NCBI RefSeq assembly: GCF_009754915.1
Contig: NZ_WPIK01000022.1
Location: 1-38,110 of the forward strand
Reading direction: 5' to 3'
Origin: Mucilaginibacter arboris
GTDB taxonomy: Bacteria > Bacteroidota > Bacteroidia > Sphingobacteriales > Sphingobacteriaceae
DNA length: 38,110 nucleotides
Positions 1 to 38,110 of the stretch are shown here, piece by piece; position 1 is the first letter of the stretch; every line of letters begins with the position of its first letter. A program made the position numbers and the translations under genes. Under the pieces are notes generated by a model. The model was not told where the DNA came from, made no database searches, and saw nothing but the letters and a program-made list of their open reading frames with translations.

Positions 1-23
1 CTTTAATTTCTTTTTTTAGTATT

Positions 24-68
24 GATGCTTCTTTTATCAGGCAAAAAAATGTACGATAAAAGAAGTAT
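24..68. repeat. Dispersed 12-mer repeat, inverted pair
   Basis: GATGCTTCTTTTATC (24-38) faces GATAAAAGAAGTAT (55-68); the second arm carries a one-base change in the core. The loop has an A-run. It lies just beyond the DinB-like stop codon on the minus strand, so it could also end that transcript. Confidence 0.85.
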
Positions 69-90
69 GGCAACTACTTATAAAAGCGTT

Positions 91-555
91 TTATAAGCCT
101 TTGTTCCGCAAATAAAAAATATAATCTGTAACGGGCAATTGTTTTAATCCGGCCAGTTTTAAATGTTGCCCGGCCTGCGCCCGGTGGTGCGTTCCATGAT
201 TGATAACATGCGCAAGCACATCGCTTAACTGATTTTCAAAACTTTCTCCTTTTGAGTTTTGATAAGCTATTACATTTTTAAAGTCCACTGGTTCCAGTTG
301 GTTAATAAAATCAGCCCAGTTCAAATGGTTATCCTCCATAGTTCCTTCAAAAGTTTCTGCTTTCCAATCCGGCCATAAAGCGCCGCCAACAGCAGGTAAA
401 CCTTTACAACGGTTCAGCCAGATTTGTTGCGATGCTAATAAATGTGCCATTAACTGTACCGGTTTTTCTGGTGCACTCATCGCTAAAATGCTTTCCAGGA
501 TTAACAAGTTGGCGTATTTATCATAATCAAACATCTTTAAAAAATGTGCTTTCAT
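91..555 (-). CDS. DinB-family protein
   Basis: 154-residue soluble protein of the DinB/YfiT-like four-helix bundle superfamily. These proteins usually bind one metal ion through three histidines, and some act as thiol-dependent S-transferases; the substrate here cannot be read from sequence. Visible signs are the family length, the helix-2 stretch AHLLASQQIW with His38, and the C-terminal HVINHGTHHRAQ with His120 and His124, the usual metal triad. It stands alone, with its 3' end facing an inverted repeat pair at 24-68. A role in DNA damage should not be assumed from the name. Family confident, function unknown. Confidence 0.85.
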   Translation of the reverse strand: MKAHFLKMFDYDKYANLLILESILAMSAPEKPVQLMAHLLASQQIWLNRCKGLPAVGGALWPDWKAETFEGTMEDNHLNWADFINQLEPVDFKNVIAYQNSKGESFENQLSDVLAHVINHGTHHRAQAGQHLKLAGLKQLPVTDYIFYLRNKGL

Positions 556-590
556 TTCTTTAATAATTTAGGCAGACATCCGTTTTTTAG

Positions 591-606
591 TGCTAAAAGA
601 AGCAAT
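591..606 (-). repeat. Dispersed 12-mer repeat, single copy, reverse
   Basis: TAAAAGAAGCA at 594-604. Read on the minus strand it is ATTGCTTCTTTTA, five bases (GCACT), then AAAAAA, which fits the core + N5 + A-run pattern. It sits about 36 bp upstream of the DinB-like start and 90 bp upstream of the next gene, a divergent region where a terminator is not expected. Confidence 0.8.
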
Positions 607-693
607 ACTAGTTTTTAAATTTAGGATAAAGAAAATCAATTTTGCAACAAAGTTTAAAAGTGCTTGTTATCAACCCAAAATAAATTTTAAGTG

Positions 694-963
694 ATGAATG
701 CTTATCAGGAAAAATGGATTGAACTGTTTCAAGGCGCACATATTCCTAACTGGAAAATAAAACCGAATGGCGATGATATAGAAATCCAGGTCCCGGCAGA
801 TGTAGATTTAAAGATTGTGCGCGATAATTTTCCGCAAACGGTTGCTGCAATGTCACTGGATATTACCATTCCGAAAGAACGTTTACGCTTTATCATGCAC
901 AACGGCCACGCCAATACTGAGTATATTTTAAACCCGACAGAAGAAGATTTAAACAAAGCCTGA
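694..963 (+). CDS. Small conserved-looking protein of unknown function
   Basis: 89-residue soluble protein that I do not recognise. It has no signal peptide or membrane segment. The N-terminal half is amphipathic (EKWIELFQGAHIPNWKI) and the C-terminus acidic. A GTG at 691 is in frame, but the ATG at 694 right after it is the more natural start. It lies 51 bp upstream of the SDR gene in the same direction and may be co-transcribed. Its TGA stop (961-963) reaches into the dispersed repeat that begins at 962. Coding potential is supported by the uninterrupted frame filling the gap between two genes and by ordinary residue composition. Confidence 0.65.
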   Translation: MNAYQEKWIELFQGAHIPNWKIKPNGDDIEIQVPADVDLKIVRDNFPQTVAAMSLDITIPKERLRFIMHNGHANTEYILNPTEEDLNKA

Positions 964-983
964 TGCTTCTTTTATCACCTAAA
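962..983 (+). repeat. Dispersed repeat overlapping a stop codon
   Basis: GATGCTTCTTTTA, five bases (TCACC), then TAAATTTT. The first GA of the repeat completes the TGA stop of the preceding gene. This is one of the best matches to the extended consensus. Confidence 0.9.
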
Positions 984-1014
984 TTTTATTGTTCTTTAGC
1001 CTGAAACCAAACCC

Positions 1015-2013
1015 ATGAGCAGCCTTTTCAAAAAAACAAACACTTTGCCTTTAAACCAGCAAGTTGTGGTAATTACCGGTGCATCAAGCGGCGTTGGCCG
1101 GGCTACGGCGTTGGAATTTGCACGCTATCGTTGTACCGTTATTTTAGCGGCAAGGCAGCAAAACGAACTGGAAGAAGTAGCCAGAATTTGTACAGAACTT
1201 GGAGCAAAAGCGCTGGCCGTACCAACCGATGTAACACATGCGGAACAGGTAAACAACCTGACAAAAGCAGCAATTGCTTTCGGCGGAAAAATAGATGTTT
1301 GGGTAAACATAGCCGGTGTGGTTGTTATGGGCGAATTTAATGCTGTTCCGCTGGAAGCACATGAAAAGGTAATCCATACCAATTTATTAGGTTATGTTTA
1401 TGGCGCTTATGCTGTGCTGCCTTATTTTAAACAGCAGCAATCTGGCACCATCATCAACATGAATTCTGTTGGCGGTTTTGTGGCTGCGCCTTACAGCGTT
1501 GCTTACAGTGTCAGCAAATTTGGCGCGAGAGGTTATAGCGAAGCTTTACGGGCAGAATTATATCGTTTTCCGCATATTCATGTTTGCGATGTATTTCCTT
1601 ATTTTTTAGATACGCCCGGAACTAAGCACGCCGGTAATTACATTGGTAAAGTTTTAAAACCTGTTCCGCCTGTAACTACACCAACAAAAATTGCCAGTAT
1701 TATTGTTGGTTTGGCCGTACATCCGCGCAATTCTGTAACCGTTGGTGCATTTGCTTATATGGCCCGGTTAAGCAATTTGCTGCTTCCCGGCCTTGCCGAA
1801 TGGGGCATAGCCAAAGGACTCGAAGCGTATTTAAAAGTGGGTGACGATGCCCCTGTTACTGCGGGAAATATTTTACATCCAACCGGAACGTTTAATCAGG
1901 TTTCCGGCGGATTTACCAATAAAACCATTACTCAGAAAAGAGTAAACAAAGTAGCTGGTATTGCCGGTGCTGCTGTTGGTTTGCTATTTTTAATTAATAA
2001 AATCAGAAAATGA
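1015..2013 (+). CDS. Short-chain dehydrogenase/reductase (SDR)
   Basis: 332-residue NAD(P)-dependent oxidoreductase of the classical SDR family. The Rossmann nucleotide motif TGASSGVG is at residues 21-28, a NIAG structural motif follows, and the catalytic residues are Ser151, Tyr164 and Lys168 (YSVSK). It is longer than the usual 250 residues: the C-terminal 80 residues end in a hydrophobic stretch (GIAGAAVGLLFLI) followed by basic residues, which suggests membrane anchoring with the enzyme facing the cytoplasm. The substrate cannot be inferred. It follows the small gene at 694 with a repeat between them and is followed 8 bp later by a compact inverted repeat pair. Confidence 0.92.
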   Translation: MSSLFKKTNTLPLNQQVVVITGASSGVGRATALEFARYRCTVILAARQQNELEEVARICTELGAKALAVPTDVTHAEQVNNLTKAAIAFGGKIDVWVNIAGVVVMGEFNAVPLEAHEKVIHTNLLGYVYGAYAVLPYFKQQQSGTIINMNSVGGFVAAPYSVAYSVSKFGARGYSEALRAELYRFPHIHVCDVFPYFLDTPGTKHAGNYIGKVLKPVPPVTTPTKIASIIVGLAVHPRNSVTVGAFAYMARLSNLLLPGLAEWGIAKGLEAYLKVGDDAPVTAGNILHPTGTFNQVSGGFTNKTITQKRVNKVAGIAGAAVGLLFLINKIRK

Positions 2014-2021
2014 TTTATGCT

Positions 2022-2052
2022 GATGCTTATTTTAATGCCATAAAAGAAGCAT
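2022..2052. repeat. Dispersed repeat, tight inverted pair
   Basis: GATGCTTATTTTA and TAAAAGAAGCAT are separated by only six bases, giving a 12-bp stem with one mismatch. It starts 8 bp after the SDR stop and would form a stable hairpin. There is no T-run directly after it, so it is not a canonical intrinsic terminator. Confidence 0.85.
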
Positions 2053-2096
2053 TATCCCGTCGGCATCTTTATTTTATTTTGAAGGATTTTATTCCC

Positions 2097-2288
2097 TTAG
2101 CTAAAGTTCCAAAAAAAGCTTTTGATTAAAGTTGCATCCGTCATGTTTACCACTTCCGGATGTTTAAAGTGCATAATCAGGATTGTTACCAGTATATTTA
2201 TTCCAATCAGCGAAAAAGCAGAAACAGTCATCGAACGCCTGTTTTGCTTAATCTTTTTATTTAAGCTGTCAATTAGTTCATCTTTCAT
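2097..2288 (-). CDS. Small single-pass membrane protein, unknown
   Basis: 63 residues: a charged N-terminal third (KDELIDSLNKKIKQNRR), one predicted membrane helix (about residues 22-40, SAFSLIGINILVTILIMHF) and a short C-terminal tail. AAGGA lies 8 bases before the ATG, a good though not required ribosome site for Bacteroidota, and a TATCTTTG box lies 69 bp upstream. Overlapping frames on the other strand are less convincing because they lack these signals. No family recognised. It resembles the small membrane proteins often encoded next to anti-sigma or regulatory genes, but no partner is adjacent. Confidence 0.5.
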   Translation of the reverse strand: MKDELIDSLNKKIKQNRRSMTVSAFSLIGINILVTILIMHFKHPEVVNMTDATLIKSFFWNFS

Positions 2289-2356
2289 AATATTCCTTTT
2301 TAAAAAAATACTTTAAGCCTTATACGTAATCAAAAGGAGTAAGTTTTATTTTTTAT

Positions 2357-2364
2357 CAAAGATA
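2357..2364 (-). promoter_or_regulatory. -7 box candidate (TATCTTTG)
   Basis: On the minus strand this matches the Bacteroidota -7 consensus TAnnTTTG. It lies 69 bp upstream of the small membrane protein. No TTTG -33 element at the usual distance was seen. Confidence 0.3.
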
Positions 2365-2566
2365 CAAGTAAATGATTAAATTGATATTAATAATGCAACA
2401 AATTATTTATTTTGTTATAAAAATAGAAATAAGATGACAATAAATAAATGGAAAGGGGATTAGGGAAAGTATATATTTCTACAGGAATATGTTTAAAGCT
2501 GGTAAGTTTTTTGGCAGATGGATAGCAGGCTTAAGGTTTGGATCTTTTTTTAGCCTTAATAAATCT

Positions 2567-3043
2567 TTAAATAGTTTTTTTAAAATCAATATATTTTTGG
2601 ATTTCATCTATACAAGCTTGCATTTCTTTCTTAATTTGCCTTTCCCAAAACCTCAGCACTTTAAATCCCAATAACTCCAGTTTAATAGTATTGGTTTTAT
2701 CGCGCTGCATATTGCGTTCAATTTTTGCTATCCAAAAATCCCTGTTGGTTTTTATTTTTTCGCGCTTTTTTTCCCAGTTAAACCCATGCCAAAATTCACC
2801 GTCAATAAAAATAATAAGCCTGTATTTTTTAAGTACAATGTCCGGGTTTCCCGGGAGGGATTTATTGTAGAGGCGATAACGAAGCCCTGTTTTCCAAAGC
2901 GCTTTTCTAAGTAAGATTTCGGGAGAAGTATCCTTGGCTTTGATTTTAGACATTAACAAACTTCTTTGCCTGGTAGTGTAAAAGCCGTTTTCCTCTTTAA
3001 ACCTTGGTACTTTTATTACTTCTTCTTCCGTATAATTAACCAT
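2567..3043 (-). CDS. vsr: Very short patch repair (Vsr) endonuclease
   Basis: 158-residue homologue of Vsr, which nicks 5' to the T of T:G mismatches left when 5-methylcytosine deaminates, and so protects the sites of a partner C5 methyltransferase. Diagnostic stretches are RSLLMSKIKAKDTSPE near residue 30, NPDIV (Asp68, catalytic metal site), FIDGEFWHG (Asp81, Trp85, His86) and AKIERNMQRD. Compared with the E. coli FTHGCFWHHHHC segment, the structural zinc ligands are replaced (Glu83, Phe88, Trp90), so this copy probably folds without zinc. It is divergent from the methyltransferase, 251 bp away. The target is inferred to be the methyltransferase's own site. Confidence 0.92.
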   Translation of the reverse strand: MVNYTEEEVIKVPRFKEENGFYTTRQRSLLMSKIKAKDTSPEILLRKALWKTGLRYRLYNKSLPGNPDIVLKKYRLIIFIDGEFWHGFNWEKKREKIKTNRDFWIAKIERNMQRDKTNTIKLELLGFKVLRFWERQIKKEMQACIDEIQKYIDFKKTI

Positions 3044-3294
3044 AAAATATGTGGAAAACTAAATTTATTAGTATATTTGTAACGGATGTATGGTTTGAAA
3101 TAACATCTAACACTGTTATATAAAGAATGTTTATACTCAATCAGAAGTTGCCAAGTATATTTTGTAAAAGCAAGGTTGCCGGTTGAACTGCGAACAGTAA
3201 AAAAATAAATTAAAAAATCTTTAAACTGATTTGATATACATTAAATGTTTTATTAGCAGTTTTACGACTTTAAAAGATTGTTGAAATATAAGTA
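3044..3294. other. Divergent promoter region of vsr and the methyltransferase
   Basis: AT-rich spacer with no gene. A TATATTTG box on the plus strand (3072-3079) matches the -7 consensus but is 215 bp from the methyltransferase start. No operator-like palindrome or controller (C) protein gene was found. Confidence 0.3.
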
Positions 3295-4629
3295 ATGACA
3301 ACAGTAAAATTTATAGATTTATTTGCTGGAATGGGCGGTATAAGACTTGGTTTTGAATCAGCCTTTAATAAGGCAGGGTTTAAAACGGAATGTGTTATGA
3401 CTTCTGAAATAAAGCCCTCTGCAATAAAAACACTACTTCATAATTTTTCTCATAAATATTTTGTTGGAGATATATCTAATGTACCAAACGAGGGAATACC
3501 AGATTTTGATTTCCTACTTGGTGGTTTCCCATGCCAGCCATTTAGTGCAGGCGGAAAAAGGTATGGTTTTATGGATACAAGAGGAACACTTTTCTTTGAA
3601 ATTGAAAGAATTTTAGCCCAAAAAAAACCGTATGGGTTTATTTTAGAAAATGTTGAAGGCCTTGTTAGGCACGATTTAGAAAACAAATCTGATAAAGTAG
3701 GGCGTACTTTAAAAGTTATATTAAATAATTTATCAAAACTTGATTACGAAGTAAGTTTCCGTGTTTTAGATGCTTCTGATTTTAATTTACCACAAGCAAG
3801 AAAACGTATATATATTATTGGCACTAAAAATCAAAAGATAAGTTTAGATGATTTTGAAAAGAGAAAAAAGACATTAAAGGAAGTTCTTGAAAAAGGCCTT
3901 CCTACAATGGATACAAAGCTTACACGATTGCTTTTAAACCATTTTGATCTTAAAGATTTGCATGGCAAGTCAATTAAGGATAAACGCGGTGGTGATAGTA
4001 ATATCCATAGTTGGGATATAGGGCTAAAAGGTCCAATCACAAAAGAACAATCTATTTTACTGACAAAGCTTTTTAAGCAGAGAAGGAAAAAGAATTGGGC
4101 TTCTGAAATAGGTATAAAATGGATGGATGGAATGTCTTTAACCTTACAGCAAATTTCAACCTTTCACATAGCAGATGATTTAGAGGAAATGCTCGAAGAT
4201 CTGGTAAATAAAGGATATTTAAGATTTGAACACCCTAAGAAACTTTTAACAGAGGTTTCTGAACAAGGCTTTAAAACGCTAAGGGTTCAGGATACAACGC
4301 TACCTAAAGGATATAACATCGTATCTGGGAAATTAAGCTTTGAAATAAACAAGGTACTTGATCCAGAAGGTGTAGCACCAACTTTAGTGGCAACCGATAT
4401 GGCACGTTTTGTTGTTCCAGATAAGGGAGGGCTTAGGCGTATAACATTAAGGGAAGGTTTACGTTTATTTGGTTATCCAGAAAGCTATGTAATACCAGTA
4501 TCTATAAACGAAGGTTTCGACCTGCTTGGGAATACGGTTGCAGTAAATGTTATCAAAGCTATTACTAAACGACTTGTAAATTCATATATACAAAACGTTC
4601 AAGAAATGGTTAAGCATGATGTTTATTAA
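3295..4629 (+). CDS. DNA (cytosine-5) methyltransferase
   Basis: 444-residue type II C5-cytosine methyltransferase. Ordered motifs are visible: I, FIDLFAGMGGIRLGFE (AdoMet binding, near residue 6); IV, GGFPCQPFS with catalytic Cys80; VI, ENVEGL; VIII, QARKRIYIIG; and IX-X, LREGLRLFGYPESY and GNTVAVNVI near the C-terminus. The target-recognition region lies between about residues 200 and 380. It is flanked by vsr and a PD-(D/E)xK endonuclease and so forms a complete restriction-modification-repair cassette. Its stop codon overlaps that of the convergent endonuclease. The recognition sequence cannot be read from the protein; if the endonuclease is NgoBV/NlaIV-like it would be GGNNCC, which is inference. 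Confidence 0.95.
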   Translation: MTTVKFIDLFAGMGGIRLGFESAFNKAGFKTECVMTSEIKPSAIKTLLHNFSHKYFVGDISNVPNEGIPDFDFLLGGFPCQPFSAGGKRYGFMDTRGTLFFEIERILAQKKPYGFILENVEGLVRHDLENKSDKVGRTLKVILNNLSKLDYEVSFRVLDASDFNLPQARKRIYIIGTKNQKISLDDFEKRKKTLKEVLEKGLPTMDTKLTRLLLNHFDLKDLHGKSIKDKRGGDSNIHSWDIGLKGPITKEQSILLTKLFKQRRKKNWASEIGIKWMDGMSLTLQQISTFHIADDLEEMLEDLVNKGYLRFEHPKKLLTEVSEQGFKTLRVQDTTLPKGYNIVSGKLSFEINKVLDPEGVAPTLVATDMARFVVPDKGGLRRITLREGLRLFGYPESYVIPVSINEGFDLLGNTVAVNVIKAITKRLVNSYIQNVQEMVKHDVY

Positions 4630-5330
4630 ACTAAATCATTTCCAGTAGCTGCTTTATATCCAGCCAAAACCTTATTTAGCCATGTGCTAGTTATAGAATC
4701 ACGTGCAGTTGCTGTCCATTGTCGTTGTGTTGCATCAAATGCCTGAACAAATTGCAACGCACTATTAAATACTGGCAGTTTAGGGCCTCTGTCTTTTTTT
4801 CCAGTCCTTAAATACCATTTTGTTGGACGAATATTAAAAATTTCGCCCTGTTTTACTTGGCACTTCAGAGGCCAGTCCTGACTTGGACCTGTAATTTCCC
4901 AAACTTTTTTTAGCCAAACATCTTTTATTTCAATATAATGTCCAACCATACTATAGCCAATTATTAAATAATCAGAATCTAATCGATAGGGATGCAACAA
5001 TAAAGACCTTCTATATGCAAGAAAAGCAGCTACATCAAAATTGGGAGAATTATCATAATCAAAAGATTTTACTTCGAGCATCCCCTTTTTAGGGTCTGTT
5101 AAATCCAATTGAAAATCAGGGAAATCTTGAGTTCCGGGGCTTTTACCAAAAGTAACCCCTTCACTTATGAGCCAATCTCTTAACCATTCTTGCAATAGGT
5201 TTCCAACAGAATCTTTAGAAAGAATTTTAATGTCATGCCCATTTAAGATAAAGCTTATTATGCCTTTTTCTCCAATAATTCTATTATGAACAACTAATTT
5301 CTCATATATATCTTGTGCCGATAACTGCAT
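4626..5330 (-). CDS. Type II restriction endonuclease, probably NgoBV/NlaIV-like
   Basis: 234-residue protein with a PD-(D/E)xK nuclease signature: DFPDFQLDL (Asp72) followed by MLEVKSF (Glu86, Lys88). It has no signal peptide or membrane segment. Its place tail-to-tail with the cytosine methyltransferase (stops overlap by 4 bp, 4626-4629) and near vsr makes a cognate restriction enzyme very likely. The stretch around PDF and LEVKSF and the overall size recall the NgoBV/NlaIV family, which cuts GGNNCC; I recall this from family knowledge and could not check it. The convergent arrangement could couple expression by transcriptional interference or antisense effects. Confidence 0.8.
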   Translation of the reverse strand: MQLSAQDIYEKLVVHNRIIGEKGIISFILNGHDIKILSKDSVGNLLQEWLRDWLISEGVTFGKSPGTQDFPDFQLDLTDPKKGMLEVKSFDYDNSPNFDVAAFLAYRRSLLLHPYRLDSDYLIIGYSMVGHYIEIKDVWLKKVWEITGPSQDWPLKCQVKQGEIFNIRPTKWYLRTGKKDRGPKLPVFNSALQFVQAFDATQRQWTATARDSITSTWLNKVLAGYKAATGNDLV

Positions 5331-5407
5331 ATATTACTAAAAATAATGACAGCAATATTAATAAGAATTAATTAAATAGTTGTTTAAAACAATTATATGA
5401 CTTGGTA

Positions 5408-6166
5408 TTATAATTTGTAATAACTATTTAAAGTCATCAGATTTTGAATAGCATCGCCCATTGTATTGTTAAAATACACGTAAACAACTTTGCCATCATC
5501 CTGCCAGCCTTTAATATAAGTGGCATATTCATACAGAAAATCATCGGTATAACTGCCTTTGTAACTGCCGCCCGGGCCGTGGAACCGCAAATACACAAAA
5601 TTGGTTGCAGGCCCTAACAGGGGAGAAGCAGATGAAGACTTATCATGAATTACAATGCCCATCTGATAAGCGTTTAACAAATCATAAATCTCTTCCTTGT
5701 ACCAGGAACGGTCGCGAAATTCCAGCGCTATTTTCCATTGTTGCCCTTGGTTGGTTTCTTGTATAACCATTAACAGTTTTTCCAACTGAAACCGGTCTGC
5801 GACTTTTAAACTTGGCGGAAACTGAACTAATAAACATCCTTTTTTATGACCTGCATTACCAATTACTTCCATAAAATGATGGACATCTTCCCGGTTAAAA
5901 GTAAGCTTTTTGGCATGGGTAATTTCTTTCCATAGTTTAAAAGTAAACTGAAAATTAGCTGGAACGCTTTCCGCCCATTTCTGAACAGTTGCTGCCATCG
6001 GAACTTTATAGAAAGAACTGTTAATTTCTACACTGTTAAACAGCGAAGCATAATAAGTTAAACGGCTTTTGTCTTGAAATTCTTCTGGAAACAAGGTTTT
6101 ATTAGGAACAGGAAGTACAATGCCACTTGTTCCCGAATAAAACGTTGTATTATCGGTAAGCTTCAT
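5408..6166 (-). CDS. DUF72 (YecE-like) protein
   Basis: 252-residue protein of the DUF72/YecE family, TIM-barrel proteins of unknown function. Characteristic segments are YSGTSGIVLP at the N-terminus, YYASLFNSVEINSSFYKVP near residue 40, the KKGCLLVQFPPSL strand in the middle, and FVYLRFHGPGG then VYVYFNNTMGDA near the C-terminus, which together define the family. It is a cytoplasmic, single-gene unit divergent from the outer-membrane receptor gene. No partner suggests a substrate; the family has been linked loosely to nucleic-acid or sugar chemistry but without proof. Confidence 0.9.
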   Translation of the reverse strand: MKLTDNTTFYSGTSGIVLPVPNKTLFPEEFQDKSRLTYYASLFNSVEINSSFYKVPMAATVQKWAESVPANFQFTFKLWKEITHAKKLTFNREDVHHFMEVIGNAGHKKGCLLVQFPPSLKVADRFQLEKLLMVIQETNQGQQWKIALEFRDRSWYKEEIYDLLNAYQMGIVIHDKSSSASPLLGPATNFVYLRFHGPGGSYKGSYTDDFLYEYATYIKGWQDDGKVVYVYFNNTMGDAIQNLMTLNSYYKL

Positions 6167-6564
6167 TTTTATATAAATTCTTTAGGGAAAGTATTTGCTT
6201 GCTGTATTGCTGATTTTGATCTTTCAAAAAAGCTTATTTCCGATCCCTAAGTATGGGTATGAAATACAATAAGGTTTAAAATGGTTCTATAAAACCCTTG
6301 TTTAAATTTCAGATGCTTCTTTTATCACCTGAAAATTAGTGTTTTGTGTTTGTCTTTTTTTTTACGATAAAAGAAGCATCAGTTATTATAAAAATTCCTG
6401 TTTTGCAGTTTTCAAGCCTGCTTATTATTGTGCTTTAACACTTTCTGCATGAAAGGCTTTTGTTGCTTTATATGTAACAATCCTATACTCTTTCCTTAAA
6501 TTCAGAATTAATACAAGCTTACGCCTCATATTTGTAGTTTAATCAAAATGTGATATTGTTTTTT
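6167..6564. other. Divergent intergenic region with repeat pair
   Basis: 398 bp between the DUF72 gene and the receptor gene. It contains the perfect 15-bp inverted repeat pair at 6312-6380 and otherwise AT-rich sequence that must hold both promoters. A CATATTTG near-match to the -7 box lies about 35 bp before the receptor ATG. Confidence 0.5.
6312..6380. repeat. Dispersed repeat, perfect 15-bp inverted pair
   Basis: GATGCTTCTTTTATC (6312-6326) and GATAAAAGAAGCATC (6366-6380) are exact reverse complements with a 39-base loop. Each arm is followed inward by five variable bases and an A-run. It lies between two divergent genes, so it terminates neither. Confidence 0.95.
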
Positions 6565-9042
6565 ATGAAGCATCTGTTTATTTTCTTTCCCTTTTTTTTC
6601 TTATCAATCATCGTAAATGCGCAATCTAAGGCTGGCAATGGCCACATTACAGGTAAAGTTACAGATGCGTTAACTAAAGCACCTGTTGATTATGCTACCA
6701 TAACTATTTTTAAGCAAGGCAGCACAACTCCGCTTAACGGAACAATTACCGATGCTAAAGGAAATTTTGATTTAAAAAACCTGCCCTTAGGCGAATACGA
6801 AGTTACAGCAGATTTTATAGGTTATCAGCGTAAAAGCATTAATCATATATTAATTACTGTTAATAAACTTAATTTCCCCATCGGTACAATCGTTCTTTCA
6901 CCTGTTCAAAATCAGCTAAAAGGCGTAACAATTACAGGAACGGCTGCTACTGTAGAAAACAAAATAGACAAAATGGTTTACAACCCGGCTAACGACCTTT
7001 CGGCGCAGGGCGGCGTGGCAATTGATGTGCTAAAAAAAGTACCGATGATTAGCGTTGATATTGATGGCAACGTAGAGTTGCAGGGAAACCCTAATATCCG
7101 TTTTCTGATTAACGGTAAGCCTTCCAGTATATTTGGTGCCAGTTTAGCTGATGCTTTGCAATCTATCCCGGCCAGCCAGATTAAAAGTATCGAAGTAATT
7201 ACCAGTCCGGGAGCAAAATACGATGCCAATGGTACGGGCGGCATCGTAAATATTATTTTGAAAGAGAGCAAAGTAGAAGGCTTTAACGGAAGCGTTAATC
7301 TTGCGGCAGGAACCAGGCGCGAAAACGGTTCTATCAATTTAAACCTGCGTAAAGGTAATTTTGGGGTGAATGCTTATTTAACGGGAAACGACCAGATTAA
7401 TTCGACTACTATCAATACAACAGATCGTTTATCTTACAATAATGCCAGAGATACTTCTACCCATTTGCTGCAAAAGGGAAACAGTGGTTTTGTAAGAAGT
7501 GGTTATAATTCGGGTTTAAGTTTAAACTGGAGCATTACGCCGAAAGATGAATTAACCGCTGCTGTTGGTTTTAACCATTTTGGAAACCATAACAGTGGGT
7601 TAACCAATCAGGAGCAAAACATGCAGTCGGTAGCAACCAATAATTCTTTTTCTGATATACTTAGCTTACGTAATTCAAACAGCCGTTTCAGTGCGAATGC
7701 GGTTGATTACAGTTTAGATTACAAAAAAACATTTAAGAAAGAAGGGCAGGAACTGGATATATTATACAATACAAGCAACAGTAAAAACACTTCGGATTTC
7801 TTTCAGCAACAGGATTATTTAACAGGCAAATATCCTTCAACCGGATCTATGAGCAACAATCCGGGCAAAGACAGGCAAAGCAATATTTCTGTGGATTATA
7901 CACATCCTTTCAGCGAAAAATTTACTTTAGAAACTGGTGCTAAAGGTGTTTTTGAAACCATTAACAACAATGTAATAACAGATACTTTGTCCAAGTCTGA
8001 TTTTGTTCCTAATTCCAACCAGACTTACGGCTTTAACTATAGCCGCCAAATTTATGCTTATTACCTTTCTGCCCAATTTTCATTATTTCATGATTTTATT
8101 GAAGGAAAGGCTGGCCTTCGGGATGAATACACTACATCTACTGCTGATTTTCCCGGAACACATCTTCCAAGCTATAATATTCTGGCTCCTTCGGCAGTGC
8201 TTTCCCATAAAATTGATAAAACCCAAACCATTAAATTAAGCTATACTTATAGGATCCAAAGGCCAGATTACGGCGATTTGAACCCGTTTTACAATATCAG
8301 CGATCCGCATAACATCAGTACGGGCAATCCTAATTTAAAGCCGGAAATCGGACATAATTATGAATTGGGTTATAATAAATCTTACGAAAAAGGGGCAAAC
8401 TTTTATGCAGGCGCTTTTTATCGCCATAATACCAACGATATTCAGGCTTATACTACGCAGTATGATACTTTAAATATCGGCGGCACTAAGTATTCAAACG
8501 TTTTTTTAAACCAGCGTTATAATATCGGTACAGAAACTACAACCGGTGTCAATTTATTTGGTTCGGTCCCTGTTTCAGATAAATTTAACCTGCGTTCTAA
8601 TATGTTTTTTGGCGAGCGGATCACTACCAATCCCGGCAACCCAACCGTTAGCGGTTTTACTTACCGCATCAACTTAAATGCTTCTTATAATTTTGCCCAC
8701 GATCTTACTGCCGAAATCTTTGGAAATTACAACGCATCGCAACGCACCATACAAGGTACAAGGCCGGCATTTGCATTTTATAACATTGCTTTGCGCAAAC
8801 AGCTTTTCAATAAAAAAGCAAGTATTGGTTTAACTGCTGCCAATCCTTTTAACCAATATGTTAACCAAAAGTCTGTAGTTATGGGCACTAATTTTTATCA
8901 GACAAATTTGCGCCAAGTGCAATTCCAGTCTTTCGGTATAAGCCTGAGCTATAAATTTGGCAAGCTTGAATTTAAAAAGGAGAAAGAAAAAGACGATAAC
9001 AATGAGCAGCCTCCGCTTCCTGATCAGCCAAATCAGCGATAA
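6565..9042 (+). CDS. Outer-membrane beta-barrel receptor (TonB-receptor-like)
   Basis: About 825-residue outer-membrane protein. An ATG at 6565 gives a clean signal peptide (MKHLFIFFPFFFLSIIVNA, then QS); a GTG 15 bases earlier is in frame but less likely. The order is signal peptide; carboxypeptidase-regulatory-like beta sandwich (about 25-105, ITGKVTDALTKAPVDYATI); a plug-like segment (about 115-230, including IRFLINGKPSS and the SIEVITSPGAKYDANGTGG motif); then a long barrel with alternating aromatic strands. This is the OMP_b-brl_3 type common in Bacteroidota, related to TonB-dependent receptors. Its C-terminal strands resemble the broken gene at about 30.8 kb. The ligand is unknown and no SusD partner is adjacent. 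Confidence 0.9.
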   Translation: MKHLFIFFPFFFLSIIVNAQSKAGNGHITGKVTDALTKAPVDYATITIFKQGSTTPLNGTITDAKGNFDLKNLPLGEYEVTADFIGYQRKSINHILITVNKLNFPIGTIVLSPVQNQLKGVTITGTAATVENKIDKMVYNPANDLSAQGGVAIDVLKKVPMISVDIDGNVELQGNPNIRFLINGKPSSIFGASLADALQSIPASQIKSIEVITSPGAKYDANGTGGIVNIILKESKVEGFNGSVNLAAGTRRENGSINLNLRKGNFGVNAYLTGNDQINSTTINTTDRLSYNNARDTSTHLLQKGNSGFVRSGYNSGLSLNWSITPKDELTAAVGFNHFGNHNSGLTNQEQNMQSVATNNSFSDILSLRNSNSRFSANAVDYSLDYKKTFKKEGQELDILYNTSNSKNTSDFFQQQDYLTGKYPSTGSMSNNPGKDRQSNISVDYTHPFSEKFTLETGAKGVFETINNNVITDTLSKSDFVPNSNQTYGFNYSRQIYAYYLSAQFSLFHDFIEGKAGLRDEYTTSTADFPGTHLPSYNILAPSAVLSHKIDKTQTIKLSYTYRIQRPDYGDLNPFYNISDPHNISTGNPNLKPEIGHNYELGYNKSYEKGANFYAGAFYRHNTNDIQAYTTQYDTLNIGGTKYSNVFLNQRYNIGTETTTGVNLFGSVPVSDKFNLRSNMFFGERITTNPGNPTVSGFTYRINLNASYNFAHDLTAEIFGNYNASQRTIQGTRPAFAFYNIALRKQLFNKKASIGLTAANPFNQYVNQKSVVMGTNFYQTNLRQVQFQSFGISLSYKFGKLEFKKEKEKDDNNEQPPLPDQPNQR

Positions 9043-9077
9043 TAAATAAAGTGTATTTCAACTTTTTTTAAGCAGTA

Positions 9078-9103
9078 GATGCTTCTTTTAACAGGTAAAA
9101 ATA
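9078..9103 (+). repeat. Dispersed repeat, single copy, forward
   Basis: GATGCTTCTTTTA, five bases (ACAGG), then TAAAAATA. It lies 36 bp after the receptor stop codon. Confidence 0.9.
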
Positions 9104-9132
9104 TGTCTGATAGGTTTTACCTGGAAAGTTAC

Positions 9133-9178
9133 AATGCTTCTTTTAGTACATAAATTTTTGTGTGCTAAAAGAAGCATT
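9133..9178. repeat. Dispersed repeat, tight inverted pair
   Basis: AATGCTTCTTTTAGTACA pairs with TGTGCTAAAAGAAGCATT (18-bp stem, one G-T pair) around a 10-base AT-rich loop. This is the longest hairpin of the family in the window. A strong transcript end is possible, but no T-run follows. Confidence 0.92.
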
Positions 9179-9368
9179 TATACATTTGCCTCATTATTAA
9201 CATAATTGTATTTATCCTAAATTTCCTGCTCTTGCATCTTGGTAAAACATCATTTTGTATGAACTTTTATTTAAGCTTTTCTGACATTTATTTTAAAAAT
9301 TAAAATGATAGTTTACTACTTTTAATAAAAATAAGCGCTTAATTAAATTGATATAGCAAATAATGATA

Positions 9369-9464
9369 TTGCTTCTTTTATCACCTAAAAACTTGTAATT
9401 GCACTAACAATATAGAAATTAAAGCAGAGGCAACCACTGATTTTTTGCCGATAAAAGAAGCATC
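9369..9464. repeat. Dispersed repeat, wide inverted pair
   Basis: TTGCTTCTTTTATC at 9369-9382, followed by ACCTAAAAA, faces GATAAAAGAAGCATC at 9450-9464. The arms are 67 bases apart, which is long for a terminator hairpin. Confidence 0.9.
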
Positions 9465-9599
9465 AGAAGTTGTAAGTGATTGTAATTACCGATGCCGGTT
9501 ACGGATAACTTGTTTTATTTAGATCAAACATCATCCGATGGCTAATAGCAAGAAAGATGCGGATACATTAATGGGGCCTTAGCGTACTTAACCAAATAG

Positions 9600-9767
9600 G
9601 GCATCTGCCTTTCTGAATTTACTATTGTACAGATTATAGATACCGTTTATCATCATTTAAACCAGTTGATGGATGCTTATTCCTTCGCTATTGGTGTTTA
9701 TAGCCCTGTTTCTCAAAGGATTGAATATATTGGAGCGAGAGAAAATGACAGGAAACCGCCTGATTTT
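9600..9767 (+). pseudogene. Relic of a GAF-domain sensor protein
   Basis: One frame reads TIVQIIDTVYHHLNQLMDAY followed by SFAIGVYSPVSQRIEYIGARE, which has the pattern of the start of a GAF domain as found in Bacteroidota sensor kinases and cyclases (xxIxxxVYxxLNxLMDAxxFxIGIY). The frame is closed by TAG at 9597-9599 just upstream and has no plausible start or continuation; downstream it runs antisense into the acetyltransferase gene. I read it as the surviving 55-codon scrap of a larger gene. Gene of origin unknown. Confidence 0.55.
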
Positions 9768-10256
9768 CTAAGCACTCCTTTCGTGCATCTTGTATTGATT
9801 AAAATCAATTTCCATCATGATATCAGCCCGTCCATAAGTTCCGGGTATTACCGGTATTTCAACAAACCCTAATTTCTGATAGATGTGAATGGCATTTTTT
9901 AGTATCCTGTTGGAGAAAAGGATAAGCTTTTGCGCACCTGATTCCCTGGCCTTATCAATACCGGACAAACATAAAAACTGACCTACTCCTTTACCGCGAT
10001 AAACTTCATCAACGGCCATTTTGGTTAATTCTAAAACACCATTTTCAATAAAACGAAGGGCAACAGTTCCTACTATTGTTGATCCTGCTGTTGCAAAATA
10101 AACATGGCCGCCGGTTTTTATTATAGCATCCTCGGGTTGTTCAAGTACCCATCTATCCAACGGTTCCACAGTAAAATATTTATTGAGCCATGCTGTGTTT
10201 AATTTTTCAAAATAAGGCTGATATTCTGCTTTGTAATCAATTAATTGGAGTTCCAT
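9768..10256 (-). CDS. GNAT-family N-acetyltransferase
   Basis: 162-residue acyltransferase of the GNAT fold, which uses acetyl-CoA to acylate an amine. The acetyl-CoA loop is VYRGKGVGQFL (R/Q-x-x-G-x-G pattern, about residues 97-107), preceded by the beta-4 strand VLELTKMAVDE; the end has the LYSNRILKNAIHIYQKLGF type of motif (here LFSNRILKNAIHIYQKLGF). The substrate is not predictable. It is a single gene whose 3' end covers the end of the GAF relic. A copy of the AGCATAACAGATT motif shared with the MocR promoter region lies 75 bp upstream. Confidence 0.9.
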   Translation of the reverse strand: MELQLIDYKAEYQPYFEKLNTAWLNKYFTVEPLDRWVLEQPEDAIIKTGGHVYFATAGSTIVGTVALRFIENGVLELTKMAVDEVYRGKGVGQFLCLSGIDKARESGAQKLILFSNRILKNAIHIYQKLGFVEIPVIPGTYGRADIMMEIDFNQYKMHERSA

Positions 10257-10330
10257 TTACCATGAATTATTTAGCTGACTAAATTCAAACTATTTTAATT
10301 ATAAAAACAGATGCACAATCCTTAAATTTT

Positions 10331-10343
10331 AGCATAACAGATT
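10331..10343 (+). promoter_or_regulatory. AGCATAACAGATT motif upstream of acetyltransferase
   Basis: Identical 13-mer to the one at 12864-12876 in the VOC/MocR intergenic region. It may be an operator shared between the two loci; its role is inferred only from recurrence. Confidence 0.35.
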
Positions 10344-10453
10344 TTGAGAAAAGTTTTCTTTAATGATTAATGAAATGTAATTAATTAGCTATTTAAGATG
10401 TTTAATATTCAATTTGAAATTAGGTTCTGCTCCAATTTATTGAACTTGTTTTT

Positions 10454-10544
10454 ATGCTTCTTTTACCCTGTAAAAATTGTGTCTTCTTCGATCTGATAAA
10501 CAAAAAACCAAATGCTTGTAATTTTTAGGTGATAAAAGAAGCAT
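10454..10544. repeat. Dispersed repeat, inverted pair
   Basis: ATGCTTCTTTTA + CCCTG + TAAAAATT (from 10454) faces a reverse-oriented full unit ending at 10544, whose minus-strand reading is ATGCTTCTTTTA + TCACC + TAAAAAT. Both A-runs point inward. It lies upstream of both flanking genes. Confidence 0.92.
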
Positions 10545-10611
10545 TAAAAATTAGTCGGATAAATGTTAAACTGGCTCTTGTTAAAAATTAAAAAGGTGAG
10601 ATTAGCATATT

Positions 10612-10619
10612 TATCTTTG
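10612..10619 (+). promoter_or_regulatory. -7 box candidate (TATCTTTG) for a small transcript
   Basis: Exact TAnnTTTG match placed so that a transcript would start near 10625 and end at the terminator at 10722. No clear -33 TTTG. Confidence 0.4.
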
Positions 10620-10722
10620 TGTTATGATATTTATATTTGTTACAGCCAATTTGTTTAGTTAGCAATTGGTTAAATGAGTTAAATGTTAAATTGGCTGCCT
10701 ACACAAGTAGGTGGCTTTTTTT
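10620..10722 (+). ncRNA. Candidate structured small RNA (about 100 nt)
   Basis: There is no open frame between a -7 box and an intrinsic terminator. AGCCAATTT (10644-10652) is the exact reverse complement of AAATTGGCT (10688-10696), and the latter overlaps the first bases of the terminator stem (10694-10702), so the two helices compete, as in an attenuator. A related segment, AAATGTTAAACTGGCTC, occurs about 120 bp upstream (from 10561), which suggests partial duplication. No known RNA family recognised. Confidence 0.35.
10694..10722 (+). terminator. Intrinsic terminator
   Basis: GCTGCCTAC / GTAGGTGGC forms a 9-bp stem (two G-U pairs) with an ACAA loop, followed by seven T. No protein gene ends just upstream on this strand, so it belongs to a small RNA or a leader. 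Confidence 0.75.
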
Positions 10723-10868
10723 ATTAATTTTTTATGATTTTATCCAACCAATTAACTATTCAAAAATGTACTTATAATTAAAGAAAAGATAATAAAGATA
10801 ATAACTAAGAAGGGTGTTTCTTGCATATTCCCCTATGATAGTAATAGGGACATTTGGAAAAAAACATT

Positions 10869-11333
10869 ATGAAAACATCAACTTTCTTCTTGTCACTTTT
10901 CTTTATTTTGGTATTTTGCAAAGAGGGTAAAAGCCAGGGCCCAAAAGATTCCTTAACTTTTAATAAAGTTATAGTAGATTATATGGAGGGTATCAGAAAC
11001 ACGGATTTTGAAAAAATTAAATCTGTATTTAGTAATGATGCAATAGTAAAAATCCCAAGGTCGGGGAAAGTTATTACTGAAACAAAGAACGAACTTCTTC
11101 TGGACATGCGGCAATACAAAGGAATTAAACAAAATTTTAATTGTACTTATTCTACAGTTTGCTATTGTGATGCAATTGGTATTGCAAAAATAAAATTTGC
11201 TTATCCTTTATTTAACTTGTACGAATATCTTGTTATTGAAAAGCAAGAGGAAAGTTGGAAAATAACGCAGGTAATCAAGGAGTATAATGATATTACAGAT
11301 AAGAATAGTATAAAATTAGCAGTTGATCATTAA
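10869..11333 (+). CDS. Secreted NTF2/lumazine-binding-like protein
   Basis: 154-residue exported protein. An ATG at 10869 gives a signal peptide (MKTSTFFLSLFFILVFCKEGKSQ); a TTG 15 bases earlier is in frame but is only the longest-frame artefact. The mature part has the cone-shaped NTF2/SnoaL layout: helix FNKVIVDYMEGIRNTDFEKI, the VFSNDAIVKIP strand, and a C-terminal LYEYLVIEKQEESWKITQVI sheet ending typical of putative lumazine-binding/DUF4440-like proteins. The ligand or activity is unknown. Monocistronic, followed by a dispersed repeat pair. Confidence 0.7.
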   Translation: MKTSTFFLSLFFILVFCKEGKSQGPKDSLTFNKVIVDYMEGIRNTDFEKIKSVFSNDAIVKIPRSGKVITETKNELLLDMRQYKGIKQNFNCTYSTVCYCDAIGIAKIKFAYPLFNLYEYLVIEKQEESWKITQVIKEYNDITDKNSIKLAVDH

Positions 11334-11398
11334 TTTAAAATACAATTTTTAAAGAAATACAAATACTTCTGTAGATTGATCTAAGTTAATAAACAATT

Positions 11399-11490
11399 AT
11401 GCTTCTTTTACAACATAAAAAACAGAAAGTTTATAAATGCTTTTAACCGCATCAAATAGAAACATAAAATACAGGCATAAAAGAAGCATT
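11399..11490. repeat. Dispersed repeat, wide inverted pair between convergent genes
   Basis: ATGCTTCTTTTA + CAACA + TAAAAAA at 11399-11422 faces TAAAAGAAGCATT at 11478-11490. Here the position between convergent gene ends would suit a shared terminator, unlike several other pairs. Confidence 0.9.
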
Positions 11491-11519
11491 CTAAACTTTT
11501 GATACAAATTAAACATCCC

Positions 11520-12416
11520 CTAAATATAAAACTGATTTTTACTTTTAAACCTGCTTCTGTAAGCTAAAGGTGTTGTATAATATTTTTGTTTGAATAAGCG
11601 GATAAAAGAACTTGAGGAATCAAAACCCATCATCATTACAATTTCATTAATTGGATACTTCGAATTTTTTAACAGGAATAAGGACCGTTGCAGACGGATT
11701 TGTGTTAAGAATTGGTGGGGTGTTTGATTAAAAGCTTGTTTAAATGTACGTAATAAATGGTTTACTGATAAGCATGAATAAGAAGCTATTTGTTCCAGGA
11801 CTATGTTTTGATCATAATTGGTATATATAAATTCTTTAGCCAGGCTCAGCCTTCGATAAATTTCATTACGTGTAGATAAATGGAGAAAATGTAATTTTTC
11901 AACTTTGGCAAAAACTTCCTGTTTGTAAAGTGTATAATAATTTGTTAAGCAATGATATAAATATTCATTTAAAAGCAGTTCATCTTGTATGTTTAAATCA
12001 ATTTGTGCTTTTAAATTGCCAATGTTGTATTTCAAATTGCCTTTAAACGGATAAATATTTTCCGTAAATTCATCTGCTTTAATACTTTTGTTTATGTTAT
12101 TATCAAGTAATTGTTTATCACTCTGCAAACATGATTTTTCAAAATCTTTGATAAACAAATTATCAAAGCCAATGGAAAGTTCCTGGGCATGTGTTCCTAA
12201 ACTTGTTATGTTGGAATAAAGTGTTCCTTTTTTAATTGGCAAAAAGTAATCTGGGTAAATAGATAGTTTACGCTTTTTAATTTGATAAACCTTGCAGCCT
12301 GCTAATACAAATTTTAAAGAAAAATTATTATTTACTTTCGCAGTGCTTTCATTTATGCTTGAAAAACGGCAAGTAACCTGATTATTATTAGAAAGTACTT
12401 TGTGGTAATTTTTCAT
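11520..12416 (-). CDS. AraC-family transcriptional regulator
   Basis: 298-residue regulator. The C-terminal hundred residues carry the two AraC helix-turn-helix motifs: LEQIASYSCLSVNHLLRTFK followed by TPHQFLTQIRL, then EIVMMMGFDSSSSFIRLFK with the closing TTPLAYRSRF (family signature). The N-terminal 190 residues are probably a sensor domain without a recognised fold. Its ATG overlaps the stop of the upstream VOC gene as ATGA (4 bp), implying translational coupling: the VOC protein and the regulator are made together. A plausible reading is that the VOC protein handles or senses the compound the regulator responds to; that is inference. Confidence 0.92.
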   Translation of the reverse strand: MKNYHKVLSNNNQVTCRFSSINESTAKVNNNFSLKFVLAGCKVYQIKKRKLSIYPDYFLPIKKGTLYSNITSLGTHAQELSIGFDNLFIKDFEKSCLQSDKQLLDNNINKSIKADEFTENIYPFKGNLKYNIGNLKAQIDLNIQDELLLNEYLYHCLTNYYTLYKQEVFAKVEKLHFLHLSTRNEIYRRLSLAKEFIYTNYDQNIVLEQIASYSCLSVNHLLRTFKQAFNQTPHQFLTQIRLQRSLFLLKNSKYPINEIVMMMGFDSSSSFIRLFKQKYYTTPLAYRSRFKSKNQFYI

Positions 12417-12787
12417 ATATTTTCACTGTAAATTCTCTCTTCTAACAGAATGTAAACATTATCTGATGGGTCTTCAAACTTTGCAAACATCCCACTTTCA
12501 GTATAGGAAGGTTTAGCTATAAAATGAATGCCTGCTGCTTTTAATTCATGATAATCTTTAATACAGTCTGTTGTGTTAAGTATAACAATTGTTGTATGGC
12601 CTTTAATGCCTTCAGAATTAATAAGGCTGATTTGAAGGCCAGCATCAAATGGTTGCCGAAGTAAGAAACATTCCATATCTGTATCAAGTTGAAGTTTTTT
12701 CGTTATCTGAAACCCTAACTTTTCTGTTAAGAAACCCAATTGTTGCCCTATATCATCAGCAAAAATAGATGTGTATTGAATTTTCAT
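12413..12787 (-). CDS. VOC-superfamily (glyoxalase/bleomycin-resistance-like) protein
   Basis: 124-residue protein with the two beta-alpha-beta-beta-beta halves of the vicinal oxygen chelate fold: IQYTSIFADDIGQQLGFLTE (start of half one, EKLGFQI) and HELKAAGIHFIAKPSYTESG with FAKFEDPSDNVYILLEE (the DPxGN-like closing motif, here DPSDN). Members bind a metal and act as glyoxalases, dioxygenases or drug-binding proteins; the expected metal ligands are only partly visible. First gene of a two-gene operon with the AraC regulator. A GGCATAACA motif lies 18 bp upstream of its start. Confidence 0.85.
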   Translation of the reverse strand: MKIQYTSIFADDIGQQLGFLTEKLGFQITKKLQLDTDMECFLLRQPFDAGLQISLINSEGIKGHTTIVILNTTDCIKDYHELKAAGIHFIAKPSYTESGMFAKFEDPSDNVYILLEERIYSENI

Positions 12788-12836
12788 TTTTAATCATCCA
12801 GATTGGCATAACAAAACTATCATAGTAAGTAAATTA

Positions 12837-12880
12837 AAAACAGATTCAGTTCTGTTTAAGTTGAGCATAACAGATTATAT
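12837..12880 (+). repeat. Direct repeat A in the MocR promoter region
   Basis: About 44 bp beginning AAAACAGATTCAG and ending AGCATAACAGATTATAT. It recurs about 97 bp downstream (12934-12975) with roughly three quarters identity by eye. It overlaps the -7 box, so it is a candidate autoregulatory operator. Confidence 0.5.
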
Positions 12881-12883
12881 TTG
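12876..12883 (+). promoter_or_regulatory. -7 box candidate (TATATTTG) for the MocR gene
   Basis: Exact TAnnTTTG match about 92 bp before the MocR ATG, inside the end of direct repeat A. Confidence 0.4.
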
Positions 12884-12933
12884 GGAAGTGTCGTTATGTT
12901 TTTTTGAATATTAAATTGCATTAAGAAAATTAG

Positions 12934-12975
12934 AAAACAGGTTCAGAATTTATAATTTAAGCATAACAAATTGTA
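12934..12975 (+). repeat. Direct repeat B abutting the MocR start codon
   Basis: AAAACAGGTTCAG ... AAGCATAACAAATTGTAT, a second copy of repeat A that ends on the ATG at 12975. A bound regulator here would block the transcript start-to-gene region. Confidence 0.5.
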
Positions 12976-14408
12976 TGATAAACAAAAATATTGATTTTCT
13001 TTACCTGCAGATTTCGGATAAAATAGGCAGGCAGATACGGCAGCAGACCTTGAAAACAGGTAAGAAATTGCCTTCTGTCAGGGCGCTAAGCCAGGAGCAG
13101 GGCATCAGTTTAAGCACTGCATTTAAAGCTTATTCGCAACTGGAAATGGAAGGGTTAATTGAGGCCAGGCCCAAGTCTGGTTATTATGTGAGATATAGCC
13201 CGGCAAAGAGTTTTACACAGGATCCAAAGAAAACGCAAACCACCAATACAGAGGTTGTAACTGCCGAAGATATGATAGCCAGGGTTTATCATAACATTGC
13301 AGAAGAAGGCGTTTTGAAATTGTCTATAGCAGCGCCTGGCTTATCGCTTTTGCCCCAGGCAAAGCTTAATAAATCTATGGTGGAAGCGATCCGTCAAAGT
13401 TCCAGTAGCTGCATCCATTATGAAGACGTACAAGGAAACCACAATTTACGGAAACATTTAGCAAGCCAGGCTTTTAGCTGGGGGGGAAGCATTTCACCTG
13501 ATGATATTGTTACTACAAATGGTTGTATGGAAGCACTGGCGTTTTGTTTAAGGGCTGTGACCAAGCCGGGCGACCTTATTGCTATAGAAAGCCCTACCTA
13601 TTTTGGTATTTTTGGTTTGATACAAAGCCTTAACTTAAATATTGTTGAAATTCCAGGAGGCCCGTTAGAAGGATTGGACCTGGGCCATCTTAAAAAGGTA
13701 ATTCAGGCCCAGCCTATAAAAGCCTGTTTATTTGTGCCCACGTTTAGTAATCCGTTAGGTTATTGCCTCTCTAATGAAAAAAAACAGGAACTGGTAAACC
13801 TTTTGGCTAATCATGATATCCCATTAATTGAAGATGATATTTATGGAGAAATGTATTTTGGCAAAACCAGGCCCAGGACGTGCAAAAGTTATGATAAAAA
13901 AGGGCTTGTGATGCTGTGTTCGTCCATATCCAAATCCTTAGCGCCCGGTTATCGGGTTGGCTGGTGTATTCCGGGAAAATTCATTAAACAAATCATACAA
14001 CTTAAATTTAGTAACTCTTTGTCTTCTGTAACAATCACACAAGCAGCAATTGGACATTTTTTTGAAACAGGAAGATACGATTTGCATATGCGCAAGCTGA
14101 GAAAAGAGTTGCATACACAATGCTTACGTTACATACAAAGTATTGTGGAATACTTTCCTCCCGATATAAAAATTAGCCAGCCCTGTGGCGGTTACGTTTT
14201 ATGGATCGAATTACCGAAATCCGTTGATGCTTTTGAGTTATTTCAGCAAGCCATAAAGCAGCAAATAAGCATTGCACCTGGACAAATATTTAGTATAAAC
14301 GGAAATTATACTCACTTTATACGGATCAGCTTTGGCTTACCTTATAATTCTGACATTAATAAAAGTTTAAAGGCATTGGGCGGATTGATTTATAAACTGA
14401 CTAAGTGA
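12975..14408 (+). CDS. MocR/PdxR-type regulator (GntR HTH + aminotransferase fold)
   Basis: 477-residue chimera. Residues 1-75 form a GntR winged helix (GRQIRQQTLKTGKKLPSVRA, then QGISLSTAFKAYSQLEMEGL and the wing ARPKSGYYV). From about residue 105 onward it has a fold-type I aminotransferase domain: TNGCMEALAFCLRAV, FVPTFSNPLGYCLS, EDDIYGEMYF, and the PLP-lysine motif SISKSLAPGYRVGW with Lys320. MocR proteins sense PLP or amino-acid-derived ligands and regulate neighbouring genes, commonly binding direct repeats in their own promoter, which matches repeats A and B. Divergent from the VOC/AraC operon, which may be its target. Confidence 0.93.
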   Translation: MINKNIDFLYLQISDKIGRQIRQQTLKTGKKLPSVRALSQEQGISLSTAFKAYSQLEMEGLIEARPKSGYYVRYSPAKSFTQDPKKTQTTNTEVVTAEDMIARVYHNIAEEGVLKLSIAAPGLSLLPQAKLNKSMVEAIRQSSSSCIHYEDVQGNHNLRKHLASQAFSWGGSISPDDIVTTNGCMEALAFCLRAVTKPGDLIAIESPTYFGIFGLIQSLNLNIVEIPGGPLEGLDLGHLKKVIQAQPIKACLFVPTFSNPLGYCLSNEKKQELVNLLANHDIPLIEDDIYGEMYFGKTRPRTCKSYDKKGLVMLCSSISKSLAPGYRVGWCIPGKFIKQIIQLKFSNSLSSVTITQAAIGHFFETGRYDLHMRKLRKELHTQCLRYIQSIVEYFPPDIKISQPCGGYVLWIELPKSVDAFELFQQAIKQQISIAPGQIFSINGNYTHFIRISFGLPYNSDINKSLKALGGLIYKLTK

Positions 14409-14459
14409 TCTATACTCTTATACCTGCTTTAAAAAAATTATGATGAAGGAAAAAGAAAA

Positions 14460-14488
14460 GGGCAAGTGAAAAAAATTTTCACTTGCCC
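14460..14488. terminator. Bidirectional intrinsic terminator
   Basis: GGGCAAGTGAAAA / TTTTCACTTGCCC is a perfect 13-bp stem with an AAA loop. On the minus strand it follows the tRNA by 5 bp and is succeeded by a T-rich tract; on the plus strand it lies 51 bp after the MocR stop. Confidence 0.9.
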
Positions 14489-14492
14489 TTTC

Positions 14493-14569
14493 TGGCTCCC
14501 GAAGCTGGGCTCGAACCAGCGACCCTCTGATTAACAGTCAGATGCTCTAACCAGCTGAGCTATTCGGGA
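14493..14569 (-). tRNA. tRNA-Asn (anticodon GTT)
   Basis: Full cloverleaf on the minus strand: acceptor stem TCCCGAA / TTCGGGA, D-arm AGCTCAGCTGGTTAGAGC, anticodon loop CTGTTAA (anticodon complement at 14533-14535), T-arm with GGTTCGAGCC, discriminator G and an encoded CCA. A TACTTTTG promoter box lies 25 bp upstream and a strong terminator directly downstream, so it is a single-gene unit. Confidence 0.97.
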
Positions 14570-14593
14570 ATGCTATTGTTTGTTAGAGTGGTG

Positions 14594-14601
14594 CAAAAGT
14601 A
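14594..14601 (-). promoter_or_regulatory. -7 box candidate (TACTTTTG) for tRNA-Asn
   Basis: Minus-strand match to TAnnTTTG 25 bp before the mature tRNA 5' end, a sensible spacing for a tRNA precursor. Confidence 0.5.
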
Positions 14602-14656
14602 TAATTTCCGAGTTAAAATCACAATATTTGTCAAAATTATTTTAAATATTTTTTTG

Positions 14657-15571
14657 ATGAGCTTAGTTGTTATTGGATCAATTGCACTTGATGATATTGA
14701 AACGCCTTTTGGTAAAGTGGAAAAAATGGTTGGTGGTGCGGCTCCGTTTGCTTGTTTGGCTGCTTCTTACTTTTATGATAAAGTTAAAGTAGTTGGAATT
14801 ATCGGCGGTGATTTTCCAAAACAAGAGATTGATGTTTGGCATAAGCATCATATTGATACGGAAGGTTTGCAAATTGCGGAAGACAGAAAAAACTTTTACT
14901 GGTCTGGAAAATATCATAATGATATGAACAACCGTGATACATTAGAAACCGGTTTAAATGTTTTGGAAGATTTTGATCCGATTTTACCGGATTCATATCA
15001 GGACTGTGAATATTTAATGCTGGCTAACCTTACTCCAACAACCCAACAAACGGCTATCAGAAGGTTATTTATACGCCCCAAGTTAATTGTTTTAGATACA
15101 ATGAACTTTTGGATGGACATAGCTTTGGATGATTTATTATCAACCTTAAAATCAGTAGATGTTTTAACCATAAATGATGCAGAAGCGAGGCAACTTTCCG
15201 GAGAATATTCTCTGGTAAAAGCAGCAAACAAAATTTTGCAGATGGGGCCTAAGTATTTGATTATTAAAAAAGGCGAACACGGCGCTTTGCTTTTTGGTGA
15301 AGATAAAATCTTTTCGGCACCAGCTTTGCCTTTGGCTGATGTTTTTGATCCGACGGGTGCCGGCGATACTTTTGCCGGTGGATTTATAGGTTATCTGGCT
15401 AAAGTAGGAACAGTAAATTTTGAGAACATGAAAAATGCCATCATTTTCGGTTCTGCATTGGCTTCTTTTTGTGTAGAAAAATTTGGCACAGAAAAATTGA
15501 AAAATTTAACTGAACAGGAAATTACAGCAAGGGTAAAAGAGTTTGTGCAGCTAAGTAATTTCCAGATCTAA
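14657..15571 (+). CDS. PfkB-family sugar/nucleoside kinase
   Basis: 304-residue ribokinase-fold kinase. The start at ATG 14657 (MSLVVIGSIALDDIE) matches the family N-terminus; an in-frame extension upstream would overlap the tRNA and lacks homology. The second PfkB signature is DPTGAGDTFAGGF, with the catalytic base Asp237 in GAGD; the N-terminal GGAAPFACLAASYF corresponds to signature one. The phosphate acceptor (sugar or nucleoside) is not predictable. It follows the tRNA in the opposite orientation and ends 1 bp before the convergent cytochrome b5-like gene. Confidence 0.92.
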   Translation: MSLVVIGSIALDDIETPFGKVEKMVGGAAPFACLAASYFYDKVKVVGIIGGDFPKQEIDVWHKHHIDTEGLQIAEDRKNFYWSGKYHNDMNNRDTLETGLNVLEDFDPILPDSYQDCEYLMLANLTPTTQQTAIRRLFIRPKLIVLDTMNFWMDIALDDLLSTLKSVDVLTINDAEARQLSGEYSLVKAANKILQMGPKYLIIKKGEHGALLFGEDKIFSAPALPLADVFDPTGAGDTFAGGFIGYLAKVGTVNFENMKNAIIFGSALASFCVEKFGTEKLKNLTEQEITARVKEFVQLSNFQI

Positions 15572-15572
15572 A

Positions 15573-15809
15573 TCAGGCTAAAGTACCTATCAGTTTAAAC
15601 CTGCTAAAAACAGCATTGGTATGCGGGGCATCCAACAATTCTTCGGTTAAATCCTGCCCGGCCCAATGCTCATAATGTTTTCCGTTTTTCCATAAACGGC
15701 TTTCGGTAACGTCATAAATCAAACCCTGATATGCCACCCAGATTTCCGGCTTGTCCTGCCCGTTGCGCAGTGCAAGCTGGTTTTTAGTATAAACAGGAAG
15801 CTTACTCAT
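15573..15809 (-). CDS. Cytochrome b5-like heme/steroid-binding domain protein
   Basis: 78-residue stand-alone cytochrome b5 domain. The core is WVAYQGLIYDVTESRLW followed by HYEHWAGQDLTEELLDAPH, with His45 or His48 and His63 as likely heme ligands; the family length fits. It is the last gene of the crtB operon, only 2 bp after the crtYcd stop, so it may serve electron transfer for carotenoid modification, for example to the CrtZ-type hydroxylase at 22 kb. That role is inference. Its ATG forms the end of a dispersed repeat copy (15807-15832). No membrane anchor is present. Confidence 0.85.
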   Translation of the reverse strand: MSKLPVYTKNQLALRNGQDKPEIWVAYQGLIYDVTESRLWKNGKHYEHWAGQDLTEELLDAPHTNAVFSRFKLIGTLA

Positions 15810-15832
15810 TTTTAGGTGGTAAAAGAAGCATC
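15807..15832 (-). repeat. Dispersed repeat bridging crtYcd stop and cytochrome b5 start
   Basis: On the minus strand: GATGCTTCTTTTA, CCACC, TAAAAATG. The core encodes the final residues DASFTT of the cyclase, TAA in the A-run is its stop codon, and the closing ATG is the start codon of the next gene. Confidence 0.92.
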
Positions 15833-16498
15833 GCGCTTTCTGTAGTATTCAAAAAAAGCAACATTCATCAGCAGTAAAGACATGAGGTAGAAATGATCTT
15901 CTACCGGAATCGTTCCAACTCTTACCGCTAAATTTTCGGCATTGTTATAACTTACAATTGGGATTGAAGTGAGGATGCCGTTTACGATATAAAAGGGTAT
16001 CAGCGATACCAGATAAGCCAGGAAAAAGCGATTGAGCCATTTTACTTTAAAAATAAATTGCAATAAAATAAGAAGTAAAAACAGTGTTCCAAAGTTAATT
16101 AGCGTGTAAAGCCGCTTATAAAAAAATAAAAGAATTGCTGCGGAAGTAATTAGAAGTAAAGCAGTAAATAGTTTAATGATCCAGTCAGGGATTTTCCATT
16201 TTACATAATAATTTAAGCATTCATAAATAAAAATGCAGGAGAACGGGATGGTTAAAAAGAACAAAATTTCTTCCAGCGGAAGCCTGAAAAAAGTAATCCC
16301 TAAAATATAGTTTGGGTTGAAAGACCATACTCCTTTTACCGTAAAAAAAACATCCCATGCTAAAAACAGTATTCCGGTAATGAATAAACCTGGCCAGATA
16401 AATTTCCAGCTTTTATGATAGGCAACCCGCTTATCAAAAGATAGCAGCAGCGGGAAAATAACGCTTAAAAAATCGATCAGCAGATAGGCATATTTCAC
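15812..16498 (-). CDS. crtYcd: Lycopene beta-cyclase, CrtYcd/CarR type
   Basis: 228-residue polytopic membrane protein with six or seven hydrophobic helices in two similar halves, the fused form of the heterodimeric CrtYc-CrtYd cyclase. The signature FFRLPLEEILFF (P-x-E-E) is near residue 90, the site thought to protonate lycopene. It cyclises lycopene to beta-carotene in the inner membrane. It starts with GTG at 16498, overlapping the upstream stop as GTGA. Neighbours are crtB two genes upstream and a cytochrome b5 domain downstream. The final six residues are encoded by a copy of the dispersed repeat, so the tail is probably not functionally conserved. Confidence 0.9.
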   Translation of the reverse strand: MKYAYLLIDFLSVIFPLLLSFDKRVAYHKSWKFIWPGLFITGILFLAWDVFFTVKGVWSFNPNYILGITFFRLPLEEILFFLTIPFSCIFIYECLNYYVKWKIPDWIIKLFTALLLITSAAILLFFYKRLYTLINFGTLFLLLILLQFIFKVKWLNRFFLAYLVSLIPFYIVNGILTSIPIVSYNNAENLAVRVGTIPVEDHFYLMSLLLMNVAFFEYYRKRDASFTT

Positions 16499-17040
16499 TT
16501 TAAAACAGCTGATTGTTCATTTAAAATGCCAATTTCCTGAGCAGTACATTGTTTAGAATTGATCATAAACTTGATAATATTTTGCACAAAAACTTTATCT
16601 GCCGTACCATAATGTTTTTGTTTGAGTTGCTGAATGATCTGGGTTTTATCGGCTTCCAAATCTTTATTCAAACCTAAAAAATGAGGTAAGTTGGATTGAA
16701 TAGAAAAGCGGACAAAGCGTATTTCCATATCATTCGGACTTGCATTTACAGCTTGTTGTACTGTTTTGCCAGATAAGTTAAGATATTTAATTTTATTGTA
16801 AGGGTTCCAGCTATTTTTCGCTTTTAAAGCTTCTAAGGCACCGATATAAGCAGTAACAAGCGGTGTTTTTTTGCTGATCGGTTTTAAGTTGATGTATAAA
16901 GAATCAGTTACTTTTGAACTGTTAATTGCCCGCAGCATCTGTTTTCTAATCTCTGTAACATCTGTTTTTTGGTTGAAAATAGCAAAAGAACTAACCGCTG
17001 CTAAAAACAGAAAAAGGAAAGTCAGAAAGAATAGTTTCAT
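16495..17040 (-). CDS. Secreted/periplasmic protein of unknown function in crt operon
   Basis: 181 residues with a clear signal peptide (MKLFFLTFLFLFLAAVSSFA) and a mostly helical mature part that recalls TPR-like repeats (VTAYIGALEALKAKNSWNPY; VQQAVNASPNDMEIRFVRFS). I do not recognise a family. It is locked between crtB and crtYcd by 4-bp ATGA and GTGA overlaps, so the three are surely co-translated, which suggests a role in pigment assembly, transport or placement in the envelope; this is inference from position only. Confidence 0.85.
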   Translation of the reverse strand: MKLFFLTFLFLFLAAVSSFAIFNQKTDVTEIRKQMLRAINSSKVTDSLYINLKPISKKTPLVTAYIGALEALKAKNSWNPYNKIKYLNLSGKTVQQAVNASPNDMEIRFVRFSIQSNLPHFLGLNKDLEADKTQIIQQLKQKHYGTADKVFVQNIIKFMINSKQCTAQEIGILNEQSAVLK

Positions 17041-17873
17041 GAAATTACTTTCAGCTTTTGTTGTAAATAAGCCTGGAAATACAAAAGCATTTTCTGACTA
17101 TCAGATACGCGGATCCGTTTTTGCATAATAACTTCTGCAGGTGTTTCTTTAATCTTTTTAAAAAGTTCCAGGTAATAAACGTAAGCAATATAAACGCCTA
17201 ATTGTGCGCCGTCTGGCAGTTGTAAAATGCCTTCCAATGCATCGTCAAAATCTTTTTTAATGTCGGCTTCAATCAGTTTTTTTTCCTGCTCATTAAATTT
17301 GTTAAAATCAATTGCCGGAAAATAAGTTCGTCCGCGTTCTTCAAAATCAGCTTTAATATCCCGCAAAAAATTAATTTTCTGAAAAGCAGCGCCCAGGCTT
17401 CGTGCTTTTGGTACTAATTTTTGATACAATTGCTCGTCGTCTTCACAAAAAATCTTTAAGCACATCAGCCCGACAACTTCTGCAGAACCATAAATATAAT
17501 CTTTATAGCCATCGTTATTATAGCAGGTATTTTCTAAATCCATTTCCATAGACGTTAAAAAAGCATCAATTAAATGATTGTCTATCTGGTACTTGTTCAC
17601 CACATCCTGGAAAGATTGCAGTACAGGGTTCAGGCTTATTTTGCGTTCAATTGCTTCAAAAGTTACCTGCCTGAATTCTGCAATTAACTGAGCTTTATTA
17701 AAACCGTGAAATGTATCTACAATTTCATCCGCATATCGTACAAAACCATAAATGGCATAAATGGGATACCGGAAACGTTTAGCAAAAGTTTTAATTCCTT
17801 TGCTAAAAGAAGTACTGTACTTGTTGGTGATTATTTTACTGCACTCGAAACAAGTTTCGCTGTAGAGGTTCAT
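17037..17873 (-). CDS. crtB: Phytoene synthase
   Basis: 278-residue trans-isoprenyl diphosphate synthase (squalene/phytoene synthase family) that joins two geranylgeranyl diphosphates into phytoene. Both Mg-diphosphate binding motifs are intact: DEIVD (residues 49-53, in RYADEIVDTF) and DIKAD (residues 172-176, in NFLRDIKADFEERGRTYFP). STSFSKG near the N-terminus is also typical. First gene of the operon crtB - unknown - crtYcd - cytochrome b5, divergent from crtI across about 100 bp. A TACATTTG box lies 20 bp upstream of its start. Confidence 0.95.
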   Translation of the reverse strand: MNLYSETCFECSKIITNKYSTSFSKGIKTFAKRFRYPIYAIYGFVRYADEIVDTFHGFNKAQLIAEFRQVTFEAIERKISLNPVLQSFQDVVNKYQIDNHLIDAFLTSMEMDLENTCYNNDGYKDYIYGSAEVVGLMCLKIFCEDDEQLYQKLVPKARSLGAAFQKINFLRDIKADFEERGRTYFPAIDFNKFNEQEKKLIEADIKKDFDDALEGILQLPDGAQLGVYIAYVYYLELFKKIKETPAEVIMQKRIRVSDSQKMLLYFQAYLQQKLKVIS

Positions 17874-17892
17874 TTGCGTTAACGGCTATTAC

Positions 17893-17900
17893 CAAATGTA
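17893..17900 (-). promoter_or_regulatory. -7 box candidate (TACATTTG) for the crtB operon
   Basis: Minus-strand TAnnTTTG match 20 bp before the crtB ATG, implying a very short leader. It lies in the roughly 100-bp crtB/crtI divergent region. Confidence 0.45.
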
Positions 17901-17973
17901 CAAAAAACTGCCTGCTTTTGTTTCTTTGCAGCAGCATTGAAACAAATTGTTACAAGCAAACTTATGTTTTGAG

Positions 17974-19461
17974 ATGGAGAAACAGCATATTGTAGTTATT
18001 GGTTCCGGTTTTGCCGGTTTGTCTGCTGCATCGGTTTTAGCTAAAGCGGGTTACCGCGTTACTTTGTTGGAAAAAAATGATCAGGCAGGCGGGCGTGCAC
18101 GGGTTTGGGAACAAGACGGGTTTAAGTTTGATATGGGCCCAAGCTGGTACTGGATGCCAGATGTTTTTGAAAATTATTTTGCTTTGTTCGGAAAGAAAAC
18201 TGCCGATTTTTATGATTTGAAACGATTAGATCCGGGCTATCAGATCTATTTCGGGAAAGACGATTTGATGGAGGTTCCTGCTTCGTTGGAAAAGTTAGGA
18301 CAGCTTTTTGAACGGGAAGAACCGGGAAGCAGTAAAAACCTGAAAGAATTTTTAAAACAGGCCGCTTACAAATACAAAGTTGGCATGGGCGAATACGTTT
18401 TTCGTCCCTCGCATTCTATTACAGAATTTATCGATTTTAGGCTGATTAAAGAAAGTTTCCGTATCCAAATGCTCACCAGCATGAGCAAGCATGTGCGTAA
18501 GTATTTTAAAAATCCAAAGCTGATTAAATTACTGGAATTTCCGGTTTTATTTCTGGGTGCTACCCCGCAAAATACACCGGCCATGTACAGCATGATGAAC
18601 TATGCAGATCTGGCTTTAGGAACCTGGTACCCGATGGGCGGAATGCACGAAATTGTAAAAGCAATGGTAAAAACAGCACAGGGGCAAGGCGTGGAAATCA
18701 AACTAAACCACGAAGTTTTAAAGATTGAAACAGAAAATGGCAAAGTAAAATACCTGATTACCAACAAAGGAATTGTTAATGCTGATTTTGTAATTGCCGG
18801 AGCAGATTATGAGCATGTTGAGCAGGCTTTATTAGACAAAGCCGACCGGAATTATGATCAGAAATATTGGGAAAGCCGCACAATGTCGCCTTCAAGCTTG
18901 TTGTTTTACATTGGATTAAATAAAAAAGTAGAAGGAATCCAACATCACAATTTATTTTTTGATGAAGATTTTGAATTGCATGCGGAAGAAATCTACACTA
19001 ATCCAAAGTGGCCGCAAAAACCTTTGTTTTATGTTTCCTGCACTTCAAAAACAGATACTTCTGTTGCTCCGGAAGGTTGCGAAAATTTATTCTTTTTAAT
19101 GCCGGTAGCACCGGGTTTAAAAGATGATGAAGCAACACGTGAACATTATTTTAATTTGATGTTAGACCGGTTTGAGCGAATAACTGCGCAGACGATCAGG
19201 GATGCAATTGTGGTAAAGAGAAGTTATGCGCATCGTGATTTCGTTGCAGATTATCATTCCTTTAAAGGTAATGCTTATGGTTTGGCTAATACTTTAAGAC
19301 AGACTGCCTTTTTTAAACCGGGGATGAAATCTAAAAAAATAAAAAATTTGTTGTTTACCGGCCAGTTAACCGTTCCCGGTCCCGGTGTACCGCCTTCGTT
19401 AATTTCCGGTCAGGTGGCAGCGCAGGAAGCTATAAAACTACTGGTAAAAGAAGCATCGTAA
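17974..19461 (+). CDS. crtI: Phytoene desaturase
   Basis: 495-residue FAD-dependent desaturase that converts phytoene to lycopene. It starts MEKQHIVVIGSGFAGLSAAS, the Rossmann dinucleotide motif, with the second half LLEKNDQAGGRARVWE and the family hallmark FDMGPSWYWMPDVF; the C-terminal bacterial-type phytoene dehydrogenase signature is around LLFTGQLTVPGPGVPPSLIS. A longer in-frame TTG start (17947) adds residues before the FAD motif that relatives do not need. It is divergent from crtB and ends in a shared terminator facing the ECF sigma gene. Its last codons (VKEAS) lie in a repeat copy. Confidence 0.95.
   Translation: MEKQHIVVIGSGFAGLSAASVLAKAGYRVTLLEKNDQAGGRARVWEQDGFKFDMGPSWYWMPDVFENYFALFGKKTADFYDLKRLDPGYQIYFGKDDLMEVPASLEKLGQLFEREEPGSSKNLKEFLKQAAYKYKVGMGEYVFRPSHSITEFIDFRLIKESFRIQMLTSMSKHVRKYFKNPKLIKLLEFPVLFLGATPQNTPAMYSMMNYADLALGTWYPMGGMHEIVKAMVKTAQGQGVEIKLNHEVLKIETENGKVKYLITNKGIVNADFVIAGADYEHVEQALLDKADRNYDQKYWESRTMSPSSLLFYIGLNKKVEGIQHHNLFFDEDFELHAEEIYTNPKWPQKPLFYVSCTSKTDTSVAPEGCENLFFLMPVAPGLKDDEATREHYFNLMLDRFERITAQTIRDAIVVKRSYAHRDFVADYHSFKGNAYGLANTLRQTAFFKPGMKSKKIKNLLFTGQLTVPGPGVPPSLISGQVAAQEAIKLLVKEAS
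19443..19458 (-). repeat. Dispersed repeat in the last codons of crtI
   Basis: GGTAAAAGAAGCATCG encodes VKEAS just before the stop. On the minus strand the core is followed by an AT-rich but not A-run sequence. Confidence 0.85.
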
Positions 19462-19478
19462 AGAAAAAGCTTGGAAAC

Positions 19479-19509
19479 AAAAAAAGTCCGAACGTATCGG
19501 ACTTTTTTT
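19479..19509. terminator. Bidirectional intrinsic terminator between crtI and the sigma gene
   Basis: AAAAAAAGTCCGA / TCGGACTTTTTTT with a 5-base loop, symmetrical so it works for both convergent genes. Confidence 0.93.
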
Positions 19510-19546
19510 ATTATATATCGAGTAAAAAAATTGAATTAGGCTTATA

Positions 19547-20086
19547 TTAGTCTTCCATTGCATACACCGGTTTTTTAATACCGTTATCGTATGATTTTAA
19601 ATTTTTCTTCAGCAATTTGCGGGCAACGTGGATGCGGGTTTTAACAGTACCTATCGGAATAGCCAGATGATCTGCAATTTCGTGGTATTTATGTCCTTCA
19701 AAATACATAGTGAAAGGAATATAATATTCACCTGGTAATTTATCTAAAGATCTTTTAATATCATCCATGATGAATTTAGCTTCACCCTGGTTTTTAGTAG
19801 AACTGAACACTAAGTTTGCAGAAGAAATTTCTTCGGATTTGGTAACAAAAGTGCTCATTTTAACAAAGCGTCGATAGTTGTTGATGAAGGTGTTTTTCAT
19901 GATCGTATATAACCATCCTTTTAAATTAGTGCCTTCTTTAAATTTGTTGTAATAAGTAATTGCTTTAAGCATTGTATCCTGTACTAAATCATTTGCGTCA
20001 TCAGCATCATGAGTGAAATGAAGGGCATAAGATCTTAAAGAACCAGCCTGACGCAATACCATGGTGTTAAATTCAATTTTTGTCAT
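19547..20086 (-). CDS. ECF-type RNA polymerase sigma factor
   Basis: 179-residue extracytoplasmic-function sigma factor. Region 2 includes DADDANDLVQDTMLKAI and GWLYTIMKNTFINNYRR (region 2.3-2.4, -10 recognition); region 4 is the helix-turn-helix YHEIADHLAIPIGTVKTRIHVARK (-35 recognition). No anti-sigma or FecR gene is adjacent. Its place next to crtI, convergent across a shared terminator, is suggestive of pigment or stress control, a pairing I associate with Bacteroidota, but the sequence alone does not prove it. A 309-bp upstream region leaves room for regulation. Confidence 0.93.
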   Translation of the reverse strand: MTKIEFNTMVLRQAGSLRSYALHFTHDADDANDLVQDTMLKAITYYNKFKEGTNLKGWLYTIMKNTFINNYRRFVKMSTFVTKSEEISSANLVFSSTKNQGEAKFIMDDIKRSLDKLPGEYYIPFTMYFEGHKYHEIADHLAIPIGTVKTRIHVARKLLKKNLKSYDNGIKKPVYAMED

Positions 20087-20395
20087 TGTTCAATGTTTTA
20101 CTGTAGATTTTTAATAACGGTTTCTGTAAACACTTATACAATTACAAGACCGGATTTTGGCTCCGGGTAAAAGAACCTGATTTACCTGATAAAAATATTT
20201 GAACTAAAATTAAATGTAGTTAGGCTTTTGATAAAGAAAGCAAGCACTTTGCTATGTTTATTTCTGTTGATATTTCTTTTAAAATCAATAAGTTACGTTT
20301 TATTGAAAATAATTGTAACTATTGTTAATAAAATACGTAGCTAATCTGTTTGGGAGATTTTTAGTTCAAATTAAATTTGTGTTAATAAACTAAAA
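20087..20395. other. Upstream region of the ECF sigma gene
   Basis: 309 AT-rich bases. An imperfect inverted repeat (TTACGTTTTATT near 20293 and AATAAAATACGTA near 20327) could be an operator. A degenerate half-copy of the dispersed repeat (GGTAAAAGAACC) lies near 20167. No gene seen. Confidence 0.35.
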
Positions 20396-21412
20396 TCATA
20401 AAATATTGACTTCCCGGTCCAGTTTAACGCCAAATTTATTGTACACGCTGTCTATGATTTGCGACGATAATGCAAAAATCTGTTCACCAGAAGCACCACC
20501 ATGGTTAACCAATACCAAAGCCTGGTTTTGCCAGGTACCTGTTTTGCCAACCGTTTTACCTTTCCAGCCGCATTGTTCAATTAGCCAGCCTGCAGCTAAT
20601 TTAATTTGGTTATTACCTGCCGGATAATTTGCCACAGCCGGAAACTTGTTTTTAAGTTCTTCAAATTCACCAGGGCCAATAATTGGGTTTTTAAAAAAAC
20701 TGCCGGCATTACCGATGGTAGAAGGATCAGGCAGTTTAGAAACCCGGATATGCGACACTACTTTAGATATATCCTGAATCGTTGGGTTTGTTATTTCCCA
20801 TTTCCGTAATTCTTCTTCAATAGCACCATATTTTGTATTGACTGTTGGTTGAAGGGAAAGCTTAAACTTTACCGAAGTAATAATAAACTGATTTTTTAAA
20901 GCACCTTTAAAAATGCTTTCGCGGTAACCAAAGCCACATACTTCTTTTGCAAAGGTTTTTATTTGTTGTGTCGCAATTTCAAAAGCCTGGCACGATTCAA
21001 ATACATCTTTTAGCTCTACACCATAAGCGCCAATATTTTGTACCGGGGAAGCGCCAACAGAACCGGGAATTAAACTTAAGTTTTCCATTCCTGCAAAACC
21101 ATACGCTACACAATAATTTACCAGTTCGTTCCAGCTTTCTCCGGCGCCTGCTTCTACATAAACCTCTTCGTGATTGATCCGATGTTCAATTCCACGAATA
21201 TTCATCCGGATAACCAATCCCTCAAAATCTTTTGTAAATAAAACATTGCTTCCTCCGCCTAAAACCAAACGCGGAAATGTTAGCCATTTTGGATCAAGAA
21301 AAAGTTCTGTTAATTCATTTTCATGATTGATTTCAACTAAGTATTTTGCATTGGCTTCAACACCAAAAGTATTGAAGTTTTTGAGGGAAACGTTTTCGCG
21401 GATCTGCAGCAT
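20396..21412 (-). CDS. murB: UDP-N-acetylenolpyruvoylglucosamine reductase
   Basis: About 338-residue flavoenzyme that uses NADPH to reduce UDP-GlcNAc-enolpyruvate to UDP-MurNAc, the second committed step of peptidoglycan synthesis. Signatures: NFNTFGVEA, the FAD loop LGGGSNVLFT, GSVGASPVQNIGAYGVE, FGYRESIFK and GNAGSFFKNP (with the catalytic serine of this family), and AAGWLIEQCGWKGKTVG near the end, typical of the type I (E. coli-like) enzyme. The start at Met9 of the longest frame (21412) precedes the conserved LQIRENVSLKNFNTFG; eight extra residues upstream are in frame. Confidence 0.95.
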   Translation of the reverse strand: MLQIRENVSLKNFNTFGVEANAKYLVEINHENELTELFLDPKWLTFPRLVLGGGSNVLFTKDFEGLVIRMNIRGIEHRINHEEVYVEAGAGESWNELVNYCVAYGFAGMENLSLIPGSVGASPVQNIGAYGVELKDVFESCQAFEIATQQIKTFAKEVCGFGYRESIFKGALKNQFIITSVKFKLSLQPTVNTKYGAIEEELRKWEITNPTIQDISKVVSHIRVSKLPDPSTIGNAGSFFKNPIIGPGEFEELKNKFPAVANYPAGNNQIKLAAGWLIEQCGWKGKTVGKTGTWQNQALVLVNHGGASGEQIFALSSQIIDSVYNKFGVKLDREVNIL

Positions 21413-21487
21413 AATGTTTTCTAAATTCAATTGCAAATTTCGGAATTAAAAAATTATTTAGAAGGCGCTAAAAGCCTTTACAATAGT

Positions 21488-21495
21488 TAACTTTG
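21488..21495 (+). promoter_or_regulatory. -7 box candidate (TAACTTTG) for the toxin-antitoxin pair
   Basis: Exact TAnnTTTG match ending 4 bp before the ATG at 21500, which would give a leaderless or near-leaderless transcript. Confidence 0.4.
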
Positions 21496-21499
21496 ATAC

Positions 21500-21730
21500 A
21501 TGGCTCAAATAGTTGATTATAAAAAATTAATAGAGATTGATCCGCAGGTGCGGTTTGGTAGGCCGGTGATCAAAGGTACGCGGATAAGCGTTTACGATAT
21601 TTTAGGATGGCTTGCTTCGGGGCTGACTAATCAGCAAATATTGGAAGACTTTCCGCAGTTAAATGAAGAGGCAATTTACGCATGTCTTTCTTATGCTGCT
21701 GATAAAGAAAGGAAAGTTAAAATTGCGTGA
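21500..21730 (+). CDS. DUF433 protein, probable antitoxin
   Basis: 76-residue DUF433 protein with the complete family pattern: IEIDPQVRFGRPVIKGTRIS, VYDILGWLASGLTNQQILED and EEAIYACLSYAADKE, a small winged-helix-like DNA-binding fold. DUF433 proteins pair with DUF5615 PIN-like proteins as type II toxin-antitoxin modules and are taken to be the antitoxin and autorepressor. Here the pair is complete: the partner begins within its last codons. It stands between murB (divergent) and crtZ (convergent). Confidence 0.92.
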   Translation: MAQIVDYKKLIEIDPQVRFGRPVIKGTRISVYDILGWLASGLTNQQILEDFPQLNEEAIYACLSYAADKERKVKIA

Positions 21731-22061
21731 TATTAAACTAATCGCTGATGAAAATGTTTCGTGGAGAATTAAAAAGCTGCTTAAAGATTGGGATATATTA
21801 CCAGTTGTTTCAATTTTAACAAATCAAAGAGTGTCTGATCATGCGATCTGGAAATATGCAAAAGCTAATAATTATCATATATTGACTTTTGATGAAGATT
21901 TTACAGCAATACAAAATCTATTGGGTTCTCCACCAAAAATAATTTGGTTGCGCACTGGTAACCTTTCAACTAATGAAATAGCATCAAAATTATTAAGCTT
22001 AGAAACAGAAATAATATCGTTTTTGCTTGATACTGAATTAGGCGTTTTTGAAATCACTTAG
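21723..22061 (+). CDS. DUF5615 PIN-like protein, probable toxin
   Basis: About 112-residue PIN-like ribonuclease candidate. Conserved acidic positions are IADENVSW (Asp-Glu near residue 9) and HILTFDEDF (Asp-Glu-Asp near residue 58), followed by IIWLRTGNLSTNEIASKL, the usual DUF5615 ending. A TTG at 21723 overlaps the antitoxin stop by 8 bp and starts the protein at the conserved region; a longer frame from 21663 lies wholly inside the antitoxin and is unlikely. Such overlap implies translational coupling. Its 3' end overlaps the convergent crtZ by 8 bp. Confidence 0.82.
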   Translation: MRDIKLIADENVSWRIKKLLKDWDILPVVSILTNQRVSDHAIWKYAKANNYHILTFDEDFTAIQNLLGSPPKIIWLRTGNLSTNEIASKLLSLETEIISFLLDTELGVFEIT

Positions 22062-22500
22062 TATTCTTAAAATACTTCTTGCTCGCCACCAACAACCCAA
22101 ACTCTTCCGAAGGATTTTTTTGAGTTGATTTATGATGGATTTTATGTGCTCTTTTTATCCCCGAAAAATAACGGTTATTCAGTCTAAAAGCTTTAAAACG
22201 GTTATGGATAAACCAATCGTGGAAGATAAAATAAATGATGCCGTAAACGCTGATGCCGGCACCAATCCAGAAAGGATAATTGCGTGTTTCCCTGTCAAAC
22301 CACATTAATCCAACTGCAATCAACCCAAAAAATAAACTAAAAACATCATTCAGCTCAAAAAAGCCATGTCGTTCCTGATGATGTGTTTTGTGGATGAACC
22401 AAAGCGGTCCGTGGAAAAGATATTTATGCATTGCCCAGGAAATGATTTCCATAGCAATGGTGGTAAGGATGATAATTATAATTGGTAGAATGATAGCCAT
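22054..22500 (-). CDS. crtZ: Beta-carotene hydroxylase (CrtZ-type)
   Basis: 148-residue membrane di-iron hydroxylase that adds hydroxyl groups to the beta rings of beta-carotene, giving zeaxanthin. All histidine motifs are present: H25-x4-H30, H37-x2-H40-H41, H94-x4-H99 and H119-x2-H122-H123, with membrane helices around. The start at ATG 22500 (MAIILPIIII) is preferred: an upstream in-frame ATG at 22539 lies in a dispersed repeat copy and adds MLLLPVVFDNHLQ, which is repeat-derived. Unlinked by 2.5 kb from the other crt genes but completes the pathway. Confidence 0.92.
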   Translation of the reverse strand: MAIILPIIIIILTTIAMEIISWAMHKYLFHGPLWFIHKTHHQERHGFFELNDVFSLFFGLIAVGLMWFDRETRNYPFWIGAGISVYGIIYFIFHDWFIHNRFKAFRLNNRYFSGIKRAHKIHHKSTQKNPSEEFGLLVASKKYFKNTK

Positions 22501-22525
22501 TTGTAAATGATTATCAAAAACAACA

Positions 22526-22566
22526 GGTAAAAGAAGCATCAGTTTTTGGCCGATGCTTCTTTTACC
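22526..22566. repeat. Dispersed repeat, inverted pair in the outward arrangement
   Basis: GGTAAAAGAAGCATC (22526-22540) and GATGCTTCTTTTACC (22552-22566) with an 11-base loop. It is the only pair in which the A-run sides point outward; the stem is perfect (15 bp). It lies between the crtZ start and the lpd end. Confidence 0.93.
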
Positions 22567-22631
22567 ACATAAAAATTAAATTCTGTTAATTCCAAAATTC
22601 CCAAATTCCCAAATTCTGGTTCAGACAATAT

Positions 22632-24035
22632 TTAGATATGTATAGCCCGGTTCTCTGTAGCAGCCATAGCAGCTTCCCTCACCGCTTCGGTATAAGTTGG
22701 GTGCGCGTGTGATATACGTGCAATATCTTCAGCAGAAGCACGGAATTCCATCGCCACAACGGCTTCGGCAATTACATCTGCAGCACGCGGGCCAATAATA
22801 TGTACGCCTAAAACTTCATCTGTAGCAGCATCGGCCAAAACTTTTACAAAACCATCGGTATCCATGCTCGCACGGGAACGTCCGCTGGCTTTAAAAGGGA
22901 AAGAACCGGTTTTATATTTCACACCTTTTTCTTTCAGTTGCTCTTCACTGTAACCAACTGTTGCAACTTCCGGCCAGGTATAAACTACGCCCGGAATTAA
23001 GTTGTAGTTGATATGCGGTTTTTGTCCGGCAATCACTTCGGCCACATAAGTACCTTCATCTTCAGCTTTGTGTGCAAGCATGGCACCTTTCACTACATCG
23101 CCAATGGCATAAACACCGGGGACAGAAGTTTCCAGATGATCATTTACCGGGATTTTTTTACCGCGTGGTTCTAATTCGATACCTAATTTTTCTAAACCTA
23201 AACCTTCTGTATAAGCGGTACGGCCAACGGCAACTAAACAATAATCGCCTTTTAACTCGATTTTATCGCCTTTCGGACTATCAGCCGTAACGGTAACTTC
23301 ATCGCCATTAACGGTTGCGCCCGTTACTTTATGGTTAAGGTAAAATTCCATGCCTTGTTTAGTCAGCACTTTTTGCAGCTCTTTTGATAAAGACCGGTCC
23401 AAAGTATTTACAATGGCATCGGTAAATTCAACCACAGAAACCTTGGCGCCTAAACGGGCATAAACAGAACCTAATTCCAAACCAATAACACCACCGCCAA
23501 TTAAAATCAAATGTTTCGGGATTTCAGGCAGGTTTAAAGCTTCGGTAGAAGTTACCACGCGTTTTTTATCCAACTGAATAAAAGGCAAGGTTGCAGGTTT
23601 GGAACCGGTTGCAATAATGATGTTTTTACCAGTGATCTTTTCTTCGGAACCATCTTCCTTTTTTACGCTGATGGTATTTTTATCAACAAAAGAACCAACG
23701 CCCTGATAAGAAGTAATTTTATTTTTTTTGAATAGAAAAGCAATGCCGCCGGTAGTTTGCTCAACCACTTCGTTTTTACGTTTGACCATCTGCGCCAAAT
23801 CCGGTTTCAGGTTTTCGATGTGGATCCCATGCGCTTCAAAAGTGTGCGAAGCATTGTAATAATGTTCTGTAGAATCAAGTAAAGCTTTGGATGGAATACA
23901 ACCAACGTTTAAACAAGTGCCGCCAAAGGTTGAATATTTTTCGATACAAGCCGTTTTTAAACCAAGTTGCGCGCAACGGATTGCCGCAACATAACCGCCA
24001 GGACCTGAACCGATAACAATTACATCATATTGCAT
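22632..24035 (-). CDS. lpdA: Dihydrolipoyl dehydrogenase (E3)
   Basis: 467-residue FAD enzyme that reoxidises dihydrolipoamide in 2-oxoacid dehydrogenase and glycine-cleavage complexes with NAD+. The FAD motif VIGSGPGGYVAAIRCAQLG is at the N-terminus, the redox disulfide GGTCLNVGCIPSK near residue 40, the NAD motif LIGGGVIGLELGSVYARLG in the middle, and the catalytic His in ISHAHPTYTEAV near the end. The start at the second Met (24035, MQYDVIVIGSG) is preferred over one eight codons upstream. Single gene, with no E1/E2 neighbours. Confidence 0.96.
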   Translation of the reverse strand: MQYDVIVIGSGPGGYVAAIRCAQLGLKTACIEKYSTFGGTCLNVGCIPSKALLDSTEHYYNASHTFEAHGIHIENLKPDLAQMVKRKNEVVEQTTGGIAFLFKKNKITSYQGVGSFVDKNTISVKKEDGSEEKITGKNIIIATGSKPATLPFIQLDKKRVVTSTEALNLPEIPKHLILIGGGVIGLELGSVYARLGAKVSVVEFTDAIVNTLDRSLSKELQKVLTKQGMEFYLNHKVTGATVNGDEVTVTADSPKGDKIELKGDYCLVAVGRTAYTEGLGLEKLGIELEPRGKKIPVNDHLETSVPGVYAIGDVVKGAMLAHKAEDEGTYVAEVIAGQKPHINYNLIPGVVYTWPEVATVGYSEEQLKEKGVKYKTGSFPFKASGRSRASMDTDGFVKVLADAATDEVLGVHIIGPRAADVIAEAVVAMEFRASAEDIARISHAHPTYTEAVREAAMAATENRAIHI

Positions 24036-24198
24036 AAAGGAGTTTTTAAGGAATTGCAAATTAAAGAAATTTAACGGTAAAAGAATATCAGCTTGCTGTA
24101 ATTACAAGGTTGTTTTTCTGAATTGAAAAGCGGGACCGGCTATCGTTCCAAATCTAAATTCGGCGTATCTTACCGCCGCTAAACCTAATTTCTCTGCA

Positions 24199-27100
24199 AT
24201 GCCTGCCTCATACTTCTTTTATCGCCTAAAAAAAGCAATTACCGTTTGTTGCCTTTTATTTTTAACGCTGCAGGTTTCTGCACAGCAAAAAATTGATGAG
24301 CAACTAATCAATCGGATCGATTCGCTTTCGGCAGCAGGTTTACCAAAATCAGCTTTAAAAGAAGTGGAGAAACTGGATGCATTATCGAGGAAAAACCATA
24401 ACCCTACGCAGCAAATCCGGGCAGCGGTTTACCGGATGAATTTACAGACTTACCTGGAAGAAAATGCTTTAACCGCCATTATCAACCGTTTAAAACTGGA
24501 TATTAAACAAGCTGCTTTCCCGGTAAAAGCTGTTCTGCAATCTGTTCTGGCAGAAATTTATTGGAAATATTACCAGCAAAACCGTTATCAGTTTGTGCGA
24601 AGAACGGCATTAGAAAAACCGGATGCTGATTTTGCCCGCTGGGATTTAAAAACGATTATCCGGGAAGTTGGAAATTTATACCAGCAATCCCTGCAAAACT
24701 TTCAGCTGGAGCAAAATACGCAAGTTTCGGTTTTAGAAGGCGTTTTGCAAGGCGATAAAAGCACACGCTATTTACGCCCAACTTTGTACGATCTGCTGTT
24801 GCAACGTGCATTGGATTTTTATCTGGGAGAAGAGCCCGACCTGCCAAAACCAAGATTAACTTTTTCCTTAAACGATCCGCGTTTGTTTGGAGATGATGCT
24901 GTTTTTATCCACCTAAAATTGGCAACAACTGATACCGCTTCTGTAACTTATCAGGGAATTAAACTATTGCAGCAGGCAACTATTTTTCACCTGCAAAAGA
25001 AGCATGCCGAAGCTTTGGCCGACCTGGATTTAAAGCGGTTGGAGTTTTTGTACCGCAAAGCTGCTTTCCCTCAAAAAGATTCGCTTTATGTTGATGCACT
25101 TCAAAAAGCAAACCGCGATTTTCAAGACAAACCAATTGCTGCCGATGCTTTGGTTTTGTTAGCGCAGTTTTACCAGCAAAAAGACAATTTGGTTACCGCA
25201 GTTGCATATCTGCAAAAAGCGATCAAAATTTATCCCGAAAGTTTGGGCGGAAAAAATGCAATGCTTCTTTTACAGCAAATAAATCAGCAAACATTATCCG
25301 CAGAAATCGAAAACGTGAATTTGCCGGACCAGCCCATTTTGGCGAAGCTGAATTATCAAAATTTGCAAAAAGCAAATGCTCAATTTTATCGCCTCAGCGA
25401 AGAAGATTTGAGTGAATTGAGAAAGCGGGAAAATCAGAATTACCGTTACCAGGATATTAATTTAAACACCGATGTGCTGGCTTTTGTTAAACAATTAAAA
25501 CCCGTTCAGCAGCAGCAAATCAGCCTTCCTGATCCAAAAGATTATAAGCAGCATTATTTAGAATTTAAAATTGATCCGCTCGAACCAGGTTTTTACGTGC
25601 TTCTTTTATCGAGGGAAAATTTGAATGATCGTGCCTTGATGAGTTTGTCTGGCTTTCGGGTAAGCAATTTGGCTTATGTGAGTCGGAAAAGCACAACAGG
25701 ATTAGAAATCAGAACTATAAACCGTACAACCGGTAGTCCAATTGAAGCTGTAAAAGTGGCTCTAATAAAAAATCCATTCGGAGAAACTGCCGGACAAGGA
25801 ATTTCTGATAAGAATGGTAAGACACTTTTCCAGTTAACTGAAAATATGAATTTCCAGATTCGTTTATATGGTTCCGGAGATTTTTATACCAATAATGACA
25901 GCTTTTACGGCAATAATTTTCTGCCGAGTGATATTTCGCGCGAGCAAACCATTTTATTTACCGACCGGCAATTGTACCGGCCGGGGCAAACCATTTACTT
26001 TAAAGGCTTGCAGATTTCTACTGCCAACCGTAAAAGTACAATTGTAAAAGATAAAGAAACCGAGGTAGAACTGAATGATAATAATGGTAAAAAGTTAAGC
26101 TCTGTAAAAGTTAAAACTAATGACTTTGGTACGTTTAGCGGTTCGTTTGTGTTACCGCAAAATATGCTAAACGGAAATGTGGTTTTAAAAACTTTCCAAG
26201 GTCAATTGTATGTTCAGGTTGAAGAATACAAACGTCCAACTTTTCAGCTCAATTTTGATGCGGTAAAAGAAGCATACCGTCCCGGAGATTCAGTTAGATT
26301 AAAAGGAAAAGTGCTGGCTTTTTCTGGTTTTGGTTTGGCGGATGCAAGTGTGAAAGTGAATATAAAACTTTATAAAACAAGAACGTATTCGGTTTATAAT
26401 CGCTATCAAAACAATGATTTGGCAGATTTTTTAAGTGATACAATTAAAACTAATTCACAAGGCGAGTTCATAATTAAGTTTAAAGCACAGCAGGAACAGC
26501 CAAATGTTGACCGATATTTTTACCAAATTTCTGCGGATGCAACCAACGCAAGCGGCGAAACGCATACAGCTTCTGCATCGGTAAATGTTGCCAAACAAGC
26601 TTTGCAAGTTCAGTTAAACCTTCCGCAAAAAATGCTTGCTGCAGATTCTTTAAAGTTTCCGGCAAGCTTAATGAATTTAAACGATCAGCTTCAAAACGGA
26701 AGTTTACAAGTTAAAATTTTCTCTTTAAAAAATCCAAATGAATACATCACCAAAAACCGTTTGTGGGAAAAACCAGACCAGTTTTTATGGACAAAAGACG
26801 AGTTTAAACAGCTTTTTCCAGCTTATGCCTGGAAAAACGAAGACGGACCAAGTTCCTGGCAGAAAGATCAATTGGTAGCAGAAATCGATTTAAAAGCGGA
26901 TAGCAACCATTTTTCGGTTTTAGATTTAGCTGCCTTAAAACAGCAGGATTCCGGTTTTTACCGCATAGAAACAGCAGCTAAAAACAGCAAAGGCGATACC
27001 GTTTCTATTGTTCGGTTCAGCCATTTTATCAATCAAAAAGCAGCGCCGGTAACGATGCAGGATTGGATAATCCCGTTGCTCACACGCGTTGTGCCCGGTG

Positions 27101-30100
27101 GCAAAGCTGTTTTTGGGTTGATGCCGGAAATTAATGTTTTGGCTGAAGTTTATGATGGCGATAAGATACTTTCTTCGGAATGGATAAAAACCGGGAAAAA
27201 AGAAGTCCGCAAAGAAATAGCTGTTCCTTTAAATGCAGACAATAATTTTCGTGTGCAGTTTTTAATGGTGAAAGATAACCGCGTTTATAATTTATCCCAG
27301 TCGTTACAAATCATCCGGAATATTAATCCATTAGCAGTCAGATTGGTTACTTTCCGCAACAAATTACAACCCGGCGAAAAAGAACAATGGAAATTACAGG
27401 TTTCCGGAAACGAAAAACAATCGGTTGAAATGCTGGCCGAGATGTATGATGCTTCTTTGGACGATCTGGTAATGAAACAAAGCTGGACTCAGCCAATACA
27501 AAATATAGACATTGAATTTCAAAGAAGCTATTTTGGTTGGAATAGCTATAATTTCATTAATAAAACAGTAAGTACCAGGCTTTTTTATACCATGGACAAT
27601 TTTGATTTGCTCATGCGAAAATATGAAACGTTAAACTTATTAGGTTTTGATTACTATGGCGGTTTTAATAATGCTTATCAGCAATTGGCAAATACATTAC
27701 GCGCCAATGCAATGCTGGCACAAACAAACAAGGATAATTATCTGAAAAGCGTTGCTGCTTATAAAAATGGTTTTGATATAACTGGAAGAATAATAGATGC
27801 AAAAGACAAAAGTGAGTTGCAAACGGTTACTGTAAAAATAAAAGGAACAGAAACTTACGTTTACACAGATATAAGCGGTCGATTTAAGTTACATGTACCG
27901 GAAAAAGCAACTTTAATAATTAGCTACGTCGGTTATATCACGCAGGAAATAATAGTTGTAAAAGGTGTTTCGCCGGTGATAAAACTCAAACCCAGCAGTA
28001 ATAGCTTAAATGAAGTTGTTGTAGTTGGTTACGGTACGCAGTATAAAAGAGATTTATCCGGTTCGGCGGCGAGTATTCGAATTGATGAACCGGTTGGAAA
28101 CGCTCAGTTAAACGAAGTCGTGAGTTTTGCTGCTGTAGAAAAGATATCTGCCAACGGAACTATCATTAGGAACGGAAAAATAGTTCAGCAAAGTGTGATG
28201 ATTAGGGGTAAAAGTTCTTTGCCTGCCGACCTAATTGGAAATATCCAAACAATTGATAATTATGGAGATCAGGCTAATGTAACAAGTAATAAAGCTATAA
28301 CAATCCGCAAAAACTTTAACGAAACCGCCTTTTTCTACCCGCAATTAAGAACCAACGAAAAAGGAGAAATCCTGATTGATTTTACCATGCCGGAAGCATT
28401 AACCAAATGGCGTTTTAAGGCTTTGGCACAAACGCAGGATTTAAAATTTGCTTATCTGGAAAACGAAGTCATTACCCAAAAGCAATTGATGATTTCTGCT
28501 AATATGCCGCGCTTTTTCCGGGAAGGCGATACCATTACGGTTTCTGCAATTGTGGCCAATCTCAACACCAAAAAAGTAGTGGTAAAAACAGTATTGCAAT
28601 TATTTAACGCAGTAAATATGCAGTCGGTTAAGCTGCTTGCAAATGCTGCGGAAGCAAACCAAACTATAGAAATTGAAGCAAACACCAATAAAGCAGTTTC
28701 TTTTCAGCTGATCATTCCGCAGGGTTTAGATGCGCTGACTTACCGTTTGACTGCCGATGCCGGCAAGTATAGCGACGGCGAAGAAAATACGGTTCCGGTT
28801 TTACCAAATGCTATGCTGGTAACCGAATCTGTACCGATGATGGTACGCCCAAACCAAACCAAAACTTTTACTTTAGAAAAACTGCTTCATCAAACCAGCA
28901 ATACGCTTCAAAATAAAACTTTAACATTGGAATATACAGAAAATCCGGCCTGGTACGCGGTGCAGGCTTTGCCATATTTAATGGAGTTTCCGTATGAATG
29001 TTCGGAGCAAACTTTTAACCGTTATTATGCCAATAGTCTGGCTACTTCGCTGGTAAAACGTTTGCCGGTTATTCAGCAGGTTTTTGACCGATGGAAAGCT
29101 TCTAATTCAACAGAACTACTTTCTAACCTCGAAAAAAACCAGGAACTCAAATCGGTTTTGATTGAAGAAACACCCTGGCTGCGCGATGCGCAGAACGAAT
29201 CGGAACAGAAAAAACGCATTGCTTTACTTTTCGATCTCAATAAAATGGGTAATGAATTGCAGTTGAATGTGAAAAAACTGAAGGAAATGCAATTGGCAGA
29301 TGGCAGTTTTCCATGGTTTACCGGTTTGCGTTCCGATCGTTACATTACACAATATATTCTGGCGGGAATTGGCCAGTTGTATGCTGCAAAAGCTGTTGAT
29401 GCTCAAAGTTCAGCTTTAAAAAACATTGCCGATAAAGCTTTAAATTATCTGGATGAGGAATTGATCAAACCAGAACATACTGTTTTTACCGGCAAAAAAT
29501 TGGTGCCTGCCAGTTTATCTTCCATAGAAATCCACGGTTGGTACACGCGCAGTTACTTCACTCAAAAACCAATAAGTGCAGCTTTAACAGCTCAATGGAA
29601 AAAGTATCAGCAAAAGGCAAATGCAGAATGGGTGCAGCGCAGCGTTTACGAAAAAGGCTTGATTGCTTTAACTTTTATACATTTTAAGCAGGTAAAAGAA
29701 GCACAGCAAATCGTTAAATCGCTGATAGAAACTTCGCAGCAATCCGAAGAAATGGGCATGTACTGGCCGAAGAACCAGTTGGGTTATTTCTGGTACCAGA
29801 ATCCGGTGGAAACGCAAAGTTTGCTGATCGAACTTTTTGCAGAAGCAGGCAAAACCAAGGAAACAGAAGAAATGAAAATCTGGCTGCTACGCAACAAGCA
29901 AACCAACAACTGGAAAACCACCAAAGCAACCGCTGCAGCTTGTTATGCGTTGTTGCTCCGCGGCGAGAATTGGCTGCAAACGCAAGGAAAAACCATGCTT
30001 CTTTTAGGGGGTAAAAACTTGTACGACCTGAAACCGGATTTAAAGCAAGATGCCGGGACCGGTTATTTAAAAACCAGCTGGCAGGAAGAACAAATTAAGC

Positions 30101-30645
30101 CAGAACTGGCGAAAGTGGAAGTGAAGAATCAAGGTAAAACCATCAGTTGGGGCGCTTTGTACTGGCAGTATCTGGAGAAGCTGGACAAAATTTCTGCTGC
30201 TAAAAACAGTATTAGTTTGGAAAGAAAATATTTTATCAGAAGCAGAAATAACAGCGGCGAAGTGCTGACCGCGGTTGACAAAAACCATCAGCCTAAAGTT
30301 GGCGATTTATTGAAGATTGTGGTTTACTTAAAAGCCGACCGTGATTTTGAGTATGTGCATTTAAAAGATATGCGCCCATCCGGAACAGAACCGGTTGATG
30401 TTTTATCTGGATATAAATACCAGGATGGCTTATATTATTACCAGGTAACCAAAGATGTGGCAACCAATTTCTTTATCAGCTACCTGCCAAAAGGAAACTA
30501 TGTTTTTGAATATGGTTTGCGGGTGGCGCAGCCTGGTAATTTTTCTACCGGCATCAGTTCAGTTCAAAGCATGTATGCGCCGGAATTTGGCGCACATTCG
30601 GAAGGTAAAAGATTGGAAACGCTGATTCAGGCAGATAAAAAATAA
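24199..30645 (+). CDS. Alpha-2-macroglobulin with SusC-like insert
   Basis: 2148-residue secreted or membrane-associated A2M-family protease trap. Order: signal peptide (to about residue 28, VCCLLFLTLQVSA); helical repeat region with a TPR-like stretch (about 30-350); macroglobulin domains including the MG2-like FTDRQLYRPGQTIYFKG near 590; then at about 1192-1350 an inserted carboxypeptidase-regulatory/SusC N-terminal domain (DITGRIIDAKDKSELQTVTV, LIISYVGYITQEIIV) followed by a TonB-box-like NEVVVVGYGTQ at 1271-1281 and a plug-like stretch; then the A2M core (ILIDFTMPEALTKWRFKALA near 1390) and thioester motif Cys1601-Ser-Glu-Gln1604, and a terpenoid-cyclase-like helical domain. The thioester should capture attacking proteases. 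No penicillin-binding pbpC partner is adjacent. Five exact repeat copies lie inside it. Confidence 0.92.
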   Translation: MPASYFFYRLKKAITVCCLLFLTLQVSAQQKIDEQLINRIDSLSAAGLPKSALKEVEKLDALSRKNHNPTQQIRAAVYRMNLQTYLEENALTAIINRLKLDIKQAAFPVKAVLQSVLAEIYWKYYQQNRYQFVRRTALEKPDADFARWDLKTIIREVGNLYQQSLQNFQLEQNTQVSVLEGVLQGDKSTRYLRPTLYDLLLQRALDFYLGEEPDLPKPRLTFSLNDPRLFGDDAVFIHLKLATTDTASVTYQGIKLLQQATIFHLQKKHAEALADLDLKRLEFLYRKAAFPQKDSLYVDALQKANRDFQDKPIAADALVLLAQFYQQKDNLVTAVAYLQKAIKIYPESLGGKNAMLLLQQINQQTLSAEIENVNLPDQPILAKLNYQNLQKANAQFYRLSEEDLSELRKRENQNYRYQDINLNTDVLAFVKQLKPVQQQQISLPDPKDYKQHYLEFKIDPLEPGFYVLLLSRENLNDRALMSLSGFRVSNLAYVSRKSTTGLEIRTINRTTGSPIEAVKVALIKNPFGETAGQGISDKNGKTLFQLTENMNFQIRLYGSGDFYTNNDSFYGNNFLPSDISREQTILFTDRQLYRPGQTIYFKGLQISTANRKSTIVKDKETEVELNDNNGKKLSSVKVKTNDFGTFSGSFVLPQNMLNGNVVLKTFQGQLYVQVEEYKRPTFQLNFDAVKEAYRPGDSVRLKGKVLAFSGFGLADASVKVNIKLYKTRTYSVYNRYQNNDLADFLSDTIKTNSQGEFIIKFKAQQEQPNVDRYFYQISADATNASGETHTASASVNVAKQALQVQLNLPQKMLAADSLKFPASLMNLNDQLQNGSLQVKIFSLKNPNEYITKNRLWEKPDQFLWTKDEFKQLFPAYAWKNEDGPSSWQKDQLVAEIDLKADSNHFSVLDLAALKQQDSGFYRIETAAKNSKGDTVSIVRFSHFINQKAAPVTMQDWIIPLLTRVVPGGKAVFGLMPEINVLAEVYDGDKILSSEWIKTGKKEVRKEIAVPLNADNNFRVQFLMVKDNRVYNLSQSLQIIRNINPLAVRLVTFRNKLQPGEKEQWKLQVSGNEKQSVEMLAEMYDASLDDLVMKQSWTQPIQNIDIEFQRSYFGWNSYNFINKTVSTRLFYTMDNFDLLMRKYETLNLLGFDYYGGFNNAYQQLANTLRANAMLAQTNKDNYLKSVAAYKNGFDITGRIIDAKDKSELQTVTVKIKGTETYVYTDISGRFKLHVPEKATLIISYVGYITQEIIVVKGVSPVIKLKPSSNSLNEVVVVGYGTQYKRDLSGSAASIRIDEPVGNAQLNEVVSFAAVEKISANGTIIRNGKIVQQSVMIRGKSSLPADLIGNIQTIDNYGDQANVTSNKAITIRKNFNETAFFYPQLRTNEKGEILIDFTMPEALTKWRFKALAQTQDLKFAYLENEVITQKQLMISANMPRFFREGDTITVSAIVANLNTKKVVVKTVLQLFNAVNMQSVKLLANAAEANQTIEIEANTNKAVSFQLIIPQGLDALTYRLTADAGKYSDGEENTVPVLPNAMLVTESVPMMVRPNQTKTFTLEKLLHQTSNTLQNKTLTLEYTENPAWYAVQALPYLMEFPYECSEQTFNRYYANSLATSLVKRLPVIQQVFDRWKASNSTELLSNLEKNQELKSVLIEETPWLRDAQNESEQKKRIALLFDLNKMGNELQLNVKKLKEMQLADGSFPWFTGLRSDRYITQYILAGIGQLYAAKAVDAQSSALKNIADKALNYLDEELIKPEHTVFTGKKLVPASLSSIEIHGWYTRSYFTQKPISAALTAQWKKYQQKANAEWVQRSVYEKGLIALTFIHFKQVKEAQQIVKSLIETSQQSEEMGMYWPKNQLGYFWYQNPVETQSLLIELFAEAGKTKETEEMKIWLLRNKQTNNWKTTKATAAACYALLLRGENWLQTQGKTMLLLGGKNLYDLKPDLKQDAGTGYLKTSWQEEQIKPELAKVEVKNQGKTISWGALYWQYLEKLDKISAAKNSISLERKYFIRSRNNSGEVLTAVDKNHQPKVGDLLKIVVYLKADRDFEYVHLKDMRPSGTEPVDVLSGYKYQDGLYYYQVTKDVATNFFISYLPKGNYVFEYGLRVAQPGNFSTGISSVQSMYAPEFGAHSEGKRLETLIQADKK
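24210..24234 (+). repeat. Dispersed repeat variant in a signal peptide
   Basis: ATACTTCTTTTA + TCGCC + TAAAAAAA, one core mismatch. It encodes SYFFYRLKK in the N-region of the macroglobulin signal peptide. Confidence 0.75.
25261..25273 (+). repeat. Dispersed repeat core within coding sequence
   Basis: ATGCTTCTTTTA, encoding MLLL in the macroglobulin; the downstream A/T pattern is weaker (CAGCA then AATAAA). Confidence 0.7.
25597..25620 (+). repeat. Dispersed repeat core within coding sequence
   Basis: GTGCTTCTTTTA + TCGAG + GGAAAAT, encoding VLLL; a short A-run is kept at the usual spacing. Confidence 0.7.
26252..26275 (-). repeat. Dispersed repeat core within coding sequence, reverse
   Basis: Minus strand: ATGCTTCTTTTA + CCGCA + TCAAAATT. 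On the coding strand it encodes VKEA. The A-run is conserved inside a protein gene. Confidence 0.75.
29680..29704 (-). repeat. Dispersed repeat core within coding sequence, reverse
   Basis: Minus strand: GTGCTTCTTTTA + CCTGC + TTAAAATG, encoding VKEA on the plus strand; spacing and A-run are kept. Confidence 0.75.
29995..30017 (+). repeat. Near-complete dispersed repeat within coding sequence
   Basis: ATGCTTCTTTTA + GGGGG + TAAAAA, encoding MLLLGGKN in the macroglobulin. Best in-gene match to the extended consensus. Confidence 0.85.
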
Positions 30646-30829
30646 AGCGGAATTGTTGTAATGTTTAATGTAGTTATTACATCTTAATAAAAAGATGTAC
30701 AAGTTTTAAAACTGATTTAGGAGGTTAGTAAATAAATAGTTAAAATTTGTTAAATAGAAAGCAGGCATTTTTTAAATATTTATCTTGCTAAACAATCTCA
30801 TAATTATAATAGAACACTTACTTTTTTAT
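30646..30829. other. AT-rich spacer
   Basis: 184 bp after the macroglobulin stop with no gene, hairpin or repeat recognised. Confidence 0.4.
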
Positions 30830-31249
30830 TCTGCCTGCTTTATATCAAAATAAAGGCATTACCGGTAACGCATTTGCTAACGTAGGTTATAAGTTAGATA
30901 ATGGTTTCCGCTTTGGTTTAGATGCCGGTTATTTTAGTGGCAGCGTGCTTTTGCAAGGCAAATCTTCGCACTACATTTACACTTCCTACAGCGCATCCAA
31001 AGAGTTGTTTAATAAAAAACTGACGGTTGCAGTTGCAGCAAGCAATCCGTACAGTAAGTTTTTTAAGTTCAATTCCTACACCAGCACCCGGATTTTTATC
31101 AGCAAAGCGTCAACCAGATCAGATATAGCAACTATCGTATCAGCCTGAATTATAAATTTGGCAAACTAAAAAGCGATATCAAAAAGAACCAGCGGGGCAT
31201 TAATAATGATGATACCAAAAGCGGCGGAAAAAGTACCGGAAGTAACTAA
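30830..31249 (+). pseudogene. C-terminal remnant of an outer-membrane receptor, frameshifted
   Basis: One frame reads NKGITGNAFANVGYKLDNGF, then YTSYSASKELFNKKLTVAVA and SNPYSKFFKFNSY; near 31088-31095 the sense shifts by one base to DFYQQSVNQIRYSNYRISLN, then YKFGKLKSDIKKNQRGINND and a stop at 31247-31249. This closely parallels the C-terminus of the intact receptor at 6565-9042 (LFNKKASIGLTAANPF, NFYQTNLRQVQFQSFGISLS, YKFGKLEFKKEKE). The rest of the receptor is missing. It is therefore a truncated, frameshifted paralogue that once encoded the last barrel strands. Confidence 0.8.
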
Positions 31250-31258
31250 TTTTGCCGG

Positions 31259-31609
31259 ATGAAAATTTACGGCATCAAAAATTGCAACACGGTAAAAAAA
31301 GCATTGGACTGGCTGAAAGAAAATAACGTAGGATTCGAGTTTCACGATTTTAAAAAGGAAGGTGTTTCTTTGGAGAAACTGCAGGACTGGAGCAGCAAAG
31401 TTGGTTATGAAAAATTGCTGAATAAACAAGGATTAACCTGGAAACAATTGGATGCAGAAACAAAAGCCACAATCATCGGCGAAAAAGAAGCATTACAACT
31501 TTTATCTGCTAAAAACAGCATGATCAAAAGGCCGGTTTTAGAGTTTGAGAACGGTTTGGTCCTGGGCTTTCAGGAAGAAATGTATCAAAGGCTGTTTTTA
31601 CGGCATTGA
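31259..31609 (+). CDS. ArsC/Spx-family thioredoxin-fold protein
   Basis: 116-residue ArsC-like protein (YffB/Spx group). The N-terminal MKIYGIKNCNTVKKALDWL holds the active-site-like Cys in NCNTVKKA (a CxxC is not present), and the conserved SMIKRPVLEFENG (ArsC family R-P-x-V/L) lies at 89-101. Members reduce arsenate with glutathione or interact with RNA polymerase; YffB-type proteins have unclear roles. It follows the receptor remnant by 9 bp and is otherwise alone. Confidence 0.9.
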   Translation: MKIYGIKNCNTVKKALDWLKENNVGFEFHDFKKEGVSLEKLQDWSSKVGYEKLLNKQGLTWKQLDAETKATIIGEKEALQLLSAKNSMIKRPVLEFENGLVLGFQEEMYQRLFLRH

Positions 31610-31648
31610 AGTTGTTTAAACTTTTTTTCTGTCCCTCTTTTTTAGGTT

Positions 31649-31674
31649 GATGCTTCTTTTATCACCTGAAAATG
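31649..31674 (+). repeat. Dispersed repeat, single copy, forward
   Basis: GATGCTTCTTTTA + TCACC + TGAAAATG, ending just 4 bp before the left end of the palindromic element. Confidence 0.92.
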
Positions 31675-31678
31675 TTAG

Positions 31679-31989
31679 GGCCTGTTTAAATTTTGTCTTT
31701 TTTTGATGCTCCTTTGATGCCATCATTTTTTGTGTTTTTGGTTTTTTGGCTAAAGCCGGTAGCCGGTTATCCTTTGTCCACGGCCTAAAGGCCGTGGCAA
31801 CCGCAATTTAAACCTGACTATACGTTCTGTGCGCACAGCGCCAATTCAGCATTAATAAACAAAGATCTGTTGTAAAAAATACGCTTTAAAATTGCCACGG
31901 CCTTCAGGCCGTGGTGGTATAAACGCAGGGGGCGGCTTTAGCCAAAAAAGGGGCACACAAAAAATTACGGAATAAATTTTAAACAGGCC
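31679..31989. mobile_element. 311-bp nested inverted-repeat element (MITE/REP-like)
   Basis: Non-coding element with mirrored layers. Outer ends: GGCCTGTTTAAA (31679-31690) and TTTAAACAGGCC (31978-31989). Next: TTTTTTGTG and CACAAAAAA. Next: a perfect 17-bp pair, TTTTTTGGCTAAAGCCG (31742-31758) and CGGCTTTAGCCAAAAAA (31933-31949). Inner: two short palindromes of the form CCACGGCC-4-GGCCGTGG near 31779 and 31895, the hallmark shape of REP/BIME sequences. A TTA flanks both ends (31675-31677, 31990-31992), compatible with a 3-bp target duplication. No transposase gene nearby; presumably moved in trans. Confidence 0.7.
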
Positions 31990-32019
31990 TTAATGCTCCG
32001 GTTTTGATTTTTTGGGGCC

Positions 32020-32045
32020 GATGCTTCTTTTATCACCTAAAAATG
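32020..32045 (+). repeat. Dispersed repeat, single copy, forward
   Basis: GATGCTTCTTTTA + TCACC + TAAAAATG, an exact match to the extended consensus, in the same orientation as the copy at 31649 across the palindromic element. Confidence 0.93.
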
Positions 32046-32179
32046 TTAATCTTTAGGTTTTGGTTCTTGGTGTCGATGCTTCCTGTGCAGGTTTAAACCG
32101 GGCCATAAAAGTTTAAACAACTTCATTAATAAAATTTATTAAACAGGCATCTCTGCTGATATTAAGTAACAATAAGTTT

Positions 32180-32206
32180 ACCAGCCCTAAATTGAGCTGG
32201 TTTTTT
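32180..32206 (+). terminator. Intrinsic terminator or attenuator before the M1 peptidase
   Basis: ACCAGC / GCTGGT stem with a 10-base loop and six T. It ends 48 bp upstream of the peptidase ATG with no gene ending just before it, so it may end a leader or small RNA. Confidence 0.6.
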
Positions 32207-32253
32207 CTTAATTATGTGTTTTGTTTGTTGTAGAAATGATAATTAAAGAAAGA

Positions 32254-34308
32254 ATGAAATTAAAATTTATACCTGCCTGTACGCTTGCTTTGCTATTTGC
32301 TGCTGCTGTTGTTTCTGCCCAGCAAACGCCGCCACCGCCTCCTGCCGCCGCCCAGCCTGCTGCCCCGCGAAGGCCAGATTTTAACCGGATCCAGGAACCG
32401 CAAATCCAAACCAATTACAATTACCACGATGCTTTTGCACCATTTTTTTATACCAAAAATGGCAACGAATACCGTTCGGCAGGGGGGCAGCCGGGACCAA
32501 AATACTGGCAAAACCGGGCAGATTATCAATTATCTGTTTCGCTGATCGACCAAACCAATGAGATCACCGGCACGGAAATCCTGACTTACACCAACAACAG
32601 TCCGGATAAATTAGGTTTTCTGTGGATGCAGTTAGACCAGAATTTGTTCCGGCAGGATTCGCGCGGCTCGGCTATTGTTCCGATAATAGGCAGCCGTAAT
32701 GGCGGCCACGGCCAGGTTTTTGATGCCGGATATAAAATTAAGTCGGTAAAAGTAGTATCCGGGGGAAAAGGAAAAGCCAGCGAAACAGCGGTAAAATTCA
32801 TAATCAATGATACCCGGATGCAGGTTTTTCTACCAGGTAATCTGAATGCTGGCGGCGGACAAGTAAAACTGAAAATAGAATACAGCTTTATCGAACCCAA
32901 TTATGGCTCCGATAGAACCGGCTACCTGGATACTAAAAACGGTAAAATTTACACTATTGCCCAATGGTACCCACGCATGTATGTATATGATGACGTGATG
33001 GGATGGAACGCCCTGCCTTATACTGGCCCCGGCGAGTTTTACCTGGAATACGGCGATTTCGATATTAACATTACAGCACCTGCCAACCATATTGTGGTTT
33101 CTTCAGGAGAACTGCAAAACCCGCAGGAAGTTTATACAGCAGAGCAGTTAAAGCGTTGGGCTGCAGCAGCAAAAAGCGATCAAACGGTAATGATCCGTAC
33201 GGCCGATGAAGTAACCAGCAAAGCTTCGCGCCCGGCTGGCAGATCAACCTTAACCTGGCACTTTAAACTTAAAAATGCACGCGATGCTTCCTGGGCTTCT
33301 TCTGCAGCTTTTATGGTAGATGCTGCCAAAATGAATTTGCCGAGCGGCCGCAAAGCCATGTCTATTTCTGCTTATCCGGTAGAAAGTGCCGGTAATGATG
33401 CCTGGGGCCGGTCTACAGAATACACTAAAAAGTCTATTGAGTTTAACTCTGCCAAATGGTACGAGTTCACTTACCCAAATGCCACAACCGTTGCCGGTAT
33501 TGTTGGCGGCATGGAATATCCCGGGATCGTTTTCTGCGGATATACAGCCAAAGGCCGCTCGCTTTGGGGCGTAAACGATCATGAGTTTGGCCACAACTGG
33601 TTCCCGATGATCGTTGGTTCCAACGAAAGGTTGTACGGCTGGATGGACGAAGGTTTCAATACGTTCATCAATACACTTTCTACCGCCAATTTTAATAATG
33701 GCGAATATAAACCTGCTAATCCGCCAAATATGCACCTGATTGGCGCCCGCTTTACCGATCCTGCATTAGAGCCGATTTTAAGTCCGGTTGACGGTATAAA
33801 AGAAAGGAACAACGGAACCTTATTGTATTCTAAACCAAGTGCCGGTTTGGTTTTGCTGCGTGAACAGATTTTAGGCCCGGAACGTTTTGACCGTGCTTTT
33901 CAAACATATATTAACCGCTGGGCTTTTAAACATCCTACACCTGACGATTTTTTCAGGACGATGGAAAACGTTTCAGGCGAAAGCTTAAATTGGTTCTGGA
34001 GAAGCTGGTTCCAGAACAACTGGCGTTTAGACCAAGGTGTCCGCGAGGTGAAATATGTAGATAATGACCCGGCAAAAGGAGCATTGATCACGATTGATAA
34101 CCTTGAAAAAATGCCCATGCCAGTCATCCTGGAAATTAAAACCGAAAGCGGCAAAACCAGCCGTGTAAAACTGCCGGTAGAAATCTGGATGCGCAACAAC
34201 ACCTGGACGTTCCGCTATCCATCCACAGAAAAAATAGAATCGGTAACTTCTGATCCTGACCATGTACTTCCTGATTATAACGAAGAAAACAACGTCTGGA
34301 AAAAATAA
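32254..34308 (+). CDS. M1-family zinc metallopeptidase (secreted)
   Basis: 684-residue exported gluzincin aminopeptidase-like enzyme. ATG 32254 gives a signal peptide ([22 protein letters not shown]); an in-frame start 33 bases earlier is unlikely. A Pro-rich linker ([15 protein letters not shown]) follows. The zinc site is HEFGH (His443, Glu444, His447) with the third ligand Glu466 in WMDEGFN, exactly the HExxH-18-E spacing of M1. GGMEYPG just before it is the exopeptidase GxMEN-like motif in a variant form. Likely periplasmic or outer-surface peptide degradation. An intrinsic terminator follows. Confidence 0.94.
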
Positions 34309-34337
34309 AGCAGCACGTTATATTTTATTTATAAAAG

Positions 34338-34363
34338 AGCTCTGGAAAAACCAGGGCTTTTTT
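34338..34363 (+). terminator. Intrinsic terminator after the M1 peptidase
   Basis: AGCTCTGG / CCAGGGCT (8 bp, one G-U pair), AAAAA loop, followed by six T; starts 30 bp after the peptidase stop. Confidence 0.88.
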
Positions 34364-34429
34364 AGTTTTTAAACAGCATCAGCACAAATGAACTTATCAT
34401 TATTATTGTATTAATTATCTGCCTAATCA

Positions 34430-35554
34430 ATGAAATTACTTTCCTGTGCTGCTGCAAAAGGCAAGTTTTTGCCTGTGCTTCTTTTAGCCCTATTTTCTGC
34501 TAAGGCCTTGCCCGCGCAAAATAGGAGTAACAGTATAGAGGTTTCGCCTTATTACAATGTTTCCATGTTTTCTTCGGAAAAGAATAATTTACAGGGAAGT
34601 GCCTGGGGCGGCGATGTGATTTACCATATTGACATGCATGAAAATAAAACAGACTGGGTTAGGTTGTTACACGTGCAGGATGTAGGCATGGCGTTTTCTT
34701 ACCATAACATGCAGCAAGTTGCGTTAACAAGTAATCCAAGTACAAAAGGTTTTTTAGGAGATGCTTATGGTTTAACAGCTAAATTGAGCATTGCGCTTGC
34801 AAATGCAGGTAACACACAGTTATTGCTTACCCCTGGTTTTGGCTTTGTTTATTCAACTGAATCTTACTTTACCAATCAAAGTCCTTTGGTTGGCAGTCAT
34901 ATTAATCTGGCTTCAGAAATAGGGCTAAAAGTGGTAACATCAATATCAAAATTAACACGTATAGTAGCCGGGGTTGGGGTATTTCATTATTCTAATGGTG
35001 CTTATAGGCTGCCCAATAATGGTATTAATGCGTTAAATATATCAGCAGGTATTGTTCAAAACATCAATCAGCCTGGCCCTATCCACCCGGCTTCTGCATT
35101 TTCGGTTTATAAACATTCTTTTGAGTTTGGTGCCGATATTGGCCGTCGCGCAGTTTTTAAAAGCAAGGATGGTTATTATAAATCCGGAATTTACGCCGGG
35201 TACAATTATCGCGTTAATCCGGTTTTTAGCCTTAAAGCCGCAACAGATGCTGTTTATTATTACAAAACATTTGATATAAATAATTTTGCACAAACTTATC
35301 AGGGCAACGGTACATCCTACGATAAAGTAAGGGTTGGGCTAAGTTTAGGTGGAGATTTGTGGATAGGCAGGTTAGCACTAATGGCAAACTACGGATACTA
35401 CCTGCATTATAAAAGTTATTTACCCAACAAATATTACTGGACGGCAGGCTTTAAATATTATATAGCTACCTGGGTTGCTCTTTCAGCAAAAATGTATGTT
35501 AACCATACCGATGCAGATTTTGCAGGATTTGGCCTGCTGTTCCGTGTACATTGA
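34430..35554 (+). CDS. PagL-like lipid A 3-O-deacylase / acyloxyacyl hydrolase family
   Basis: 374-residue exported beta-barrel protein. A signal peptide spans about residues 1-29 (LLLALFSAKALPA, then QN). The catalytic signature of outer-membrane lipid A deacylases is visible as VGVFHYSNGAYRLPNNGIN (His-x-Ser-Asn), and alternating aromatic strands continue to a terminal GFGLLFRVH. It should remove the 3-linked acyl chain from lipid A in the outer membrane; it is about twice the length of Pseudomonas PagL, as is common for Bacteroidota relatives. The TGA stop (35552-35554) runs into a dispersed repeat, and another core (34476) is in the signal peptide. Confidence 0.85.
   Translation: MKLLSCAAAKGKFLPVLLLALFSAKALPAQNRSNSIEVSPYYNVSMFSSEKNNLQGSAWGGDVIYHIDMHENKTDWVRLLHVQDVGMAFSYHNMQQVALTSNPSTKGFLGDAYGLTAKLSIALANAGNTQLLLTPGFGFVYSTESYFTNQSPLVGSHINLASEIGLKVVTSISKLTRIVAGVGVFHYSNGAYRLPNNGINALNISAGIVQNINQPGPIHPASAFSVYKHSFEFGADIGRRAVFKSKDGYYKSGIYAGYNYRVNPVFSLKAATDAVYYYKTFDINNFAQTYQGNGTSYDKVRVGLSLGGDLWIGRLALMANYGYYLHYKSYLPNKYYWTAGFKYYIATWVALSAKMYVNHTDADFAGFGLLFRVH
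34475..34487 (+). repeat. Dispersed repeat core in a signal-peptide coding region
   Basis: GTGCTTCTTTTA encodes VLLL within the hydrophobic core of the deacylase signal peptide. No A-run follows, so it could be a chance match favoured by Leu-rich coding. Confidence 0.5.
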
Positions 35555-35578
35555 TACTTCTTTTACCGGCAAAAAATT
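35553..35578 (+). repeat. Dispersed repeat variant overlapping a stop codon
   Basis: GATACTTCTTTTA + CCGGC + AAAAAATT, one core mismatch. The GA completes the TGA stop of the deacylase gene. Confidence 0.85.
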
Positions 35579-35614
35579 TACACAACTTTTAAATCAAATA
35601 AGAGTTATGTGTAC

Positions 35615-36295
35615 ATGAACATCCGCATTCTGATTATTGCTGCTATTGGCTTATTTAACGGAGCCCTTCATGCGCAAACTGTTTTAAAAGGAACGGTTTA
35701 TGAAGGAAAGGCTTCGCACAAACTGTCTAATGTTTTTATCCGCGACATCAACTCAAAAGAAATTGCACTAACAGATAATTCTGGCAATTTCAGTATCCGC
35801 ACGGCTATTAACCATACGCTTATATTTTCTTCGCCCGGTTATATTTCAGATACTTTATATCTGGTTGATTTGAAACCCAAACGGGTAGAACTCTCTTTTC
35901 AGGGCATTTCTTTAAACCAGGTAAATATCACTTCAACCCGTACTTTTAACCCGCGCGAAGAATATCCGGATGTGTACGAAAAAAGCAAGTTTGCCCTGTC
36001 GCCTTCCCGTATTTTTGGAAAAGAAGCCAAAGATGCCCGCCGTTTAAAGCGTTATTTTGACCGCGAAGCCGACGAACGGAAAATAGATTCTATTTTTAAC
36101 CCCGTTTACGTTAGCAGTGTTGTACCTTTAAAAGGCCGCGAGCTGGAAGATTTCATGACGATGTACCGACCTTCGCTATCTTTCCTTCAAAAAACGCCGC
36201 ACTCATCGCTCACCCTCTACATTAATGATTCCTACAAAAAGTTTATGGCCTTACCGCCCGAAAAACGTAGCATACAACGGTTATCAGCCAACTAA
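35615..36295 (+). CDS. Exported carboxypeptidase-regulatory-like domain protein
   Basis: 226-residue protein: signal peptide (MNIRILIIAAIGLFNGALHA), then a carboxypeptidase-D regulatory-like beta sandwich (LKGTVYEGKASHKLSNVFIR, DNSGNFSIRT, LIFSSPGYISDTL), then a charged helical region (FGKEAKDARRLKRYFDREAD) and a C-terminal basic tail. A GTG six bases upstream is in frame; the ATG at 35615 gives the cleaner signal peptide. These proteins resemble the N-terminus of SusC-type receptors without the barrel, and their role is not known. It may belong with the deacylase 60 bp upstream. Confidence 0.8.
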   Translation: MNIRILIIAAIGLFNGALHAQTVLKGTVYEGKASHKLSNVFIRDINSKEIALTDNSGNFSIRTAINHTLIFSSPGYISDTLYLVDLKPKRVELSFQGISLNQVNITSTRTFNPREEYPDVYEKSKFALSPSRIFGKEAKDARRLKRYFDREADERKIDSIFNPVYVSSVVPLKGRELEDFMTMYRPSLSFLQKTPHSSLTLYINDSYKKFMALPPEKRSIQRLSAN

Positions 36296-36350
36296 TTATT
36301 ACGATTTACGTAGGAATAAAAGCATCAGGTTATATTGCAAATACAAATTT

Positions 36351-36370
36351 TTATATGATAAAAGAAGCAG
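36351..36370 (-). repeat. Dispersed repeat supplying a start codon
   Basis: Minus strand: TGCTTCTTTTA + TCATA + TAAAAATT. On the plus strand ATGATAAAAGAAGCA gives the ATG and codons IKEA of the DUF2147 gene. A degenerate partner (AATAAAAGCATC) lies about 40 bp upstream. Confidence 0.85.
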
Positions 36371-36852
36371 GGAAAGTGATTAAGGACCAACACGTTTTGT
36401 TTAGTTTTTTAGTTTTATTGCTGATAACAGGGGGGCTGAAAAAAGCAGAAGCACAGGCAGTTGCGCCGGCTGATAAAATTTGCGGCAAATGGATGTCAGA
36501 AGAAAAAAATTGTATTGTAAATGTATATAAATCTGGCAATGAATTTGGCGCAAAATTAATGTGGTTTAATGATTCGGATGATAAAAGTCAGCCCATGAAT
36601 GCCCGTACCGATTATAAAAACCCGGATCCAACCCTTCGGAAAAGGAAACTGATCGGGATGGAAGTGCTGGAGAACTTAACGTACAACCCCGCTACCAATT
36701 CCTGGGAAAACGGCATCATTTACGATGCCAAGAGCGGCCATAAATGGAGTTCGGCTGCTTCTTTGGCCGCTAATAATACAAACATATTAAAAGTTACCGG
36801 TTACTGGCATTTTAAGTTTCTCGGCAAAACCATGACTTTTAACAGGATGTAA
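36355..36852 (+). CDS. DUF2147-family exported protein
   Basis: 165-residue protein of the DUF2147 family of small lipocalin-like secreted proteins. The mature part follows the family: KICGKWMSEEKNCIVNVYK, GAKLMWFNDSDD, KLIGMEVLENLTYNPATNSW, GIIYDAKSGHKWSS and LKVTGYWHFKFLGKTMTFNR. An N-terminal hydrophobic segment (LFSFLVLLLITGG) acts as signal peptide, preceded by an unusually long charged stretch (MIKEAGKVIKDQH) whose first codons are a dispersed repeat copy. The true start might therefore be downstream, for example a GTG near 36376. Function unknown. Confidence 0.82.
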   Translation: MIKEAGKVIKDQHVLFSFLVLLLITGGLKKAEAQAVAPADKICGKWMSEEKNCIVNVYKSGNEFGAKLMWFNDSDDKSQPMNARTDYKNPDPTLRKRKLIGMEVLENLTYNPATNSWENGIIYDAKSGHKWSSAASLAANNTNILKVTGYWHFKFLGKTMTFNRM

Positions 36853-36858
36853 ATCTGC

Positions 36859-36881
36859 ATGCTTCTTTTATCGACCCAAAA
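36859..36881 (+). repeat. Dispersed repeat, single copy, forward
   Basis: ATGCTTCTTTTA + TCGAC + CCAAAAC. It lies in the 38-bp gap between the DUF2147 and cupin genes, 7 bp after one stop and 10 bp before the next start. Confidence 0.85.
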
Positions 36882-36890
36882 CCTGTATCC

Positions 36891-37250
36891 ATGATCAAAG
36901 CTTACCAACTTATTACTGGGGTCGACGGGCATTCTCATATTCTAATCGGGCATGTAGCAGAAAATAGCATCAGCAAAGCCGTTTCCATTCATTTTAAAGA
37001 AACGCCTGCCGGTACTTTTTACAACTGGCACCCTGCACCAGCCACACAATTTGTGCTCACTTTAACCGGCACTTTAGAATTTACTGTTTTTAGCGGAGAA
37101 AAATTTACGTTAAAAACAGGCGAAGTTTTAATTGCAATGGACACGACCGGAAGTGGCCATACCTGGCAAATGTTGGGCAACGAACCCTGGAAACGCGCCT
37201 ACATAGTTTTTGCAGAAGGAGAAAATATTGATTTTGTAGCGAAAGTTTGA
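36891..37250 (+). CDS. Cupin-domain protein
   Basis: 119-residue single-domain cupin. A six-stranded pattern can be followed: AVSIHFKETPAGTFYNWHPA, QFVLTLTGTLEFTVFSGEKF, LKTGEVLIAMDTTGSGHTWQ and AYIVFAE. Metal-binding His residues of the two cupin motifs are only partly present (WHPA, GHTW), so an enzymatic role is uncertain and a regulatory or binding role is possible. It is 38 bp after DUF2147 in the same direction, with a dispersed repeat between them. Confidence 0.85.
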   Translation: MIKAYQLITGVDGHSHILIGHVAENSISKAVSIHFKETPAGTFYNWHPAPATQFVLTLTGTLEFTVFSGEKFTLKTGEVLIAMDTTGSGHTWQMLGNEPWKRAYIVFAEGENIDFVAKV

Positions 37251-37471
37251 ATAAAAATTCAAACGGCAAAGAGGTTTGTTAAAGAAGAAATTGATGTAGT
37301 AGAAACTTTTGTCGGCACTATTTATGTTAGAAGCGAATTCCTGATTTCGTATTGCTTATAAATTACTGCAATGCTTCTTTTATCAGCATAAAATCTTTTA
37401 ATTTAGGAAGAGGAAAAATCATTAAACTAATCTAATGTTAGTTTGTAAATATTATCTCAAATAATATTTTA
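37251..37471. other. Intergenic region with one dispersed repeat
   Basis: 221 bp; apart from the repeat at 37371-37395 no gene, RNA or clear promoter was seen. Confidence 0.5.
37371..37395 (+). repeat. Dispersed repeat, single copy, forward
   Basis: ATGCTTCTTTTA + TCAGC + ATAAAATC, about 77 bp upstream of the aldo/keto reductase start. Confidence 0.88.
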
Positions 37472-38110
37472 ATGAACAACCCTCAAATAATTACCATTGC
37501 CGGCAAAAGCAATCATCCTTTACAGGTAAAACGTTTTGGTTACGGCACCATGCGCTTAACCGGCGAAGGCATTTACGGCGAACCACCAAACCGGCCCGAA
37601 GCATTAGCAATATTAAAACAAGCGGTAAAAAGCGGTATTGATTTTATTGATACGGCTGATTATTACGGCGAAGATGTTACCAACCGTTTAATTCAGGAAG
37701 CTTTGTACCCTTACCCTGATGATCTGGTTATTTGTACCAAAGTTGGCGGTGCGCGTAAACCCGATAAAAGCTGGATTAGTTTTAACACGCCGGAAAATTT
37801 GCGCAGCAGTATTGATAACAACTTGCGGACACTAAAACTCGATCAAATAACTTTAGTACATTTTAGGGTAATGCCAGGCAGTACATCTTTCGAAAAATCG
37901 ATGGAAGCAATGTTTGCCATGCAGCAGGAAGGCAAAATTTTACATGTTGGCGTTAGCAATGTTGATGCAGCAGAATTGGAAACAGCCATGCAAATGGGCA
38001 ATATTGCGACGGTAGAAAACATGTACGGGCACGGGCAACGTATTACCATAAAATCAGCTTACGGAGAAAACAGGGGCGCAGAAGAAGTATTGGAAATTTG
38101 TGAAAAAAAT
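37472..38110 (+). CDS. Aldo/keto reductase (partial, cut by window end)
   Basis: The first 213 codons of an NADPH-dependent aldo/keto reductase; the frame is open to the last base of the window. Visible: KRFGYGTMRLTGEGIYG, the catalytic DTADYYGED (Asp and Tyr), ICTKVGGAR (catalytic Lys), DNNLRTLKLDQITLVHFRV (active-site His) and GKILHVGVSNVDAAELE, the family's central signature. Substrate unknown. The start ATG at 37472 is preceded by an AT-rich leader. Only the NADP-binding C-terminus is missing, so nothing suggests it is broken. Confidence 0.93.
   Translation, partial: MNNPQIITIAGKSNHPLQVKRFGYGTMRLTGEGIYGEPPNRPEALAILKQAVKSGIDFIDTADYYGEDVTNRLIQEALYPYPDDLVICTKVGGARKPDKSWISFNTPENLRSSIDNNLRTLKLDQITLVHFRVMPGSTSFEKSMEAMFAMQQEGKILHVGVSNVDAAELETAMQMGNIATVENMYGHGQRITIKSAYGENRGAEEVLEICEKN

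Follow-up and report, generated by a model that had tools for sequence, protein, structure and literature searches.

Why should one protein-coding gene hold repeated exact copies of a single short DNA word? Five copies of TGCTTCTTTTA, three forward and two reverse, lie within an alpha-2-macroglobulin-like ORF of the window, the whole 38,110-nucleotide stretch analyzed here (Table 1), as the first-pass annotation had reported. Chance would supply ~0.009 copies (P ~5e-13; reversed-pattern control), whereas the motif's own coding density in the genome predicts 1.36 (P 0.013, with no correction for gene number; both rates are hand calculations). A second form (T[AG]CTGTTTTTA), present five times, and a single TACTTCTTTTA bring the gene's total to 11 sites, which read LLL, KEA, AVF/TVF, KNS, KTV, and YFFY. 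The gene is no special case but a typical instance of a pattern that runs through the whole genome. The earlier claim of only two peptide outputs holds for the strict form in this gene (MLLL, VLLL, VKEA, VKEA, MLLL) but not elsewhere: across a 438-kb sample, 77 strict coding copies use four frames (VKEA-type 31, ASF 22, KRS 13, LLL 11), the fifth open frame, CFFY, is unused, and the sixth yields a stop codon. The two-peptide restriction is an effect of small sample. An A-run, previously counted in three copies, is present as AAAA in four of the five strict sites, and an A/T run at positions 19-22 in all five.

Table 1. Motif sites and the macroglobulin-like gene in the window (form A, strict form; form B, second form; form C, TACTTCTTTTA)
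Feature	Position	Strand	Remarks
Form A core	26-36	+	inverted pair with 57-67
Form C core	57-67	-	inverted pair with 26-36
Form A core	594-604	-	
Form A core	964-974	+	
Form A core	2041-2051	-	
Form A core	6314-6324	+	inverted pair
Form A core	6368-6378	-	inverted pair
Form A core	9080-9090	+	
Form A core	9135-9145	+	inverted pair
Form A core	9166-9176	-	inverted pair
Form A core	9370-9380	+	inverted pair
Form A core	9452-9462	-	inverted pair
Form A core	10455-10465	+	one end of dispersed ~90 bp repeat; other end 10533-10543
Form A core	10533-10543	-	one end of dispersed ~90 bp repeat; other end 10455-10465
Form A core	11400-11410	+	inverted pair
Form A core	11478-11488	-	inverted pair
Form B core	15605-15615	-	
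Form A core	15820-15830	-	
Form B core	16361-16371	-	no A/T run
Form C core	17804-17814	-	
Form B core	18668-18678	-	
Form A core	19445-19455	-	
Form A core	22528-22538	-	inverted pair
Form A core	22554-22564	+	inverted pair
Alpha-2-macroglobulin-like ORF, 2148 aa	24199-30645	+	11 motif copies; Pfam MG2, A2M, bMG10
Form C core	24211-24221	+	read YFFYR
Form B core	24897-24907	+	read DAVFI
Form A core	25262-25272	+	read MLLLQ; A/T run at 19-22; gap-free vs. G015/G014 orthologues
Form A core	25598-25608	+	read VLLLS; AAAA run; gap-free vs. orthologues
Form A core	26264-26274	-	read VKEAY; AAAA run; gap-free vs. orthologues
Form B core	26979-26989	-	read AKNSK; no A/T run
Form B core	28583-28593	-	read VKTVL
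Form B core	29478-29488	+	read HTVFT
Form A core	29693-29703	-	read VKEAQ; AAAA run; gap-free vs. orthologues
Form A core	29996-30006	+	read MLLLG; AAAA run; gap-free vs. orthologues
Form B core	30201-30211	-	read AKNSI
Form B core	31510-31520	-	no A/T run
Form A core	31651-31661	+	
Form A core	32022-32032	+	
Form A core	34476-34486	+	no A/T run
Form C core	35555-35565	+	
Form A core	36359-36369	-	
Form A core	36860-36870	+	
Form B core	37082-37092	+	
Form A core	37372-37382	+	

The 4.16-Mb Sphingobacteriaceae genome G000 contains 2223 copies of TGCTTCTTTTA, against 6 of the reversed control. The two other searched genomes of the genus hold 2344 and 1363, and 38 other relatives hold 0-25. In each genome of the genus, ATRCTGTTTTTA, a second form, contributes a further 714-856 copies, which brings G000 to ~2900 sites (2223 strict plus 714). 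The sites lie at ~0.8 per kb, on both strands and in genic and intergenic DNA alike. Two of the genus's three searched genomes are metagenome bins, one of them lichen-derived. The sequence logo resolves a bipartite unit: ATGCTTCTTTTA, seven loose bases, and an A/T run. A full site comprises the core AT(G/A)CTTCTTTTA or AT(G/A)CTGTTTTTA, seven weakly conserved bases, and the A/T run at 19-22, about one helical turn from the core; the run accompanies 195 of 229 coding copies. The word is rigid, with 184 exact 12-mers against 0.29 expected (both strands, 438 kb), more than all one-mismatch copies together (130). The two core forms coexist while intermediates are scarcer (39 and 184 copies vs. 17 and 5 intermediates); forms A and B never interchange in 58 comparisons, whereas interchange is seen between A and C and between two spellings of B.

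Codon choice offered a direct view of whether coding copies are maintained as DNA. Preference beyond ordinary codon usage, whose absence the first-pass annotation had named as its refutation, was found in the G000 sample at KEA, KRS, LLL, and ASF sites, with excesses of 8.6- to 65-fold over expectation (VKEA sites: 43 vs. 5.0). In the control, 18 stretches representing other genera of the family gave one site in 40 opportunities (N-filled, shorter, and 15 class-level stretches were excluded). Between species, 18 of 25 coding sites are identical, compared with 667 of 5934 control 11-mers (11.2%), so that coding copies remain identical six times as often as neighboring DNA; intergenic sites behave similarly (20/33 vs. 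7.4% of control 11-mers). Along the site, conservation is highest over positions 0-11 (the core) and 19-22 (the distal A/T run). Sites that are not shared differ mostly by substitution (9 of 13 from G000, 16 of 24 from the others), and some in-gene sites alter the protein sequence. These comparisons cover 30 blocks and 73,635 aligned bases, with alignments under 300 bp dropped; the blocks are BLAST matches, for which orthology is not proven throughout, and coding labels were assigned without a gene caller, by the longest ORF above a minimum of 80, 100, or 120 aa, depending on the analysis.

Given the codon excess and the conservation of core and A/T run, a DNA-level, orientation-independent role of the motif is well supported. 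The first-pass annotation had proposed recognition of double-stranded DNA and selection within coding sequence, an interpretation that these results support within limits. A protein that reads the site as double-stranded DNA is inferred, and what looks like selection may instead be molecular drive—biased uptake plus recombination—and the data cannot separate the two.

Genome-wide placement shows no polarity. Strict copies divide 1139:1084 between strands, and orientation scored against GC skew over 51 10-kb segments splits 236:234, or 69:83 in the 18 segments whose skew is strong. Within called ORFs lie 229 of 485 sampled G000 sites; spacers are about seven times denser in sites than coding sequence, although part of that excess rides on a mobile repeat, and they rank convergent (4.16 per kb), tandem (3.79), divergent (2.33). 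Inverted (+-) pairs are in excess (35 of 72 close pairs under 150 bp), with distances grouped at 17, 31, and 73-82 bp, while 376 of 485 sites lack an inverted partner at 110 bp or less. Spacing more even than random has been reported for some uptake sequences and is not treated as defining here; it was not seen (CV 0.85 vs. 0.89 +/- 0.04 in 300 random placements). One contig, C8, has 5 sites where 72.7 are expected and carries relaxase, coupling-protein, TraM, and TraG-type genes (20 of its 55 ORFs with at least 150 aa were scanned, and 3 of these matched no family).

We think it rather likely that the motif serves this Sphingobacteriaceae genus as a DNA uptake (self-recognition) sequence, although uptake itself is inferred from sequence alone. 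Several traits of such sequences are met: hundreds to thousands of lineage-limited copies, both orientations without replication polarity, sites within coding sequence that arose by substitution, and, for a single contig only, depletion in recently acquired elements. The excess of inverted pairs and the ranking of spacer types also speak for this reading; spacing no more even than random and the roughly sevenfold density of spacers over coding sequence speak against it. The presence of comEC and dprA is also met but is nonspecific. ComEC and DprA were found in all three genomes of the genus; among searched genomes outside it, 20 of 22 had ComEC and 2 of 2 had DprA, some of them without the motif, and because both proteins occur outside the genus they support only the possibility of uptake. 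No PF00437 ATPase (PilB/PilT-type) reached the cut-off of 24.9 bits in G000, G001, or G002 (the subthreshold scores were 22.9 bits for G000 and 19.9 for G002; pilins were outside the search), while 4 of 10 other searched genomes had a match. The DUF5689 protein required in Riemerella was likewise not found in these three genomes, and no receptor candidate emerged. Since no such ATPase reaches the cut-off, neither known receptor route applies, and the receptor probably lies outside the type IV pilus. To our knowledge, no competence is known in this genus.

Under the proposed mechanism, which rests on inference at each step, a surface or periplasmic receptor would recognize the core together with the A/T run, which lies roughly one helical turn farther on and would be read through its narrow minor groove. 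Tagged fragments would be preferentially imported through ComEC, and DprA would shield the incoming strand. As a consequence of this preferential import, recombination would replace untagged alleles with tagged ones, and the tag would accumulate by molecular drive.

A motif conserved as DNA, used on both strands, preferred in spacers, and paired with an A/T run about one turn from its core could also be the site of an intracellular chromosome protein (a nucleoid-associated or condensation factor), or a HIP1-like word, under ordinary selection and unconnected with uptake. Slow accumulation would also leave the conjugative contig empty, a caveat to the uptake reading: an old, substitution-made chromosomal protein site would likewise miss newly acquired DNA. 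We nevertheless regard this account as unlikely. Some 2900 sites, protein-altering ones among them, would be a heavy cost for an architectural role; nucleoid and architectural proteins usually accept loose sites, whereas exact copies here outnumber near misses. HIP1 of cyanobacteria, a genome-saturating octamer that also occurs in genes, is palindromic, unlike the non-palindromic, bipartite motif that saturates genome and genes here. Still less credible is a polar signal of the Chi or KOPS type, serving recombination or chromosome segregation. It would suit the high copy number and non-palindromic core, but such signals are strand-biased, and the strand counts reject this reading so plainly that we give it almost no weight.

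Mobility accounts for some copies. In G001, a ~150-bp element bounded by CTGTTTAAATT and enclosing two motifs in inverted orientation occupies a position at which G002 shows just 3 bp. G000 probably lacks a second element of G001, and similar ~90-180 bp copies are dispersed. The clean insertion expected of a MITE or REPIN is therefore seen at one intergenic element and probably at a second, but not at the five macroglobulin sites. Y1_Tnp genes are present in all three genomes, and the 3.3 kb around the larger one in G000 (L178) holds six motif copies including an inverted pair. As in REP/REPIN and MITE families, then, some intergenic inverted pairs sit within a mobile element. Dispersal of the motif as a whole by a MITE, or by a REP/REPIN mobilized by a RAYT transposase, is nonetheless improbable: sampled sites with the terminal repeat nearby number 13 of 485 (G000), 15 of 126 (G001), and 1 of 109 (G002); most sampled sites are unpaired; unshared sites are mostly substitutions; and at all five strict macroglobulin sites, alignment to two motif-less orthologues shows no gap. 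Y1_Tnp also occurs in motif-less genera (G003, G005, G014, G015), and the G001 gene (L177) lacks a close motif pair. Spread by insertion alone is rejected for the coding copies examined, and the mobile repeat accounts for a minority of the intergenic ones. Inverted pairs, the commonest among close pairs and grouped in distance, together with the density peak between convergent genes, would fit hairpins at gene ends, that is, terminators or promoters. With most sites unpaired and nearly half in called ORFs, this is very improbable as the motif's function, and a promoter role is rejected by the poverty of divergent spacers. Termination may be a secondary use of the sites, as a paper's title implies for established uptake sequences (PMC1852404).

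Our best reading remains an uptake sequence independent of those in Neisseriaceae and Pasteurellaceae and operating without type IV pili. The available portions of the literature describe uptake sequences in those two families, whose DNA uptake runs via type IV pili, a machinery trait not met by the PF00437 search of G000-G002, which left pilins aside. The logo matches neither GCCGTCTGAA nor AAGTGCGGT, the Neisseriaceae DUS and Pasteurellaceae USS cores, and so lacks that family-core trait. The Pasteurellaceae USS, including that of Haemophilus influenzae, shares a short rigid core plus an A/T-run element and copies in and between genes; its core sequence is unrelated, it has two A/T runs where the motif has one plus a second core form, and its hosts belong to a different phylum; in G000-G002 no type IV pilus ATPase passes the cut-off. 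The Neisseriaceae DUS is also unrelated in sequence and lacks the distant A/T run. Copy numbers are comparable: a partially available source gives 1465 exact H. influenzae cores per genome, or 2206 by motif search (PMC7811141). Neisseriaceae DUS number in the thousands and form lineage-following dialects, most of which read as a stop codon in one frame; S. muelleri carries two of them in a single genome, and the pilin ComP is the receptor (PMC3630211). The motif resembles them in its thousands of copies, stop-codon sixth frame, and two core forms. DUS distribution is described as atypical in integrative conjugative elements in the excerpt at hand (PMC7371117), as motif distribution is on C8.

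Closer in phylogeny is Riemerella, also of the Bacteroidota, whose competence, in the section of the source consulted, involves no pilus homologues and needs ComEC, DprA, RecA, and ComF (PMC8459023); the motif's genus similarly has ComEC and DprA without a pilus ATPase above cut-off, but unlike R. anatipestifer it has no detected DUF5689 protein. In R. columbina, own DNA outcompetes foreign DNA, and the putative DUS listed in the available part of that report are only A/T-rich low-complexity words (PMC7965970). Whether the motif represents a third independent origin of a genome-saturating uptake sequence—in Bacteroidota, with a non-type-IV-pilus receptor, two core dialects, and a tag-carrying mobile repeat—is a question on which we are evenly balanced. 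If true, a third case, in a phylum with known transformation that does without pilus homologues, would make it possible to ask what kind of receptor the process requires and whether a genome can be saturated by uptake drive alone; it would predict competence in a genus known here only by genome sequence, whose foreign DNA the tag would flag.

Other dialects were sought in 40 stretches from genomes outside the genus, 35 of them with sequence (L062, L067, L071, L073, and L136 were all N; L066, L122, and L137 were short), after low-complexity words and those with fewer than four copies had been filtered out. Among the top words of the 35, none was a dispersed 10-mer comparable to the one in G000. 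Strong words in L118, L122, L123, L127, L131, and L132 were tandem, periodic, or clustered, that in L120 was clustered, and that in L130 sat in a repeated long sequence; all were rejected as dialects. Applied to 20 of the genus's own stretches, the same method returned the strict motif as top word in 17, form B in L082, form C in L090, and an unrelated word in L089.

In sequence terms the motif works like a DNA uptake sequence, a likeness drawn without uptake data. The sequence-level marks of such a sequence that were tested are all met except even spacing; clusters spaced more evenly than random were looked for and not found. The 38-kb window holds 30 strict copies (exact 11-mer cores), and its genome (G000; 83 contigs, 4,163,231 bases) has 1139 on the forward and 1084 on the reverse strand, where the reversed pattern scores 5 and 1. 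Two further genomes of the genus (G001 and G002) hold 2344 and 1363 copies, and the 38 other relatives searched 0–25 each. In a 395-genome sample of the phylum that left out G001 and G002, the 12-mer ATGCTTCTTTTA occurs 1947 times in G000 and at most 14 times in each of the other 394; in an exact-match scan, all 53 stretches among the matches listed belong to G001 and G002. Among 2.9 million viral contigs the consensus pattern found one match, which is weak evidence, the genus's viruses being possibly absent from the database.

The site extends beyond its core. A logo of 214 strict copies from 438 kb, in which the 11-mer is fixed as the search word, shows A at position 0 (86%), Y at 12 (88%), C at 13 (75%), loose bases up to 18, A or T at 19–22 (G/C 0–5%), and T at 23 (76%). 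Across 484 copies of all forms, the A/T run is AAAA (225), TTTT (79), a mixture of A and T (131), or broken (49). The same 438 kb contains 184 exact 12-mers and 130 one-mismatch neighbors, most often with G-to-A at the third base (n = 34); the reversed control gives 0 and 4. A second core, form B (ATRCTGTTTTTA), lies two adjacent bases from the main one, and the single-step intermediates exceed chance (17 and 5 copies; 1.2 and 0.25 expected). Because form B shares the distant A/T run, present in 77 of its 94 coding copies, we counted it as a site of the same kind. The three genomes carry 714, 856, and 786 copies of it, and none of 198 other genomes of the family searched has more than 31.

Within genes, codon choice favors the motif. 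Of the strict copies in the 438 kb, 77 are coding, and these are read as VKEA-like (31), ASF (22), KRS (13), or LLL (11) peptides. The first-pass annotation had held that a preference beyond normal codon usage at LLL and VKEA sites would reveal selection on the DNA. Measured against usage in 441 ORFs of 27 G000 stretches, that preference is present: The motif spelling is used at 16 of 60 LLL opportunities (0.25 expected) and 43 of 62 KEA opportunities (4.98 expected). KRS (15/24; 0.35 expected) and ASF (31/35; 1.39 expected) behave alike; CFFY offers one opportunity, not taken, and reversed-motif controls give 1/15 (0.21 expected). The excess recurs in G001/G002 stretches (KEA 14/16, KRS 2/5, LLL 7/28, ASF 11/15); 18 stretches from other genera give KEA 1/10, KRS 0/2, LLL 0/22, and ASF 0/6.

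Sites are also conserved between species. BLAST alignment of G000 with G001 and G002 (73.6 kb) yielded 58 site comparisons at 38 distinct G000 sites; these are not independent, because some sites were matched against both relatives. Seen from G000, the motif form is kept in 45 of 58, lost by substitution in 9, and at gaps in 4; seen from the relatives, the counts are 45, 16, and 8. The 11-mer is identical in 38/58 comparisons versus 728/6756 local control 11-mers (coding, 18/25 versus 667/5934; intergenic, 20/33 versus 61/822). Identity by position is 0.83–0.98 at 0–11, 0.60–0.82 at 12–18, 0.91–0.96 at 19–22, and 0.57–0.92 in the flanks; the twin peak is the footprint of one bipartite site.

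All five exact 11-mers were recovered where previously placed, within the alpha-2-macroglobulin-like gene and with both orientations represented; five is extreme against chance and ordinary against the genome's coding density. All five align without gaps to orthologues from two other genera, G015 (52% identical) and G014 (37%), which have different residues and codons there, and so these sites look substitution-made and protein-changing. The remaining placed orthologues are partial and span just the last two sites. A reading by insertion alone fails on these gap-free sites. A polar signal fails on orientation, which is independent of GC skew (236:234), and a promoter fails on density, which is lowest among spacers in divergent ones (2.33 per kb; tandem 3.79, convergent 4.16; coding 0.51).

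Mobile DNA does carry some copies. A MITE-like element of ~150 bp (up to ~150–180 bp) has outer CTGTTTAAATT ends and two inverted motif copies inside; one G001 copy faces just 3 bp in G002, and G000 probably lacks another of the G001 elements. Such ends lie close to 13/485 sampled sites in G000, 15/126 in G001, and 1/109 in G002; within these samples the mobile repeat is a minority passenger. Close neighbor pairs (<150 bp, n = 72) are arranged +− (35), −+ (18), −− (10), and ++ (9). Besides the element's own, at least one inverted pair recurs in all three species, with spacings of 31, 31, and 43 bp, which a recent insertion does not match. Genes for Y1_Tnp, possible RAYTs, are present in each of the three genomes, as well as in 4/5 other genera searched. 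The larger G000 copy has six motif copies in the 3.3 kb around it, including an inverted pair, making a RAYT-like association possible; the G001 copy, with three motif copies around it and no close pair, is not motif-rich. A transposase part in intergenic pairs is not excluded.

Locations of the features described
Feature	Location	Remark
Alpha-2-macroglobulin-like gene	window 24199-30645	five strict copies, both orientations
CarboxypepD-reg domain (Pfam) and stretch matching other open frames	window 27778-28340	domain at aa 1194-1275 of macroglobulin
Macroglobulin matches	G001:C10 18086-20010 (L138)	
MITE-like element	window 10455-10543	CTGTTTAAATT ends, inner inverted motif copies
MITE-like element	L142 (G001:C35) ~2280-2430	G002 has 3 bp at same place
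Larger Y1_Tnp copy	L178 (G000:C56) ~900-2000	
Motif-poor contig C8	L089, L090, L146, L147 (G000:C8)	
REP-like repeat	L091 10863-10970	
Heptamer-based tandem arrays	L118 17485-17558; L122 9286-9485	

Contig C8 of G000 (78.5 kb) has 5 sites versus 72.7 expected. Its Pfam matches include a relaxase, a T4SS coupling protein, conjugative-transposon TraM, and a TraG P-loop ATPase, besides type I restriction genes, a reverse transcriptase, DNA polymerase III alpha, and the exonuclease VII large subunit. We read this scarcity as in Neisseriaceae, where atypical uptake-sequence distribution marked integrative conjugative elements (PMC7371117).

ComEC (PF03772) and DprA (PF02481) are present in all three genomes and, outside the genus, in 20/22 and 2/2 genomes searched. 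No PF00437 ATPase above cut-off was found in G000–G002 (strong match in 4/10 other genomes), nor was DUF5689, a domain of a protein needed for Riemerella anatipestifer transformation (PMC8459023); any receptor is thus unidentified. Because the class is defined by uptake, for which there are no data, and neither the Neisseriaceae nor the Pasteurellaceae core nor a pilus ATPase above cut-off is present, we file the motif in neither family. A literature search, with most subscription journals outside it, listed no report of such a motif or of uptake sequences in Bacteroidota; for Riemerella columbina, one paper gives A/T-rich words alone, their function left open (PMC7965970).

Other features were seen in passing. 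Macroglobulin residues ~1190–1380, directly ahead of the A2M domain, match many open frames of ~1000–1200 aa, the size of SusC-type receptors. In G001 the macroglobulin matches break off at aa 109 and resume at aa 1601, through either a large deletion or an assembly fault of the MAG. A GC-rich REP-like repeat of ~100 bp recurs at numerous places in G001 and G002, and at several in the G000 sample, and heptamer-based tandem arrays (GTTTCAGGTTTC type) occur in two other families of the class.
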